Of a DNA stretch of 64,000 nucleotides, positions 1-64,000 are shown one piece after another; position 1 is the first letter of the stretch, and the number at the start of each line of letters is the position of its first letter. The stretch is from the NCBI RefSeq assembly GCF_014195445.1, contig NZ_JACIBT010000003.1, forward strand, positions 1 through 64,000. The letters run 5' to 3'. The notes beneath the pieces were generated by a model. The model saw only the letters and a program-made list of their open reading frames with translations. It was not told where the DNA came from and searched no databases. A program made the translations under genes and the position numbers. This DNA is from Garicola koreensis (GTDB lineage Bacteria > Actinomycetota > Actinomycetes > Actinomycetales > Micrococcaceae).

Positions 1-121
1 TGCGGCGTTTGAAGACCGTCCCCTCCTTGATGGGGAAGTGCTTCACCAGGTCCTTCACGTCCAAGACGACTTCAGAGTCGGCGAAGGGGTCCTGCGGCGC
101 GTCGACGGCTGGCTGGCTCAT
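1..121 (-). CDS. Oligopeptide ABC transporter ATP-binding protein OppF/DppF, N-terminal fragment
   Basis: Only the first 40 codons are inside the window; the gene runs off the left edge. The ATG at 121 overlaps the TGA of the upstream oppD gene by four bases (ATGA), so the two are translationally coupled. The visible residues include an acidic leader followed by VVLDVKDLVKHFPIKEG, which is the typical opening of the second ATPase of peptide importers, before its Walker A. By position it completes the system-1 set SBP-B-C-D-F. The ATPase motifs themselves are outside the window, so the family call rests on the N-terminal pattern and operon position. Confidence 0.8.
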   Translation of the reverse strand, partial: MSQPAVDAPQDPFADSEVVLDVKDLVKHFPIKEGTVFKRR

Positions 122-1182
122 GCCTGAGCCTCCTCTCGGGGCTGCCGAGTCCCATTGTAGATCTCTTCGCGATAGTGGCACGCAGAGGTGTGTTCGGCAA
201 CCACCGGCAGCAGTCCGGGGCGCTCAGCGCTGCACAAGTCGGTGGCATAGGGGCAGCGCGGGTGGAACGGGCAGCCCGAGGGCATATCCGTCAGCGACGG
301 CGGCAGTCCGGAGATGGCGTTGAGCCGCTCGTCCTGACCGTCAATGCGCGGCACCGAATTCAGCAGGCCCTCTGTATAGGGATGGGCCGGTTGGGCGTAT
401 ATCTCGTAGACGTCGGAGACTTCCATCACCTGCCCGGCATACATCACCGCGATCTTATCGGCCACATCGGCGACGACGCCCAAATCGTGGGTGATGAGGA
501 TCAGTCCCATGTTGTTCTCGACCTGCAGCTCCTTGAGCAGCCGCATCACCTGGGCCTGGACGGTGACGTCCAGAGCTGTGGTGGGCTCATCGGCGATGAG
601 CACATCCGGGTCCAGGGCGATGGCCATGGCAATCATGATCCGCTGGCGCATCCCACCGGAGAACTGGTGGGGAAAGTCGCCCACCCGTTCCTCTGCCGCG
701 GGGATGCCCACCCGCTGCATCATGGCGATGGACTTCTGCCGGGCCAGCTTGCGGTTCATTCCTTGGTGGACCCGAAACATCTCCGCGATCTGCCAGCCGA
801 CCGGCAGCACCGGGTTCAGCGCGGAGAGCGCGTCCTGAAAGATCATGGAGATGCTTACTCCGCGCAGTTTGCGGCGCTTCTCCGGCTTCATCGTCAGCAG
901 GTCCTCACCGCGGTAGCGGATCTCACCGCCGGCGATGTGCCCCGGGGGCATGTCCAGGATTCCCATGATGGTCTGGGCGGTCACAGACTTTCCGGATCCG
1001 GATTCACCCAGGATCGCCAGCGTCTCACCAGCATTCAGCGTCACATTCAGTCCATTGATGGCTTGGGCAACCCCGGCTTTGGTGTGAAACTCCACATGAA
1101 GGTCCACCACTTCCAGCAGCGGGGACGCCGTGTCGCCAGTGAATGAGGGCTCGGGCGTGCGGGGTGTGGTCATCTGACTCAC
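118..1182 (-). CDS. Oligopeptide ABC transporter ATP-binding protein OppD/DppD (system 1)
   Basis: A 354-residue cytoplasmic ATPase that powers peptide import with its OppF partner. Walker A (GESGSGKS) lies near residues 59-66, the ABC signature (SGGMRQR) near 174-180 and Walker B (VLIADEPTTALD) near 194-205. The C-terminus has the oligopeptide-type extension with the Cys-containing CPFHPRCPYATDLC stretch typical of OppD/DppD. Length is normal for the family. The ATG overlaps the stop of the upstream permease gene by four bases. Substrate (di- or oligopeptide, or another solute such as nickel or a sugar) cannot be read from the ATPase. Confidence 0.93.
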   Translation of the reverse strand: MSQMTTPRTPEPSFTGDTASPLLEVVDLHVEFHTKAGVAQAINGLNVTLNAGETLAILGESGSGKSVTAQTIMGILDMPPGHIAGGEIRYRGEDLLTMKPEKRRKLRGVSISMIFQDALSALNPVLPVGWQIAEMFRVHQGMNRKLARQKSIAMMQRVGIPAAEERVGDFPHQFSGGMRQRIMIAMAIALDPDVLIADEPTTALDVTVQAQVMRLLKELQVENNMGLILITHDLGVVADVADKIAVMYAGQVMEVSDVYEIYAQPAHPYTEGLLNSVPRIDGQDERLNAISGLPPSLTDMPSGCPFHPRCPYATDLCSAERPGLLPVVAEHTSACHYREEIYNGTRQPREEAQA

Positions 1183-2105
1183 CTCTTCTTGGACTTCGGG
1201 TCAAGGGCGTCGCGCAGCGCCTCGCCCATAGAGGTGAAGGCGAAGACGGTTAGGGCGACGAAGATCAGCGGGAACGTCAGCAGATGCGGCAGCTGCTGCA
1301 AGTAGCTTTTTGCCTCGTCGAGCTGCAGCCCCCAGGAGATCGCCGGCAGCTGCAAACCCACCCCGAGGAAGGTCAGAGTCGCCTCTGCGCCGATGACGAT
1401 TCCTGTGAACACCGCCGCGTAGCCGACCACCGGGCCCAGCGAGTTGGGCAGAATATGACGTCGCATGATGGTCAGCGGCCCAGCGCCCAGCGCCCGTGCT
1501 GCGGTGATGTAGTCGTTGTTGATCACCGCCAACACGGAGCCGCGCATCAGCCTGGCGAACGTGGGCCAGGTGAAGACAATCAGGATGAGAGACACATCCC
1601 AGACGCTGCGCTCCGACTGAACCGCGAGGAACACCAAGGCTCCCAAGAGGTAGGGGATGGCGAAGACCAGGTCGGTGAGGCGCATGAGAACCGCATCGAC
1701 CCAACCGCCGAAGAAGGCGGCGACGAGACCCAGCGCCACACCGATGACAAAGACGCTCAACGAGACGATGACCCCTACAGCCATGGAATTTGCGGCTCCA
1801 TAGATCACCCGGGCGTAGTAGTCGCAGCCCTGGATGTCTGTGCCGAACCAGTGCTCGGCCGAGGGCTCCTGCCGCGAGCGCGAAAGCGGGCAGGCTCGTG
1901 GGTCATTGTCGGTGAAAAGCTGGGGGAACAGTGCCATGGTGACCAGGACCACCAGCAGCACCGCCGAGACGACGAACCAGGGGTTTCGGCGCAGCGAACG
2001 CCAGGCGTCCATCCAGAGGCTGGCCTCCTCCTGGGCCTTGGCCTTCTTCGGCGCCGGTGGCGGCTCCCCCGCGGCCACAGTGTGTGCTTTGTTCAGCTCA
2101 GTCAT
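1179..2105 (-). CDS. Peptide ABC transporter permease OppC/DppC (system 1)
   Basis: A 308-residue inner-membrane permease. The reading frame is open for another 30 codons upstream, but the ATG at 2105 (MTELNKAHTV) is preceded by an AGGAG site overlapping the stop codon of the upstream oppB gene, so I use it. The protein has a soluble N-terminus, a first TM near residues 40-65, a periplasmic loop with the FGTDIQGCDYYARVIYGA motif characteristic of OppC, and then the five-TM BPD_transp_1 domain with an EAA loop (DYITAARALGAG...RHILPNSLGP). It forms the channel with OppB. Confidence 0.92.
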   Translation of the reverse strand: MTELNKAHTVAAGEPPPAPKKAKAQEEASLWMDAWRSLRRNPWFVVSAVLLVVLVTMALFPQLFTDNDPRACPLSRSRQEPSAEHWFGTDIQGCDYYARVIYGAANSMAVGVIVSLSVFVIGVALGLVAAFFGGWVDAVLMRLTDLVFAIPYLLGALVFLAVQSERSVWDVSLILIVFTWPTFARLMRGSVLAVINNDYITAARALGAGPLTIMRRHILPNSLGPVVGYAAVFTGIVIGAEATLTFLGVGLQLPAISWGLQLDEAKSYLQQLPHLLTFPLIFVALTVFAFTSMGEALRDALDPKSKKR

Positions 2106-2115
2106 AGCGGCTCTC

Positions 2116-3042
2116 CTAGTCGTAGCGGATACGGGGGTCGATGGCGGCATAGAGAAGATCAACCACGAGGTTGAGCACCACGTAGAAGAGGACAAACAGG
2201 GTCACGATGCCGACCACCACAGTGTTCTCCTGGGCTTGGATGGAGCGGAAGATCTGACCGCCCAAGCCGGTGAGGTTGAAGATGGTCTCCACCACCACGG
2301 TGCCCCCGAGCATGGTCGCCAGATCTGCACCGAGGAATGTCACCACCGGGATCAGCGAATTGCGCAGTCCGTGACGGACCACGACCCTGCTGCGCCTCAT
2401 GCCCTTGGCGGTGGCTGTGCGCACGTAGTCCGACTGCAGGGCCTCCACCAGTTCACTGCGCAGCATGCGGGCCACGATGCCGGTGGAGACGGCCCCCAGG
2501 GTGATTCCCGGCAGGACGTAGCTGACCAGGCCTTCTCTGGTGCCGGCAATGGGGAACCATTCGAGGTTGAGCCCAAAGGTCAGCTGCAGCAGAAAACCGA
2601 TGGCCAGGGTGGGCACTGCCACCACGATGACCAGCGACACCTGGACCATCCGGTCCAGGAAGCTGTCCTTGTAGACCGCAGCCAGGACGCCGGCGATGAC
2701 CCCAATGACGATTTGGAAGCTCAGGGCCACCAGCGCCAGGGTCACCGTGATCGGCAGGCCCTGCTGGATGATGTCCAGCACCGGGCGCCCCTGGAATGTG
2801 GTGCCGAAGTCACCCGCGGTGAACACTCCCCACATGTACTTGGCGTACTGCACAAGGAAGGGGTCGTTGAGGTTGTACTGCTCACGCAGCGTCTCCAAGA
2901 CCTGAGGACTCATCGGCCGGTCTCCGGAGAGCGCCCGGATGGGGTCGCCGGGCATCAGGAAGACCATGGCGTAGACGATGAGCGTGGCCGCAATCACTAC
3001 CGGGATGAACTGCAGCATACGCCGAATGATGTAGCCGGTCAT
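2116..3042 (-). CDS. Peptide ABC transporter permease OppB/DppB (system 1)
   Basis: A 308-residue, six-TM permease of normal OppB length. It starts with the family-typical MTGYIIRRMLQFIPV, in which the first TM begins almost at residue 1, and carries the EAA cytoplasmic loop (DYVRTATAKGMRRSRVVVRHGLRNSLIPV) that contacts the ATPases. It ends with the conserved DLLYAAIDPRIRYD. It is the first permease gene after the binding-protein gene; the 134-bp gap between them holds a strong hairpin (3119-3152). Confidence 0.93.
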   Translation of the reverse strand: MTGYIIRRMLQFIPVVIAATLIVYAMVFLMPGDPIRALSGDRPMSPQVLETLREQYNLNDPFLVQYAKYMWGVFTAGDFGTTFQGRPVLDIIQQGLPITVTLALVALSFQIVIGVIAGVLAAVYKDSFLDRMVQVSLVIVVAVPTLAIGFLLQLTFGLNLEWFPIAGTREGLVSYVLPGITLGAVSTGIVARMLRSELVEALQSDYVRTATAKGMRRSRVVVRHGLRNSLIPVVTFLGADLATMLGGTVVVETIFNLTGLGGQIFRSIQAQENTVVVGIVTLFVLFYVVLNLVVDLLYAAIDPRIRYD

Positions 3043-3118
3043 GGGTGTCCTTGCATGGGTTCAGCGGGTACGGTGAGTCGTTTCATCGTGGGGGGTCTCC
3101 ATCGTCACGCGCAAGCGA

Positions 3119-3152
3119 CCCGCACCAGGATGAAGACCATTGCTGGTGCGGG
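3119..3152 (-). terminator. Hairpin between SBP and permease genes (system 1)
   Basis: A perfect 10-bp inverted repeat (CCCGCACCAG at 3119-3128, CTGGTGCGGG at 3143-3152) with a 14-base loop lies just after the stop of the binding-protein gene. No T-run follows it on the minus strand. A processing or partial-termination hairpin that keeps the binding-protein mRNA more abundant than the permease mRNA would fit. System 2 has an equivalent hairpin in the same place. Confidence 0.55.
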
Positions 3153-3176
3153 CCACGTGCTGTGTGTCGAGAAGAG

Positions 3177-4826
3177 CTACTCCTCGTTGACCACGAGCTG
3201 CTCGACCCGCAGGAAGGTGCGGGGGTCCATCTGCACCGAATCGTGCTGAATCCGGTCGCTGTGCACCACGCCCTGGCTCTGGAAGAACATCGGGATCACC
3301 GGCATCTCCTCGAGCAGAATGTCCTCGGCCTCCTGGTATATCGAGTCTGCCTCTTCGGGATCGGCCGCGTTGGCCTCAGCGATCAGATTGTCAAACTCCT
3401 CATTGGAGAAGTCGGCGTAGTTCGACGATTTGCCTGTGGTGTAGATCGGCTCCATCGCGTACTGCGGGCTCGGGTAGGAGAGCACCCAGCCCAAGCGGAA
3501 CGGGCCAGTGACTTCCTGGTTGTCATGCAGATCCAGGTACTGGGCGAACTCCAGGGACTCAAAGGAGATGTTCTCAATCCCCAGGTGCTCCTGCCACTGG
3601 TTGCTGACCGCTTCGACCCAGTCCTCGTGACCGGCACCGGAGTTGAAGTAGATGGTCAGCTCACTGGGACCGTCAGCCTCCTCGTAGAGCTCAGCTGCCG
3701 CCTCCGGATCGAAGTCACAGTAGTCGCAGGCGTCCTCGCGGGCAGAGGGCAGCATGGGGGGAATGATGTTGCCGGCCGGAACCTGGGCACCGTCGAAGAT
3801 GTTGTCGATGATCAGCTGACGGTCGATGGCCATGGAGAGTGCGTGGCGAACATCCTTGTCCTGGAACTCCTCCTGGTAGAGCGGCAGTCCCATGTAGGTG
3901 AATGAGGAGGTGTCGAACATCGTCTGGTTGTCTCCGAAGTCTGCCTCCATGGTTGACAGGCGGTTCGGCGGCACTGAGTCCATGATGTCTAGTGTGCCTG
4001 CCTGAACGTCCAGGTAGGCGGTCTCTATGTCGTTGTAGATCTGCCATTCGATGCGCTCCGGAACTCCCGGATCCTCTCCGGGCCAGTCCTCGTACCGGTC
4101 GACGGCGATCTGCACATCGTGCTCCCATTCGCCGTCCATCTGGTACCGGCCGTTGCCGACCGGTGCCTGCTCAAACGACTCCGGATCCTCAAATGCTTCT
4201 GCGGGCATCGGGTAGAACCCGGTGTAGGACAGCATCATGGGCAGCGGCGAGAAGGGCTCGTTGAGCTCGAACTCCAAGGTGTAGTCGTCCGTTGCGGTGA
4301 CGCCTGCCAGCTCTTCGGCGTCCCCGTTGACCACATCCTCGTAGCCGACGATGACGTCGTAGAAGCTGGTGTTCTGCTGAGCGTTGTCCGGGTCTACGAC
4401 CCAGTTAAAGGTCTCGACGAAGGTGTTGGCGTCGATCGGGTCACCATTGTGGAAGGTCCAGTCCTCACCGAGGGTGAATGTCCACTCGGTCTGGTCCTCG
4501 TTGGACTCCCAATCGGTGGCGACACCCGGGACAGCCTCGTAGGTCTCGTAGTCCACCTGGGTGAGACCGGTGAACAGCTGCTCCAGCACCCAGGATCCGC
4601 AGACCTCGGTGGAGTTCGACGGCATCAGGTTCTGCGGCTCACAGTTATAGGCGGAGACGGTGCCGCCCCCGGCAGCTTCAGCGCCACCGTTGTCAGCGGT
4701 GCCGTTGCCGCCATCGCCATTGCCGTCGTCTCCGTTGCCGCAGGCGGCCAACACCAATGCGGCTGCTGCGGTCATGGCGACAGCACTGCGACGGCGCGCC
4801 GACCCTTGGGGTTTATGCGTGGTCAT
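3177..4826 (-). CDS. Peptide-binding lipoprotein, ABC transporter family 5 SBP (system 1)
   Basis: A 549-residue extracellular solute-binding lipoprotein. The start at 4826 is chosen because a GAGGAG site sits about 8 bases upstream, although the frame is open further. Residues 1-30 form a lipoprotein signal peptide with lipobox LVLAAC (Cys30), followed by a Gly/Asn/Asp-rich linker. The body matches the SBP_bac_5 pattern, for example DWTFHNGDPIDANTFVETFNWV and DKDVRHALSMAIDRQLI. The mature protein is very acidic, as expected for a secreted protein of a salt-tolerant organism. It delivers substrate to the OppBC channel encoded downstream. Confidence 0.93.
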   Translation of the reverse strand: MTTHKPQGSARRRSAVAMTAAAALVLAACGNGDDGNGDGGNGTADNGGAEAAGGGTVSAYNCEPQNLMPSNSTEVCGSWVLEQLFTGLTQVDYETYEAVPGVATDWESNEDQTEWTFTLGEDWTFHNGDPIDANTFVETFNWVVDPDNAQQNTSFYDVIVGYEDVVNGDAEELAGVTATDDYTLEFELNEPFSPLPMMLSYTGFYPMPAEAFEDPESFEQAPVGNGRYQMDGEWEHDVQIAVDRYEDWPGEDPGVPERIEWQIYNDIETAYLDVQAGTLDIMDSVPPNRLSTMEADFGDNQTMFDTSSFTYMGLPLYQEEFQDKDVRHALSMAIDRQLIIDNIFDGAQVPAGNIIPPMLPSAREDACDYCDFDPEAAAELYEEADGPSELTIYFNSGAGHEDWVEAVSNQWQEHLGIENISFESLEFAQYLDLHDNQEVTGPFRLGWVLSYPSPQYAMEPIYTTGKSSNYADFSNEEFDNLIAEANAADPEEADSIYQEAEDILLEEMPVIPMFFQSQGVVHSDRIQHDSVQMDPRTFLRVEQLVVNEE

Positions 4827-4974
4827 GATCAGTCTCCTCATCAATATGGAGCGTTCAAGTGATGTGAGACACACTAGTACACATTTCTGCCGAGCAATAT
4901 TCTGACGCGGAATCGCACCGAACAATTGTTTCGTTTCATCGGTGCCGGCAATTCTCCGGTCTCAGCTGCTGTGA
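4827..4974. other. Intergenic region upstream of the system-1 binding-protein gene
   Basis: This 148-bp gap is AT-richer than the genes around it and should hold the system-1 promoter (minus strand), but I could not pick a convincing -35/-10 pair; TAGTGT near 4870-4876 on the minus strand is a possible -10. It also holds a 7-bp inverted repeat (GCACCGA at 4915-4921, TCGGTGC at 4939-4945) around the palindrome AACAATTGTT, which could be an operator or a weak terminator for the gene ending at 4975. Confidence 0.3.
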
Positions 4975-6024
4975 TCAGTGCCGCTCCAGGATGACCGACC
5001 CTGCTTCCCAGGTCAGCAGGTAGTGGTTCTCCCCCACCGTCTGCAGAGATTCGAAACCTGCGTCGAACTGCTCCTGGGCCACCGCGGGGATCTCCACCGA
5101 ATCTGCCGGTGCGTCCACGTCCAGCGGAGGCTCTGCAGGTTCAACACGTTCGGTGACGACGTCGACGGCGCTGAGCTGGTGCTCGGGGGTGTCTTCATCG
5201 AGGCCGTGATGGATCTGGAACTCATTCTCGCCGAGCCTGCCGGCGTTGAGATTGAGCACCTGACTCCACGCGGTCGCGTGTCCCTGGTGCTCACCGGTGA
5301 TCTGCTGCGTCTCGACTCCACCGTCCAACCGCAGGCATTCTGGGTCGTCGTCGGAGCCCAGTGCGGCAGTGACCAGATCAGTGTCGCCGTGGTAGGTGGG
5401 GGTCTGCAGCACTACGTGGGAGCCTGCCGTTCCGACGCCGTAGAGCACCCGCTGACGGGAATCGGCCACGCTGTGGTCCCGGACGGGGTGAATCGTCTGC
5501 GCGGTCCAGGTGATCGAGGCTGTCTGCGGATCGAACAGCGACACCCGGTCAGTGCCGGTCCAATACTCCTCATGATGACCGATGAGCAGCTGGTCACCCA
5601 CTGCCGCTGCCGAGTGCTGACGCTGCGTGATGCCGCCTGGGTCGAACTGACCCAGGACCGGCTGCGCATCGAACTCCTGCGCCACGATCTCTACTGCGGA
5701 GATGAGCTGCTGCTCATCCACGTCGTCGTCGCCGCTGAGCGCCTGCTGGTGCACATCCCAGTCTGCAAAAGGCGGTTGAACCCCCGAGGGGTCACCGACA
5801 TGCACATACTCCCCGCAGGTCAGGCCCAGGGCGTCCGTCAGCCCTGACTCCCTGGGGTAGTCGTAGACGATGAACGCGACGACGCCGACTGCTGCAGCAA
5901 GTCCGGAGCCTTGGAGCAGCCTGCGCCGGCGCCATCGTCGGTGACTTTCACGCTTCTCAGCCATCCAGTCGCGTTTATGGGCGCGACTGTAGGCTGCGGT
6001 GAGGGCATTCGACGGCTCACTCAA
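4975..6024 (-). CDS. Membrane-anchored extracellular protein of unknown function, weakly propeller-like
   Basis: A 349-residue protein starting with TTG (6024), with an AAGGA site about 9 bases upstream. A strongly basic cytoplasmic N-terminus (RESHRRWRRRRLL, about residues 25-37) precedes one TM (about 40-54), so the rest is outside the cell. The outer part is acidic and has short repeated patterns such as VSLFDPQTASITW, which resemble PQQ/WD-type propeller strands, but I cannot assign a family. It lies 35 bp after the fused OppDF gene on the same strand, so it is probably the last gene of the system-2 operon. An internal ATG at 5967 is an alternative start. Confidence 0.6.
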   Translation of the reverse strand: MSEPSNALTAAYSRAHKRDWMAEKRESHRRWRRRRLLQGSGLAAAVGVVAFIVYDYPRESGLTDALGLTCGEYVHVGDPSGVQPPFADWDVHQQALSGDDDVDEQQLISAVEIVAQEFDAQPVLGQFDPGGITQRQHSAAAVGDQLLIGHHEEYWTGTDRVSLFDPQTASITWTAQTIHPVRDHSVADSRQRVLYGVGTAGSHVVLQTPTYHGDTDLVTAALGSDDDPECLRLDGGVETQQITGEHQGHATAWSQVLNLNAGRLGENEFQIHHGLDEDTPEHQLSAVDVVTERVEPAEPPLDVDAPADSVEIPAVAQEQFDAGFESLQTVGENHYLLTWEAGSVILERH

Positions 6025-6059
6025 GGGCAGGATCCTTCACTGGGGCCCGGCAGCTCGGC

Positions 6060-8135
6060 TCAGGTGGCGGTGAGCCCCTGGGCCTCCCACAGCTGCTGCC
6101 GCGCTGCGCGACGTTCATCCTGCTGGCGCGGGTCGGGCACCGGCGCTGCGGCCAGCAGCCGTTTGGTGTAGCCCATCTGTGGGTCGCGCAGAATCTGCTC
6201 CTTGTGCCCCTGTTCCACCACACGGCCCTTCTCCAGCACCATGATCTGGTCCGCCAACTGGTCGACCACGGCCAGATCGTGGCTGACGAACAGACACGCG
6301 AAGGCGTACTGCTCCTGCAGCTCGGCGAACATCTCCAGCACACGGGCCTGCACGGAGACGTCCAGCGCAGAGGTCGGCTCATCAGCGATCAGAATAGAGG
6401 GGCTCAGTGACAGGGCCCGGGCGATGCTGATGCGCTGACGCTGCCCGCCGGAGAGCTCGTGCGGGAACCGGTTGATGACCCCCGCGGGAAGCTTGACCGC
6501 CTCCAGCAGTTCGGCGGCCCGAGCTTTGCGATCCTTGGGCGAACCTACTTTGTGGACCACCATGGGCTCGGTGATGATGTCACCGATCGGAAAACGGGGG
6601 TCCAAGGAGGCCGCAGGATCCTGGAAGACCACACCGATCTCTCGCCGTGCAACCTTGCGTTCGGCTCCTTTGAGTGCCGGAAGGTTGCGTCCGCGGATCA
6701 GCAGCTCGCCCTCGTCAACGTCCAGCAGCCCCAGCACGGCCTTAGCGATCGTGGATTTGCCGGAACCAGATTCTCCGACCAGCCCCAGGATTTCACCCTT
6801 GGGCACGGCGAAGCTCACGTCCTCAACAACCCGCACCGGCTTACCCCGGTTGTTCCGGTAGGCCAGGGCGAGGTTCTTGCCCTCAATGACCGTTTCCTGC
6901 TCCGGCGCAGTCGTCGGTTGGGCAGCCTCCCGCCGATCCTTCGCGGAGACACCCTGAACGTCACCTTTCTGGTGCAGGGTGGGCATCGCATCCAGCAGCC
7001 GCCTGGTGTAGGGGTGTTCGGGCTGAAGCAGAATCTCCTCAGAGGATCCGGATTCGACCACCTGGCCCTGGAACATCACCACCACACGGTCAGCCATATC
7101 GGCCACCACACCCATATTGTGGGTGATGAGCAGAATACCGGTGTCGATCTCGTGCTTGAGCCGTCGCAGCAGATCCAGAATCTCTGCCTGGACGGTCACG
7201 TCCAGTGCTGTGGTGGGCTCATCGGCGATGATCATCGAGGGATTGCAGGAAATGGCGATCGCGATCACGATGCGTTGGCGCTGTCCGCCGGAAAATTGGT
7301 GGGGATACTCGTGGATCCGCTGCTTGGCATCGGGGATGCCCACCAGCTCCAGCAGCTCCACGCCCTTGGCCAGCGCGTCCTTGCCGAATGCCACACCATG
7401 GACCTGCATGGCCTCAACCAGCTGGTCGGAGACCTTCAGCACCGGGTTCAGCGCAGTCATCGGCTCCTGAAAGACCATGGAGACTTCGGACCCGCGCAGC
7501 CGACGCAGCTGCGCCGCGTCCATGGTGGTCGTTTCCTGGCCGTTCAGAAAGGCCCTGCCGGTCACGGTGCCATTTTGCGGGATCAACCCCATCGCGGCGG
7601 CTGAGGTGACCGACTTGCCGGAGCCGGACTCCCCGACGACGGCGACCACCTCACCGGGCATCACATCGAAGCTGACGCCTTTGACGGCGTCGACGGTGCC
7701 GAACTCGGTGTTGAAGCTTACCCCGACGTTCTGAAAGCTCAGCGCCGGCTGTTCGGCGGCATCAGCGGCGCGTTCGGCAGCCACGGCCTCGGACACTGGT
7801 TCGGCAGTTCGGTACGCGGTCACTGCGGCGAAGACCGCGATCAGCACTCCGATGCCGATTCCCGCCAGGGCGACCGTATCCGCCAGGGTCACCGCACCCC
7901 GGTTAACATCGGTGCCAGAGATCCGCAGCGGCATCATCACCATCGTCGGGCCCACGGCGATCACCAACCAGGCGATCAGGAGCTTGAGCCCGAACTCCCG
8001 CTGCTTCAGCACTGCCATCTGGCCCAGCCCGGGGATGATCAGCGACAGGACTGCGGGGAGCCAGGGATTGGTGGCCGTGGTCTGCTCAGTGGCGGGATCC
8101 TGGGTGGTGGGAACCTGGGAGCTGTCTGCGCTCAT
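6060..8135 (-). CDS. Fused OppD-OppF ABC ATPase with hydrophobic N-terminal domain (system 2)
   Basis: A 691-residue protein that joins both ATPases of a peptide importer. ABC domain 1 has Walker A at 168-175 (GESGSGKS), signature FSGGQRQR near 281-288 and Walker B MIIADEPTTALD at 301-312. Domain 2 repeats the set: Walker A at 454-461, LSGGQRQR near 565 and Walker B ILIADEPTSALD near 588. Fused OppDF proteins are known. The first 110 residues are unusual: a PGLGQ-containing amphipathic or TM segment (about 24-42) and two clear TMs (about 50-68 and 84-108) would anchor the ATPase to the membrane. ATG overlaps the oppC stop (ATGA). Confidence 0.9.
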   Translation of the reverse strand: MSADSSQVPTTQDPATEQTTATNPWLPAVLSLIIPGLGQMAVLKQREFGLKLLIAWLVIAVGPTMVMMPLRISGTDVNRGAVTLADTVALAGIGIGVLIAVFAAVTAYRTAEPVSEAVAAERAADAAEQPALSFQNVGVSFNTEFGTVDAVKGVSFDVMPGEVVAVVGESGSGKSVTSAAAMGLIPQNGTVTGRAFLNGQETTTMDAAQLRRLRGSEVSMVFQEPMTALNPVLKVSDQLVEAMQVHGVAFGKDALAKGVELLELVGIPDAKQRIHEYPHQFSGGQRQRIVIAIAISCNPSMIIADEPTTALDVTVQAEILDLLRRLKHEIDTGILLITHNMGVVADMADRVVVMFQGQVVESGSSEEILLQPEHPYTRRLLDAMPTLHQKGDVQGVSAKDRREAAQPTTAPEQETVIEGKNLALAYRNNRGKPVRVVEDVSFAVPKGEILGLVGESGSGKSTIAKAVLGLLDVDEGELLIRGRNLPALKGAERKVARREIGVVFQDPAASLDPRFPIGDIITEPMVVHKVGSPKDRKARAAELLEAVKLPAGVINRFPHELSGGQRQRISIARALSLSPSILIADEPTSALDVSVQARVLEMFAELQEQYAFACLFVSHDLAVVDQLADQIMVLEKGRVVEQGHKEQILRDPQMGYTKRLLAAAPVPDPRQQDERRAARQQLWEAQGLTAT

Positions 8136-9307
8136 TTCTTCCTCCGGAACCTGAATATATTCGCCTTAGGGTCAGTGCTGTCCGTCGCGAGGCTGGAGCC
8201 GGTCCGCCCGGCGGTGTCCAGACCCAGCTGACCTGCCTGGCGACTCTGCGCCATGGAGGTCCCGCGAAACCCCAGCGCCTGCCGCAGGCCGGGGCGTCGC
8301 TCGCCCTTGCGCTGCTGGTGCGGGTCGAAGGCATCACGCAAGCCGTCACCGATGAAGTTCACACACAGCACGATGATCAGAATGAAGATGCCCGGGATCC
8401 AGAACAGGTGCGGCCGGGTGTTGATGGCCACCTCGCCCTCGGAGACCAGCATCCCCAGGGAGACCTCCGGCGGCTGAACGCCCATGCCCAGATACGACAG
8501 GGTCGATTCCAGAAGAATCACCGCAGCAACGGTGAACGAAGCGTTGACGATGATCACGCCCACAGCGTTGGGCAGCATGTGTTTGCGAATGATTCGCCAG
8601 GGCGAGGCCCCCATCGCCACTGCAGCAGAAACGTATTCCTTCTCCCGCAGAGACAGCACCTCCGCGCGCACCAGACGGGCCATCCCGGTCCAGCTGACGA
8701 TTCCCAGGACGATGGCCAGCGGGAACGGAGGGAACGGCATGCCGCTGACGAACTGTCCCAGGATCGCAGCGATCACCAGCAGCGGCACCACGATGACGAA
8801 GTCGGTCAGTGTCATCAGCACCGCTTCGATCTTGCCGCGGAAGTATCCGGCCACCGCACCGATCAGGATTCCCATCACGGAGGAGACCAGCGCGACGACG
8901 ACGCCGATGATCAGCGACTGTTGGGTGCCGCGCATCACGCGGGCGAAAATATCCCTCGGCAGACTGTCCTGGCCGAAGGGGTGGGGACCGAAGATCCGGC
9001 CGTCGTCGAACATGGTCGGCTCCCCGCCGTTGACCAGTTCGGCTCCCTGGGGCAGCCGGAACGGATGCGGCCACCATCCGGGGATTATGCCGTAGCCCAC
9101 CGAGGTGAAGGCCGTCACGGTGATAATCGTGACCACCACCAGTGAGATCATCGCCGGGATGTGACCGAAGAACCGACGTCGAATCAGCTGGTTCTGGGAG
9201 TAGGACTGGTGAGTTTCGCTCAGCTTGGCGTCTTCGACCTCCGCGAGGTCGACCATCTGCTGCTCGAGGCCTTCGTTGCTCTGTTCGGGGCTCTGGTCGT
9301 TGCTCAT
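8132..9307 (-). CDS. Peptide ABC transporter permease OppC (system 2)
   Basis: A 391-residue permease, about 80 residues longer than the system-1 OppC. The extra length is an acidic cytoplasmic N-terminus (about 45 residues before the first TM) and a C-terminal tail after the conserved GDGLRDAFDPHQQRK motif. The periplasmic segment carries the FGQDSLPRDIFARVMRGTQQSL motif, and the EAA loop reads EYVSAAVAMGASPWRIIRKHMLPNAVG. Its start overlaps the stop of oppB by four bases and its stop overlaps the start of the fused ATPase gene by four bases. Confidence 0.92.
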   Translation of the reverse strand: MSNDQSPEQSNEGLEQQMVDLAEVEDAKLSETHQSYSQNQLIRRRFFGHIPAMISLVVVTIITVTAFTSVGYGIIPGWWPHPFRLPQGAELVNGGEPTMFDDGRIFGPHPFGQDSLPRDIFARVMRGTQQSLIIGVVVALVSSVMGILIGAVAGYFRGKIEAVLMTLTDFVIVVPLLVIAAILGQFVSGMPFPPFPLAIVLGIVSWTGMARLVRAEVLSLREKEYVSAAVAMGASPWRIIRKHMLPNAVGVIIVNASFTVAAVILLESTLSYLGMGVQPPEVSLGMLVSEGEVAINTRPHLFWIPGIFILIIVLCVNFIGDGLRDAFDPHQQRKGERRPGLRQALGFRGTSMAQSRQAGQLGLDTAGRTGSSLATDSTDPKANIFRFRRKK

Positions 9308-10869
9308 ACTCGGATCCTTGGGTCGAGGACGGCGTAGAGGATGTCAGCGATGAAGTTGAACAGCACCGCGATGCCTCCGGTGAAGAGGATGACTGCCATC
9401 ACCGGGGCTGGATCAACGTTCTCCAGACCGGTGACGAACATGGTTCCCATCGAGTTCCAACCGAAGACGCGCTCCACAACAATGGCCCCGCCGATGAGAC
9501 CGGCGAAGTCGAAGGCGACGATGGTGGCCAGCGGGATCATCGCATTACGAAAGGCGTGCTTAAGCACCACGGTGCGTTCGTTCACACCCTTGGCCCGCGC
9601 AGTCCTGATGAAGTCCTGTTGGACGACCTCGAGCATGGAGCTTCGGGTGTAACGGGTGTAGGTGGCCAGGGAGACCAGCATCATCACCAGGGTGGGCAGC
9701 CACAGCTGACTCAGCTGGTCCAAGGAGACGACCCAGAAGTCGTCGGTGCCCAAGTTCGGCGAGGTGGCACCGATGGTCCGCACCGGGCGAGGTTTGGCCG
9801 AGAGCAGCTGCGGCCAGGTGTACATGTAGTGGTCAAGCATGATCATCAACGAGATGAGGATGCCGCTCAGGGTCGTCACCGCAGTCGCCTGCCCCTTGGC
9901 GTATCCGCCGAATACTCGGCCGACCAGTACGCTGACCGCGATGGCCAGCGCAAACAGAGCAACCGGAAGCAGGTAGCTCTGGGCTCCGCGGATCAGGTCC
10001 CAGGTCAGGAAGTAGGAGGCGACGCCCAGTGCGGCGGTGATCAGCCCAGAAATCAGCACCTGGCGGTTCTGCAGTCCGGCCAGCAGGGCGGTGAGGCCCA
10101 GGGCGAGGACAACGGAGCCGACGATGATGAAGCCGGTGCCCAGACGGGGCTGCTCCATGAAGTGCATGTGGTCCAGCAGGGGCATCACCGTGGCGGTGTA
10201 GACAAACATCGTCGCCCCGATGGCCACTCGGCGTCGCGCGCTTCCACCAAAGATCATGGGGACAGTGACCGTGAGAATTGCTGCAACGATCAGGATCGTC
10301 GATTGGGAGAAGTGCGGGTCGGCCATCCAATCGTTGAACTCGATCGCCAGGTATTCCTTGGCGATCACTGCGGCCCAGAAGATCGGCAGCGACCAGAAGA
10401 GGAACATCAGAAAGCTCATCGCGAAGTCGAAGAACGAGTACTGGCGCATCGCAGAGACGATTCCGGTCAGCACTCCGATGATGATGGCCAGCAGCGTGGC
10501 GATCAGCACCAGACGAAGGGAGATCTCTGCGGCGTTGGCGATCTGGGCGGTGACGTCACCGCCGTTGACCGTTTCGCCGAAGCTGCACCGGCTCAGGATG
10601 GCGCCCGTGGGGTCCAAACAGCCCAGAACGCCGGTCAGCCAGTCCCAGTAGCGTTCGTACCAGGGAAGGTAGTACTGGTCAGTCCAGGGCAGCATCAGGT
10701 TCAGCTGCTCAGCCCTGGTCTCCATCTGGAACTCAGCGTCCGCGTCGGTGGACTCGCGCAGGTCCTCCAATGGGTCACCGGAGTGGACGATCAGGGCATA
10801 GGAGAGGACCGAGGCGCCGAAGAGCACCAGGAAGAGTCGTGCGAAGCGCTTGAGGATGTATTTCAGCAC
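9304..10869 (-). CDS. Enlarged OppB-type permease with internal TM insertion (system 2)
   Basis: A 521-residue permease starting with GTG (10869), far longer than the roughly 310-330 residues usual for OppB. Both ends are canonical: MLKYILKRFARLFLVLFG at the start and, near residues 419-446, the EAA loop DFIRTARAKGVNERTVVLKH followed by a normal C-terminus. Between about residues 185 and 360 is an insertion of about 170 residues with several strongly hydrophobic segments (about 191-208, 215-230, 247-265, 270-290, 300-318, 331-347). It also has an expanded periplasmic loop near 30-110. The frame is continuous, so this is not a fusion caused by sequencing error. Confidence 0.9.
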   Translation of the reverse strand: MLKYILKRFARLFLVLFGASVLSYALIVHSGDPLEDLRESTDADAEFQMETRAEQLNLMLPWTDQYYLPWYERYWDWLTGVLGCLDPTGAILSRCSFGETVNGGDVTAQIANAAEISLRLVLIATLLAIIIGVLTGIVSAMRQYSFFDFAMSFLMFLFWSLPIFWAAVIAKEYLAIEFNDWMADPHFSQSTILIVAAILTVTVPMIFGGSARRRVAIGATMFVYTATVMPLLDHMHFMEQPRLGTGFIIVGSVVLALGLTALLAGLQNRQVLISGLITAALGVASYFLTWDLIRGAQSYLLPVALFALAIAVSVLVGRVFGGYAKGQATAVTTLSGILISLMIMLDHYMYTWPQLLSAKPRPVRTIGATSPNLGTDDFWVVSLDQLSQLWLPTLVMMLVSLATYTRYTRSSMLEVVQQDFIRTARAKGVNERTVVLKHAFRNAMIPLATIVAFDFAGLIGGAIVVERVFGWNSMGTMFVTGLENVDPAPVMAVILFTGGIAVLFNFIADILYAVLDPRIRV

Positions 10870-10919
10870 AGTGGGTAGCTCGCCTTCTAAGGTTTACTGA
10901 AGAAGCAGCAGGACACCGA

Positions 10920-10955
10920 ACGGGGTCCGACAGGCGTATCGCTGCCGGACCCCGT
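10920..10955 (-). terminator. Hairpin between SBP and permease genes (system 2)
   Basis: A perfect 10-bp inverted repeat (ACGGGGTCCG at 10920-10929, CGGACCCCGT at 10946-10955) has a 16-base loop that can pair further (CAG...CTG). It lies 33 bp after the stop of the binding-protein gene and 50 bp before the GTG of oppB. No T-run follows, so it is more likely a transcript-stabilising or attenuating hairpin than a full terminator. Confidence 0.55.
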
Positions 10956-10987
10956 CACTGGTGGTTACCGGGTGGTGTCCCTCAGGC

Positions 10988-12895
10988 TCACTCGGCGCGC
11001 TGCCACTGCTCAGCGTTCCACTGAACCTGGGTCTGAGCGGCTGTCATACGGACGTTGGCGATCGAGGAGTCATGAGCCACAACTCCCGGGTGTGTGTAGA
11101 GCGGAATGCCGTGCAGGTCATCCCAGAGCGCCTGCTCCATCTCGATCAGGGCTTGCGTGCGCTCCTCATCGGAGATGTTGCCGGCAATCACGTCCCACTG
11201 CTCATCGACTGTCTCGTTGGAGTAGCCGGTAGCGTTCTGCTGTCCATCAGAGGAGTAGATGTTCTGCCCTGAGACGATCTGACCCGATCCTGCCCAGGCG
11301 AACATGGCCACACCGGACCAGTTGCCCTCCAGCAGCTCAGCGGAGAATGCCGGGTCACCGGCATCTTGGATGTCGAATCCTGCGCCCTCGGCACCGCAGT
11401 AGGTGTTGATGATCTCGACTGCGGCCGCACGGCGCGGCTGGCCGAAGTGGTTGATGTCGATGGTGGTGCCCACTGCATCGTTGGCCTCGATGATTTCGGC
11501 TGCGCCCTCGACGTCCGCTCCGTCGTAGCGGCCATCGTAGGACTCGGCGACGAAGTCGTCATAGCCCTCTTGGAAGGAGAGAACCTCCCGGGCATTGAGC
11601 ACTTCAGCCTCCTCGTAGACCGGCTGAATCAGCTGTTCGACGATCTCCTGGCGCGGCAGGCAGAGCGCGAAGGCCTCAGCCAGTTCCGGGGTCTCGGCGA
11701 ACGGGCCCTGCTGGTACTGGAAGTCAATGTGCTCCCAGCTGGCAATGTCGCCTTCGTGGACGACCACGTCACCGGTCTCGGCCAGGTCGTCCAGGGCAAG
11801 CTTCACATCCTCATCGGCCTGGGGCTCAATAACGTTGATGTCTTGGTTCTCCAGCGCCTGAACGTGGGTGGACTCATCGACGAACTGGAAGATCAGCGTC
11901 TCCGTGCCGGGTGGGGTGCCCCACCATTCCGGGTTGGGCTCCAAGGTGACCGAACCGCCGGACTCCTCGCCCTGCCAGTTCCACTCAGCCAGCTGATAGG
12001 GGCCGGAGGAGAGTGCGATCTCAGGGTCCCACTCACCGGCGTAGCCCAGCCCCTCGTTCCAGACCTCAGCAACGGGCTCAAGAGCCTCCAGGTCGCCCTC
12101 CTGGATGGCTGTGCTGAGCTCATCGACACTCATGTCGGACTCCTGGGCCACGATATGAGCCGGGACGCCGGGACCGGAGACCAGCAGCTGCCAGTCGGCG
12201 TAGTACTCGGGGAGTTCCATCGTGAAGGTCTTGGCGTCGGGTGCTTCAGCCTGGAATCCATCTGGCACGTAGTCAGCCAGCGATGATCCCGATGGGTTGA
12301 AGCCGGCTCCGGGCGATTCCTCAGTGTCGGCGTACGCCTGTCCGGCCCAGCCCAGCTGGTAGTCCAGCGCAGTGATCGCAGTGCCGTCAGACCAGACGGC
12401 CTCCTCGTTGATGGTGTACTCGACGGTCAGCGGGTCCTCGCTGAGCACCTCGTAGCTGCCGAACTCCTCGTTCTCGACGATCGACAGGTCGGAGCCGAAG
12501 TACATGAAACCGGAGGACATCCGGTCAGAAACTATCGAGTTCCCTGTGGAGTTCGCCCCGGCCTCATCGTTGTTGACGTTGATGAACGGCACCGCACCAG
12601 GGGAACTGATGATGGTGTCACCGTTCGTCTCAAAGCCTTCGGGCATCTCGGCTTTGGCGCCGGAGTCAGGAATTGTCGAGTACAGAGCACCTTCCTGGTC
12701 GAATTCGCCGCCGGTGCCCTCTTCGACTCCGGCCTCGGCGTCGCCGCCGTTTTCGCCGTTCTGGGTCTCTGTGGCGTCGCCGTTGCCGCCGTCGCCATTG
12801 CCGCCGTTGCCGTCATCGCCCGGGGTGCAGGCGGTGAGGATCAGGGCGCCGCTGGCCAGCATGGCCGTGGCGGCAGAGAGTTTGCGCAGTTTCAT
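10988..12895 (-). CDS. Peptide-binding lipoprotein, ABC transporter family 5 SBP (system 2)
   Basis: A 635-residue lipoprotein, larger than the system-1 SBP. The ATG at 12895 has a GAGGAG site immediately upstream; the frame is open for 33 more codons without better signals. The signal peptide ends in lipobox ILTAC (Cys23), followed by a long Gly/Asn/Asp/Glu linker (to about residue 65). The body carries family-5 features: VEYTINEEAVWSDGTAITALDY and, later, FALCLPRQEIVEQL. It is strongly acidic. It is the first gene of an operon with the enlarged oppB, oppC, the fused oppDF and the anchored protein at 4975-6024. Confidence 0.92.
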   Translation of the reverse strand: MKLRKLSAATAMLASGALILTACTPGDDGNGGNGDGGNGDATETQNGENGGDAEAGVEEGTGGEFDQEGALYSTIPDSGAKAEMPEGFETNGDTIISSPGAVPFINVNNDEAGANSTGNSIVSDRMSSGFMYFGSDLSIVENEEFGSYEVLSEDPLTVEYTINEEAVWSDGTAITALDYQLGWAGQAYADTEESPGAGFNPSGSSLADYVPDGFQAEAPDAKTFTMELPEYYADWQLLVSGPGVPAHIVAQESDMSVDELSTAIQEGDLEALEPVAEVWNEGLGYAGEWDPEIALSSGPYQLAEWNWQGEESGGSVTLEPNPEWWGTPPGTETLIFQFVDESTHVQALENQDINVIEPQADEDVKLALDDLAETGDVVVHEGDIASWEHIDFQYQQGPFAETPELAEAFALCLPRQEIVEQLIQPVYEEAEVLNAREVLSFQEGYDDFVAESYDGRYDGADVEGAAEIIEANDAVGTTIDINHFGQPRRAAAVEIINTYCGAEGAGFDIQDAGDPAFSAELLEGNWSGVAMFAWAGSGQIVSGQNIYSSDGQQNATGYSNETVDEQWDVIAGNISDEERTQALIEMEQALWDDLHGIPLYTHPGVVAHDSSIANVRMTAAQTQVQWNAEQWQRAE

Positions 12896-12922
12896 ATTGC
12901 TCCTCATGCAATAGGTGCGAAC

Positions 12923-12950
12923 GGCTGATGAGATGAATCTCACATCAGCC
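12923..12950 (-). promoter_or_regulatory. Palindromic leader element of system-2 operon, matches the island operator core
   Basis: The 28-bp element forms a hairpin with arms GGCTGATG and CATCAGCC and contains ATGAGA (12928-12933), four bases, then TCTCAC (12938-12943). That is the same ATGAGA-N4-TCTCA core found at the two-component island (31852-43839). It lies 28 bp upstream of the binding-protein ATG, so it is probably in the 5' leader. It lacks the 11-bp repeats of the island sites, so it may be an unrelated operator or an RNA hairpin. Confidence 0.4.
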
Positions 12951-13385
12951 TTCAAGGTGCACACCAGGCTACGGGTCAAAGTGACACCGGACACCCTCTT
13001 CCGCCCCGTGTAATTGAATCGTTACCAGCGAGAGCTGAGGGCCGCAGGACCCATGATGACGCCCGAAAAGTCAAGCTTTTCACTGCGGTCACCCCTGCAG
13101 AGCCACAGAATGCAAACCTGCCGAGTCGGCGAAATCTCAGTGAATGCCCGGAAACTCAACGAACGGGCGTCCCATCCCTTAAATCAGGCAACGCCCAGGT
13201 TTTCCGCAGTCTGCATCATGCTTAACGTGATCGCAGCAGCAGCACGACCCTTAATCCGCATACGCAGACCTGCCGGCTCGCATTCTCCGCCACCGTCAGC
13301 GTACGAAACGTTACGTTTTGTTACGCAGTTTGCTGGCGTTACGGTCCAGTATTCGGACACTCTTGGGTGAATTTTTCGTCCCGGC
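12951..13385. other. Intergenic region, no gene seen
   Basis: Together with the leader element this is a 490-bp gap between the system-2 binding-protein start and the end of the YihY gene. It should hold the system-2 promoter (TTGACC on the minus strand near 12978 is a possible -35, without a clear -10) and the 3' end of the YihY transcript. A 17-bp near-palindrome (CGAAACGT, T, ACGTTTTG; 13304-13320) sits among repeats of CGTAAC on the minus strand. No coding sequence with convincing codon use was found. Confidence 0.5.
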
Positions 13386-14621
13386 TCATCGACGCCAGAT
13401 CTCATCGGGATCCGTGGTTTCACCGGTGGACATCCGCAGTGCTTTGCCTTCAGCGACCAGTGCCTCATGCTTCTGGTGCTGCTTATGCACTCCGGCAGTC
13501 TGCCGCGGAGCCAGCATGAGCGTGCGTTCAGCGCCGATGCCTGCCTGCAGCTGGCGCGCACGCTCCAGTTCAGCGTTGAACTCAGCCCCCAGCAGCAGCA
13601 CCACGTTCATGATGTAGATCCAGAACAGGAAGATGATCACACCGGCTAAGGCCCCGTAGGTGGCCTCATAGTTGGCGAAGTTGCCGATGTAGAAGCCGAC
13701 TCCGATGGTGGTGATGATCATGACGGCGATGGCCAGCAGAGCACCGGCGCTGATCCACTTGGCACCGGGCTGGCGGATATTGGGAGTAAAGGTGTAGAGC
13801 AGAGCAATGCTGAGCGCCGCCACCAGCACCAGAATCACCGGGGTGACCCAGTTCCACACTGTCAGGGCGGTTTCGCCCAGGCCCACCGTGCTGCCGAGGG
13901 ATTCGGCCAGCGGCCCGGAGACCACCAGCATCACCGCAGCGGCGGCCACCAATATGATCAGTGCTGCGGTGATCCCGTACAGCAGCGGCCGCAGCTGCAC
14001 AACGCTGCGCCCCTCCTGCGCGTTGAGGATGCGATTCATCGCACGGGAGAACGCGTTGACGTAGTTGGAGGCAGTCCACAGGGCCGCCAGAATACCGATG
14101 GCCAGCGCGAGCCCGGCCCCGGGAGCCGCCGTCACTTGAGCGACCACCGTTTCAATGGTCGCCATGAAGTCGCCCTCGACCATGTCGGAGAGCATGTCGA
14201 GCAGGAACTGTTGGGTGCGCTGAGCCTCCCCCACCAGGGAGAGAATCGAGACGAAGGCGATCATCGCTGGGAAGACCGACAGCACCGCATAGTAGGTGAG
14301 CCCGGCCGCCAAGTCGGTGCACTGGTCGCGGCCGAACTCCTTCAACGTTCGCTTCAGAGCGTACTTCCAGGAAGCCGCGCTCAGCTTCACCGGCGAGGAC
14401 GGTTTCTTCCGCTGCGCCTGGGCCTCGTCGAACTCTTCGCGCTGACGAGTCTTGACCACGTATGGTTCGTCGGCGGCGACCGCCACACTGTCTGGCCGCC
14501 ACACCTGCTGATCTCCGGGCGCGCTCACCCCGGCGGAATCCTCCGGGTCTCCTAATGCGTGAGGAGCAAGGCCCGGCCCCTCGTGCTCTGCGCTGTCTGG
14601 GCTCTGCTGTGATGCGTTCAT
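13386..14621 (-). CDS. YihY/virulence factor BrkB family membrane protein
   Basis: A 411-residue protein of the YihY/BrkB (formerly ribonuclease BN) family. About 95 acidic cytoplasmic residues precede the conserved core, which begins ALKRTLKEFGRDQCTDLAAGLTYYAVLSVFPAMIAF. Six TM segments follow, with the typical GRSVVQLRPLLYGI and YEATYGALAGVIIFLFWIYIMNVVLLLGAEFNAELERARQ regions. The molecular role of this family is not settled; it is not a nuclease as once named. It lies 31 bp after the mrpG stop on the same strand and may be co-transcribed with the Mrp operon. Confidence 0.9.
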   Translation of the reverse strand: MNASQQSPDSAEHEGPGLAPHALGDPEDSAGVSAPGDQQVWRPDSVAVAADEPYVVKTRQREEFDEAQAQRKKPSSPVKLSAASWKYALKRTLKEFGRDQCTDLAAGLTYYAVLSVFPAMIAFVSILSLVGEAQRTQQFLLDMLSDMVEGDFMATIETVVAQVTAAPGAGLALAIGILAALWTASNYVNAFSRAMNRILNAQEGRSVVQLRPLLYGITAALIILVAAAAVMLVVSGPLAESLGSTVGLGETALTVWNWVTPVILVLVAALSIALLYTFTPNIRQPGAKWISAGALLAIAVMIITTIGVGFYIGNFANYEATYGALAGVIIFLFWIYIMNVVLLLGAEFNAELERARQLQAGIGAERTLMLAPRQTAGVHKQHQKHEALVAEGKALRMSTGETTDPDEIWRR

Positions 14622-14652
14622 GAAGCCACACTACCGACCTTTTTCGGCCGCC

Positions 14653-15006
14653 TTACGAAAAATTGTCGCGGCGCGTCTTCATCAGATCATCGGTATGGGT
14701 CACTGCCGCCGGCAGCGCCCCATTCAGGTAGCCGGAACGGGCAATGGCCATAGACCCCACTGCAGAGGTCAGCATCTGGGCAACGATGGCCAGCAGGGCT
14801 TTGAGTAGGTTCAGCCAGCTGAAGTCCATCAGCAGTGCGCCCACGACGATGCTGGCCACTCCCAGGCCCGCCGACGTGCCCACTGCCGAGGCCCGCAGGT
14901 ACAGGTCCGGCAGGTTGAACAGGCCGATTCCGGCGACGACGATGGTGGCAATCCCGATGAAGATGGCCACCAGTCCTGCGATCTGCATGATGTTGTCGAG
15001 CTCCAT
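14653..15006 (-). CDS. mrpG: Mrp Na+/H+ antiporter subunit G
   Basis: A 117-residue membrane protein with three TM segments, including the subunit-G pattern GLFNLPDLYLRASAVGTSAGLG. It is the last gene of the Mrp operon; its ATG shares one base with the mrpF stop codon (TGATG). MrpG is needed for assembly of the multisubunit monovalent cation/proton antiporter but has no ion-channel motif of its own. Confidence 0.93.
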   Translation of the reverse strand: MELDNIMQIAGLVAIFIGIATIVVAGIGLFNLPDLYLRASAVGTSAGLGVASIVVGALLMDFSWLNLLKALLAIVAQMLTSAVGSMAIARSGYLNGALPAAVTHTDDLMKTRRDNFS

Positions 15007-15269
15007 CAGCGGCGACCTCCTGTTCCTAGGCGCGCCATGGAGAGCGCCGCCATGAACCCCAGCAGTGTGGCGATGAGAATGATGTCGAACAGCGCCTCAA
15101 TGTTGGTGCGCAGCCCGATGAGTGCGATAAACCCGATGAAGGCGAAGAAGATCAGGTCAGAGGCCACTGCGCGGTCATTGATGCTCGGGCCGATGTAGGC
15201 GCGGATGGCTGCCAGCAGCATCCCCACCCCGAGCAGGATCAGGGCCGTCTCCAGAACGATGTCCGACAT
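15006..15269 (-). CDS. mrpF: Mrp Na+/H+ antiporter subunit F
   Basis: An 87-residue, three-TM subunit beginning MSDIVLETALILLGVGMLLAAIRAYIGPSINDRAVASDL; the RAxxGPSxxDRxxxxD pattern is typical of MrpF/MnhF. Start and stop overlap the neighbouring mrpE and mrpG by one base each, indicating tight translational coupling. Confidence 0.93.
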   Translation of the reverse strand: MSDIVLETALILLGVGMLLAAIRAYIGPSINDRAVASDLIFFAFIGFIALIGLRTNIEALFDIILIATLLGFMAALSMARLGTGGRR

Positions 15270-15706
15270 TACTGCTGATCACCTCCGGGAGATTTGTCCT
15301 CCGGAGCCACCACGGGCACCTGCACCGGGCGGCTGAGGTCCCCGGGGCTGCGACGCATGGCCCGCAGCATCCGGTTCTCCATCTCCTGGACCTCCGCGAC
15401 CAGCGATTCACGGGAGTCTGCGAACATGCCGTGGACGTAGAGGATCCGGTGCTTCCGGGAGATGGTCAGGGTCAGGGTCCCGGGAGTCAGCGTGATCAGG
15501 CAGGAGATCAGGGTCCACTCGGCACTGGACTCACTGGCGGCCGGTACAGCGATGATGGCCGGATTCATCTTCATCCGCCTGCGTGGCCGCAGGATGTCTG
15601 CGGTGACCTGAGCATTGGCCACCAGGAACTCCTTTGCGTACCAGAAGAGGAAGGTGATGATTCTCCAGGGCCAGAGGGCCGTGGATGAGTTCTTGTGGTT
15701 AGGCAC
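15269..15706 (-). CDS. mrpE: Mrp Na+/H+ antiporter subunit E
   Basis: A 145-residue MnhE-type subunit starting with GTG (15706), which overlaps the mrpD stop by eight bases. It has a hydrophobic N-terminal segment and the family pattern LITLTPGTLTLTISRKHRILYVHGMF, followed by a charged cytoplasmic tail. The first TM region is short compared with MrpE of Bacillus (about 158 residues), which is common in actinobacteria. An upstream start inside mrpD would be needed to lengthen it. Confidence 0.9.
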   Translation of the reverse strand: MPNHKNSSTALWPWRIITFLFWYAKEFLVANAQVTADILRPRRRMKMNPAIIAVPAASESSAEWTLISCLITLTPGTLTLTISRKHRILYVHGMFADSRESLVAEVQEMENRMLRAMRRSPGDLSRPVQVPVVAPEDKSPGGDQQ

Positions 15707-17303
15707 CGCTCACCGCCTCGACATAGCCTTCGGGGTTGAGCAGATTCTCTGCTGCACTCTCCGACAGAGTCATCAGCACCTCCGCGCCCAGGCCGAAGAA
15801 CAGGGTGATGACGGCCAGAATCACGCTGGGCAGGATCAGCTTCAGCGGAATCTTCACCGCCCGTTCCCCCGAGAGCACCGCCGAGGTCGTCGCTGTCGGC
15901 GGCCCGATGGTCAGCGTCGGGTTCTCCGCCTGCGCCTGAACGCGCAGGTAGCGCTTGCCGTGCATACGCTCCTGGTAGGCCAGCGCGCGCTCGTCCAGGT
16001 TCTTCGGCTCTGCGCCCATAAACACTCCGGTCCAGATCTTCAGCATCGCCAGCATCGTGAGCACCGAGACGAGCAGGGCCACCGCGGCCACCCAGTAGTG
16101 GCTGAGCTCGAGGGTGGCCTGGATGATGCTGAACTTGGCGACGAAGCCGGAGAACGGCGGAAGTCCGACCAGCGAGAGGGCGGCGACCATGAATGTCACC
16201 GCGAGCAGCGGCTCGCGTTTGGCCATGCCCCCGAGTCTATCGATCTCGCCGGTGCCGTAGGTCTCCTCCATGGCCCCGGTGGAGAGGAAGAGGCTTGCTT
16301 TGACGATCATGTGATGCAGCAGATAGAAGATGCCGGCGGTCAGTCCCAGACCCGTGAAGAGGCCGACGGCCAGCAGGATGAAGCCGATGTGGCTGATCAT
16401 GCTGAAGACCAGGATGGAACGGGTCGTCTTTTCACCGATGGCGCCGAGCACGCCGACGAGCATCGTCAGGCTGGTGACCAGCAGGGCGATCCACAGGAAC
16501 CTCTCGTCGCCGTCGAAGAGCAGCGAATAGATGCGGTAGATCGCATAGATGGCCACTTTGGTGTGGATACCGGAGAACAGAGCGGTGACCGCCGGGGACG
16601 TCATCGGATAGGTGCGGGTCAGCCATCCGTGGACCGGCACCACAGCGGCTTTGATGCTGATCGCGGTCAGAACCACTCCGCCGGCCACGGCGACCGCCGG
16701 ATCGTCTGCAGCCGCGCCGTGCAGTTCAGCGAGGTTCACCGTTCCGGCCGTGGCGTAGACCAGGCCCACCCCAACCAGCAGCAGGGTGGAGGCCAGCAGG
16801 TTCACCGTGACGAAGATGCGGGCACCGTTGGCGCCGAGCTTGGCGCCCATGGTCGCCAGCAGCCCGTAGCTGGGCAGCAGCATGACCTCAATGAACACGA
16901 AGAGGTTGAAGATGTCCCCGGTCATCAGGGCGCCGGAGACACCGGCCATGAGGATCATCACGAACGGGTGGAAGAAGCGTGCCCTGGCTTCGTGGGTGGC
17001 CATGGCGAAAAGCACGCTGGTGAGGGCCAGGGCCGTCATGATCAGCAGCACCGAGGAGGTCAGCGCATCCACGACGAACGGAATGGAGATCCCGTAGTCC
17101 CAGAACCCGACCTGATGGGCCAGGATCGTCCCGTCATGGGTGACTATCACCAACACCACGGCGAAGATGAGCATCGCACTGAGCGTGCCCAGGCTGAGGA
17201 CATGGCGGGCCCGCTTGTTCTTTCGCAGAGCAGCGCCGAGGCCGCCCAACAGCAGCGGAACGCCGACGAGCAGCGGCAGCAGCGGGGGAAGTGTCTCGCT
17301 CAT
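15699..17303 (-). CDS. mrpD: Mrp Na+/H+ antiporter subunit D
   Basis: A 534-residue protein with about 14 TM segments, homologous to the NuoM/N antiporter-like subunits of complex I. Recognisable patterns include IEVMLLPSYGLLATMG with the buried Glu, AVVPVHGWLTRTYPMTSPAVTALFSGIHTKVAIYA with the conserved Lys, and LHHMIVKASLFLSTGAMEE. Residues about 435-480 are a charged cytoplasmic loop longer than usual. Start and stop overlap mrpC and mrpE. Confidence 0.95.
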   Translation of the reverse strand: MSETLPPLLPLLVGVPLLLGGLGAALRKNKRARHVLSLGTLSAMLIFAVVLVIVTHDGTILAHQVGFWDYGISIPFVVDALTSSVLLIMTALALTSVLFAMATHEARARFFHPFVMILMAGVSGALMTGDIFNLFVFIEVMLLPSYGLLATMGAKLGANGARIFVTVNLLASTLLLVGVGLVYATAGTVNLAELHGAAADDPAVAVAGGVVLTAISIKAAVVPVHGWLTRTYPMTSPAVTALFSGIHTKVAIYAIYRIYSLLFDGDERFLWIALLVTSLTMLVGVLGAIGEKTTRSILVFSMISHIGFILLAVGLFTGLGLTAGIFYLLHHMIVKASLFLSTGAMEETYGTGEIDRLGGMAKREPLLAVTFMVAALSLVGLPPFSGFVAKFSIIQATLELSHYWVAAVALLVSVLTMLAMLKIWTGVFMGAEPKNLDERALAYQERMHGKRYLRVQAQAENPTLTIGPPTATTSAVLSGERAVKIPLKLILPSVILAVITLFFGLGAEVLMTLSESAAENLLNPEGYVEAVSGA

Positions 17304-17845
17304 GTGCGCCCGCCTCGCTCAGTGCTGCTGGGACCTTCGGGGGCAGAGAACGCTCCCCTCGGCGAAGCCTTTGCTCCTCCGGTGTCAGCACTCTGCGCGC
17401 CGGTGACCGCCGTGTCGATCCGCTGACCGATGGAGTCGGCGGTGTCCGCCGTCGTCAGTTTTTGGCCCGGGGCGGCTGCGGCGGCCGGGTCCGCATCCTC
17501 GTCAGGGGGAGTCACCAGCACGTTGGCCGGCGAGCGCTCCTGGTCCTCGGTGTCGTCGTCGCCGGTGGTGGTGATTGCCAGAGTCACCATGAACATGGTG
17601 ATGGAGAAGGCGATCACGATTGCTGTGAGCACGAACGCCTGGGGAAGCGGGTCTGCCTGCTGGCCAGCCTCACCGGAGCCGACGTAGGGCATGTCGCGGA
17701 AGGCGGTGTTGCCGGCGGAGAAGAGCAGCAGGTTCCCGGCATGGCTGATGAGCACGAAGCCCAGCACAATGCGGACCATGCCGCGCTGCATGAACAGGTA
17801 GACCGCGGCAGCCGTCAGCAGCCCCACTGTGATCGCGACGCTCAT
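17300..17845 (-). CDS. mrpC: Mrp Na+/H+ antiporter subunit C
   Basis: A NuoK-like subunit with three TM segments in the first 110 residues (GMVRIVLGFVLISHAGNLLLFSAG, DPLPQAFVLTAIVIAFSITMFMVTLAI). Total length is 181, because a roughly 65-residue acidic and Ala-rich cytoplasmic tail follows; MrpC of Bacillus is about 113 residues. The tail has no recognisable fold. ATGA overlaps join it to mrpA upstream and mrpD downstream. Confidence 0.93.
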   Translation of the reverse strand: MSVAITVGLLTAAAVYLFMQRGMVRIVLGFVLISHAGNLLLFSAGNTAFRDMPYVGSGEAGQQADPLPQAFVLTAIVIAFSITMFMVTLAITTTGDDDTEDQERSPANVLVTPPDEDADPAAAAAPGQKLTTADTADSIGQRIDTAVTGAQSADTGGAKASPRGAFSAPEGPSSTERGGRT

Positions 17846-20826
17846 TCGCTCTCACCTGCCTTTCGGGAGGGTGGTGGTTCGGGCTGCCAGCCGGCGCCCT
17901 GGGCTTGGCGGGGCACATCACCGGGGTCCTGCCCGGCCTCGATCTGCAGCTGGCCGGTGTTCTGGCCCTGGGCGCGCATGTGTGCCCGCAGCAGCTCCGC
18001 CGGATACCGCTGAGCCTGGCCCAGCCGGTCCAGCGCCACCAGCACCGAGCCGATCACCGCCAGGTAGATGCCCACATCGAAGATCAGCGCGGTGCTCAGC
18101 GTGAAGCCGGCCTCAGAGCCCCACGGCAGCGTCAGCCCTTCAGCGATGACGATGGGCCGCAGGAACGACGCCTGGTCGCCGGCAAGGAATCCGGTCAGAC
18201 CCACTGCGACTCCCAGGACGATTCCTCCAACGATGACCAGCGCATAGTCGAAGCGCAGCTTGACTCTGGAGTCCGAGGGCGCCACCAGGTAGCGCAGGGC
18301 GAAGAAGCCGCCAGCCACCAGGGCGGCGATGAATCCGCCGCCCGAATCGTAGTGGCCGCGGACCAGCAGCACCAGCGAGAGCAGCACGATGAACGGGGCC
18401 ATCCAGTTGAAGACGCTGCGCATGGCCGTGGTGTTGTCGGCGGCGTTGCCCAAAGGCGTGCCCTCCCACAGCTTGGACTCCTGCGGCGGCTGGTCACTGG
18501 TGGAGAAGGAGGAGTTCAGCAGCGAGAGGATCGCGAAGCCGGCTATGCCCAGCACAGTGAGCTCACCCAGGGTGTCCAGTGCGCGGAAGTCCACCAGGAT
18601 CGAGTTGACGATGTTGACCGCGCCCACGGTCTCGTACGTTTCGCTCAGATACCATTCGGCGATCGGTGACTGGCCGCGGCGACCGGTCAGAGCGAAGGCT
18701 GCGATGAAGGCCATGGCCCCGAATGCCAGCGCAACGGTCGCTGAGACCACGGTGCGGGTGCGCGAGACCCTGTGGAAGGTGCGCGGCAGCTTACGCATCA
18801 CCAGCACCAGCACCACCACGGTGAGGATCTCCACCAGCAGCTGGGTCATGCCGACGTCGACCGCGCCGAGCACAAAGTACCAGGCGCCGACCACGAACCC
18901 GGCACCACCGGTGAGCACCACGGCCGCCGTGCGGGACTGCGAGAGCACTGCTCCGAGCAGGAAGATGGCCATGGTGGCGATGAGCACCCAGTCGTTGGGA
19001 CGCGTGTGGCCCGGGTCCAGCTGTCCGACGTCGCCGACGTAGAGGACACCGGCGACGAAGATCGCGGCCAGGAAGATGCCGGGAAGAGTCAGGTGCAGCG
19101 CGTGCATATCGGTGCGGGTGAGGTTGCCGACGCGGCGACCCAAACCGATGGACCCGGTGCGGATCTTCTCAGCGGCCTGCACGCCGGTGAAGGGCAGCAC
19201 AGTGCGCGGAACCCAGGTGTCCATCCGTGTGCGGCCCAGGACGGCGAGAAGCCCGACGCCGATCACGACCACCGAGAGCATCAGGTCGGTGCTGAGGCCT
19301 CCCCAGAGGTAGAAGTGGGGCTCATAGTCGGAGGTGGTGGCCGCTTGGGTGGCGGAGGTGAGCAGACCGTCGAAGATGAAGGGCACGAATCCCAGCACAG
19401 CCCCGGCCGCGGCGGGCAGCAGTGCGGGCATGTAGAAGGTCGGCGCCGCCTCGTGGGCGGTGTCGGGGTGCATCGGCTCTTTGACCTCATCCTGCCTGCC
19501 GGTCCCGGTGTAGGTGGTGAAGCAGCCCAGTACGATGCGTCCGCAGTAGGCGAAGGTGCCGATAGACGCCAGCACGCCCAGCAGGGTGATGGTCCAGGTG
19601 ACTCCGGTGCTGAAGCCGCCGTCCTCACCGGCTGAGAGGAACCCTTTGAGCAGGTTCTCCTTGGAGACGAAGCCGAACAGCGGGGGCACCCCGGCCATGG
19701 ACAGCGAGGCCACCAGGGTGATCACAAAGCTCACCGGCATCGTGCGTCGCAACCCGTTGAGCACGCGGATGTCTCGGGATCCGGCTTCGTGCTCGATGAG
19801 CCCGACCATCATGAACAGGCTCGACTTGAACAGCGCGTGGGCGACCACATGGATCAGCGCCGCGGCGATGGCGGTGGGGGTGCCGATGCCGATGATCGCC
19901 ACCAAAAAGCCCAGTTGGGAGACCGTGGAATAGGCCATGATCTCTTTGATGTCGTGGCGCTGCAGCGCGAAGAGCGCCCCGATGAGCGCAGTGATGAGGC
20001 CGCCGATGATCAGCATGCTCTGCCAGATCACCACACCTTCGAACACCGGGGAGAAGCGCAGCAGCAGGTAGATGCCGGCCTTGACCATGGCTGCCGCGTG
20101 CAGATACGCCGACACCGGTGCCGGGGCGACCATAGCGTCGGGCAGCCAGAGGTGGAAGGGGAACTGCGCCGACTTGGTGAAGGCGGCGAAGACGATCAGC
20201 ACCGCGACCGCACCGGTGAACCCGGCGTCGTCGTGCCATATCTGATGCTGCAGAGCCTCTGCGAGGCTGGTGGTTCCGGTGCGCACAATGATCATCAGCA
20301 CTGCGGCGAGCAGACCCAGACCGCCGGCCATGGTGATCAGCAGGGTGCGCTGAGCCGGGGCCGCGGCCTTCTCCCCGGAGCGGTTGATCAGGAAGAACGA
20401 ACACAGAGTGGTGAACTCCCAGAAGACGAAGAGCAGGATCATGTCGTCGGCGAGCACCATGCCGGACATGGAGAAGACGAAGAGCAGCATCCAGACGTAG
20501 TAGTCGGATGTCTTCTTCTGCGGCGTGAAGTAGCGGGCGCTGTAGGCCAAAACCAGGGCTCCGATGAACAGCACCAGCAGCAGGAACACCATGCTGATCC
20601 CGTCCAGCCGCAGCGAGATGCCCACGTTGGCCGTAGGGATCCAGGGCACCTGCTCCGCCATGGTCTCACCAGCAATGATGCCGGGCAGCCACGCCGCGCT
20701 GAAGCCACCCAGGACCAGCAGCCCCACCGCGGCGAACCAGCCGGTGTCGCGGCCGAGGATCCGGTGGACAGCGCTGGAGGCAGGAACCAGCAGCAGAGTC
20801 AGGAAGAGCAGCACCAGCAGATTCAC
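17842..20826 (-). CDS. mrpA: Mrp Na+/H+ antiporter subunit A with fused subunit B
   Basis: A 994-residue protein starting with GTG (20826). Residues about 1-780 are the NuoL-like MrpA antiporter, with FWEFTTLCSFFLINRS, SAQFPFHLWLPDAMVAPAPVSAYLHAAAMVKAGIYLLLR and AHALFKSSLFMMVGLIEHEAG. The rest is an MnhB domain (RSVFNWMAPFIVLLSLVLLVRGHYDSGGGFIAALVAGG...), so subunits A and B are one polypeptide, as in other actinobacteria. First gene of A(B)CDEFG. The complex exports Na+ (or K+) for protons and supports alkaline and salt tolerance. Confidence 0.95.
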   Translation of the reverse strand: MNLLVLLFLTLLLVPASSAVHRILGRDTGWFAAVGLLVLGGFSAAWLPGIIAGETMAEQVPWIPTANVGISLRLDGISMVFLLLVLFIGALVLAYSARYFTPQKKTSDYYVWMLLFVFSMSGMVLADDMILLFVFWEFTTLCSFFLINRSGEKAAAPAQRTLLITMAGGLGLLAAVLMIIVRTGTTSLAEALQHQIWHDDAGFTGAVAVLIVFAAFTKSAQFPFHLWLPDAMVAPAPVSAYLHAAAMVKAGIYLLLRFSPVFEGVVIWQSMLIIGGLITALIGALFALQRHDIKEIMAYSTVSQLGFLVAIIGIGTPTAIAAALIHVVAHALFKSSLFMMVGLIEHEAGSRDIRVLNGLRRTMPVSFVITLVASLSMAGVPPLFGFVSKENLLKGFLSAGEDGGFSTGVTWTITLLGVLASIGTFAYCGRIVLGCFTTYTGTGRQDEVKEPMHPDTAHEAAPTFYMPALLPAAAGAVLGFVPFIFDGLLTSATQAATTSDYEPHFYLWGGLSTDLMLSVVVIGVGLLAVLGRTRMDTWVPRTVLPFTGVQAAEKIRTGSIGLGRRVGNLTRTDMHALHLTLPGIFLAAIFVAGVLYVGDVGQLDPGHTRPNDWVLIATMAIFLLGAVLSQSRTAAVVLTGGAGFVVGAWYFVLGAVDVGMTQLLVEILTVVVLVLVMRKLPRTFHRVSRTRTVVSATVALAFGAMAFIAAFALTGRRGQSPIAEWYLSETYETVGAVNIVNSILVDFRALDTLGELTVLGIAGFAILSLLNSSFSTSDQPPQESKLWEGTPLGNAADNTTAMRSVFNWMAPFIVLLSLVLLVRGHYDSGGGFIAALVAGGFFALRYLVAPSDSRVKLRFDYALVIVGGIVLGVAVGLTGFLAGDQASFLRPIVIAEGLTLPWGSEAGFTLSTALIFDVGIYLAVIGSVLVALDRLGQAQRYPAELLRAHMRAQGQNTGQLQIEAGQDPGDVPRQAQGAGWQPEPPPSRKAGESE

Positions 20827-21065
20827 CGGGCGTTCACCGTCTCAGACTCTGCACCAGCACGCGGGGCACCGATGAGACCATGCGGCGGTGAGATCTCCAT
20901 CAGGCGCTCTCCAGGAAGGGTCGGCGTGCATCGGTCACTTGCTGAGACTGCATCTTACAGATGCTGGCGTGGGCCCTGCATATCAGGCTCACGTCCCCAA
21001 CAAGGCTCGACGTCGTCGCCGAACCTGCCGACCAGACTTCCCGGCACACCAATTTTGCTGTTCTG

Positions 21066-21095
21066 ACTATAACCACAGCGGGCAGGGCACACCAA
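21066..21095 (-). promoter_or_regulatory. Candidate promoter of the Mrp operon
   Basis: On the minus strand TTGGTG (21095-21090) and TATAGT (21071-21066) are separated by 18 bases, a good sigma-70-type pair. The predicted start near 21060 would give a leader of about 230 nucleotides before the mrpA GTG. The sequence TTGGTGTGCC of the -35 region is repeated 43 bp downstream (21052-21043 on the minus strand). Apart from this the 293-bp gap 20827-21119 shows no gene. Confidence 0.4.
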
Positions 21096-21119
21096 AGTCG
21101 GCCCAGCCGGCGCGGTTCC

Positions 21120-22100
21120 TCAGTCCGCGCTCTCCAGCACCCCGCAGGCCAGGCGCGCCCCAGCGTCGCCGGTGGCCAGCGACCCGGCGTCGGGGCCGTA
21201 GGGGGCGTAGCGCTCCGGGACGTTTCCGTGATGGTCGGCGTCGGCGTAGATGACCACTGCTGTGCCGTCCTCGTCCATCAGCAGATCCTCGGTCAGGGCT
21301 GTGGAGACCACTTCCAGGTAGCCGGTCTCGTTGTCGTTGATCATCAGGTTCGGAAGCGCTCCAGCACGTTGGGACCGGGGCAGATCCTCTGCGGTCTCCG
21401 GCGGCCTCTCGGGCTGCCCCGGTGCGGCCTCACCGGCAGCCTCTGCCCCGGGCAGTCCTCCGGCTGGGCGAACACTGAGCTGAGCTGCCGCAGCGCTGGA
21501 GCCGGGTGCTCCCTGCGGAGGCTGCTGCTGTGTGCTGCCCGGCAGCTGATCCTGCTGTCCGCCGGGATCCTGACCGTCGGTGCCCGGCTCCTCAGGGGTC
21601 TGCTGACCCGGCGCCTGCTGGTCAGGAGTCTCCGCCCCGGGCGATTCGGACAGTTCCTCTTCGCCCTCGACCACTCCGGGGTCTTCCTCAAGTGGGCCAG
21701 GGACCACGGCACCGGCGGAGTTGAAGTCACCGATCTGGCCCCACTGATCAGCCGACTGAACCTCACAGACCCCGTGCTCGTGAACGGCTATTGCGCGGAA
21801 CCCCGGTGTGAGATTCTGCACCTCAGCGCTCAGCCGCACTCCCTCCTCTGAGTCTGCGGCGGTGACGGTGCCGATCGGGTTGCCGGCCAGGTCGGTCACC
21901 TCGGCTGTGGCGAAGGCGTGATTCTCAGCGCTTTCGGTCTCCCCGGTGCCCGCAGTCTCCTCGGCGGATGCTTCAGCCGATTCCTCCGCCGTGGGCTCGG
22001 ACGTGGTCTCGACCGGTTCGGCGTCGTCGTCCGCGCCGCAGGCGGTGAGCAGCAGTATCGCAGTGGTCGCGAGGCAGAGTGTGCCCTGAGTGGTATTCAT
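21120..22100 (-). CDS. SodC-like lipoprotein with lost metal ligands and a low-complexity insert
   Basis: A 326-residue lipoprotein (lipobox LLTAC, Cys21) with a Cu/Zn superoxide dismutase-like fold signature: GFRAIAVHEHGVCE near 100-113, FNSAGAV near 126-132, AGALPNLMIN near 246-255, DEDGTAVVIYADADHHG near 277-292 and GDAGARLACGV near 311-321. Compared with the canonical motifs, only one copper His seems kept (His107). Expected His positions read Ala105, Val132 (approximately) and Tyr285, and the zinc Asp of AGDLPNL is Ala. The disulfide cysteines (112, 319) remain. Residues about 135-245 are a Pro/Gln/Gly/Glu-rich insertion. It is probably not a dismutase. Confidence 0.8.
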   Translation of the reverse strand: MNTTQGTLCLATTAILLLTACGADDDAEPVETTSEPTAEESAEASAEETAGTGETESAENHAFATAEVTDLAGNPIGTVTAADSEEGVRLSAEVQNLTPGFRAIAVHEHGVCEVQSADQWGQIGDFNSAGAVVPGPLEEDPGVVEGEEELSESPGAETPDQQAPGQQTPEEPGTDGQDPGGQQDQLPGSTQQQPPQGAPGSSAAAAQLSVRPAGGLPGAEAAGEAAPGQPERPPETAEDLPRSQRAGALPNLMINDNETGYLEVVSTALTEDLLMDEDGTAVVIYADADHHGNVPERYAPYGPDAGSLATGDAGARLACGVLESAD

Positions 22101-22247
22101 CAGCGCCCAGCATAGTCAACGCTGCTGGGTGAGCCCGGACGCCACCGCATGGGACTCGGCGCATGCAGGGCTACCATGCGGAGTTGCCATGTGGGGCGCC
22201 CCAGTGCCTTCCATGCCGGCGGCGCTGGAATTGGTCGCCGCCTCGAC

Positions 22248-22319
22248 CATCGGTTGATGGATTCTTGGCGGAATGCGCCCAGATCTGTGCTCCGAGCACC
22301 AAGAATCCATCAACCGATG
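22248..22319. repeat. 72-bp quasi-palindrome in the divergent sodC-like/peptidase intergenic region
   Basis: The outer arms are a perfect 21-bp inverted repeat (22248-22268 and 22299-22319). The centre CAGATCTG (22280-22287) is itself a perfect palindrome with the same axis (22283.5), and part of the region in between also pairs. It could form a cruciform in DNA or a long hairpin in RNA. No target-site duplication or transposase was seen. The rest of the 381-bp gap 22101-22481 should hold the two divergent promoters, which I could not place. Confidence 0.85.
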
Positions 22320-22481
22320 CAGCTGAGCGCTGGACACACTGCTTCAGCTGGACACCGGGGCCGCTGACGCAGGCGGGCGCCGGGAGCACAGCCGCCGCAG
22401 CCTCGAAATCACGGCGGGCCCGGACGAAACGTGGGGCACAGTGGCAGCGCACCACCGGCTGAGCATGAAAAGCTGACTGTC

Positions 22482-24558
22482 ATGACTGACACCACATTCT
22501 CCGACCTTGACCACTATGTGGCCCACCCGCGGATCGGCGCTCTGGCGCTGAGCCCCGACGGTTCGCGGCTGGTCACCACGGTTCAGACGCTGAACCCCAA
22601 GAAGGACGGTTACCTCACCGCGCTCTGGGAGGTCGACCCCAGCGGTCAGCGGCCCGCGCGCCGGCTGACCCGCAGCGCTCACGGCGAGTCCGGGCCCGTC
22701 TTTGCCGCCGACGGGGATCTGTACTTCACCTCGGCCAGGCCGGACGACGAGGCCGGCGATGAGGGCACTGCGCTCTGGTGCCTGCCGGCAGCCGGCGGCG
22801 AGGCCTTTGTGGTCAACCGCCGGGCTGGCGGGGTCAGCTCGGTGATCCCGGCCGCCGGCGCGGCGGTAGTGGCGGTCACTGCCCCGCTGCTGCCCGGCGC
22901 CGAGGACGAAGCCGCCCAGGAGACGCTGCACAAGGCACGCAGCGACTCCTCGGTGAAGGCGATCCTGCACAGCGGCTACCCGGTGCGGTACTGGGACCAT
23001 GATCTGGGCCCGGCTCACCCCTCGCTGTTCGTTCTCGGCGAGGAGGAGGAGGACGACGACGGCGCCGCCACCGTGGAGCCCCGGCGCCGCAGCCTGCGGA
23101 GCGTCACCGCAGGGATCGGATCGCACTTCAGCGGTGAGGCACACCTCAGCCCGGACGGCACCCAGGCGCTGATCGGCGTCGTGGTGCCTGAGGCCCAGGC
23201 GGAGCGGCGCAGTGCCGTGGCGCTGGTGGACACTGCGACCGGCGAGCGCCGAATCCTGCTCGACGAGCCCGGCACTGACTACTCCCCCGGGCCGATCAGC
23301 CCTGACGGGACCAAAGCCGCAGTCACCATCAGCCCGCAGCCGCACCCGGGACGGGCGCTCGCACCGAACCTGTACGTGCTCGATCTGAGGGACGGCAGCC
23401 TGACCCGCATTGCTGAGGACCTGGACCTGTGGCTGACGCCAGCCTCGGCCCGGCCGTGGATCGATGACACCCGGCTGCTGGCCACCGCTGATCAGCAGGG
23501 CCGCGGGGCCGTGCTCATCGCCGACAGTGCCAGCGGATCGGCCTCCGAGGTGCCGGTGGCCGACGCTGTCTACTCCGAGCTCTTCGCCTCAGCAGACGGC
23601 AGGAGCGCCTACGGGCTCGCCACCAGCTACGCCTTCCCCGCCGAAGTGGTCCGCATCGATCTGGACACCGGTGAGACCACCCGGCTGCAGAACCCGGTGG
23701 AGCGCCCACAGCTGCCGGGCCGCCTGACCGAGGTGGAGACTACCGCCAGCGACGGCGTGCGCCTGCGCGCCTGGCTGTGCCTGCCCGAGAATGCCTCAGC
23801 GACAGAGCCGGCGCCGACGCTGCTGTGGATCCACGGCGGCCCGCTCGGCTCATGGAACGGGTGGTCCTGGCGTTGGAATCCGTGGCTGGCGGTGCAGCAG
23901 GGCTATGCGGTGCTGCTTCCGGACCCGGCGCTCTCCACCGGCTACGGTCAGGATTTCATCGCCCGCGGGTGGAACAGCTGGGGCGATAAGCCCTACACCG
24001 ATCTGATGAGCATCACCGATGCCGCGCTGCAGCGGTCCGACCTGGACTCCACGCGCACCGCGGCGATGGGCGGGTCCTTCGGCGGGTACATGGCCAACTG
24101 GGTGGCCGGGCACACCGACCGGTTCAGTGCGATCGTCACCCACGCCAGCCTCTGGGCACTGGACCAGTTCGGCCCCACCACCGATATGTCACCGTTCTGG
24201 CGCCGGCAGATCGACCAGGCGATGGCCCAGACCCATTCGCCGCACCGCCATGTGGCCGATATTGTCACCCCGATGCTGGTCATCCACGGTGATAAGGACT
24301 ACCGGGTGCCCATCGGCGAGGGCCTGCGGCTGTGGTACGAGCTGCTGGCCGACTCGGGTCTGCCCGCCGACCAGAACGGTGAGACGGCCCACCGGTTCCT
24401 CTACTTCCCCACGGAGAACCATTGGATCCTCAGCCCCCACCACGCCAAAGTCTGGTACCAGGTGGTGTTCGCGTTCCTGGCTGAGCATGTGCTCGGCCAG
24501 CAGGCCACCCTGCCGCAGGAGCTCGGACTGACCCCGCCTGCGGAGCAGGACGGATCAG

Positions 24559-24569
<11 letters not shown>
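22482..24569 (+). CDS. S9 family prolyl oligopeptidase-type serine peptidase
   Basis: A 695-residue cytoplasmic peptidase without signal peptide. The N-terminal half has the repeated short strands of a seven-bladed beta-propeller (for example LSPDGTQALIGVV, ISPDGTKAAVTI), and the C-terminal alpha/beta-hydrolase domain carries the nucleophile in GGSFGGYMAN (Ser532), the acid in HGDKDYRVP (Asp606) and the base in ENHW (His647). This is the layout of acylaminoacyl-peptidase/dipeptidyl peptidase-like S9 enzymes. The ATG at 22482 is preferred over an upstream in-frame ATG at 22431 because homology starts with DLDHYVAHPRIG. The stop overlaps the convergent acylphosphatase gene by 11 bp. Confidence 0.92.
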
Positions 24570-24885
<316 letters not shown>

Positions 24886-24953
24886 CGGCTCACTCTCTGT
24901 ACGTGGTCTGTAGGGTGCGGCGTACCTCGGGGCGGCGGACTTAGGGTCCAGCG

Positions 24954-26156
24954 CTACCAGCGGGAGGCTGCCTCGCCCAGCCCGCTGCTGGGGTCGAAGG
25001 TGTAGACCTGCGTGCCGCTGACCCACGTGCGCAGCACCCGGTTTCGAGCGTCAAGCGGGTCGGCCGACCACAGGACCAGATCCGCATCCTTGCCCGGCTC
25101 CAGGGACCCGACCCGGTCGGCGACCCCGAGCACCTCTGCCGGGTTGATGGTCACCGCCCGCAGCGCGGCCTGCGGGTCCATGCCCTCACGCACCGCCAAG
25201 GCCGCCTGGGTGATCAGAAAGTCGATGGGCACCACGGGGTGGTCGGTGATGATGGAGACCTTCACCCCGGCCCGGCTCAGCAGCCCGGGCCCACGCGCAG
25301 TGCGATCGCGGACCTCGACTTTCGACCGGGAGACCATCAGCGGCCCGCAGAGCACCGGGATCCCGCGGGCGGCGATCCGGTCGGCGAGCTTATAGGCCTC
25401 GGTGCCGTGATCCAGTACCAGCTCGTAGCCGAACTCATCAGCGATGCGGATCGCGGTGGCGATGTCATCAGCGCGGTGACAGTGCTGACGCCACGGGATC
25501 TCCCGGTTGAGCACCTGGCTCAGAGCTTCGGAGACGAGGTCGGCGCTGCGTTCCTTCTGCGGTGTGGCCGCCCAATGGCGAGCCTGGGTGAACGCCCTGC
25601 GCAGGATCAGGGCCACCCCCATCCGGGTGCCGGGAGTCTGCTTCTGTTCGCCGTAGACCCGTTTGGGGTTCTCCCCCAGGGCCGCCTTCAGCCCCGATGG
25701 GGAGCGCAGCACCATATCGTCGACCACGGCGCCGAAGGTCTTCAGCGCCACGGTGAGCCCGCCGATCGGGTTGGCCGAACCGGGGTTGACGTTGACCGTG
25801 GTCACCCCGTTGGCCAGAGCGTCGTCAAAGCCGATCTCCAGGGGGTTGACGGCGTCCAGGGCCCGTGCGGCTGCGGTGACCGGGTCGGTGGATTCGTTGA
25901 AGTCGGCACCGGCCCACCCCTCGCCCTCCTCATGCACCCCCAGGTGCACGTGCGCGTCGATCAGGCCCGGCAGCAGCCAGCCGCCCTCGGCGTCGATGAT
26001 CTGGTGACCATCAGGGACGACGACGTCGGGCCCGAGCGCGGCGATGCGGCCCTCGGTGACCACCAGCGAGCCGTCAAAGGCCTCCGCGGTGACCGGCACA
26101 ATATGGGCGTTGCGCACCACATAGTTCTCCGCAGCATAGTTCTCCGCAGCAACCAT
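24954..26156 (-). CDS. Metal-dependent amidohydrolase (imidazolonepropionase-like)
   Basis: A 400-residue amidohydrolase-superfamily protein. The metal-binding HxH is in LLPGLIDAHVHLG (His69, His71); later conserved elements are WRQHCHRADDIATAI, VLDHGTEAY, VSIITDHPVVP with the catalytic-type Asp, and the C-terminal GSLEPGKDADLVLWSADPLDARNRVLRTWVSG composite domain. Substrate unknown; relatives act on cyclic amides, or on dipeptides such as Xaa-Arg or Xaa-Pro. The first codons contain a 15-bp tandem duplication (26121-26150) that repeats the residues AAENY. Confidence 0.9.
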   Translation of the reverse strand: MVAAENYAAENYVVRNAHIVPVTAEAFDGSLVVTEGRIAALGPDVVVPDGHQIIDAEGGWLLPGLIDAHVHLGVHEEGEGWAGADFNESTDPVTAAARALDAVNPLEIGFDDALANGVTTVNVNPGSANPIGGLTVALKTFGAVVDDMVLRSPSGLKAALGENPKRVYGEQKQTPGTRMGVALILRRAFTQARHWAATPQKERSADLVSEALSQVLNREIPWRQHCHRADDIATAIRIADEFGYELVLDHGTEAYKLADRIAARGIPVLCGPLMVSRSKVEVRDRTARGPGLLSRAGVKVSIITDHPVVPIDFLITQAALAVREGMDPQAALRAVTINPAEVLGVADRVGSLEPGKDADLVLWSADPLDARNRVLRTWVSGTQVYTFDPSSGLGEAASRW

Positions 26157-26262
26157 GGGCCCACCCTAACGCACCCGATTCCCAGCTGGCCTGCGGTGAG
26201 AACGCTTCCCAGTAGCGCTCGCAGGATGTGTGTTCTTCCGCTGAACCGGGAGAATGGGGACT

Positions 26263-27183
26263 ATGGATCACCACTCTCACACGGCCACCGGCTCCCGCTC
26301 CGGCCACCGTCTGCGGCTGATGGCAGCCTTGTTGATCACCGGTGGGATCGTGGTGGCTCAGCTGGTGGGCGCCTGGGTCACCGGTTCCTTGGCGCTGCTG
26401 ACCGATGCGGTGCACTCCTTCACCGACACCATCGGGCTCGGTGTGGCGCTGGTGGCCGCCACCCTGATGTTCCGTGCCGCCACGGCCACCCGCACCTGGG
26501 GGTTCCGCCGCGTGGAGATCCTCGCCGGATTCCTGCAGGCCACCCTGCTGCTGGGGATCGGCATCTACGCCGCAGTGGAGGGCATCAGCCGGCTCAGCTC
26601 CCCGCCGCAGATCCCACCGGTGGAGCTGATGGTGTTCGGCGCCGTCGGCCTGGTGGGAAACATCGCCTCCATGGCAGTGCTCAACGCCTCCCGGAAGGCC
26701 AACTTCAATATGCGGGCAGCCTTCCTGGAGGTCGCTGCCGACGCGCTGGGGTCCTTGGGGGTCGTGGTGGCCGGCGTCGTCATTTGGACCACCGGGTTCC
26801 AGCAGGCCGATGCGGCAGCGGGTCTGCTGATCGCCGCGCTGATCATTCCGCGCGCGCTGAAGCTGCTGGTGGAGACCGCACGCATCCTGCTGGAGTTCGC
26901 ACCGAAAGGCCTGGACCTGGAGAAGGTGCGTCAGCATATGCTCCAGCTGGAGCACGTCGAAAAGGTCCACGACCTGCACGCCTCCACTGTGGCTACCGGG
27001 CTGCCGGTCATCTCCGCCCATGTGGTGGTGGATGAGTCCTGCTTCCGCGCCGGCTGCGCCCCGGACAAGCTGGCCGAGCTTCAGGCCTGTGTCGCCGAGC
27101 ATTTCGACGTCGGCGTCCAGCACTCCACCTTCCAGCTGGAGACTCGGGACATCGCCGCCTCCGAGACCCACGTTCACACCTAG
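26263..27183 (+). CDS. Cation diffusion facilitator (CDF) metal efflux protein
   Basis: A 306-residue, six-TM CDF transporter (CzcD/ZitB-like) that exports Zn2+, Co2+ or similar ions in exchange for protons. A His-rich N-terminus (MDHHSH) precedes TM1; the metal-site motif is LLTDAVHSFTDTIG (TM2), with the partner motif FLEVAADALGSLGVVVAG (TM5). The C-terminal cytoplasmic domain contains VEKVHDLHASTVATGLPVISAHVVVD. The start at 26263 is preferred to the ATG at 26254 because GGGAG at 26248-26252 is correctly spaced only for the former. Confidence 0.92.
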   Translation: MDHHSHTATGSRSGHRLRLMAALLITGGIVVAQLVGAWVTGSLALLTDAVHSFTDTIGLGVALVAATLMFRAATATRTWGFRRVEILAGFLQATLLLGIGIYAAVEGISRLSSPPQIPPVELMVFGAVGLVGNIASMAVLNASRKANFNMRAAFLEVAADALGSLGVVVAGVVIWTTGFQQADAAAGLLIAALIIPRALKLLVETARILLEFAPKGLDLEKVRQHMLQLEHVEKVHDLHASTVATGLPVISAHVVVDESCFRAGCAPDKLAELQACVAEHFDVGVQHSTFQLETRDIAASETHVHT

Positions 27184-27216
27184 TTGCACCCCTGGCAGCA
27201 GCTGAACAGCAGCCGG

Positions 27217-27244
27217 TTGCGGTTCCCGAGGGACCTGTTAGTGT
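27217..27244 (+). promoter_or_regulatory. Candidate promoter of ectD
   Basis: TTGCGG (27217-27222) and TAGTGT (27239-27244) are separated by 16 bases, 62 bp upstream of the ectD ATG. The spacing is slightly short and the -10 is weak, as might be expected for an osmotically controlled gene. This is a visual match only. Confidence 0.25.
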
Positions 27245-27305
27245 CCTGAAGCAGTGGCGCTGATCCGCCACAGAGATTCTTACACAACTTCAGGAGGGTA
27301 TTCAG

Positions 27306-28220
27306 ATGACGACGACAACGTCACCCATCAGCACCGCAACGACCGATTTCTACCCGACGCGCACCGGCGAAGGATCGAAGGTCCTGGACCGCCGGGACCC
27401 GGTGGTCCACGGAACTGCGGAGCAGGGCCCCTTCGACGCCGAAACCCTGCGCAGCTTCGACGCGAAGGGCTACCTCTCCATTGATCAGCTCATCAGTGAC
27501 GATGAGCTGACGCTGTTCAAGGACGAACTCAAGCGTCTGGCGGAGGATCCCGAGGTCAAGCAGGACGAGCGCACAGTCGTTGAGGCCAAGTCCGATGAGG
27601 TTCGTTCGATCTTCGACATTCACCGCAGCAATGAGATCTTCGCCAAGATCGCCAACGATCCGCGCGTGGTCAATCGTGCCCGCCAGATTCTGGGCTCAGA
27701 GGTCTACATCCACCAGAGCCGGATCAACTATAAGCCCGGGTTCGTGGGCAAGGACTTCACCTGGCACTCGGATTTCGAGACCTGGCACGCCGAGGACGGC
27801 ATGCCCACGCCGCGGGCGGTGTCGATCTCGATCTCGCTGACCGACAACTACTCCTTCAACGGTCCGCTGATGATCATGCCCGGGTCGCATAAGCACTACA
27901 TCAGCTGCCAGGCCGAGACTCCGGAGGACAACTACAAGAAGTCGCTGGTCATGCAGGGCGCCGGTGTACCTGAGCCGCAGATCCTCTCGGACTTCGCCGA
28001 CCGGTTCGGCATCGATGTGCTGGAGGGCCCGGCCGGAGGAGCGATCATGTTCGACTCCAACTGCATGCATGCCTCCAACGGCAACGTCACCCCCTATTCA
28101 CGGTCGAATGTGTTCATCGTCTACAACTCGGTGGAGAACACCCCGGTCGAGCCATTCGCCGCACCCGCCCCACGGCCGGAATTCGTGGGAAGCCGAGACT
28201 ACACACCGGCTGGCCAGTAG
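27306..28220 (+). CDS. ectD: Ectoine hydroxylase EctD
   Basis: A 304-residue Fe(II)/2-oxoglutarate dioxygenase that converts ectoine to 5-hydroxyectoine, a compatible solute. The EctD signature FTWHSDFETWHAEDGMP is at 151-167, with iron ligands His154 and Asp156; the third ligand is His255 (MHASNGN) and Arg266 should bind 2-oxoglutarate. Length is normal. An AGGAGGG site lies about 8 bases before the ATG. No ectA, ectB or ectC is adjacent, so this gene stands alone, between a metal exporter and a convergent zinc-protein gene. Hydroxylation of other proline-like substrates cannot be excluded but the signature is specific. Confidence 0.95.
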   Translation: MTTTTSPISTATTDFYPTRTGEGSKVLDRRDPVVHGTAEQGPFDAETLRSFDAKGYLSIDQLISDDELTLFKDELKRLAEDPEVKQDERTVVEAKSDEVRSIFDIHRSNEIFAKIANDPRVVNRARQILGSEVYIHQSRINYKPGFVGKDFTWHSDFETWHAEDGMPTPRAVSISISLTDNYSFNGPLMIMPGSHKHYISCQAETPEDNYKKSLVMQGAGVPEPQILSDFADRFGIDVLEGPAGGAIMFDSNCMHASNGNVTPYSRSNVFIVYNSVENTPVEPFAAPAPRPEFVGSRDYTPAGQ

Positions 28221-28233
28221 CGCCTGGGGCGCC

Positions 28234-28554
28234 TCAGAGCGGCCGCTGCACCCCGATGACGGCATCCATGTCGTCATCGGGGGCCAGGCGGTTCCGGTCT
28301 TGGGCCCCGCAGACGGTGCAGCGATGAATGAGCAGATATCCCTTCTTCCCCGAGTGGTCGACCCCCACCGGGCGCATCGCTCCCCCACAGTTCGCAGCCC
28401 GGTCCCCGGGGGTGATGTCCACATGCTTGGACCACAGGCACCGCGGACAGTGGTTGCGGTAGCTACCCCCGGGTTGGCTGGGGATCGGCCGTCCACAGTG
28501 CATACAGTCGAATCCGGTGTTCTGGGTCGAACGGCTGGTTGGTGAGTAGCTCAC
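28234..28554 (-). CDS. RNHCP domain zinc-ribbon protein
   Basis: A 106-residue protein matching the RNHCP family: GFDCMHCGRPIP, then SYRNHCPRCLWSKHVDITPGDRAANCGGAMRPVG, then HRCTVCGAQDRNRLAPDDD. Three CxxC pairs and further Cys/His residues suggest two zinc sites. The family is associated with ribosome or translation-related functions by name only; no activity is established to my knowledge. The GTG start (28554) overlaps the stop of the rRNA methyltransferase gene by four bases, so the two are coupled. Its end is 13 bp from the convergent ectD end. Confidence 0.85.
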   Translation of the reverse strand: MSYSPTSRSTQNTGFDCMHCGRPIPSQPGGSYRNHCPRCLWSKHVDITPGDRAANCGGAMRPVGVDHSGKKGYLLIHRCTVCGAQDRNRLAPDDDMDAVIGVQRPL

Positions 28555-29522
28555 TGGGCTGCCCGGCGCTGATGCATCGCTGAGGCGTAGAGACAGATCC
28601 CGGCGGCCACCGCCACGTTGAGTGACTCCGCCTGCCCATACATCGGGACGGCCACGCGGTGGTCTGCCAGCTGCAGCTGCTCATCACTGAGCCCGTGCGC
28701 CTCATTGCCCAGCAGCCACAGAGTGGGCCGGGCCGGCTGGTGGCTCGTCATGGCAATCAGCGAGGTGTCACCGCCCCCGGCAGCGGCCAGCACCTGCCAC
28801 CCGTTGGCTCGGGTGAGATCGATCAGCTGTCGCAGGTCGATGCCGGCGGCAATGGGGATGTGAAAGTGCGACCCCGCTGCGGCGCGAACCACTTTGGGCG
28901 CCCAGGGGTCGGCGCTGCCGGGACTGAGGATGACGACGCCGGCGCCTGCGGCATCTGCGGTGCGGATGATGGTGCCCACGTTGCCCGGATCCTGAAGCTC
29001 AGTGATCACCGGCGCCAGGGTGAGCGGCGGATGCTGCGCGGTGAAGCTGCCATCTCCCACACTCGTCCCCATCAGCAGAGAGTCCAGGCCCTCAAACTCC
29101 AGCCGCGGGATGCGGCAGACTGCAATGATCCCCTGGGAGGTTTCCGCATCACCCATAGCGCTGAGCACCTCGGCGGTGGCCTCGCGCAGGAACACTCGCC
29201 CCCCGCGGGGAAGCTGCGTCTGGGGGTCGAAGAGGACACCACGCATGCGGTCCAGCAGCGCCTGAACGTCGCTGTGCTGCTCAAGCGCCGCCGGGTCGAA
29301 GTACAGTGCATCAAGGGTCGGGGTGAAGGGGGACGGCGCCCCAGCCGATTCACCGGCCTCCCACTGCTGCAGCCACAGCCGCATCGCTTCACGGACCGGC
29401 TGCGGCCCCTCTGCCAGGAAAAGGCCCTGCTTCCTGCGTCCGGAACGAGTGGCCAGCAGCGCGGTCTTCTTCACCCGCTCAGCCCGGGGGTTGTCCATCA
29501 CATGCTCAGTCACAAGGGTCAT
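28551..29522 (-). CDS. TrmH/SpoU family RNA 2'-O-methyltransferase
   Basis: A 323-residue SAM-dependent RNA methyltransferase. The N-terminal substrate-binding domain begins RVKKTALLATRSGRRKQGLFLAEGPQPVREAM. The SPOUT-fold catalytic domain has the three SpoU motifs: LQDPGNVGTIIRTADAAGAG, LLGNEAHGL and VAVPMYGQAESLNVAVAAGICLYA. Many relatives methylate 23S rRNA; the target base is not predictable here. The gene lies downstream of infC-rpmI-rplT on the same strand, a common actinobacterial arrangement. The start at ATG 29522 has a weak ribosome site; ATG 29498 is an alternative. Confidence 0.9.
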   Translation of the reverse strand: MTLVTEHVMDNPRAERVKKTALLATRSGRRKQGLFLAEGPQPVREAMRLWLQQWEAGESAGAPSPFTPTLDALYFDPAALEQHSDVQALLDRMRGVLFDPQTQLPRGGRVFLREATAEVLSAMGDAETSQGIIAVCRIPRLEFEGLDSLLMGTSVGDGSFTAQHPPLTLAPVITELQDPGNVGTIIRTADAAGAGVVILSPGSADPWAPKVVRAAAGSHFHIPIAAGIDLRQLIDLTRANGWQVLAAAGGGDTSLIAMTSHQPARPTLWLLGNEAHGLSDEQLQLADHRVAVPMYGQAESLNVAVAAGICLYASAMHQRRAAQ

Positions 29523-29732
29523 TGTCTCGCATCATCGTCGCTTGTGACCCGTTGTCCCCGCTGATGTTGCGTTTGCGCACTCGCGGCCGTCCATTGTGAA
29601 ACGAGACCGGGGATTTCAGCGGTGACGACCGCGATGTGCCGACCGGTTAACGAAGACGGCGCCCGCCCCCGTGCTGAGCAGGGATCGAGCGCCGTGTTCG
29701 GTGTGCTGAAAGATCGGTGCGCTGGAAGTGCT

Positions 29733-30116
29733 TCAGGCAGCCTTGGGAGCGTTGACGTCCTGCGGCAGCGCCTTCCGAGCGGTGTCGACCAGTGATTCGA
29801 AAGCCTTGGCGTCGGAGACGGCCAGCTCGGCCAGCATGCGGCGATCCACCTCAACCTCAGCGGCCTTCAGGCCCTGGATGAAGCGGTTGTAGGTCATGCC
29901 GTGGGCGCGGGCAGCGGCGTTGATGCGCTGGATCCACAGGCGGCGGAAGTCGCCCTTGCGCTTCTTGCGGTGCTGGTAGTTGTAGGTGAAGCTGTGCAGC
30001 AGCTGCTCGTGCGCCTTGCGGTAGAGGCGGGAGCGCTGGCCGCGGTAGCCCGAAGCCCGGTCAAGAATCTTGCGGCGCTTCTTGTGAGAATGCACCGCCC
30101 TTTTTACACGTGCCAT
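29733..30116 (-). CDS. rplT: 50S ribosomal protein L20
   Basis: A 127-residue basic protein with the universal L20 core [38 protein letters not shown] and [26 protein letters not shown]. It binds 23S rRNA early in large-subunit assembly. The gene follows rpmI by 72 bp. The 210-bp gap after it (29523-29732) shows no gene; GGCGC...GCGCC repeats near 29659-29694 could act as a terminator, without a T-run. Confidence 0.98.
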
Positions 30117-30188
30117 GTTTCAGTTTCTCCTGTAAGTCTTCAAAGTCTTCGTAGCCCCACAATGCAGGGACTGGTCTGGGTCAGAGTC

Positions 30189-30383
30189 TCAGAGACCCAG
30201 CATCTTCTTCACACGAGTCTCGTCAGCCTTGGTGACGAGCTCGTCCGAGGCCAGACGGCGAGTCCGGCGGGAAGACTTGTGCTCCAGGTAGTGGCGGCGG
30301 TTGGCCTGCTGCCGCTTGATCTTGCCGGAGCCGGTTACCTTGAACCGCTTCTTCGCTCCGGAGTGCGTCTTGTTCTTCGGCAT
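30189..30383 (-). CDS. rpmI: 50S ribosomal protein L35
   Basis: A 64-residue basic protein, [20 protein letters not shown]..., the standard L35 sequence and length. It lies between infC and rplT in the conserved order infC-rpmI-rplT. The 218-bp gap to infC (30384-30601) is long for this operon and holds no gene; it may contain a secondary promoter or a regulatory leader. Confidence 0.98.
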
Positions 30384-30601
30384 AGTGCCGTTCTCCTTCG
30401 TTGGTTCGGACCTTCAACACCTGTATGCCGCGTACCCGTAGGTTCAGCGGCGGCGGTGCAGAGGTGGATCCACTGGCTCCTGGTCACAGGAAGCCGGGTT
30501 CCCTTTCGTTCGGGCCTGCTGCGCTGGGCACCAGGGCACAGCTCATCAGGCCCAACGCACTAGTTTACGCAGAGTCGCACCCATCCGGCAATCGAAGCCG
30601 G

Positions 30602-31309
30602 TCAGAGGTTCTTCAGCTCATCCGGAAGGTAATCAGCCATGGAGTTCGACAGCGGCTTGACGTCGTCCTCATCGGTGTTGACCCGCTCCTGACGCTGCTG
30701 GGTCTTGCGAGCACGCCGTTCGCTCTTCGCCCTGGCCTGCGCCTTATTGTCCTCGTTGTCCGTGACGACGTCGTTGCCGCCGCTCTTGGCCTGCTGAGCT
30801 TTGGTCCGCAGCGGGCCGACAACCATGACCATGTGACGGCCGTCCTGGCGCGGTGAGGATTCCACCTGGCCCAGATCGGCGACGTCCTCGCTGAAGCGCT
30901 GAAGCAGCCGCACGCCCATCTCCGGGCGCTGCTGCTCACGGCCGCGGAACTGGATCATGGACTTGACCTTGTCCCCGGCCTCCAGGAACCGGCGCGCGTG
31001 TCCGACCTTGGTCTGGTAATCGTGCTCATCGATCTTCAGACGGAAGCGAACTTCCTTCAGCGTTGTGGTGGCCTGGTTCTTCCGCGATTCGCGGGCTTTG
31101 ACCGCGGCCTCATACTTCCACTTGCCGAAGTCCATCAGCTTGCACACCGGCGGCTTGGCCTGGGGGGCAACCTCCACCAGATCCAGGTCAGCCTCGCCGG
31201 CCAATCGCAGTGCATCCTCAATTCTGACGATACCGACCTGCTCCCCCTGAGGGCCCACGAGGCGGACCTCCGGTACGCGGATGCGGTTATTGATACGTGG
31301 TTCGCTGAT
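30602..31309 (-). CDS. infC: Translation initiation factor IF-3, initiated at ATC
   Basis: A 235-residue IF-3. The conserved N-domain begins [36 protein letters not shown] and the C-domain contains [32 protein letters not shown]. Directly before SEPRINN the codon is ATC (31309-31307), and AGGAG lies 8-9 bases upstream of it. There is no nearby in-frame ATG, GTG or TTG that fits. A rare ATT/ATC start is the known basis of IF-3 autoregulation in E. coli. The C-terminus has a charged actinobacterial extension (about residues 175-235). Confidence 0.93.
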
Positions 31310-31405
31310 GTGTCCTGCTCCTGGCTCGATACGGTGAAAAGTGTGAGTGTCTGCATCTGGGCACGCGTTGGCGCGGCCGAATGAGACTATGTCAAGCTTA
31401 TCAGC

Positions 31406-31795
31406 ATGACCAGTGAGCAGAACACCCCAGATCCGATCACCAACGACGACGCCGGCGCCGTGCTGGGCGGAGCCCAAGCCAGAGACATCGCAGAAGTCCC
31501 CGCAGTGGAACTCATCAACACCGTTTCGGTGCACCTGATGAGTGCCGCCGCAGTCAAGACCGGTCTGGCTGAGGGCGAGGACGCCGCCCAGCTGAAGGAT
31601 CTCGATGAGGCCCGCAAGCTCATCACCGCTCTGGCCGGCCTGGTGACCGCTGCGGCCCCGGAGGTGGGCTCAACCCACGCGGCTCCGCTGCGTGACGGGC
31701 TGCGCTCCCTACAGCTGGCCTTCCGTGAAGAGTCACGGATTCCCGACGAGCCGGGCAAGGGCCCCGGTGAGAAGTGGACCGGCCCCGTCAACTGA
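31406..31795 (+). CDS. DUF1844 family protein
   Basis: A 129-residue soluble protein of the DUF1844 family, recognised by [28 protein letters not shown] and [19 protein letters not shown]. The function is unknown; the family is found next to infC in many actinobacteria, here divergent with a 96-bp intergenic space. No clear ribosome site precedes the ATG, so the transcript may be leaderless. Confidence 0.88.
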
Positions 31796-31851
31796 GGCGC
31801 CGCTCGCAGGGCGCATCAGAGGGCCTGCTCCCAGAGCTGAAGATGCTCCAC

Positions 31852-31939
31852 ATGAGAGTCCGATGAGAAGCAGATGAGAAGATCGTGCGATTTTTCTCAT
31901 CCGTCTCTCACCGTGATCTCACGTTCACCGCGCAGAGTG
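31852..31939 (+). promoter_or_regulatory. Operator site A: six 11-bp-phased repeats and -10 of the glycosyltransferase operon
   Basis: Three direct ATGAGA repeats start at 31852, 31863 and 31874, exactly 11 bp apart. After 15 bases three inverted TCTCA(T/C) repeats start at 31895, 31906 and 31917, again 11 bp apart. CAGAGT (31933-31938), 16 bases after the last repeat start, is a plausible -10. Transcription would then start near 31945, making the first gene (ATG 31947) leaderless. The 11-bp phasing is typical of OmpR/PhoB-family sites; the only such regulator in the window is at 41589-42248. Confidence 0.75.
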
Positions 31940-31946
31940 GTTGACC

Positions 31947-33185
31947 ATGAGCATCACTGTTGCGCTGTACTCCCACGACTCCGTGGGCTTGGGCCACGCC
32001 CGTCGTAATCGCGCCCTCGCCTATGCCCTCGCCGCTGATCTGCCCCGCCTGACCGGTCAACGGGTGCGGGGCCTGCTGATCGCCGGACACCCAGATGCCA
32101 CCGCGGACTCCCTTCCGCCGGGGTGGGACTGGTTGGTGCTGCCGGGGTTCACCCATACCCGCCAGGGCTATATGTCCCGCAGCTTGGATGTGAGCACCGA
32201 GCGGCTGTGGCATCTGCGCAGCGCCACCGCCACGGCCGCCCTGGAGGCGATGAGCCCGGACCTGTTCATCGTTGACCGCCACGCCTTCGGAGTGGACGAC
32301 GAACTGCTGCCCGCTTTGGAGACCCTGCGCGCAGCCGGAACCCGCTGCGTGCTGGGCATGCGCGAAGTGTTGGACACCCCCGAGGTCGCCGCCGCCGAGT
32401 GGGAGCGCATCGGCGGAGCGTCCGCCGTCGCCCACTACTACGACGCGGTATGGGTCTACGGGGACCGAAACGTCTACGATCCGGTGGCCACCGGCGAGGT
32501 CCCGGCCGAGTTGGCGGACCGCACCCACTTCACCGGCTACCTCTCCCACGGTCGTCCGGACGACCTGCTCACCGAATCCAGCGTGCGTGCCGAACGGCCC
32601 TACGTGCTGACCATGGTCGGCGGCGGCTCCGACGGCGGCCACATCGGCCTCGCCGCCGCTCGGGCTGCGCTGCCCACAGGCCACCGTCACCTCATCCTCA
32701 CCGGTCCGCAGATGCCCGCCGAGGACCACCAGAGCATCCTGGATGCCGCACGCAGCTCTGCGGATGCACAGCAGATCAAAGTCAGTCGCAATGCCCCCCA
32801 TGTGCCCCACCTGGTGCGCGAGGCCGCCGCAGTGGTGTCGATGGGCGGATACAACTCGCTGGCCGAAATTATGGCCACCACCACCCCGGCGCTGATCGTT
32901 CCGCGCAACGGTCGTCGCCAGGAGCAGCTGCGCCGGGCCCAGGCGTTGGCCGCCGCCGGAGCGGCAGACGCCCTTCATCCCGAGAAGCTGACCCCGCAGG
33001 CGCTCAGCGGTTGGCTCGAGGAAGCCGTGAGCCGCCGAACTGCACGCGATGCAGTGGATCTGGACGGGCTGATGCGCGTCGGCGACTTCGCGGCCCGAGA
33101 GATCACCCCACGACCCGTCGGTGCAGACCTGTTCACCGCACCTGTCCCCACGCTGAACGAGACGAGGCCCCTCCCCCATGTTTGA
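31947..33185 (+). CDS. MurG-like glycosyltransferase (COG4671 type), first gene of glycoconjugate operon
   Basis: A 412-residue GT-B fold protein. It opens with SITVALYSHDSVGLGHARRNRALAYALA, the nucleotide-sugar transferase pattern of the COG4671/MurG-like group, and has VVSMGGYNSLAEIMATTTPALIVPRNGRRQEQLRRA near 290-325, matching the donor-binding region of MurG-type enzymes. No TM segment. The ATG at 31947 lies just after a predicted start point, so it may be translated leaderless; TTG 31941 is in frame. It overlaps the next gene by eight bases. Donor and acceptor are unknown. Confidence 0.85.
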   Translation: MSITVALYSHDSVGLGHARRNRALAYALAADLPRLTGQRVRGLLIAGHPDATADSLPPGWDWLVLPGFTHTRQGYMSRSLDVSTERLWHLRSATATAALEAMSPDLFIVDRHAFGVDDELLPALETLRAAGTRCVLGMREVLDTPEVAAAEWERIGGASAVAHYYDAVWVYGDRNVYDPVATGEVPAELADRTHFTGYLSHGRPDDLLTESSVRAERPYVLTMVGGGSDGGHIGLAAARAALPTGHRHLILTGPQMPAEDHQSILDAARSSADAQQIKVSRNAPHVPHLVREAAAVVSMGGYNSLAEIMATTTPALIVPRNGRRQEQLRRAQALAAAGAADALHPEKLTPQALSGWLEEAVSRRTARDAVDLDGLMRVGDFAAREITPRPVGADLFTAPVPTLNETRPLPHV

Positions 33186-34512
33186 TAACAACGACGCCGA
33201 GCCCACAACTCAGTCCGCGGTCCAGTCCAGCTCCCCCGTCGTCGGCTATGTGCTGAAGATGTATCCCCGGTTCTCCGAGACGTTCATCGTCTCCGAGATC
33301 CTGGCCCGTGAGGCCGCCGGTGAGCGGATCGTCATCTTCTCCCTGCGCCCTCCCACCGACGCCCGCTTCCATGCGGAGCTGGCCGCGGTCCGGGCGCCGG
33401 TCATCCAGATTCCGCGCACCTCCAATGCCGCAAAGCTGTGGCAGCAGCTGGGCGAAGTCGGCAGCGACCCCCAGCTGCGGACCGGCCTCAGCCAATCGTT
33501 CCCCGATCTTCTGGCTCACCACGGCGACGACGCCCTGCAGGCCGCACTGCTGGCCCAGGCCGCGCTGCAGGCCGGGGTGACTCATCTGCACGCCCACTTC
33601 GCCTCGGTCGCCACCTCGGTGGCCCGCCTGGCCGGGCAGATCGCCGCACTGCCGTACTCCTTCACCGCCCATGCCAAAGACATCTTCCATGAGGAGGTCG
33701 ACCCACAGATGCTGCAGCGCAAGCTCGCTGAGGCCCACCATGCGGTGACCATCTCCGAGTACAACCTCAGCTACCTTCGGCAGCGCTTCCCGCAGGCCAC
33801 CCAGCGGCTGCACCTGGTGCGCAACGGGCTGAGCCTGGAGCGCTTCCCCTATGAGCCGCGCGCTGCGGGCAGCTCCTCGATGCCGCGCATTCTCGCGGTG
33901 GGCCGGCTGGTGGAGAAGAAGGGATTCGGCCTGCTGATCCAGGCGATCGCCCAACTGCATCGTCGCGGTGTTCAGGTCCAGGCCGATATTGCCGGCGACG
34001 GTCCGCTGGCAGCAGAGCTGCAGGCCCAGATCAGTGCCCTCGATCTGCACGACGACGTCCACCTGCTCGGCCCCCGCACCCAGGCCGAGATCAACCAGCT
34101 GCTGGGCAGTCATGATGTGTTCGCCGCTCCCTTCATCATCGGTGCCGACGGCAATGCCGACGGTCTGCCCACTGTGCTGCTGGAAGCCATGGCTCGCGGG
34201 ATCCGCTGCGTGGCAGCCGATGTGACCGCTGTCGCAGAAGTCATCTGCGGCGCCTCACCGATACGCGCGGCGACCGGCTGGCTGGTTCCCTCCGGCGACG
34301 TCGACGCGTTGGCGGATGCGTTGGCTGAGGCGCTGACACCCGGTGACCACTCGGCGATGACCGACGCCGCGCGACTGTTGGTGGAGGAGCAGTTCGGCTC
34401 CCACCGGCAGGCCGAGCAGCTGAAGGCACTGGTCCGCGGCGAATCACCGCAGCGACCAGCGGCCGACCTGCTGTCAGCGGCGGCACTGGCCCACGAAGGA
34501 GTGTCGGTATGA
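33178..34512 (+). CDS. Glycosyltransferase family 4 protein
   Basis: A 444-residue GT-B enzyme. The N-terminal acceptor domain has VGYVLKMYPRFSETFIVSEILAREAAG, the pattern of exopolysaccharide/colanic-acid-type GT4 enzymes, and HLHAHFAS. The C-terminal domain has ILAVGRLVEKKGFGLLIQAI, DIAGDGPL and GLPTVLLEAMARGIRCVA with the E-x7-E-like donor site. The catalytic base region is FTAHAKDIFHEE. It overlaps the upstream gene by eight bases and the next by four, so it is in the same operon. Confidence 0.9.
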   Translation: MFDNNDAEPTTQSAVQSSSPVVGYVLKMYPRFSETFIVSEILAREAAGERIVIFSLRPPTDARFHAELAAVRAPVIQIPRTSNAAKLWQQLGEVGSDPQLRTGLSQSFPDLLAHHGDDALQAALLAQAALQAGVTHLHAHFASVATSVARLAGQIAALPYSFTAHAKDIFHEEVDPQMLQRKLAEAHHAVTISEYNLSYLRQRFPQATQRLHLVRNGLSLERFPYEPRAAGSSSMPRILAVGRLVEKKGFGLLIQAIAQLHRRGVQVQADIAGDGPLAAELQAQISALDLHDDVHLLGPRTQAEINQLLGSHDVFAAPFIIGADGNADGLPTVLLEAMARGIRCVAADVTAVAEVICGASPIRAATGWLVPSGDVDALADALAEALTPGDHSAMTDAARLLVEEQFGSHRQAEQLKALVRGESPQRPAADLLSAAALAHEGVSV

Positions 34513-35771
34513 AGATCGCCTACATCCTTGCCGACCCGGGCATCGGCATCTTCGGCTCCAAAGGTGCCAGCGTGCATGCCCAGGAGATGATCCGGGCCTT
34601 CAGGCAGCTGGGTCATGAGGTCACCGTCTACTGCACCAAACGCGGAAACCGGGCGGATGACCCCACCAGCGAAGCGGTGCCGCCGGATCTGGGTGACCTG
34701 CCGGTCTTCGTCGTTCCGGTGACCGGTGTCAAGGGCGCCGCCGCCCGGGAGCAGGCCGTCGCCCGCACGGCCGCGCGCATGGCCGCCATAGCCGGTGAGG
34801 CGACCTACGATCTGATCTATGAGCGCTACTCGCTGTTCTCCGCAGCCGGAGCCGCACTGGCCGAATCCACCTCGGCCCCGCTGGTGCTGGAGGTCAACGC
34901 CCCGCTGCTGAGTGAGCAGGCAGCCCACCGCAGCCTGCACGACGCCGACGGGGCGCATCAGGCCACCCTGCGCAGCTTCAGCGCAGCACACCTGATCTCG
35001 TGCGTGAGCGAACCTGTCGCGAACTGGGCGCGCGGGATGATCCCTCAGGGATCGGCGAAAGCGCCGTCGGTGCGTGTCACCCCCAACGGTGTCAACACTG
35101 CGCGGTTCACCCCCGGCGCCGCCGGCCGCACCGGGCAGTACATCACAGAGCAGTTCACCGTAGGGTTCCTCGGCACCCTGAAACCTTGGCACGGCACCGA
35201 GCTGCTGCTTGAGGCCTTCGCTGCCGCCCCCGCCGCTGACCGGAACAGCTGGCGCTGCGAGATCCTCGGCGACGGGCCCCATCGTCAGCAGCTTCAGCAG
35301 CTGGCCGACCAGTTGGGCATCAGTCACCAGGTCAGCTTCCGGGGCGCGGCGGCACCTGAGACGGTGCCCGCCGCCCTGGCCGACTGGGACGTCGCCGTCG
35401 CCCCCTATCCCGCACCTGGTGAGCAGCAGAACCACTACTTCTCGCCGATGAAGGTCTACGAGTACTTAGCCGCCGGTCTTCCCACGGTGGCCTCGGCAGT
35501 GGGCGAGCTGCCCCGACTCATCGACGACGGCGTCACCGGCGTGCTGGTGCCAGGCTCTGATGTGGCCGCTCTGGCCGCCGCGCTGGCTCAGCTGGCCGCC
35601 GATCACCGGCTGCGCGATGAGCTGGGCCGCGCGGCTCGCGCCGAAGTGCTGGCCCATCACGACTGGCGGCACCGGGCTTCAGCAGTCATCGACGCCGTCC
35701 ACCTGCGCCCCCCACTGCTGCCCACCCCCCACCTGCCGACCCCACTGCCCGTTGAGGAGGCGCTTACCTGA
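34509..35771 (+). CDS. Glycosyltransferase family 4 protein
   Basis: A 420-residue GT-B protein starting MKIAYILADPGIGIFGSKGASVHAQEMIRAFRQLGHEVTVYCTKRG. The Gly-rich N-terminal loop and HAQE are typical of GT4. Further motifs: YDLIYERYSLFSAAG, VTPNGVNTARFTP, VGFLGTLKPWHGTELLLEAF, FSPMKVYEYLAAGLPTVASAVGELPRLI (donor binding). Its stop shares a base with the ABC transporter ATG (TGATG). Together with its two neighbours it gives three glycosyltransferases, enough for a short oligosaccharide or a repeating unit. Confidence 0.9.
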   Translation: MKIAYILADPGIGIFGSKGASVHAQEMIRAFRQLGHEVTVYCTKRGNRADDPTSEAVPPDLGDLPVFVVPVTGVKGAAAREQAVARTAARMAAIAGEATYDLIYERYSLFSAAGAALAESTSAPLVLEVNAPLLSEQAAHRSLHDADGAHQATLRSFSAAHLISCVSEPVANWARGMIPQGSAKAPSVRVTPNGVNTARFTPGAAGRTGQYITEQFTVGFLGTLKPWHGTELLLEAFAAAPAADRNSWRCEILGDGPHRQQLQQLADQLGISHQVSFRGAAAPETVPAALADWDVAVAPYPAPGEQQNHYFSPMKVYEYLAAGLPTVASAVGELPRLIDDGVTGVLVPGSDVAALAAALAQLAADHRLRDELGRAARAEVLAHHDWRHRASAVIDAVHLRPPLLPTPHLPTPLPVEEALT

Positions 35772-37741
35772 TGGCTTCCAAGAAGGAGAGCAAGATCCAC
35801 CGTGAGTCGCTGCTTCGAACGGTGAAGATGCTCCTGCCGTTCGTCAAGCGCCACAAGCTGTTGGTGACTCTGGGGCTGCTGGCGCTGATGGGTGACGTGG
35901 TGTTCCGCATCCTTGAGCCGTGGCCGGTGAAGTACGCCGTCGACACCGTCTCCGAAGCCCTGGGCGCAGAAGTCTCCGACGTCGCCGCCACTGACGAGAA
36001 CGTCGGGCAGCTCATCGCCTTCTGGGCGGTGGCGCTGGCGCTGATCGTCGGCGGCCGCGCGGCGTGCAACTATGCCTCCACGATCGCCTTCGCCCGAACC
36101 GGGGTGAAGGTGGTCGCGGCCCTGCGGGTCCGGGTCTTCGCCCACATTCAGGCGCTCTCCCTGCGGTACCACTCCAAAGCATCGGTCGGGGACACCTCGC
36201 AGCGGCTGGTCGGCGATATGGGCCGGCTGCAGGAAGTCGCAGTGACTGCTGGGCTGCCGCTGGCGGGAAATCTGCTCACCCTGGTGACCCTGTTCGTCGT
36301 CGTCATCGTGCTCAACCCGATGCTTGCGGTGATTGTGCTGGTCACCGGCATCGCCTACCTGCTGGTGTCACGATCGCTGAGTCCGCAGATCACCTCGGCC
36401 TCTCGGGACACCCGCAAGGGCGAGGGCCGGCTGGTCGGCGACGCCGCCGAAGCGCTGGCAGCCATTCGTGTGGTTCAGGCCTACGGCCTGGAGGACACCG
36501 TGGCCTCCGGCTTCGCCGCCGGGAACAACACTGCGGTGAAGGCCGGCATCCGCGCCCGGCGGCTGGCCGCGCGTCTGGAGCGCTCCACTGACGTGTTCGT
36601 CGGCGTCGCCACCGCTGTGGTGCTCGGCTTCGGCGGCTGGCAGGTGCTCGCTGGAATCATGACTCCCGGTGACATGGTGCTGTTCCTGATGTACCTGAAG
36701 GTGGCGATGAAGCCGTTGCGGGACATGGCCAAGTACACCGGGCGCATCGCGCGTGCCACCGCCTCCGGAGAGCGCATCGCCGATCTGCTCGATGAGCCGA
36801 TTGAGATCCAGGACCCCCCTGACCCAATGCCGATGCGTCAGGTCTCAGGCGATATCCGGTTCTGGAACGTCAGTGCAGCCGACGGCCGTGGTGTGCCGCT
36901 GTTCGAAGATCTGAATCTGCATATCCCGGCTGGGCAGCGGGTGGGGCTTTTAGGTCCCTCCGGTGCCGGCAAATCGACGCTGACCGGTTATCTGATGCGG
37001 TTGGCCGACCCGGATTCGGGCTCAGTGCTGGTCGACGGCTATTCCACCCGCAGTGTGGCGAAGTCGCAGCTGCGCGCCAATATTGCCGTGCTGCTGCAGG
37101 AGTCGGTGCTGTTCTCCACCAGCATCGCCGACAACATCCGCCACGGGCGGCCCGACGCCACCGACGAGGAGGTCGTCGCCGCCGCCCGCAGGGCTGGTGC
37201 CCACCAGTTCATCATGAGTCTGCCCGATGAGTACCAGACCGTGCTGGGCAACCGCGGAGACACCCTCTCCGGCGGGCAGCGGCAGCGAGTGGCCATTGCT
37301 CGGGCGCTGATTCGTGAGGCCCCGATCGTGCTTCTCGATGAGCCCACCACCGGGCTGGACCCGGCCTCGAAGTCGCTGGTGGAGACCTCGCTGCGGGAGC
37401 TGACCCGCGGCCGCACCACGGTGGCGATCACGCACGACCTGTCGATGATTCAGTCCCTGGACCGGGTGCTGTGGCTGCAGCACGGCACGATCATCGAGGA
37501 CGGTGCGCCTGAGCAGCTGCTCACCGACCCGGACTCGCAGCTTGCCCAGTGGGCCGCCACCCAGCGCGGGGCGGCCGAGGCCGGCGCGCAGACGGCATCC
37601 GGGCAGGTCGCAGTGCCCCAGCCTGATGCGGCTGAGCCGGATGCCGATGAGCCGGGTGGCTCTGATCCCTCTGCCCTGCGCCCGAGTCTGCCCAGCGCCC
37701 ACGATGTTCTCATTCCCGCTCGGAGGGTGATCAGTGCATGA
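35771..37741 (+). CDS. ABC exporter half-transporter (TMD-NBD fusion)
   Basis: A 656-residue type IV ABC exporter (MsbA/lipid- and drug-exporter group). Six TMs span about residues 30-330 (LLALMGDVVFRILEPWPVKYAVDTV is TM1). The NBD has Walker A GLLGPSGAGKSTL near 394, Q-loop LLQESVLF, signature LSGGQRQRVAIARAL and Walker B IVLLDEPTTGLDPASKSLVE. A 90-residue acidic Pro/Ala-rich tail follows. There is no peptidase C39 domain, so it is not a typical peptide-processing exporter. Position between glycosyltransferases and kinases suggests it flips or exports the glycoconjugate. Confidence 0.9.
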   Translation: MASKKESKIHRESLLRTVKMLLPFVKRHKLLVTLGLLALMGDVVFRILEPWPVKYAVDTVSEALGAEVSDVAATDENVGQLIAFWAVALALIVGGRAACNYASTIAFARTGVKVVAALRVRVFAHIQALSLRYHSKASVGDTSQRLVGDMGRLQEVAVTAGLPLAGNLLTLVTLFVVVIVLNPMLAVIVLVTGIAYLLVSRSLSPQITSASRDTRKGEGRLVGDAAEALAAIRVVQAYGLEDTVASGFAAGNNTAVKAGIRARRLAARLERSTDVFVGVATAVVLGFGGWQVLAGIMTPGDMVLFLMYLKVAMKPLRDMAKYTGRIARATASGERIADLLDEPIEIQDPPDPMPMRQVSGDIRFWNVSAADGRGVPLFEDLNLHIPAGQRVGLLGPSGAGKSTLTGYLMRLADPDSGSVLVDGYSTRSVAKSQLRANIAVLLQESVLFSTSIADNIRHGRPDATDEEVVAAARRAGAHQFIMSLPDEYQTVLGNRGDTLSGGQRQRVAIARALIREAPIVLLDEPTTGLDPASKSLVETSLRELTRGRTTVAITHDLSMIQSLDRVLWLQHGTIIEDGAPEQLLTDPDSQLAQWAATQRGAAEAGAQTASGQVAVPQPDAAEPDADEPGGSDPSALRPSLPSAHDVLIPARRVISA

Positions 37742-38973
37742 GCCTCACCACCACACAGTCCACTTCGGCCAGCGGCCGTCCCACCTCGTCCAGCGACCGG
37801 CAGGACGGCGGCGGGACGCTGCAGCCGCTCACTGTGTCGGCAGCCGATGCCCTGGCGGCCAACGCTTCTGGTTTGGAGCGCGCTGGTGAGCTGCTGGACC
37901 CGGCGGCGCTGTCTGAGCTGCTGGGCCAGCAGGTGAGAATCACCCATGTGCGCAGCAAGCCCGACCGTTCGCTGCTGGTGGCCCATACCGACAGTCGCGG
38001 CGAAGCCGGCTGGACCATGCTCACCGTTGACCCGGTGAAATATCACAACGCGCAGGAGCGCGCGGAGGGCTTCGGCCGCAGGATCCAGGTGCACAGCACC
38101 GCTGGGCCCCACCTCTTCAGCGGCTCGGTGTGGTCGGACCCGCAGCTGGCCAAGGAGCTCACCGAAGCTCGCGCGGTCCTCGGCGAGGACGTTTCCTGGC
38201 AGATTCTGCGCTACAACCCGCGACGCCGGGTGGTGGCCACACTCAGGTCCGGGAGCAGCCAGAAAGTCGTTCGCGTGCTGGCCAGCGGCGCGGATCACCT
38301 GCGTCAGACCACCCGGCACTGGCGCGGACTGGGCCTGCCGGTCAGCAATGTCTCTGCACTGGGTCAGCGCAGCACCGCTGTCATCGCCCCGATGTGGGGA
38401 GTCAGCGACCTGCACAGCAGCCCGCATCCGCCAGCGGCGGTGACCGCCGGTGCCGCCGTCGCCGCGCTGCACGCTGCCCCGCCACGCAGATCCGCTGCCA
38501 ACTGTGCTCACCCAGACCCCCAGAGAGCCGCCGCCGGACTGGGCCAGGTGGCCCCATGGGCGCAGCAGCGCGCCACCACCCTCGCCGAACGGTTGGCGGA
38601 GCGGCTGGCACCGTTGGGCAGCTCCACCGCAGCGGAGATTCACGGTGACCTCTCCCCCGACCAAGTGGTGCTGGCCGCCCACGGCAGTCATAAGATCCGA
38701 CTGATCGACCTGGACCGAGCCGGAAGCGGACACCCGATGCGCGATGTGGGCTCCTGGGTCGCAGCCTGTCGGCGCAATGAGCAGACTGAGCTGATCGATG
38801 CTTTCCTCACCGGCTACACCGAACACGCCCCCGCAGAGCCGGACGATATGCACGCCTGGGAGGCCTATGCCCACCTTGCCGGTGCCGCGGACTTCTTCCG
38901 CCACCGCGAAACCGACTGGCCAGCGCACACGGTTCGCGCGCTGGACCTGACTGAGGAGGCCCTCAACAGATGA
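37738..38973 (+). CDS. APH/choline-kinase-fold phosphotransferase-like protein 1
   Basis: A 411-residue cytoplasmic protein of the aminoglycoside phosphotransferase/choline kinase superfamily. It has WQILRYNPRRRVVATL with SSQKVVRVLAS (N-lobe, probable ATP-contacting Lys), the catalytic Brenner-type motif IHGDLSPDQ (His302, Asp304) and the metal-binding IDLDRAG (Asp324 or Asp326). The usual Asn of HGDxxxxN is Gln309. Such kinases act on many hydroxyl compounds; in a glycosyltransferase operon a sugar or head-group kinase is more likely than drug resistance. ATGA overlap with the ABC gene. Confidence 0.82.
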   Translation: MSLTTTQSTSASGRPTSSSDRQDGGGTLQPLTVSAADALAANASGLERAGELLDPAALSELLGQQVRITHVRSKPDRSLLVAHTDSRGEAGWTMLTVDPVKYHNAQERAEGFGRRIQVHSTAGPHLFSGSVWSDPQLAKELTEARAVLGEDVSWQILRYNPRRRVVATLRSGSSQKVVRVLASGADHLRQTTRHWRGLGLPVSNVSALGQRSTAVIAPMWGVSDLHSSPHPPAAVTAGAAVAALHAAPPRRSAANCAHPDPQRAAAGLGQVAPWAQQRATTLAERLAERLAPLGSSTAAEIHGDLSPDQVVLAAHGSHKIRLIDLDRAGSGHPMRDVGSWVAACRRNEQTELIDAFLTGYTEHAPAEPDDMHAWEAYAHLAGAADFFRHRETDWPAHTVRALDLTEEALNR

Positions 38974-40052
38974 ACCCCACAGAGACTCGTCCGCGCAGCG
39001 GTCCGAGCACCGCTTCAGATCTGCCCGCGACCCGACTGACCACTGCCGACGGCAGCCTGAGCGTGCGCCGCGCGTGGCCGGTGCCCGGCTCGGACCCGCA
39101 CACATTAGCCATAGAACTCGACGACGCCGACACCATCCGCGCCGGCTGGTGGTCAGCGGATAAGCTGCGCCTGCTGGACGCCGGCGAGGACCCGAAGCTG
39201 GCCGCCTTGGCGGCCGCCGCGCAGCAGGGCACCGTGATCTCCCACCGGCCCGGCAAGCGAGCGGTGGTCCGCAGCTCCGACGATGCGCGTTATGTGAAGG
39301 TCGTCAAAGCCGGAAAGGCCGGCAGCATCCTCGACGGCGTGCGCCGGGCCGCCGCATTCTCCGGGCCCTTCCGCACCCCAGAGGTGCTGGGCAGCACCGA
39401 GTCCACAGTCACCTTCGCCGCCCTGGAGGGGCAGAGTCTGCATGAGGCGAACACCTTCACCGCCGATCAGTGGCGAACCGCATGGTTGGCGGTCTGCGCA
39501 GCCTGGGAAGAGTCCGTGGCTGAGCCACGCTCAACGGCGGCATCGGCGCCGGTGCGTCAGTCGGGGCTCATTCACCGCGCGGAGGCTGAGATCGCCGTGC
39601 TGCGCCACTGGTACCAGCTGGCCCGCCCCTGGCTGAGCGATGAGGAGCAGGCCCACCAATCCGTGGAGCACCTGGCAGAGCTGCTGGCGAGCCTGCCGCA
39701 GGAGCAGCTGCGCCCGGCACACCGGGATCTGCACGATAAGCAGCTGCTGTGGTCTGCGCAGGCGGGGCCGGGGCTGCTGGATGTGGACACCGCCTGTCTG
39801 GCGGATCCTGCGCTGGACCTGGGGAATCTGCGCGCTCACGCGCTGCTGCGTCGTCGTCAGGGTGTGTGGACGGCCGAGCAGGCGGAGACGGTCACCTTCT
39901 GCGTGGATGAGACCGCGCAGCGGATCGGTGCACCCATGCCCACGGTCGCCGTCTACGAACAGTCTGCTCTGCTGCGCCTGGGCTTCGTCTATGCGGTGCG
40001 GCCGCAGTACGCCCGGGTCGCCGAGCAGCTGCGTGAACTGATCCGCGCCTAG
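38970..40052 (+). CDS. APH/choline-kinase-fold phosphotransferase-like protein 2
   Basis: A 360-residue relative of the preceding protein. The N-lobe has HRPGKRAVVRSSDDARYVKVVKAGK, the catalytic loop is HRDLHDKQ (His251, Asp253) and the metal site LLDVDTACLADPALDLGN (Asp271 or Asp273). The catalytic Asn is again Gln (Gln258). ATGA overlap with the upstream gene makes it the sixth gene of the operon; its stop overlaps the convergent gene at 40049 by four bases. The two tandem kinases differ strongly in sequence, so they probably have different substrates or form a pair. Confidence 0.82.
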   Translation: MNPTETRPRSGPSTASDLPATRLTTADGSLSVRRAWPVPGSDPHTLAIELDDADTIRAGWWSADKLRLLDAGEDPKLAALAAAAQQGTVISHRPGKRAVVRSSDDARYVKVVKAGKAGSILDGVRRAAAFSGPFRTPEVLGSTESTVTFAALEGQSLHEANTFTADQWRTAWLAVCAAWEESVAEPRSTAASAPVRQSGLIHRAEAEIAVLRHWYQLARPWLSDEEQAHQSVEHLAELLASLPQEQLRPAHRDLHDKQLLWSAQAGPGLLDVDTACLADPALDLGNLRAHALLRRRQGVWTAEQAETVTFCVDETAQRIGAPMPTVAVYEQSALLRLGFVYAVRPQYARVAEQLRELIRA

Positions 40053-40462
40053 TCTGCCCGAGGGCCTCCGCCCAGCCACTGCTGCGTGGGCCGGAGGAAC
40101 AGCATCACCAGAACAGCACCGGCCGGAACCAGAAACCCAGCGCCGACCAGGGGCGCACCACCTGCGAAGAAGTTGAAGGAGAGCACCACGACCAGCAGCT
40201 GCAGCACCATAGTGGGCGTGCGCGCACCTGCCGAGCCGGCCAGTATGCGGAATCCGAGCAGGATGAGCACCGCCCCGGCCACGAGGTAGAGCACCAGCAT
40301 GGCGACTTGCCCGGCGACGTCGAGCTGCTCGGCCTGCCCTGAGACCATCTCACCGATGATGCTGAGGATGACTGCGGCACCCTGCAGCAGCAGAATGAGC
40401 CAGATGCTCCAAACAGTTGCAGGACGCGCGGGAGTGGAGGTGGGTTCAGCCATGGGTTCCAT
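40049..40462 (-). CDS. Small four-TM membrane protein of unknown function
   Basis: A 137-residue protein with four predicted TM segments (about 18-38, 50-70, 83-100, 105-124) and short hydrophilic ends. No family was recognised. It is convergent with the kinase gene (four-base overlap) and divergent from the first secreted-protein gene; the shared 120-bp promoter region holds operator site B, so both may be controlled by the same regulator. ATG 40462 is used; ATG 40453 is in frame. Confidence 0.65.
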   Translation of the reverse strand: MEPMAEPTSTPARPATVWSIWLILLLQGAAVILSIIGEMVSGQAEQLDVAGQVAMLVLYLVAGAVLILLGFRILAGSAGARTPTMVLQLLVVVLSFNFFAGGAPLVGAGFLVPAGAVLVMLFLRPTQQWLGGGPRAD

Positions 40463-40481
40463 TCAATCATCGCCGAAAAGA

Positions 40482-40536
40482 ATGAGAACATTCTCATCTG
40501 TCTCTCCTCCTGCTCTCATCGCCAGGTGGAAGAGTG
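40482..40536 (+). promoter_or_regulatory. Operator site B and -10 upstream of secreted protein 1
   Basis: ATGAGA (40482-40487), four bases, TCTCAT (40492-40497), then TCTCCT (40503) and TCTCAT (40514), each 11 bp apart. AAGAGT (40530-40535) follows 16 bases after the last repeat start, the same distance as in sites A and C. The leader to the ATG at 40583 would be about 40 nucleotides and contains a GGAG ribosome site. Confidence 0.75.
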
Positions 40537-40582
40537 ACCACACAGAGTCAGAGGGATCGTGCTGAAGGAGCAGGGACACATC

Positions 40583-41017
40583 ATGAGCCGACAGACCACC
40601 TGGGTCATCACCGGAGCACTGAGCATCATCGCCATCGGCGGCGGCACCGCAGTGGCCAGCGTCATGGGCCAGGGAACCAACCACGACCTGGGCCCGGCCA
40701 TGGAGGTCACCACCAGTGCCGAGCCGGAAGCGAGCCCCTCGCCGACGGACACCCCCGCTGCCAGCCCCAGCAGCACCGCGGTTCCCACCGCCACCAGCGC
40801 CGCCTCGCCGACCAGCACCCCGACCCCGGAGAGCTCCGACAGCCCCGCCGCACCGGCCACCACTGAGCAGCCGCAGCCGAGCACCGTGAACCCGGCGCCG
40901 CCGTCGTCGCAGGCACCGCTGCAGTCACCGGACTCCTGGACCGCCCCCTCGCCCCAGAGCGTGTCACCGCAGTCGGCGCAGAGCTATTCAGCTCCTTCGG
41001 CTGCCTCCAGCGCGTGA
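40583..41017 (+). CDS. Secreted/anchored Ser-Thr-Pro-rich (mucin-like) protein 1
   Basis: A 144-residue protein. Residues 1-27 (MSRQTTWVITGALSIIAIGGG...) form a signal peptide or N-terminal anchor; a short conserved segment DLGPAMEVT follows, and the rest is almost only Ser, Thr, Pro, Ala and Gln, lacking any globular domain. It ends in SAQSYSAPSAASSA, shared with the paralogue 96 bp downstream. Such sequence is typical of O-glycosylated surface stalks, so it could be a substrate of the nearby glycosyltransferases. Starting at ATG 40583 with GGAG upstream; the frame is open from 40559. Confidence 0.8.
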   Translation: MSRQTTWVITGALSIIAIGGGTAVASVMGQGTNHDLGPAMEVTTSAEPEASPSPTDTPAASPSSTAVPTATSAASPTSTPTPESSDSPAAPATTEQPQPSTVNPAPPSSQAPLQSPDSWTAPSPQSVSPQSAQSYSAPSAASSA

Positions 41018-41068
41018 GAGGGTTCTCATCACTGTCTCCTCTGCTTCTCACCAAAGGCCGGAAGAGTG
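41014..41068 (+). promoter_or_regulatory. Operator site C and -10 upstream of secreted protein 2
   Basis: GTGAGA (41014-41019), four bases, TCTCAT (41024-41029), then TCTCCT (41035) and TCTCAC (41046) at 11-bp steps, and AAGAGT (41062-41067) 16 bases after the last repeat start. The first half-site overlaps the stop codon of secreted protein 1. A TATATC at 41071 is an alternative -10. The layout is nearly identical to site B, so promoter and gene were probably duplicated together. Confidence 0.75.
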
Positions 41069-41112
41069 GGTATATCCGATCAGAACGTTGACATGGAGGA
41101 GCAGGAAATATC

Positions 41113-41547
41113 ATGAGCCGTCAGACCACCTGGGTCATCACCGGAGCACTGAGCATCGTCGCCATCGGCGGCGGCACCGCAATGGCCAGCGGCATGGAGC
41201 CAAGCATCGATCACGATCTGGGCCCAGCCATGGAGGTCACCGCCAGCCCCGAGCCCGCGGGGGCCGCATCGGCACCTGCCACACCTTCGGCCACGCCCAC
41301 CAACACGGCTATCCCCTCAACGGTCAGTGCCACCAGCACGACCTCACCAAACAGCACCGCTTCGCCGACGAGCCCCGCCTCCGCGACAAGTGCGCCCTCG
41401 CCCCAGAGCGTCTCCGCACAGTCAGCGCAGAGCGCCTCCCCCCAGTCGGTGCAGTCAGCTGACAGCGTCTCGGCCCCATCGGCGCAGAGTGTATCGGCGC
41501 AGTCCGCCCAGAGCTACTCAGCTCCCTCAGCTGCATCCAGCGCCTGA
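41113..41547 (+). CDS. Secreted/anchored Ser-Thr-Pro-rich (mucin-like) protein 2
   Basis: A 144-residue paralogue of the preceding protein. The first 25 residues differ at only a few positions, the DLGPAMEVT segment is kept, and the C-terminus again ends SAQSYSAPSAASSA. The middle differs: it contains a degenerate repeat of SVSAQSAQ/SVSAPSAQ type (about residues 98-130). GGAGGAG lies about 13 bases before the ATG. Near-identity at both ends with divergence in the middle suggests selection on signal and C-terminus, or gene conversion at the ends. Confidence 0.8.
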   Translation: MSRQTTWVITGALSIVAIGGGTAMASGMEPSIDHDLGPAMEVTASPEPAGAASAPATPSATPTNTAIPSTVSATSTTSPNSTASPTSPASATSAPSPQSVSAQSAQSASPQSVQSADSVSAPSAQSVSAQSAQSYSAPSAASSA

Positions 41548-41548
41548 G

Positions 41549-41589
41549 GCTGGACCCACATCCCAACAAGGACCGTTCGCGGGACCAGC
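41549..41589. terminator. Possible bidirectional hairpin between convergent genes
   Basis: GCTGGACCC (41549-41557) pairs with GGGACCAGC (41581-41589) except for one mismatch, with a 23-base loop, in the 41-bp gap between secreted protein 2 and the convergent response regulator. No T-run on either side, so termination efficiency is uncertain. Confidence 0.35.
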
Positions 41590-42248
41590 TACGCACTGAG
41601 CCGGTAGCCGACGCCGCGGACGGTCTTGATGCTGTCGGCTCCCATCTTCGCCCGCAGGTACCGGACGTAGACGTCGACCAGATTGGAGCCGGGGTCAAAG
41701 CTGTAGCCCCACACCATCCCCAGCAGCTGCTCACGGGAGAGCACCTGACGGGGGTGGCGCATAAAAGTCTCTGCCAAGGTGAACTCCCGGGACGAGAGCT
41801 CATGCTGGACACCGTCGACGCTGATGATGCGCGAATGCAGGTCCAGCTCCAACGAGCCGGCGCTGAGCCGGGTGGGTTCGTCGGCCGAGCCGCCGCGCAG
41901 CCGCAGGCGTATCCGAGCCAACAGCTCATCGATGCTGAAGGGCTTGGCCATGTAATCATCGGCTCCGGAGTCCAAACCGGCCACAGTGTCGGCCGGAGTG
42001 TCACGGGCGGTGAGAATGATCACCGGGGCGCTGAACTTTTTCGTCCGCAGCCGCGAAAGCATACGCAGCCCATCCTCATCGGGCAGCCCCAGATCCAGCA
42101 CCACCAGGTCCACAGCCGAGTTCAGTGCGTTCTCGAAGCCCTCTGCAGCGGTGGCAGTCCGCAGCGTGGCGTAGCCTGCAGAGCGCAGGCCCTTTTCGAC
42201 GAAGGATGCGATGCGATCCTCGTCCTCAATGATCAGAATATGAGTCAC
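41589..42248 (-). CDS. OmpR-family response regulator of the island two-component system
   Basis: A 219-residue regulator. The receiver domain has the acidic pair EDED (residues 8-11), phospho-acceptor Asp52 (VVLDLGLPDEDG), Thr79 and Lys101 (YMAKPF). The C-terminal winged helix has SSREFTLAETFMRHPRQVLSREQLLGMVWGY and DVYVRYLRAKMGADSIKTVRGVGYRL. OmpR-family proteins bind 11-bp-spaced direct repeats, which is the spacing of the TCTCA repeats at sites A, B and C. ATGA overlap with the kinase gene. Hence the most likely ligand of those sites, including its own promoter (site D). Confidence 0.93.
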   Translation of the reverse strand: MTHILIIEDEDRIASFVEKGLRSAGYATLRTATAAEGFENALNSAVDLVVLDLGLPDEDGLRMLSRLRTKKFSAPVIILTARDTPADTVAGLDSGADDYMAKPFSIDELLARIRLRLRGGSADEPTRLSAGSLELDLHSRIISVDGVQHELSSREFTLAETFMRHPRQVLSREQLLGMVWGYSFDPGSNLVDVYVRYLRAKMGADSIKTVRGVGYRLSA

Positions 42249-43768
42249 CGGTCGTTCTCCTCGCTGCTGTTCTCGGCCTCTGCCTTCTGGGGCAGCACAA
42301 TGGTAAACGTCGACCCGGCGTCCGGGGCAGATTCAACCTCGGTCCGGCCCCCATGGGCGACGGCGATGGCCTCCACGATAGCCAAACCCAGCCCGGACCC
42401 TGCTGCTGTGGTGTCGGTGCGGGCGAAGCGTTCGAAGATCCGCTCGGTGTCTTCGGCGCTGATGCCCCGACCCTGGTCACGCATACTGAGCCGGATCGTC
42501 CCGTCGGAGACGGATGAGCCCATCGAGATGACTGAGTCCGGCGGAGAGAACTTCACCGCATTCGCGGCCAGCTGCAGCCATGCCTGGGTCAGACGCTGAC
42601 GATCCAGCAGCACCGTTCCTTCAGCACGGGAATCGATGAGCCAGCGCCTCTGGCCCAGACCACGGGCCTTGTCATAGACCTCATCGGTCAGTGTTCCCAG
42701 CTCGACCGGCTGCCGCTGGACGAATTCGGGGTGGTCGGCCTGGGCAAGGGTGGTGAGGTCATCGACGACGCGGTTCATCCGATGCAGCTCATCCAGGGTG
42801 AGTTCCCGGGTGGAGACCACATCGTCTTGGTCTCCGACGTCGAGGACCTCCAGGTGTCCTCGCACAATGGTCAATGGGGTGCGCAGCTCGTGGCTGACGT
42901 CGTGAATGAGTTGGTCCTTGGCCTGAAAGGCACCTTCAAGCCGATCCAGCATCTCATTGACGGATCGGGTCATCTCCCCCAGATCATCGCTGCGAGTGAT
43001 GGGGATCCGTTCAGAAATGTCCTCTCGTCCGATGCGCCGGGCTCTGGTCGCCAGCACCCGCACCGGGTGCAGCAGCCGCCCGGCGACCAGCCAGCCCACC
43101 AGTCCGACCACGAGCAGGGACACCAGCGCGACACCGGCGTAGATCACGAACCCTTCGGAGAACACGGCCTTCTCAGCAGTGATGTCATAAGCCAGTACAA
43201 AGGCTGCGACGTCACCGTCGCCGCCGTCTGCGCCCTCGACGGAGGCGTGCACCGGCACCACTGCGGATCGATAGGTGGTGGTCGCCGTCTGGAATGTTGT
43301 GAAGCTTGCCCGCTCGGCCACCGCATACTGACTCAGTTCTTCGATGAGCTCGGTGTCCTCCTCCAGCTTCACCGGAGAGACCGGGGAGGTGTACCTCACC
43401 TCACCGTTGACCATGCCCACGATGCCCTCATTGCGGGTCGGAATGATGCGTTCCATCGCTGTGCGCACCAAATCCGAGGGCGAGGCGAAGCTCTGGCCCG
43501 TGCTCGGGTCCACCCCCACATCGTGCAGAACCCTAAACTGTTCGGCATCGGCTTCGAGCTCGGCGTCGATGCGGGTCTCCACCTGGATCTGCTGGATGAC
43601 GAAGGCGGTGTAGCCGGCCACGGTGAGTGCAAGGGCGGTCAGAGTGACCACTGCAGTCAGAATTCGGGCACGGACGCTGAGGATGCCCAGGCTGCGGCGC
43701 CGCTTCCTGTCGGTGCCGTCCAGGGCCGCGGAGGGCTGCGGCTGGGCAGCAGCATGCTGATTCGTCAC
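42245..43768 (-). CDS. Sensor histidine kinase of the island two-component system
   Basis: A transmembrane kinase of 507 residues from GTG 43768. A basic cytoplasmic leader is followed by TM1 (about 34-59), an extracellular sensor region of about 145 residues without a recognised domain, TM2 (about 207-230), HAMP, HisKA with IHDVSHELRTPLTIVRGHLEVL (His293) and HATPase with GSGLGLAIVEAIAVAHGG. The frame is open to ATG 43816, but those 16 codons are AT-rich, and that ATG lies inside operator site D, so I prefer the GTG; a 523-residue protein is the alternative. It sits upstream of the regulator gene in the same operon. Confidence 0.88.
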   Translation of the reverse strand: MTNQHAAAQPQPSAALDGTDRKRRRSLGILSVRARILTAVVTLTALALTVAGYTAFVIQQIQVETRIDAELEADAEQFRVLHDVGVDPSTGQSFASPSDLVRTAMERIIPTRNEGIVGMVNGEVRYTSPVSPVKLEEDTELIEELSQYAVAERASFTTFQTATTTYRSAVVPVHASVEGADGGDGDVAAFVLAYDITAEKAVFSEGFVIYAGVALVSLLVVGLVGWLVAGRLLHPVRVLATRARRIGREDISERIPITRSDDLGEMTRSVNEMLDRLEGAFQAKDQLIHDVSHELRTPLTIVRGHLEVLDVGDQDDVVSTRELTLDELHRMNRVVDDLTTLAQADHPEFVQRQPVELGTLTDEVYDKARGLGQRRWLIDSRAEGTVLLDRQRLTQAWLQLAANAVKFSPPDSVISMGSSVSDGTIRLSMRDQGRGISAEDTERIFERFARTDTTAAGSGLGLAIVEAIAVAHGGRTEVESAPDAGSTFTIVLPQKAEAENSSEENDR

Positions 43769-43779
43769 ACTGATCAGTT

Positions 43780-43850
43780 TCTCATTGATTGTCGACTTTG
43801 GAGAAATAAAATCCATGAGAGTTTTCTCATTCGTCGCATCCGTCAGAATA
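43780..43850. promoter_or_regulatory. Operator site D in the divergent kinase / APH-3 promoter
   Basis: ATGAGA (43815-43820), four bases, TCTCAT (43825-43830), a degenerate TCGCAT (43834), and a separate TCTCAT at 43780-43785 towards the kinase gene. CAGAAT (43844-43849) six bases before the ATG at 43856 is a plausible -10 for a leaderless APH-3 transcript. The arrangement is less regular than sites A-C but the 16-bp core palindrome is intact. Confidence 0.65.
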
Positions 43851-43855
43851 GAACC

Positions 43856-45082
43856 ATGACGCGAGAACTGGAACGGCTGCTGCGCAGCGAGGACGCTGGA
43901 GACCTGCTGGCCTCGGCGCTGGCATCCACCCGGATGCAGCTGGACTCATGGCAGCTGGAGCGCATCTACTCCCGGCCGCAGAACCATGGGCGAAGTGCGG
44001 AGACCTCTGCCAGATTCCGAGTCTCGGCGGGGGGCCGGACCCTCACCCTGGTGGCCAGCACCCGCACGCTGGACCACCTCCAGCTGCAGGCCCTGGGTGC
44101 CGTGCGCTGCGATTCCCCGGCTGGCCAGCTGTACGTGTGGGCCCATCCCAACGACCCGGAGCTTCCGGGACTGGCGGTGGCTGAGGACCCGAGGCTGCTG
44201 GCCCAGCGCCTCACCCCCCTGCTGGGAATCTCTGTCCACGTCACTGCCACGGAGATGCTGGTGCTGCGGCCGCTGCGTCGGGCGGTCTACCGTGTGCAGG
44301 TGTCCTCGCAGCTGGGCGAGCGAGTCCTGTTCCTCAAAGTGGTCCGGCCGAAGAAGGTCGCGGAGCTGCTGCAGCGCTACGCCGCCTCTTCGCTGACCCC
44401 CCGAGCCGCCGACGCCGGTGATGGGCTGCTGGTCAGTGAGGCCGCCGACGGATGGCCGCTGACCGAACTGCTCTACCGGCCGAGCTCGCCGAATCCGGGA
44501 ATGCGCATTGACCCGCACGCGGTGCTCGCCGCCTTAGACTCCCTGCAGCCTGAGGCAATGGCTCTGCCGCCGCGGGCGGCACCGTCGACACGTCATCGCA
44601 GCTTTGTGGACTCGCTGGTTGCCGCTGGAGCGGACCGCAGCAGACTCCAGCGACTCGTCGACCGGATCGAGGCCGGGCTGATGCCGAATCCGGGACCGAC
44701 TGTGCCCACCCACGGTGACTTCCATCCGGGAAATCTCTTTCTCACTCCTGATGGCAACCAGGCAACCGCGCTCATCGACGCCGACACCGTCGGTCCGGGT
44801 CATCGCGGCGATGACTTGGCCATGCTGTTGGCGCACCTGCTGGTCCTTCCCAGCTTCGACGCGGCCGGATACGCTGAGGTTCCCATCCTGGTCAATGATC
44901 TCTGGGAGCTGGTGCGCCACGAGCAGGACGCCGCCGACTTACCGGCACGCACCGCAGCGTCTGTGATCTCACTGGCGCCGGGGGCCAGGTCCACTGAACA
45001 GTTGGAGCACTACACAACCATCGCAGAATCACTTATTGGCTGTGATCAATCACACATACTTTCTGGAAAGTTTACCGGCTGA
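43856..45082 (+). CDS. APH/choline-kinase-fold phosphotransferase-like protein 3
   Basis: A 408-residue cytoplasmic protein with the complete kinase motifs: N-lobe LRPLRRAVYRVQV...ERVLFLKVVRPKKVAE, catalytic loop THGDFHPGN (His286, Asp288, Asn293) and metal site LIDADTVGPGHRGDDLAML (Asp308 or Asp310). Unlike kinases 1 and 2 it keeps the canonical Asn. It is divergent from the sensor kinase, with operator site D between them. The open frame extends far upstream antisense to the kinase gene, but ATG 43856, directly behind a -10-like CAGAAT, fits a leaderless start. Substrate unknown. Confidence 0.83.
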   Translation: MTRELERLLRSEDAGDLLASALASTRMQLDSWQLERIYSRPQNHGRSAETSARFRVSAGGRTLTLVASTRTLDHLQLQALGAVRCDSPAGQLYVWAHPNDPELPGLAVAEDPRLLAQRLTPLLGISVHVTATEMLVLRPLRRAVYRVQVSSQLGERVLFLKVVRPKKVAELLQRYAASSLTPRAADAGDGLLVSEAADGWPLTELLYRPSSPNPGMRIDPHAVLAALDSLQPEAMALPPRAAPSTRHRSFVDSLVAAGADRSRLQRLVDRIEAGLMPNPGPTVPTHGDFHPGNLFLTPDGNQATALIDADTVGPGHRGDDLAMLLAHLLVLPSFDAAGYAEVPILVNDLWELVRHEQDAADLPARTAASVISLAPGARSTEQLEHYTTIAESLIGCDQSHILSGKFTG

Positions 45083-45162
45083 GAGGTCTTGTTTGCACTG
45101 CCGTAACATGCCAGCCTTGATAGGTACCACGGTGAATGCGGAAGTGACCGGCCGAAATCCGG

Positions 45163-45168
45163 TATGAT
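45163..45168 (+). promoter_or_regulatory. Possible -10 element of whiB1
   Basis: TATGAT is a good -10 hexamer 118 bp before the whiB1 ATG, but no well-spaced -35 is visible (GTGACC is only 13 bases away). The 204-bp gap 45083-45286 otherwise shows no gene. A regulated promoter that needs an activator would fit, as is known for whiB1 in mycobacteria. Confidence 0.25.
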
Positions 45169-45286
45169 CCGGCCCTCGCACGCTGAGAGTGGACGTGATC
45201 CCGATCCGTCGCCCCGAGTTCATCACACGTAAGAGCCCCACCTGGCCCGCACCCCGCGACGCCAGACCCAAGGAGTAGTGATCGCC

Positions 45287-45535
45287 ATGGATTGGCGCAG
45301 CCGAGCAGCTTGTCTGGACAAGGACCCAGAGCTTTTCTTCCCCGTCGGCAACACCGGACCCGCCCTGCTTCAGATAGAAGAGGCCAAGAGCGTATGCCGT
45401 CGCTGCCCAGTCATGGACACCTGCCTGCAGTGGGCCCTGGACAGCGGCCAGGATGCCGGCGTCTGGGGCGGAATGAGCGAGGATGAGCGCCGGGCGCTGA
45501 AGCGCCGCGCCGCACGCGCACGCCGCGCATCCTGA
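45287..45535 (+). CDS. whiB1: WhiB1-type iron-sulfur transcription factor
   Basis: An 82-residue WhiB-family protein beginning MDWRSRAACLDKDPELFFPVGN. The four [4Fe-4S] ligands are Cys9, Cys37, Cys40 and Cys46 (VCRRCPVMDTC); GVWGG precedes the basic C-terminus DERRALKRRAARARR that binds DNA or the sigma factor. The sequence is closest to WhiB1, an essential NO-responsive regulator in mycobacteria. AGGAG at 45271-45275 fits the ATG at 45287 better than the in-frame GTG at 45278. It converges on the PdtaS-type kinase gene, 7 bp apart. Confidence 0.95.
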   Translation: MDWRSRAACLDKDPELFFPVGNTGPALLQIEEAKSVCRRCPVMDTCLQWALDSGQDAGVWGGMSEDERRALKRRAARARRAS

Positions 45536-45542
45536 ACCCCCA

Positions 45543-47078
45543 CTAACTCAGGATAGGGGCCCGGATCACCACACGTGTTCCGGGCCTCACTGCCTCCGGG
45601 CTGCGCTGCTTCCATTCGATGGACCCAGAAAGTTCTCCGCGCACCAGCGTGCGCACGATCTGCAGGCCGAGTCCGGGCTCCCACCCTTCGGCGGGCACGC
45701 CCACCCCGTCGTCAGTGAGTTCGATGTCGAGCCGCTGCCGGCCGGCGGCGTCATCGTGGCGACGCACGTTCAGCTCAACGTTCAGCTGCTCGTCCGCACC
45801 GCTGGCGCCGGGTCCGTGTTCAACCGCATTGGCCACGATCTCGGTGATCACCAGCGCCAGAGGGGTGACCATATCCGGGGGCAGCTGGCCAAAGCTTCCA
45901 TGCAGCTGAGTGTGCGCGATGCGCTGGGACTGGCCGGACTCAGTGGCAAGGGCCATCTCTGCGGCCAGGCGCAGCTGGCGCCGAATCAGCTCATCGACGT
46001 CGACCATCTCCTCCAGCCCCTCCGAAAGGGAGTCGTGGACCATGGCGATAGTCTCCACCCGGCGTTGGGCCCGCGTGAGCCCTTCGCGTCCCTCTTCGGA
46101 ATCCATACGGCGCGACTGCATGCGCAGCAGCGCGGAGACGGTCTGGAGATTGTTCTTCACCCGGTGGTGAATCTCCTTGATGGTGGCGTCTTTGCTCATC
46201 AGCTGCTTCTCGCGCCGGCGCAGCTCGGTCACATCGCGGCACAGCACCAGAGCGCCGACACGCTGGGCGCCCTGGTAGAGCGGAATCGAGCGCAGCGTCA
46301 CCGCAGCGCCGTGCGCCTCCAGCTCGCTGCGCTGGGCCCGCCGGCCGGTCAGAAGCATCGGCTGGGACTCATCGACCACGACTCCGGTGGCCCGCTGCAG
46401 CTCAGCGCCGATGCCGGCCAGAGAACGGCCCTCCACAGTGTCCTGCACCCCCAGCCGCAGCAGAGCTGAGACCGCGTTCGGACTGGCGAAGGTGATGGTG
46501 CCCTCGGAGTCCAGGCGCAGCAGACCGTCACCGACCCGGGGAGCACCGGAATAGCCGGTGAACTCCTGCGCGGTATCGGGCCAGGCCCCGGACGCCACCA
46601 TCGGCAGCAGATCCCCCGCACAGCGACGGTAGGTCAGCTCCAGCCGCGAGGGGGTGCGCATGGCGCCGACGGAGAAGTGCAGGGTGATCACCCCCACCGT
46701 ACGACCTGCGCGCACCAACGGGATCGCGGTGACCCGCATGGGCGCCGGAGACGGCTGACCCTGATCTGAGGAGTTGGTCTCCACCTGGGAGGCCCAGGCG
46801 CGTTCCACCATAGTGCGCAGATCTGCCCTGATGCGGTCCCCGACCACATCACGGTGGATGAGCGTCTGCGTCGTGGACGGTCGGGCCTGGGCGATGGAAA
46901 CGTAGGAGCGCCCCTCCGAGGAGACCATCCCCTCTGGGGTGTGGGGGAACCACAGCACCAGGTCCGAGAACGCGAGGTCGGAGAGCAGCTGCCAGTCGGT
47001 GACCAGAGCATGCAGCCATTCCACGTCGGCTGGGACCAGGTGTGGGTTGCTCTTCAGCCGCTCGTTGAAGAACGCCAT
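45543..47078 (-). CDS. PdtaS-type cytosolic sensor histidine kinase
   Basis: A 511-residue soluble kinase without TM segments. An N-terminal GAF-like domain (about 1-150) and a PAS domain (about 175-290) precede a HisKA_2 domain with IKEIHHRVKNNLQTVSALLRMQSRR (phospho-His near 303) and an HATPase (TEIVANAVEHG, GLGLQIVRTLV). This is the layout of PdtaS, which phosphorylates the RNA-binding antiterminator PdtaR. The pdtaR gene is not in the window. Synteny with whiB1 is the same as in other actinobacteria. It lies 12 bp after the GDH gene on the same strand. Confidence 0.9.
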   Translation of the reverse strand: MAFFNERLKSNPHLVPADVEWLHALVTDWQLLSDLAFSDLVLWFPHTPEGMVSSEGRSYVSIAQARPSTTQTLIHRDVVGDRIRADLRTMVERAWASQVETNSSDQGQPSPAPMRVTAIPLVRAGRTVGVITLHFSVGAMRTPSRLELTYRRCAGDLLPMVASGAWPDTAQEFTGYSGAPRVGDGLLRLDSEGTITFASPNAVSALLRLGVQDTVEGRSLAGIGAELQRATGVVVDESQPMLLTGRRAQRSELEAHGAAVTLRSIPLYQGAQRVGALVLCRDVTELRRREKQLMSKDATIKEIHHRVKNNLQTVSALLRMQSRRMDSEEGREGLTRAQRRVETIAMVHDSLSEGLEEMVDVDELIRRQLRLAAEMALATESGQSQRIAHTQLHGSFGQLPPDMVTPLALVITEIVANAVEHGPGASGADEQLNVELNVRRHDDAAGRQRLDIELTDDGVGVPAEGWEPGLGLQIVRTLVRGELSGSIEWKQRSPEAVRPGTRVVIRAPILS

Positions 47079-47090
47079 GGTCAGCCCGGG

Positions 47091-50000
47091 TCAGCCTCCG
47101 ATGAGGCCGCGCAGGTGACGCAGCAGCACTGTGATGGAGGCGATGCTGTGGTCTCCTCGGCCGCGCACCTCGGCGATGAGGCGCTCCGAGCGTTCCACCG
47201 AATCGGCATAGTCCTGCTTCCAGCGCTGCAGCCGATCCTGCGCATCTGCCGCCTCCGTGTTGGTCAGCACCGATTCGGTGATCTGCCGCAGCGCGAAGTA
47301 CAGGTCATCACGCTGGGCTCCCCGGGCCAGAGCCTGCCACTTGTCCTGCCGCGGAAGGCTGCTGATCGAGTTCAGCAGCGCATCGGCGTCGAACTCGGCG
47401 TAGACGGCGTAGTAGACCTCTGCGACCTGTCGGGAGTCCAGGCCCAGCTGCTCTGCCGAAGCGGCAATGTCCAGCAGTGAGTAACTTTCGAAGAGCTGGG
47501 AGTACCAGTCCGCCAGCTGATGGCCCATCCCCTCGGCGGTGGCCTTCTCATACTTGGAGGAGACACGCTCAACGTCTGCGCCGCGCATCAGCTCCCCGAC
47601 CCGGCCGTGCAGTGGGCTGATGTGTTCGGCATAGCTGTCGATGTCCTCAGCCAGCGACTGGGATGCCGTGTGGTTGTTGATGATCCAGCGCACAGCGCGG
47701 TCCAACAGCCGACGCATGTCCACATAGATCGGGGCACGGGCCGAGGTGGGGAACTCCACCGGCAGCTGCCGCATCTGGGCGTCGAACTCGTCGAGCCGGA
47801 ACAGTTCGCGGGCCATGATGAAAGCACGCACCACCTCAGCCTCGGAGGCGAAGGTCTCCTCCATGGTCCGGAAGACGAAGGTGGCCCCGCCCATGTTGAC
47901 CGCGGCGTTGGCGATCTGATTGACGATGAGCCGGTGCTGCAGCGGATGCCGCCTCAGCTCACCGGCGAACTCTGAGGTCATCCGCTCTGGGAAGTAGTTC
48001 CGCAGCACCTGGGTGAACCAGGGGTCGGCAGAGAGATCGGACTCCACCAGTGCGCCCTTGAGCTGAATCTTGGCATAGGCGGCCAGCACCGAGAGCTCCG
48101 GAGACGTCAGCGGCGGGAGGTCGTCGGAGAGACGGACCCGCAGCTCCTCGTTCGTCGGCAGCACTTCCAGGTCGCGGTCAAGCCCGGCGGTCTCCTCCAA
48201 CCAGTTCAGCAGGCGGCCGAAGCTCGGCGACCAGTCAGCCAACCGCTGCCGGTCGGTGAACAGCAGCACGTTCTGATCCTCATTGGTCTGCAGCACCAGC
48301 TCGGCGACCTCCTCGGTCATCTCGGCCAGCAGATCCGGGCGGTCATCAGGATCCAGGTGGCCGGAGTCGATGAGCCGACCCAACAGGATCTTGATATTGA
48401 CTTCGTAGTCTGAGCTTTCCACCCCGGCGGAGTTGTCGATGGCGTCAGTGTTGAGCAGCACCCCGCCCTGGGCCGCTTCGATGCGGCCGGACTGGGTGAG
48501 GCCGAGGTTGCCGCCCTCGACGACGATCTTGCAGCCCAGATCAGCCCCATTGACCCGGATGTTGTTATTGGCCCGGTCCCCCACCTCGTCGTGGGTCTCA
48601 TGCTCGGATTTGACGTAGGTGCCGATGCCCCCGTTGTAGAGCAGATCCACCGGTGCCTTCAGCATCGCAGAGATCAGCTCCGGAGGGGTGAGGGTCTTCG
48701 CCTCGATGCCGAAACGTTCCCGCATCTGCGGTGTGACCTCGATGCTGCGGGCGCTGCGGGAGAAGACCCCGCCGCCCTCCGAGATCAGGTCGGCGTCGTA
48801 GGCGTCCCAGCCGCCCCGCTCGTTGAAGAGCCGCTGGCGCTCCTCGAAGGAACGGGCCGCGTCCGGGTCGGGGTCCACGAAGATGTGCAGATGGTTGAAG
48901 GCACCGACCAGCTGGGTGTGCTCCGAGCGCAGCATCCCGTTGCCGAAGACGTCGCCGCCCATGTCTCCGATGGCCACCACGGTGAACTCCTGGCTCTGCA
49001 CGTCGTGGCCGAAGCTGGCAAAGTGTGACTTCACCGATTCCCAGGCGCCGCGGGCGGTGATGCCCATGGCCTTGTGGTCGTAGCCCACTGAGCCGCCGGA
49101 GGCGAAGGCGTCGCCGAGCCAGTGCCCGTACTCGAGGCTGATCTCGTTGGCGGTGTCGGAGAAGGTCGCCGTACCTTTGTCTGCGGCGACCACCAGGTAG
49201 GAGTCATCGCCGTCATGGCAGCGCACGTTGTTCGGGGCAGCGATGGTGACGCTGCCGTCGTCCTCCTCGATCTGCTTATCGGTGAGGTCCAGCAGGCCGC
49301 GGATGAAGATCTTGTACGCCTCACGGCCGCCCTCGAACCATGCGGTGCGGTCCTGCCGCGGATCGGGAAGCTGCTTGGCGTAGAAACCGCCCTTGGCCCC
49401 CGAGGGCACAATGACCGAGTTCTTCACCATTTGGGCCTTGACCAAGCCCAGCACCTCAGTGCGGAAGTCCTCCTGACGGTCCGACCAGCGCAGTCCGCCG
49501 CGGGCAATGGTGTCGAAGCGCAGGTGGGTGCCCTCAACCTGCGGTGAATAGACCCAGATCTCATGGGCCGGACGCGGCAGCGGGGCGGCGTCGATATCTG
49601 CGGGCCGCAGCTTGAGCGCAACCCGGTCGTGGCCCTGATAAAGGTTGGTTCGGTCCGTGGCGTCGATGAGGTTCAGGAAGGCGCTCAGCACCCGGTCGGC
49701 ATCGAGTGTGGCCACACCCTCCAGTGCCTCCATCACCGCAGCACGAGCAGAGTCGACGCCGTTCTCGCGGCCTGCCGCCTCCGGGTCGAACTTGGCGATG
49801 AAGTACTCGACCAGCGCCTCAGCCACCTCCGGGTGGGCCAGCAGCGCTTCGGCGAGGAAGTCGTAGGAGTGCGGGCTGCCCAGTTGACGCATGTACTTGG
49901 CATAGGCCCGCAGCACTGTCACCTTGCGGATGCTCATTGCCAGCCGCAGCACCAGCCGGGAGAACACGTCCGACTCCACACGGCCGGTGAGCACGTGGTG

Positions 50001-51905
50001 GTAGGCCTCCTGGAACAGCTCCTTGGTGGCCGAGGCGTCGACTGACTCCGGGTACCGCATCCCCAGGTCGTAGAGGTAGAAGACCTCGCCGTCGTCTGTG
50101 GTGAGGGTGTAGGCACGCTCATCGAGGACGGAGAGCCCGAAGTCCACCAGGTTCGGCAGCGTATCGGTCAGCGTCTTGGGCTCGGTGAGGTAGAGCTTCA
50201 GCCGCATATCGGCGGGGTCATCGTCCTGCGGAGTGTAGAAACTCAGCCGCGGACCGTCCTGCGGCCGGGCCTCCAGGGTCTCGAAGGTGGCCGCGTCCTG
50301 CAGCGCATCGGAGACTTCGTAGAGGACCCGGTAGTCGCCGGGGAACGCTTCCCGCCATCTGCGCGAGATGCGCTCAGCGTGCTCGTCCTCGTAGCGGGCG
50401 GCGGCCTCCTGAGCGATGCCCTCCGGCCAGGAGCGCACGACGTCGGCCAGCCGGGCCTGCAGCTCCTCGGTGGTCAGGGCCAGCTCATCGGCACCGGGGC
50501 GCAGCCGCATCCGGAAGAACACCCGGGCCAGCACAGACTCGGAGAGCCGAACTGTGAAGTCGATCGACTCGGCGTCGATGTGCTCCAGCATCTCGTTCTC
50601 CACACGACGACGCACCGCGGTGTTGTAGCGGTCGCGCGGCAGGTAGAGCAGTGCGGTCATGAACCGGCCGAAATGGTCCTGGCGCAGGAAGAGCTTGATC
50701 CGACGGCGCTCCTGCAGCTGAAGGATCTGCCAGGCGACGTCTTCGACCTCGTCGATCTCCATCTGCATCAGTTCGTTGCGCGGATACGTCTCCAGGATCT
50801 GCAGCAGGTCGCTGCCGGAGTGTGAGTCGGCGCTGAACCCGGAGCGGGCGAGCAGCTGCTTCGCCCGTGAGCGCAGCAGCGGAATGGTGGAGATGGACTG
50901 CGTGTAGGCGCGCTGGCTGAACAGCCCGAGGAAGCGGCGCTCACCGGTGACCTCACCGTCGGCGTCGAACATCTTCACGGCCACATAGTCCATGTAGGTG
51001 CGGCGGCGCACGGTGGATCGTGAGTTGGCCTTGGTGATCACCAGCGCGCGGCGCTGGCGCGCCCTGGCACGACCGGCCGCAGACAGCGCCGAGGCGCTCT
51101 TGGGGCGGGTGGCACCCTCCACATCAGAGAGGATCCCCAAGCCGGTGCCGGGCACCGGCTCCAGCCGGGCCGTGCCGTCGCTGTCGGTCAGGGAGTACTC
51201 TCGGGACCCCAGGAAGAGGAAGTTTCCATCGCCCATCCATTCGACCAGTTCGGCGGACTCGCCCTGGTCGACCAGATCGTCCAGTCGGCGAATATCAGCG
51301 GCTGAGCGGTGGGCCTCAGCGATCATGCGGTCCTGATCACGATGGCTGAGCGCCACATCGCTGAGGATCTTCCGCAGTCCCGATTTGAGCTCCTGGACCT
51401 GCTGATCGGTGAGGACGTGGTCAAGTTCGACCGAGATCCAGGACTCCAGCTGGCTGTGGTCGTCCTCATCCTCCAGCAGGGCCGAGAGCGCCGGATGCGA
51501 CTGGGTGTCGCCGGAGGACAGCGACCGGGCTTGGCTGGGCAGCGACTTGACGCTCTTGAGGCTGTGGTCGGCGCTGGAGCGAGCCGTGAGGAAGATGGGA
51601 TGGACCACCAGAGAGATCGGGTGGCCGGCACGAGAGATCTCGGCGGTGACCGAGTCCACCAGATACGGCTTATCGTCAGTGACGACGTAGACGATGCTGC
51701 GGCGGCCCACTGTGACGACCTCGACCACCGGTTCGGAGTCGCTGCGTGCGGCGGCGACCTCCAGGTGCACCTTCAGCCGTTCTCGCTGCTTCTCCGGATC
51801 CACCTGTGCGAGGTCCTCCGGCGCGATATACGCGTAGTACGCGCTGTGAAGGTCATCGACCTCCTGATCATCGCGGGTCCAAAGTCTGGTGGGCAGCTCA
51901 GCCAT
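47091..51905 (-). CDS. gdhB: NAD-specific glutamate dehydrogenase, large type
   Basis: A 1604-residue enzyme of the 180-kDa NAD-GDH class that converts glutamate to 2-oxoglutarate and ammonium. The start at 51905 (MAELPTRLW) is chosen by family length; 98 further codons are open upstream but overlap the next gene. The N-terminal half contains ACT-like regulatory regions. The catalytic core has TIARGGLRWSDRQEDFRTEVLGLVKAQMVKNSVIVPSGAKGGF (about 890-935) and the NAD domain AIGDMGGDVFGNGMLRSEH. The C-terminal helical region is of full length. The gene precedes the PdtaS-type kinase gene by 12 bp, so they may be one transcript. Confidence 0.95.
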   Translation of the reverse strand: MAELPTRLWTRDDQEVDDLHSAYYAYIAPEDLAQVDPEKQRERLKVHLEVAAARSDSEPVVEVVTVGRRSIVYVVTDDKPYLVDSVTAEISRAGHPISLVVHPIFLTARSSADHSLKSVKSLPSQARSLSSGDTQSHPALSALLEDEDDHSQLESWISVELDHVLTDQQVQELKSGLRKILSDVALSHRDQDRMIAEAHRSAADIRRLDDLVDQGESAELVEWMGDGNFLFLGSREYSLTDSDGTARLEPVPGTGLGILSDVEGATRPKSASALSAAGRARARQRRALVITKANSRSTVRRRTYMDYVAVKMFDADGEVTGERRFLGLFSQRAYTQSISTIPLLRSRAKQLLARSGFSADSHSGSDLLQILETYPRNELMQMEIDEVEDVAWQILQLQERRRIKLFLRQDHFGRFMTALLYLPRDRYNTAVRRRVENEMLEHIDAESIDFTVRLSESVLARVFFRMRLRPGADELALTTEELQARLADVVRSWPEGIAQEAAARYEDEHAERISRRWREAFPGDYRVLYEVSDALQDAATFETLEARPQDGPRLSFYTPQDDDPADMRLKLYLTEPKTLTDTLPNLVDFGLSVLDERAYTLTTDDGEVFYLYDLGMRYPESVDASATKELFQEAYHHVLTGRVESDVFSRLVLRLAMSIRKVTVLRAYAKYMRQLGSPHSYDFLAEALLAHPEVAEALVEYFIAKFDPEAAGRENGVDSARAAVMEALEGVATLDADRVLSAFLNLIDATDRTNLYQGHDRVALKLRPADIDAAPLPRPAHEIWVYSPQVEGTHLRFDTIARGGLRWSDRQEDFRTEVLGLVKAQMVKNSVIVPSGAKGGFYAKQLPDPRQDRTAWFEGGREAYKIFIRGLLDLTDKQIEEDDGSVTIAAPNNVRCHDGDDSYLVVAADKGTATFSDTANEISLEYGHWLGDAFASGGSVGYDHKAMGITARGAWESVKSHFASFGHDVQSQEFTVVAIGDMGGDVFGNGMLRSEHTQLVGAFNHLHIFVDPDPDAARSFEERQRLFNERGGWDAYDADLISEGGGVFSRSARSIEVTPQMRERFGIEAKTLTPPELISAMLKAPVDLLYNGGIGTYVKSEHETHDEVGDRANNNIRVNGADLGCKIVVEGGNLGLTQSGRIEAAQGGVLLNTDAIDNSAGVESSDYEVNIKILLGRLIDSGHLDPDDRPDLLAEMTEEVAELVLQTNEDQNVLLFTDRQRLADWSPSFGRLLNWLEETAGLDRDLEVLPTNEELRVRLSDDLPPLTSPELSVLAAYAKIQLKGALVESDLSADPWFTQVLRNYFPERMTSEFAGELRRHPLQHRLIVNQIANAAVNMGGATFVFRTMEETFASEAEVVRAFIMARELFRLDEFDAQMRQLPVEFPTSARAPIYVDMRRLLDRAVRWIINNHTASQSLAEDIDSYAEHISPLHGRVGELMRGADVERVSSKYEKATAEGMGHQLADWYSQLFESYSLLDIAASAEQLGLDSRQVAEVYYAVYAEFDADALLNSISSLPRQDKWQALARGAQRDDLYFALRQITESVLTNTEAADAQDRLQRWKQDYADSVERSERLIAEVRGRGDHSIASITVLLRHLRGLIGG

Positions 51906-51948
51906 TGCCTGACATCTTCCTAACCTCGATCGTGAACTACCACACAGC

Positions 51949-53328
51949 CTATCCTCTGGACGCGGGGGTTTCGACCTTCCCGCGGCGGCGCCGACGACGC
52001 AGGCCGCTGCCCGGCAGCAGTCGGCGACGCGGGGAGAGCTCGACGCCGACCAGCGAGGCGATATGACGCCGCAGCCCGGAGTTTTTGCCCGACTCGGCCA
52101 GCACCTCTCCGGAACGAAGCGCCAGGTCGCAGGCTTCCTGATCCCAGGGGAGGAAGCTGCCGATGCTGCCGCCGGGGCCCAACTGCGCCCACGCGTCACT
52201 GAGCTGCCGCCGTGGGGAGCGTCCGATGACCTCTTTGCGCAGCTGATTGACGATGACCTGCGGCTCGGGGGCCTGCGGCAGGTTCTCCGTCATCTCTTGA
52301 ACGGCCTTGATCAGGCGCGCAAACCCCACCGGATCGGCTCCGCCGACGGCGAAGACCGTATCGGCGTGGATCAGCGCCGTTCGCGTCGCGGCGTTTCGCT
52401 GCGCAGCGGTTCCGGCGGAGTCCAGGGACAACTCCTCATCGTGCTCGATCCAGGGTGCCGTGTCGATGATGATGTGGTCATAGTCGGCCCTGGCCTGGGC
52501 CAGCACCAGTTCCAGGGCGTGGGCCCGCACTTCGGTCCAGCGGTCAGCCCGCGGAAGCCCGGTGAGCACTGTGAGTCGCCGATTTCCCAGCATCACAGTG
52601 GTGGCCGCCGCTGCAAGTCCCACCGGATCCAGCCGCCTGAGGTCGGCTGCGCGACAAGCCTGTGCGAGTCCGGCCGACTCCTGCAGCAGACCCAGGTGCA
52701 CAGCGATGGATGAAGCGTAGGTGTCAGCGTCGATAAGCAGCGTACGCGCTCCGGAGATCGCCAATTCAGCGGCAATATTGACAGCCACAGTGGTGCGCCC
52801 GGGAGATCCGGCGGCACCCCAGACCGTGGTGATACCAGCCACCTGCCCCACTGCCTGCCCCGGCTGCACAGGCTCTGACGCCTCATGGCCGAGGTCGTCG
52901 ACCATCCCGTTGGTCTCCATCAGGCGGGTGAACTCATCTGCCGACAGCCCATCCGCCGGCGGCTCCTCGGCGGATCCGCCGGCCACGCCCTGCGGATCAG
53001 CCAATGCTTCGGCCAGCTGCTCCGGGTCGGCGTCGTCGCTGAAGCAGACGGAGCCGAGTCCGGTGAGCCGCTGGCGCTCAGCGGCCACTTCGGAAACGAC
53101 GACCACGTTCAGTCCCTGGTCGCCCAAGCCCGCCAGCACGGCGGCAGTCAGCTGTTCGGTGCCACCGATGATCAGGGCCGCATCGGCCCGGGTGGTCTGC
53201 GCTGCGGCGATCAGCTCAGTCAGGTCGGCGCAGCGCCGGTCCACCGTCACGGGAGTGTGCAGCCGTTCCAACGCGGTGACGTGGTCGGTCTGCAGCCGCC
53301 CGGTGCTCAGCACTGAGCAGCGCCTCAT
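51949..53328 (-). CDS. MinD/ParA-like P-loop ATPase (CpaE type)
   Basis: A 459-residue protein. Residues about 1-110 look like a degenerate receiver-type domain, and from about 165 the P-loop ATPase begins: VWGAAGSPGRTTVAVNIAAELA is a deviant Walker A with Arg in place of the usual Lys before TT, followed by TLLIDADTYASSIAVHLGL and HIIIDTAP. A basic tail (RRRLLPGSGLRRRRRRGK) ends the protein. In other bacteria CpaE/TadZ partners localise pili, but no pilus genes are in the window. Its ATG overlaps the SAF gene stop by four bases. Confidence 0.82.
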   Translation of the reverse strand: MRRCSVLSTGRLQTDHVTALERLHTPVTVDRRCADLTELIAAAQTTRADAALIIGGTEQLTAAVLAGLGDQGLNVVVVSEVAAERQRLTGLGSVCFSDDADPEQLAEALADPQGVAGGSAEEPPADGLSADEFTRLMETNGMVDDLGHEASEPVQPGQAVGQVAGITTVWGAAGSPGRTTVAVNIAAELAISGARTLLIDADTYASSIAVHLGLLQESAGLAQACRAADLRRLDPVGLAAAATTVMLGNRRLTVLTGLPRADRWTEVRAHALELVLAQARADYDHIIIDTAPWIEHDEELSLDSAGTAAQRNAATRTALIHADTVFAVGGADPVGFARLIKAVQEMTENLPQAPEPQVIVNQLRKEVIGRSPRRQLSDAWAQLGPGGSIGSFLPWDQEACDLALRSGEVLAESGKNSGLRRHIASLVGVELSPRRRLLPGSGLRRRRRRGKVETPASRG

Positions 53329-53993
53329 GGTGCGTCCCCCTGGGCCGCCGAGGGCAGCACCGAGATGACCGCACCCTCGCCCTGGGCCGTCAGCAGTTCA
53401 GAGAGCTCCTCAGATGCGACCAACAGTTCGACGGTCACCGAGTCTTCAGCTGCGAATGTGGAGCTGGACTCCCGGACATCTGTGACCTCTGCGGCGGTGA
53501 CCAGCTGGGCCGCATCAGGGGCTTCGCCGCTGAGCGCGGCCCCTGCTGCGGCCCACACATCGACGAGGCGGCCGGGCTGAACGGCTCTGGCGAGGTCGTG
53601 CTCGGCCTGCACAGTGACGGCCTGCAGCCCGTTGGAGGTGACTTCGGTGAGCGCGGCGGCCGGAAGCATCTCGCCCTGGCCCACCATCCTGGTCAGCTGC
53701 AGCCCCTCAGGCAGATCGTCTTCCGCGGAGACGTAGCGTTCGGCGGCTTCGGGGATATAAACGTGAACAGTGCGCAGGTCCTCAGGCTGCAGATGATCCC
53801 CGGTGCTCAGCGGCCTGTCGGCGGCGTACACGGGCACAGTGCGGTCCTGGGCCGTGAGCAGTCCAAGAACACCAGCAACTGAGAGAACGACGATCAGCAC
53901 CCCCAGGATGAGCCGGGGGTCGCGCCAGGTCGGCCGACGCAGGCGCTGCGCAGACCGTGACTTCTGATCTTCGGTGACTGTGATCTGACTCAC
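53325..53993 (-). CDS. SAF domain protein (CpaB/RcpC-like), single TM
   Basis: A 222-residue protein starting with GTG (53993). A basic cytoplasmic segment precedes one TM (about 28-48) and an extracytoplasmic SAF domain (VPVYAADRPLSTGDHLQPEDLRTVHVYIPEAAERYV...). The following PGRLVDVWA region is typical of CpaB-like proteins. It is shorter than pilus CpaB proteins. It is coupled to the CpaE-type ATPase (ATGA overlap) and divergent from the HTH gene. The trio SAF-ATPase-HTH without pilus genes suggests another envelope-linked role. Confidence 0.8.
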   Translation of the reverse strand: MSQITVTEDQKSRSAQRLRRPTWRDPRLILGVLIVVLSVAGVLGLLTAQDRTVPVYAADRPLSTGDHLQPEDLRTVHVYIPEAAERYVSAEDDLPEGLQLTRMVGQGEMLPAAALTEVTSNGLQAVTVQAEHDLARAVQPGRLVDVWAAAGAALSGEAPDAAQLVTAAEVTDVRESSSTFAAEDSVTVELLVASEELSELLTAQGEGAVISVLPSAAQGDAP

Positions 53994-54124
53994 GCGCTAC
54001 ACGATAGTCGAACCTGTGGGCACATGGGAGGGCGCGCCTGGAACTGTGGATAGTTCCGCTGAGCGCCCCGGGGTGAGACAATAATGACAAACAGCACCAA
54101 ATGGCAGCGAAAGGGGAATAAGCG

Positions 54125-54352
54125 ATGCGGAGGTTCCTCACCCTCCCCGATGTGGCCGAAGCACTGAACATCTCGATGTCCCAGACCCGCGCGCTCATCA
54201 AAAGCGGCGACCTGGAGGGCATTCAGATCGGCGGACGCGGCCAGTGGCGCGTCGAGGAGGCGAAGCTGGATGAGTACATCGACCGCCAGTACGCCGCTCA
54301 GCGGGCATCGCGGGCAGCCCATGACCAGGAGCAGCAGCACACAGCGAATTAG
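54125..54352 (+). CDS. Small MerR/excisionase-like DNA-binding protein (BldC-like)
   Basis: A 75-residue protein with one winged helix-turn-helix: RRFLTLPDVAEALNISMSQTRALIKSGDLEGIQIGGRGQWRVEEAKLDEYIDR. This matches the helix_turn_helix excisionase/BldC group, which bind direct repeats as head-to-tail oligomers. An AAAGGGGA ribosome site lies about 8 bases upstream. Divergent from the SAF gene with 131 bp between them; convergent with the next gene at a distance of 10 bp. No integrase is nearby, so a chromosomal regulator is more likely than a phage excisionase. Confidence 0.85.
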   Translation: MRRFLTLPDVAEALNISMSQTRALIKSGDLEGIQIGGRGQWRVEEAKLDEYIDRQYAAQRASRAAHDQEQQHTAN

Positions 54353-54362
54353 CTGCAGCGAC

Positions 54363-54905
54363 TCACATGCTGCGCACCAGCACGACCGAGGCCAGGGCTA
54401 TCGTCCGTATTCGTGGCTGAGTGCGCACTGCGGGGACTGAGGAGCCCGGCACTGCCACATCGAGGTGATCGGCACTCACGCCGGTGATCACTCCATGGCC
54501 GAGCTCTCCGCCGGGGCCTTCGACGGTCACTGTTTCGCGGCTGCGCGCCAGCGCCCGCAGCGGTGACCCGATCCCCAGCAGCCTTCGCGCACCGCTGGTT
54601 TCAGGCTGCGCCCGGGACGGCAGCGCCTCGACTGAGGCAATGGCGCGGACCGGAATGAGGAGACTCTGGGCACCTGCATGCCCACTGACCCAGTCAGCAC
54701 CCACACTCTGAACCAGCAGGCTGCGCTCGCTGCCGCCCTGCAGCTTGAGCTGCAGCTGCGCGCCGACACCGGCACGCAGTCGGTTCACCAGCAGTATCTG
54801 CGCGCGCTCCCATTCGACAGCCTGGGCGACGTCGGCCTCCAACTGGTGAGCCTGCTGCGCAGACCACTGGGCCTCCAGGTCATCGAACAGCGCGTCCCAC
54901 CGCAT
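54363..54905 (-). CDS. Conserved actinobacterial protein of unknown function
   Basis: A 180-residue soluble protein beginning MRWDALFDDLEAQWSAQQAHQLEADVAQAVEWERAQILLVNRLRAG: an amphipathic, possibly coiled-coil N-terminus followed by short beta-strand-rich stretches (SLLVQSVGADWVSG, SLLIPVRAIASVEAL, HGVITGVSADHLDVAV) that resemble an Sm- or PRC-like small barrel. I recognise the N-terminal pattern from actinobacterial genomes but know no function. It is divergent from the LysM-like gene. Confidence 0.7.
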   Translation of the reverse strand: MRWDALFDDLEAQWSAQQAHQLEADVAQAVEWERAQILLVNRLRAGVGAQLQLKLQGGSERSLLVQSVGADWVSGHAGAQSLLIPVRAIASVEALPSRAQPETSGARRLLGIGSPLRALARSRETVTVEGPGGELGHGVITGVSADHLDVAVPGSSVPAVRTQPRIRTIALASVVLVRSM

Positions 54906-55010
54906 GATCTGCCCCCGATTCGACTCGTTCAGGTATCACTCTACGCGCCACTCTGGCGCCGCCACTGGCAGCTGTGTATTATCTAATGACATCAAACACT
55001 GCGAAACATG

Positions 55011-55039
55011 TTGATACACGTTCCAGCAATACGTATAGA
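55011..55039 (+). promoter_or_regulatory. Near-consensus promoter of the LysM-like gene, leaderless
   Basis: TTGATA (55011-55016), 17 bases, TATAGA (55034-55039) is the best sigma-70-type promoter seen in the window. The ATG at 55049 starts only 9 bases after the -10, so the transcript should be leaderless or nearly so. A palindrome AACATGTT (55005-55012) overlaps the -35 and could be an operator. Confidence 0.7.
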
Positions 55040-55048
55040 GAGTCAACG

Positions 55049-55312
55049 ATGGGTTTTGTTTCATTTCGGCCGCGACTGGGGTCTCCCCGGCACACCGGAG
55101 CCGAGGTTCGTGCCGGGGAGGCGGACGTCTGCGTGACAGTCACTGCCGGCACCTCACTGTGGAGCATCGCCGGTGAGCATCTGGGAGCGGCGGCGACGGA
55201 CTGGGAGATTGCTCGCGAGTGGCCCCGGTGGCACCTGGCGAACTATGAGCTCATCGGCGAGGACCCGGCGCAGCTGCGCCCCGGGACCGTGCTGCGGCCT
55301 CCGCCGCGCTGA
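55049..55312 (+). CDS. Small LysM-like domain protein
   Basis: An 87-residue protein. After about 25 basic residues comes a LysM-like pattern: VCVTVTAGTSLWSIAGEHLGAAATDWEIAREWPRWHLANYELIGEDPAQLRPGTVLRPPPR, with the T/S-LWSIA and final GTVLxxP of LysM modules. LysM binds peptidoglycan, but there is no signal peptide, so its location is unclear. The start at 55049 is set by the promoter: the frame is open to 54974, but that part lies upstream of the predicted transcription start. Conserved small LysM proteins of this type occur in actinobacteria. Confidence 0.75.
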   Translation: MGFVSFRPRLGSPRHTGAEVRAGEADVCVTVTAGTSLWSIAGEHLGAAATDWEIAREWPRWHLANYELIGEDPAQLRPGTVLRPPPR

Positions 55313-55356
55313 CAGAACTGTTCGAGGACCGATCACCTGATGTGAAGGAGTGACCT

Positions 55357-55962
55357 GTGACGATGGCACTGAAGAAGAAGACCACACTGTTGGAGACCCT
55401 GGGGCCCGGTGAGGCTTCACGTCCGCTGCGTGCCACCGCCAGCGCAGCGGACGCCGATGCCGCCGAATACCAGGATGCCGGGCCGGGGTCTGCCGAACCT
55501 GGACGGTTCCGGCTCCATCGGGAGGCAGAGGTTCCGCGCATGATGGCCGCATTGGGCACTGATGCGGCGCCCTCTGCCTGGGCACAGGATGCTCAGCGCC
55601 CGGATGAGCTGGCTACCCTGCGGCAGGAGCGTCGCCAGATCGTGGCGATCTCACGGGTCGTGTGCCAAGCAGTGGCCGAAGTGCTGGCCGGGCTGCGGCC
55701 GGTGGCGCAGATGAGCCGTTGGCTGACTCCAGAGGTTCACGACAAGGTCCGGCAGCGTGGTGAGATCCTGGCACGCCACAGGCAGGGATCCACTGTGTAC
55801 GGCGGTCCGCTCGCCTTTCGGTCCATCCGCACCACACATGTGCGACCCGGAGTGTGGGAGGTGTCGGTGGTCTTCAGCGACGAACGCCGCACCAGAGCCT
55901 GTGCGATGCGCCTTCAGGCTCACCGCAGGCGGTGGCGCATCAGCGCCATGGAGCTGGGCTGA
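55357..55962 (+). CDS. Rv3235/DUF6459-like protein
   Basis: A 201-residue protein; GTG 55357 is chosen because AAGGAG lies 6 bases upstream (ATG 55363 is in frame). The first 85 residues are low-complexity, and the C-terminal 110 form the conserved domain: QIVAISRVVCQAVAEVLAGLRPVAQMSRWLTPEVHDKVRQR...VYGGPLAFRSIRTTHVRPGVWEVSVVFSDERRTRACAMRLQAHRRRWRISAMELG. This matches the Rv3235-like family, which is a neighbour of secA in many actinobacteria. Function unknown. It converges on secA with a 9-bp gap. Confidence 0.8.
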   Translation: MTMALKKKTTLLETLGPGEASRPLRATASAADADAAEYQDAGPGSAEPGRFRLHREAEVPRMMAALGTDAAPSAWAQDAQRPDELATLRQERRQIVAISRVVCQAVAEVLAGLRPVAQMSRWLTPEVHDKVRQRGEILARHRQGSTVYGGPLAFRSIRTTHVRPGVWEVSVVFSDERRTRACAMRLQAHRRRWRISAMELG

Positions 55963-55971
55963 GCCGCAGGG

Positions 55972-58581
<2,610 letters not shown>

Positions 58582-58622
58582 AGTCGGTTTCTCCGTTGAG
58601 TGTTCTTATGTCAGCAGGGTGC

Positions 58623-58704
58623 GCTCTGGGCACACCGGACCACCTTCCAGTGTATGCGCGAAGTCAACGATTGCGCACACACCTGCCTCCGATGTGCCCA
58701 GAGC
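58623..58704 (-). terminator. Large nested hairpin between hpf and secA
   Basis: GCTCTGGGCACA (58623-58634) and TGTGCCCAGAGC (58693-58704) are perfect 12-bp complements. The 58-base loop contains a second hairpin (GTATGCGC near 58652 with GCGCACAC near 58672, one mismatch). It lies 28 bp after the hpf stop and 42 bp before the secA GTG. It may terminate hpf transcripts or form a structured secA leader. Confidence 0.5.
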
Positions 58705-58731
58705 AGGCGACGGCCAGCAGAGCCCCCGCGC

Positions 58732-59451
58732 TCAGCCGGTGGGCAGGTTCGCCCGCGTGGTGCCGTTGGTCGCCCGGTAGGCACGCTCCTCAGTGTGCGG
58801 CTGCCCTGAGGTCTGGTCGGTGTCCAGCGAGATCACCCCGTAGGTCCATCCGCGACGGCGGTAGACGGCCGAGGGCTGACCGGTCTCCGCGTCGAGATAG
58901 AGGTAGAAGTCGTGTCCGATGAGTTCCATGGCATCGACCGCAGCATCGACGCTCATCGGTTCGGCGCCGAAGACCTTGCGCCGGATTCTGATGGGCTCAT
59001 CGCCGTCCTCCTCCTCAGGAGGGGCGTCGTCGGCGGCCTCGGCGTCCAAGACCTGTTCATAGAGGGGGCGGTGGGGGTCCACCGGAGTCAGGCCTGACAG
59101 CGCTTCCCCCACGGATGGGGTGTGTTGGCCGCTGCTGCGCGAGCGGCTCTTCTTCTTGTCGCGTGCCCTGCGAAGCCGCTCCAAGAGTTTGTTGAAGGCC
59201 GTTTCGAATGCGGCGAACTTCTCCTCGGCCTGCGCCTCGGAGCGGATGACTTTGCCGCGTCCCACCACGGTGAGCTCGACGGTCAGCGTGGAGTCGGCAC
59301 GACGGTGGGAGGTTTCATTGGAAACTTTGATCTCTAGTCGCTGACCCTTATCCGCCAGCTGCTCAATCTTGCCGCTTTTGGAGTCGACGTGCTCTTTGAA
59401 CCGGTCAGGGATCGTGATGTTGCGGCCGGTGTAAGTCGTCTGCAGAGCCAT
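58732..59451 (-). CDS. hpf: Long-form ribosome hibernation promoting factor
   Basis: A 239-residue long HPF. The N-terminal domain (MALQTTYTGRNITIPDRFKEHVDSKSGKIEQL...) binds the 30S decoding centre and the C-terminal domain (PIRIRRKVFGAEPMSVDAAVDAMELIGHDFYLYLDAETGQPSAVYRRRGWTYGVISL) dimerises to form 100S ribosomes. The start at 59451 has AAGGAGGA 8 bases upstream. Position before secA is the conserved one. A possible promoter is TAGTGT on the minus strand near 59565, weak. Confidence 0.96.
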   Translation of the reverse strand: MALQTTYTGRNITIPDRFKEHVDSKSGKIEQLADKGQRLEIKVSNETSHRRADSTLTVELTVVGRGKVIRSEAQAEEKFAAFETAFNKLLERLRRARDKKKSRSRSSGQHTPSVGEALSGLTPVDPHRPLYEQVLDAEAADDAPPEEEDGDEPIRIRRKVFGAEPMSVDAAVDAMELIGHDFYLYLDAETGQPSAVYRRRGWTYGVISLDTDQTSGQPHTEERAYRATNGTTRANLPTG

Positions 59452-59622
59452 AAGTGTCCTCCTTGGCATCCGGGCTGGTATGTCGCAGCGCAAGCCGGAA
59501 GACTCTGCATCGAGCCCACCGCTGCTGCGATGGGACTCTTTCTCAAGTGCCCATACCTCACACTATGCCGAAAACCAGTCCGCGGGAAGAGCCCTTCGAC
59601 AAATCATCGCTGAGGTGGACGC

Positions 59623-60384
59623 TCACCGCGCAGTGGCAGCAAGCACCGCCGCTGCCGACACGTGAGCCCCGGCCTGACAGAGACACTGATACAGGCGTCC
59701 CAGGGTGGCACCGGTGGTGAGCACATCATCGACCAGCATCACCTCGGCACCGCGAAGCACCTGGTCAGCGCCGGGCACCAGGCTGAAGCGATTCTGAGTC
59801 TGACGCCGGGCACGCTTGGACCGGCTCTTCTGCCCGCGGCCCGGACGCACCACATCGGTCACCGTGATCCGGTGCCGCACCCAATGGCCGGCCGGCATCA
59901 CCTGGGCGGGCAGCCTCAGCTGCTGAATCAGCTCACCCAGCGGATGCCGCCCCCTCCGGAGCTGGGAACGCGGCGGGGACGGCGGCCAGACCAGCAGGAC
60001 CTGCTCACTGGAGCACAGCGTCGCGGCGGACCGTACAGCCCGCTCCAGCGCCGAAGCCAGCACACGGGTCAGTCCCACGCGTTGGTGATCTTTGAAGGTC
60101 AGCACCGCATCTGCCACCAATGTGGTGTACTCAGCCGCGCTGAGCACCGGCAGGACGCTGAGGTCCTCCAGGATGGGCAGCGCTTCAGCCGGCCCCTCCG
60201 CCCGGTAGGGGTGCTGGGTCAGCAGCCGCAGGTCGTCCCGGCAGTCCGGGCACAGGTCAGTGCCTGGGGAGCGGCAGCCCACACACCACGAGGGTGCCAG
60301 CAGGTCGGCCGCACCGGCTGTCGCGCCGCGCACCGCAGCCGCTGGTGGGGAGAACCAGAGCCGGTCCAGACGTTTGAGCACCAT
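59623..60384 (-). CDS. ComF-family phosphoribosyltransferase-like protein
   Basis: A 253-residue protein (ATG 60384; GTG 60417 is in frame). An N-terminal zinc finger has CVGCRSPGTDLCPDC, and the C-terminal PRTase fold has the PRPP-loop VMLVDDVLTTGATLGRL. The LRRGRHPLGELI segment is the typical ComF middle motif (R-R-G-xN/H). ComF proteins support DNA uptake or recombination in competent bacteria, but their catalytic activity is unproven. No other competence gene is nearby. It lies 73 bp after lpqB on the same strand. Confidence 0.88.
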   Translation of the reverse strand: MVLKRLDRLWFSPPAAAVRGATAGAADLLAPSWCVGCRSPGTDLCPDCRDDLRLLTQHPYRAEGPAEALPILEDLSVLPVLSAAEYTTLVADAVLTFKDHQRVGLTRVLASALERAVRSAATLCSSEQVLLVWPPSPPRSQLRRGRHPLGELIQQLRLPAQVMPAGHWVRHRITVTDVVRPGRGQKSRSKRARRQTQNRFSLVPGADQVLRGAEVMLVDDVLTTGATLGRLYQCLCQAGAHVSAAAVLAATAR

Positions 60385-60457
60385 GTGTTCAGCCTGCCTC
60401 ACCTGGCAGCCGGCCACCAGAGCAGAGGGGCTGACTGTGGAGAACGCGCCTGAAGCC

Positions 60458-62206
60458 TCAGCCGGAGTAGGAGAGGTCCGAGACTCCTATCTCCTCCTGC
60501 TGGGTCCACCGGTCCCCTACGTTGACATAGACCTGGTCACCTGACTGCTCCATGTAGATGTTCGACCGGCCTTCCCCGATGGAGACGTTGAGCAGGCCCG
60601 TGACTCCTTCTTCGGGATCATCGAGGGTGCCGTCCAGATCGATGCGCTGCACCTGACCCTGGGCCGGATCTGAGTCCTCATCCTCGTCCCAGGGCTGCCA
60701 GACCATGACCGCGTCGTTCTCCGCCCACCGGACCTCTTCGATGGCGACGTCGGCGTTGAGCACGTAGTGTCCGCCCAGACCCCGCGGCACCCCGGTGGAC
60801 CCGTCACGGACCACTGAGGCGATATAGAGGGTCCGCACCCCGGCGTCCTCGACAACAAGGGCCACGCGGGTGCCGTCCTGGGATATGCGCAGCGACGTCA
60901 CCTCCTTGTCCTCGAGAAAGTCAGCCGGCACCTGCACACTGGTGGTCTCGGTCGGCTCCTCGTAGGAGTAGGCACGGATCGTGGCGTCGCCGTCCTCGGT
61001 GTGGGTCACCGTCCAGGTCCAGCCGAAGTTGTCCATCGAAGGCCGAGTCAGGCGGTCGGCCTCGACCAGAAGCTCCGGAGCCGGCGCGTCGGCTCGCACG
61101 TGGTAGAGAGAGCTGAGGTCGCCATCCATAAATGCGAACACCTGGTCAGCCGGGGGGCTGGGCATCGCAGGGTACCGGGGATCGAGCTCGGAGACGTCCG
61201 GCAGCCCGGAAATTTCGTTGGTCGAGGTCCCGGTCTGTCGCACCAGGGCCCCGTTGCGCACAGCGATCTGAGACTCTCCCGCAGTCGGGCTGGCCTCAAT
61301 GTCCAGCTGCTCCTCCTCACTGAGCTCGCCCGGTTCGGGAACATCGACGCTGCTGCCATTGACAGTGATCTCCGTGTCGCGCACCGTGGACAGCTGCGAG
61401 AGCGCCAAGTTGAGCTGGTGGCGCATCAGTGCCAGTTCCGGCCCGCTGGCCCCCGAGGTCACCTCATCGGCGAGATCCACAGTGGCTACCAGTTCGTCCA
61501 CCGGCACAGACGGGTTGCCCAGCGAGGCTTCCGGCTGGAAGGCCGAGACAGCCCCGTCCTCCAACCACGGGGCCGGGCCCTCAAGAATGCGGCTGACGAT
61601 TTCGGCGGGCAGACCGGGCCGGTTGATGAACCAGCGCAGATCCGGCACGGCGTAGCGCTGCTGAGAATCGTAGAAGTACAGCGTATAGGGGTTGTAGACC
61701 TCGTTGAACGTTCCCCTATCGAGGATCTTTCCAGCAGGAGCCTCAGCGATGCGCCACTCGTCCTCCACCTGCTCAACGGCGAAGTGGAAGGTCTCCGTGC
61801 CGCCGGGACGGACCATCGTGCCGTTGCCGTCAACGTAGCGGTCCAGCTGAATCTCGACGACGAAAGCTTCCCCCTCAGCCTCCTGAATAGTCGGTTCGCC
61901 CGCGTAGACGTAGGTCTGATCATCCGGCGACCATTGGTCGGCAGCACTTTCGGTGAGGTACTCACGGGCGACGTCGTAGTCGTTCTGCGGACCGGCTCCA
62001 GCCTCCAAGAAGCCGTTGATAATGTCTTCGGGCCCAGCCCCGGGCTGCGGAGCGACCGGGTCACGCTGATACTCATACCCCTGAGCCGGCGGTGCTTCCG
62101 CTCTGCCGACGGGCCCATCGGTGGGCAGGGCGGGAGTGCAGCCGATGACGGCCAGTGACACCGCGAGGACGGCGGCAAGGGTGGTCTTGGTGCGGGAACG
62201 GCTCAT
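60458..62206 (-). CDS. lpqB: Lipoprotein LpqB of the MtrAB system
   Basis: A 582-residue lipoprotein with a lipobox at LAVIGC (Cys23). A GerMN domain (about 190-320) is followed by a beta-propeller-like C-terminal region with VTSLRISQDGTRVALVVEDAG. LpqB is the extracellular partner of the MtrA-MtrB system and modulates MtrB in mycobacteria. Its ATG overlaps the mtrB stop by four bases. The length matches the family (about 580). Confidence 0.95.
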   Translation of the reverse strand: MSRSRTKTTLAAVLAVSLAVIGCTPALPTDGPVGRAEAPPAQGYEYQRDPVAPQPGAGPEDIINGFLEAGAGPQNDYDVAREYLTESAADQWSPDDQTYVYAGEPTIQEAEGEAFVVEIQLDRYVDGNGTMVRPGGTETFHFAVEQVEDEWRIAEAPAGKILDRGTFNEVYNPYTLYFYDSQQRYAVPDLRWFINRPGLPAEIVSRILEGPAPWLEDGAVSAFQPEASLGNPSVPVDELVATVDLADEVTSGASGPELALMRHQLNLALSQLSTVRDTEITVNGSSVDVPEPGELSEEEQLDIEASPTAGESQIAVRNGALVRQTGTSTNEISGLPDVSELDPRYPAMPSPPADQVFAFMDGDLSSLYHVRADAPAPELLVEADRLTRPSMDNFGWTWTVTHTEDGDATIRAYSYEEPTETTSVQVPADFLEDKEVTSLRISQDGTRVALVVEDAGVRTLYIASVVRDGSTGVPRGLGGHYVLNADVAIEEVRWAENDAVMVWQPWDEDEDSDPAQGQVQRIDLDGTLDDPEEGVTGLLNVSIGEGRSNIYMEQSGDQVYVNVGDRWTQQEEIGVSDLSYSG

Positions 62207-63852
62207 GCTTTGGGGTCCTGCTGGTAGAGAGACTGCTCGTGGACGCGATCATGGGGCACCTCGCCGCTGAGCGACACCGAGTCCACCGAGATTCGACGTC
62301 GCTCAGACTCCTGATAGCTGGGCGGCAGCGCCAGTGGAGAGGCACGGTAAGGCTGGCCCTGGCGGCGCGGCAGCACCACACGGAAGCATGAACCCTGCCC
62401 CATTTGGCCCCATGGGTCCAGACTGCCCTGATGCAGACGGGTATCCTCAGTGGCGATGGAGAGACCCAGACCCGATCCGCCGGTGGTGCGAGCCCGGGCC
62501 GGATCAGCTCGCCAGAACCGGTCGAAGACATGGTCCACCTGATCCGGAGTCATCCCGATTCCGAAGTCTCGCACGGCGATGCCGACCGCTGTCGGGCTGG
62601 ATGTGATCACCACATCCACCGGCTGGCCCTCAGAGTGCTCGATGGCGTTGTTGACCAGATTGCGCAGGATCCGATCAATCCGCCGTCGGTCAACCTCCGC
62701 GATGAAGTCCTCCCCCTGGACCACAATATTCAGTTCACCCCCGGCCTGTTCCGCCAGCGGCAGCGCAGCGGTGAGCACCTCTTCGCAGAGTGCTCTGAGA
62801 TCAACGTCGCTCAGCACCAGCTCTGCGGCCCCGGCGTCGAAGCGCGACATCTCCAGAAGGTCTGCAAGCAGCGCCTGGAAACGTTCCACCTGGTGATGCA
62901 GCAGCTCGGCAGAGCGGCGGCTGACCGGGTCGAAGTCCTCACTGGAGTCGTGGAGGACATCTGCTGCGATGCTCACCGTCGTCAGCGGGGTGCGCAGCTC
63001 GTGGGAGACGTCGGAGACGAAGCGCTGCTGCATCTTCGACAGGTTGGCCAACTGCGTAATCTGCTCCTGCAGGGTGGAAGCCATACGGTTGAACGAAAGC
63101 CCCAGCCGGGCGATCTCATCCTCACCGACCACCGCCAGACGCTGGTCCAGCTGGCCATCGGCGATGCGCTCAGAGACTTCGGCGGCTTGGGAGACCGGTT
63201 TGACCACTGTGCGGGTGATCCATGCGGCGATGAGCATATTCATCAGCAGGATCACTGCGATAGCAGTGAGGAACACCTGAAAGACGAAGGTGACATTCTC
63301 ATCCACCGAGGAGAAGTCGTAGACGTAGAACAGGCCGTAGGGCTCCCCCGGCGGCAGGTGCACATAGATCCCGAAGGCCACCCCCGGGGCAGTGTTTCCG
63401 GCGTCATCCTCGATGCCCACCGGCTGCCACAGCTGGGTATCCTGACCGCTGGTGAGCACCGCCTCACGCAGCTCGTCGCTGATGATGTCTTCCGAAAATC
63501 CTTCGGAGTGCCGCGGCGCCACCTGCAGGTCCTCCGGCTGGCCCAGCGGAAGCAGCACAAAGTTGCGCGGCAGCGCAGCGGAGCCTCCGAGGTTCTCCAG
63601 GACCCCGGCCACCTGAGACTCAACCTCCGAGCTGTCCACCGGCTGCATTGCATCGAAGCCGTTGCGGGCCTGGATCAGTTCATCCGTGGCTTCGGCCTCC
63701 ACCTGGTCGAAGCGCTCCTGGTAGAAGCCGGTGGTGACCTGCTCCACCAAGAAGTAGGCGATCAGCCCAGTTCCGATCAGCGTCAGCAGACCAGTGAAGA
63801 ACACCGCGCGGACCATCAGCGAGCGCGCCCAGAACTTGGGCAGCCGCAGCAT
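62203..63852 (-). CDS. mtrB: Sensor histidine kinase MtrB
   Basis: A 549-residue kinase from ATG 63852. TM1 is near 14-36, an extracellular sensor region runs to about 190, TM2 is near 192-213, then HAMP, HisKA (FVSDVSHELRTPLTTVSIAADVLHD) and HATPase (TGGSGLGLSIATEDTRLHQG). MtrB with MtrA controls cell wall and osmotic genes. The frame is open back to the mtrA stop (63973), and no ribosome site precedes ATG 63852. An ATC at 63957 with AGGAG 11 bases before it would give a 584-residue protein closer to the usual size, so the true start is uncertain. Confidence 0.93.
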   Translation of the reverse strand: MLRLPKFWARSLMVRAVFFTGLLTLIGTGLIAYFLVEQVTTGFYQERFDQVEAEATDELIQARNGFDAMQPVDSSEVESQVAGVLENLGGSAALPRNFVLLPLGQPEDLQVAPRHSEGFSEDIISDELREAVLTSGQDTQLWQPVGIEDDAGNTAPGVAFGIYVHLPPGEPYGLFYVYDFSSVDENVTFVFQVFLTAIAVILLMNMLIAAWITRTVVKPVSQAAEVSERIADGQLDQRLAVVGEDEIARLGLSFNRMASTLQEQITQLANLSKMQQRFVSDVSHELRTPLTTVSIAADVLHDSSEDFDPVSRRSAELLHHQVERFQALLADLLEMSRFDAGAAELVLSDVDLRALCEEVLTAALPLAEQAGGELNIVVQGEDFIAEVDRRRIDRILRNLVNNAIEHSEGQPVDVVITSSPTAVGIAVRDFGIGMTPDQVDHVFDRFWRADPARARTTGGSGLGLSIATEDTRLHQGSLDPWGQMGQGSCFRVVLPRRQGQPYRASPLALPPSYQESERRRISVDSVSLSGEVPHDRVHEQSLYQQDPKA

Positions 63853-63972
63853 GCGCTGGCGGAAGCTCAGCGGTGGGCGGGCGCGCTCGATCGCTGGCGA
63901 GTCGGGCTCGGTGCCAGAAGGGTTCGCTGGGGCTGCTGCGGTGTTCTGCTCAGTGATGGCTGCGGACGCTCC

Positions 63973-64000
63973 TTATCCGCCAGCTTTGTACCCGATGCCG
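63973..64000 (-). CDS. mtrA: Response regulator MtrA, last codons only
   Basis: The last 28 bases on the minus strand encode GIGYKAGG and a TAA stop, in the position and with the terminal GxGYK motif of OmpR-family winged-helix regulators. With mtrB and lpqB downstream this is the end of mtrA. The stop overlaps the AGGAG that may serve mtrB. Confidence 0.8.

Follow-up and report, generated by a model that had tools for sequence, protein, structure and literature searches.

Two adjacent genes in the window (i.e. the whole stretch of 64,000 nucleotides that was analysed, which forms the start of one contig of a 2.25 Mb genome that is 80% complete) raise the question of why two low-complexity proteins should keep their ends alike while their middles diverge, and of what such proteins might do. 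The products, P0001 and P0002, are both encoded by exactly 144 codons plus a stop, and are 63% identical overall. A first-pass annotation had described a near-identical N-terminal anchor, and we observed that residues 1-43 align without a gap, with 35 of the 43 identical; the segment DLGPAMEVT occupies residues 35-43 in both. The identical C-terminus that it had also reported was seen as well: the last 14 residues (SAQSYSAPSAASSA) are the same, and the likeness in fact extends further, to 20 shared positions among the last 22. The SVSAQSAQ-type repeats (with S-x-x-S spacing) had, however, been assigned to the second protein only. A repeat search found the unit once in P0001 (40943-40984) and four times in P0002, so these repeats are enriched in P0002 but not confined to it. 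P0001 retains TVNPAPP...SW and, of the two, is nearer to the orthologues that Nesterenkonia genomes carry in single copy.

A hydrophobic stretch is present at residues 8-26 in both proteins, and this N-terminal segment suggests that they are probably exported by the Sec pathway. A small-x-Ala motif was found at the expected place in 67/67 members of the family (described below), a motif test that is loose in Ala-rich sequence. Neither protein had a Pfam match at E 0.01. Against NCBIfam nothing passed the cut-off, the one match obtained scoring 12.7 bits (cut-off 450). The features of the locus are collected in the table. Elsewhere in the window, an ectoine hydroxylase-like gene (27306-28220, from a reading of the sequence only) fits a salt-tolerant organism.

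Table. Coordinates of the features of the locus (positions in the window)
Feature	Position	Strand	Remarks
Back-to-back operators before the glycosyltransferase operon	31853..31921		31853-31879 minus, 31895-31921 plus
Glycosyltransferase with GT28-like C-terminal domain	31947..33185	+	first operon gene behind the operator
GT4-type glycosyltransferase	33178..34512	+	
GT4-type glycosyltransferase	34509..35771	+	
MsbA-like ABC exporter	35771..37741	+	
APH-like phosphotransferase	37738..38973	+	
Phosphotransferase-like protein	38970..40052	+	no Pfam match; weak NCBIfam thiamine kinase/APH matches, far below cut-offs
P0001 operator	40482..40518	+	ATGAGA-N4-TCTCAT, then two more TCTC repeats spaced by 11 bp
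P0001, Ser/Thr/Pro/Ala-rich protein with predicted signal segment	40583..41017	+	144 aa
DLGPAMEVT segment of P0001	40685..40711	+	conserved
C-terminal end of P0001	40973..41014	+	conserved, SAQSYSAPSAASSA
P0002 operator	41014..41050	+	upstream half-site GTGAGA
P0002, tandem paralogue of P0001	41113..41547	+	144 aa; S-x-x-S repeats in the middle
DLGPAMEVT segment of P0002	41215..41241	+	conserved
C-terminal end of P0002	41503..41544	+	conserved, SAQSYSAPSAASSA
OmpR/PhoB-type response regulator	41589..42248	-	convergent with the tandem genes; proposed operator binder
Sensor histidine kinase	42245..43816	-	extracytoplasmic PAS-like domain between two membrane helices
Further APH-like phosphotransferase	43856..45082	+	beyond the kinase gene

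Comparison with other genomes suggests that P0001 and P0002 are members of an undescribed and patchily distributed Micrococcales family. A search with P0002 gave matches in 39 of 147 relatives, the weak ones being partly low-complexity chance, and when the frames were read, true relatives were seen in Nesterenkonia and in other genera (the named relatives outside Nesterenkonia being Paeniglutamicibacter and Arthrobacter). Within the genus, 17 of 30 genomes (own one included) gave matches. The family is not essential there, since the remaining 13 Nesterenkonia genomes had no match with P0002 and none with the N-terminal profile (0/13). Across the order, 58/297 genomes and 31/94 genera gave a match to the N-terminal profile (E <= 0.01), of which the weaker may be chance hits. 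The A2 profile was built from the first 44 residues only, as a guard against circularity when judging the ends. The family set was drawn from the loci fetched by then, and was reduced from 81 sequences to 68 (redundancy) and then to 67 (E <= 1e-4). The open-licence literature matches listed for the family, the operator or their organisms contained nothing on this system, and neither did those listed for DUF4956/VTC with two-component systems and for bacterial PMT.

We further compared the codons of the pair. The last 14 codons carry 7 synonymous and 0 nonsynonymous differences (dS about 1.1, dN 0), and since all of these differences are synonymous, the C-terminal end is under protein-level selection and is not a fresh copy. 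A fresh copy or a conversion tract would share its codons too, and the C-terminal identity is therefore not a matter of recent copying. It could still be proposed that the ends are alike only through a recent duplication of the pair or gene conversion, in low-complexity proteins that have no selected end. The N-terminal 43 codons do look younger (dS 0.22, dN 0.10), and two adjacent copies were seen only here among the 17 matching genomes of the 30 in the genus. This does not account, however, for 14 codons that diverge without an amino-acid change, nor for the end being found again in genera of several families, and we consider it very improbable. As the source of the identical C-terminus, recent duplication or gene conversion is excluded by the synonymous-only divergence. 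Two questions that the first-pass annotation had raised are thereby answered: homologues that keep the C-terminal tag do exist, and the idea of ends identical merely via very recent duplication is contradicted.

The distant homologues were used to examine the end more closely. Among the 67 members, which were chosen by the N-terminus alone, 56 carry an S-A/P-x-S-A-x-S-like end pattern (formulated after their ends had been inspected), while by chance the maximum was 20/67 in 2000 random truncations and 5/67 in 500 shuffles. A looser pattern was present in 58/67, against at most 35 in random truncations. When a 9-residue end profile was trained on distant members only, the true end was ranked first in 45/67 (0.7 expected); in this leave-out test, 20/67 members did not reach the top three. 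Sixteen of these are from Nesterenkonia, P0002 included (and one of the 16 has a poly-Asp tail), the others being L103, L085, L086 and L141. The Nesterenkonia end is a shifted variant, SWSAPSAxS or SYSAPSAASSA, without the final Asp; the final residue is Asp in 58% of the 67 members. Deviating ends were also seen, as the genus member G007 (locus L059) has poly-Asp instead of SAPSAxS, and L103 ends differently. Judged from these comparisons, the C-terminal end is conserved as a loose motif with clade-specific variants. The description of the C-terminus as a conserved, selected feature has thus held, both in distant homologues and in the pair, which diverges only synonymously there. The proteins offer a clean case of low-complexity sequence that is selected at its ends and not in its middle.

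What such an end might be recognised by is a separate matter. A sorting tag, a released peptide and a partner-binding site had all been offered; the end itself stood as a conserved and selected feature, but a general sorting tag did not. A check for other proteins ending in YSAPSA gave 7 DNA matches in the own genome (reversed control 5), and with this one codon pattern, in a genome that is 80% complete, only P0001 and P0002 were frames that end so. A general sorting tag is not supported by this result. The WSAPSA DNA pattern gave 116 matches in 12 Nesterenkonia genomes versus 17 for the reversed pattern, with degenerate codons that admit many other residues. A processing or sorting signal read by a dedicated enzyme, which would cut the end or attach it to the cell wall (i.e. 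release of a peptide or anchoring of the protein), would fit ends that are conserved while the middle is not, and also the frequent final Asp. Against it, LPxTG was found in 0/67 family tails, a hydrophobic 19-mer after residue 45 was present in 3/67 members (neither P0001 nor P0002, which would thus have no hydrophobic anchor), and the own genome yielded just the two frames with this end. We consider a processing signal improbable, and favour a C-terminus that binds a partner.

The middles of the proteins are of a different character. The tails of the 67 members contain 24% Ser, 20% Ala, 19% Pro and 10% Thr, with 1 Cys in 7188 residues. A period of three in Ser/Thr was observed family-wide (z of 41 at lag 3, 41 at lag 6 and 32 at lag 9), with the intermediate lags depleted. 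In the pair itself, a 3-residue period is not significant in P0001 (p 0.46; p 0.02 for a 6-residue period) and marginal in P0002 (p 0.019).

It had been suggested that the promoters were duplicated along with the genes. This proved correct, as TCTCATC, TCTC and TCTCA with 11-bp spacing stand before each gene (at 40492 and 41024); the half-site GTGAGA of the P0002 operator (41014-41019) overlaps the stop codon of P0001. The core TCTCATN5TCTCN7TCTCA has 4 exact matches in the 2.25 Mb genome, all inside the window: one in front of P0001, one in front of P0002, and a back-to-back pair ahead of the GT28-GT4-GT4-ABC-phosphotransferase operon. With up to 2 mismatches there are 6 in the genome, versus 2 for the reversed control. 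In the back-to-back arrangement, the minus-strand operator at 31853-31879 points towards a gene running the opposite way. Opposed operator sites were also seen in L153, L155, L156 and L157. In 10/10 other Nesterenkonia genomes fetched, the triple repeat lies 51-52 bp upstream of the GT28 start (52 bp in the window) and scores 13.5-15.5 of 16.8, while the reversed-pattern control reached 12.5 or more three times on both strands of these ten loci. Of the 58 genomes with a profile match, at least 8 have tandem arrays of 2-4 family genes, and in L053, L057 and L138 two copies are each preceded by a separate operator. As arrays and twin operators recur elsewhere, duplication together with the operator is a recurring event.

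The full operator was found in 39/297 sampled Micrococcales genomes and 15/94 genera, with zero for the reversed control in every listed genome. Outside the order it was seen in 2/354 sampled genomes of the class. In one of them the gene behind it encodes a Ser-rich protein, and a regulator with 60% identity to that of the window lies nearby; in the other it precedes an APH-like kinase. We read the genes behind 39 operators, which are distinct sequences and not genomes (36/41 of the order, one from L054 and two from outside the order; the operators of genomes G115, G347, G267, G023 and G261 fall outside this set). A low-complexity protein with a predicted signal segment follows at 34/39 (33/37 in the order alone). 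This is a Ser-rich family-type protein at 28/39 (21 by profile and 7 by eye), a poly-Asp-tailed protein at 5/39 (two of the acidic-tail assignments having been made by eye), and at 1/39 another disordered protein with a signal-like start. An APH-like kinase follows at 4/39, and at 1/39 the next gene is DUF4956, with a VTC gene (polyphosphate polymerase-like) behind it (L145 6482-8001).

The two genes convergent with the pair encode a two-component system. All domains were matched over the Pfam cut-offs (receiver and winged-helix output for the regulator; HAMP, HisKA and HATPase for the kinase), and no named regulator equivalog of NCBIfam (MtrA, PhoB, PmrA and others) passes among the 25 of 103 matches listed, the best reaching 188 bits versus 330. 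We observed both regulator and kinase in 20/20 loci checked; of these, 19 represent operator-positive genomes (selected from the 39 so as to be varied) and one was chosen by profile. An earlier set of 28 loci (about 8-18 kb each; L048 and L060 probably represent one contig) had the regulator in 24, some kilobases off in L034, L035, L037 and L040; it was missed in L036 and L057 (contig ends), in L054, and in L058, which has the kinase only. For G036 (locus L054), the best regulator match (60%) lies elsewhere in the genome. The same is true of G002 (locus L058), where the best match is 54% identical and the operator is degenerate. With the regulator gone from its place and the Ser-rich gene and kinase kept, this locus is possibly a case of natural decay of the circuit. 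What the comparison of genomes shows is the family, its selected end, the shared operator and the linkage to regulator and kinase; a link to the regulon of the adjacent two-component system had not been part of the first-pass annotation.

The sensor domain of the kinase was modelled with a PAS-like fold (pLDDT 85). Foldseek returned one match at E <= 0.001 (SrrB PAS), with the CzcS sensor next; absence of a fold from the list of structural matches is no evidence against that fold. With VIA-align, WalK was best, with Z of 11.0 for an integrative WalK-YycH model and 10.2 and 9.5 for crystal structures, where a Z of about 10 is just modestly above the level that the tool calls common. As the PAS-like fold is too common, the signal of the kinase is not named from it. 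In seven loci (L045-L049, L055 and L060), a small protein with a signal-like start is encoded directly before the kinase, with 44-100% identity (tblastn) to the L047 protein. In L047/L048 this protein has NLGPAIRI or DLGPAIKI and ends in poly-Asp, and an operator-like site precedes its gene; a similar pre-kinase protein in L061 (4566-5156) has VDLGESITV.

These observations bear on whether the exported proteins serve the kinase itself. As accessory regulators, they would inform it of the condition of the envelope by binding its PAS-like domain, either through DLGPAxEV or through the C-terminal end, while the disordered middle would serve as a spacer or as a fuse sensitive to proteases. Their frequent linkage to regulator and kinase, the second small signal-like protein before the kinase in the seven loci, and the resemblance of the sensor-domain model to WalK extracellular domains would all agree with such a role, although the Z value speaks only modestly for the last. 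The tandem arrays, however, fit an abundant product better. The strict operator also occurs once in 35/39 genomes, often before the exported gene; this is a weak argument, since sites that look real escape the strict pattern, as do those of P0002 and the glycosyltransferase operon in the window itself. We regard an accessory role as the main rival, though as rather unlikely, and rank it below a function as an envelope coat mainly because the arrays fit an abundant product.

The glycosyltransferase operon is beside the family gene in the Nesterenkonia loci of the 28-locus set (L058 excepted), but no such neighbour turned up in loci from other genera in the 28- and 20-locus sets, and because of this absence the glycan operon is not a required partner. 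An APH-like kinase is present in 26/28 and 17/20 loci of the two sets. In the window, no operator was found in front of the APH-like gene that lies beyond the sensor kinase gene. For PMT, there is one PF02366 match over the cut-off in the own genome, adjoining a gene read as rsmI; PF02366 also matches 8/14 control genomes (E. coli among the 8), 7 of them over the cut-off. Mycobacterial PMT is described as preferring Pro-rich Ser/Thr acceptor sites (PMC12331936). O-mannosylation of the proteins is plausible, because a PMT match is present in the genome and the mycobacterial enzyme selects sites of this kind.

Together, these comparisons have led us to a tentative best explanation, to which we give somewhat less than an even chance: P0001 and P0002 would be a main output of a dedicated two-component system, probably exported and perhaps forming an O-glycosylated coat of the envelope, with a C-terminus that docks or caps. 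The sensor kinase, with its PAS-like domain, would activate the OmpR-type regulator, which would bind, in front of each gene, an inverted site together with three direct repeats of 11 bp (ATGAGA-N4-TCTCATC-N4-TCTC..-N4-TCTCA). It would thereby turn on the exported proteins and, in Nesterenkonia, also the glycosyltransferase/ABC/kinase operon. The proteins would leave the cell by means of the Sec signal segment. Their Ser/Thr middle is rich in Pro and, in many family members, has Ser at every third position; it would probably form a polyproline-II-like extended rod, which the PMT encoded at another place in the genome would O-mannosylate. As a mannosylated rod, the middle would be free to drift in length and sequence. 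The N-terminal DLGPAxEV and the C-terminal SAPSAxS would then be two sites that are read by something or that anchor the rod.

A more speculative possibility, which we regard as a long shot, concerns the two types of tail. Since one regulatory slot holds a Ser-rich tail at 28/39 operators and a poly-Asp tail at 5/39 (and poly-Asp again in G007), the Ser-every-third and poly-Asp tails might be interchangeable ends of one family. Both would then be exported polyanions that bind cations and carry the C-terminal end as a cap or docking site. Asp would be anionic directly, whereas Ser would become so when the linked kinases and glycosyltransferases attach phosphate or phosphoglycan. The operator before APH-like kinases and, once, before the DUF4956/VTC pair also entered into this idea. 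If true, it would make the polyanion a regulated bacterial counterpart, at the cell surface, of phosphophoryn-like acidic matrix proteins.

A nameless pair of repeat proteins becomes, in this way, a testable circuit that joins a single operator to a single two-component system and a single protein family. The circuit can be traced through several families of the order, which provide natural tandem arrays, absences and two tail types, and the operator would be a defined reporter for seeking the signal sensed by the kinase.

Several known systems can be set beside this one. Apa of Mycobacterium tuberculosis is an Ala/Pro-rich secreted mannoprotein, and an example of an actinobacterial PMT substrate. 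The proteins described here are similar to such substrates in their predicted Sec export, in their disordered Pro/Ala/Ser/Thr-rich composition with Ser/Thr next to Pro, and in the presence of a PMT in the genome. They differ in the linkage to a two-component system, the family-wide period of three in Ser, the conserved C-terminal end, and the lack of a Pfam or NCBIfam match. Antifreeze glycoproteins consist of Ala-Ala-Thr repeats, and serine-rich repeat glycoproteins of short Ser/Thr repeats. The family shares short Ser/Thr repeats with both, with its own period of three, but it has no LPxTG, its triplet is not fixed, and its glycosylation is a prediction.

On the regulatory side, CutRS/CssRS of Streptomyces (secretion stress) is likewise an actinobacterial two-component system with envelope targets. 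The motif bound by CutR is TAWATAAA, and htrA3 and htrB are under CutR control (PMC12802291 and PMC10433416). Here the operator is made up of TCTCAT repeats, and no HtrA was recognised among the downstream genes that we read; CutRS was dismissed as the known counterpart since the CutR motif differs. Two-component systems with a cognate exported protein include CpxP-CpxA, CseA-CseC and YycHI-WalK, and YycH/YycI control WalK. As in these systems, the gene of an exported protein lies near an OmpR-type two-component system and is apparently under its operator, and the kinase has a PAS-like extracytoplasmic domain. Here, in contrast, the exported protein would be a main output, is of low complexity and is often multicopy. 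In sum, these proteins, which lie outside every Pfam and NCBIfam family tested, seem to resemble both exported glycoproteins and exported proteins linked to two-component systems.
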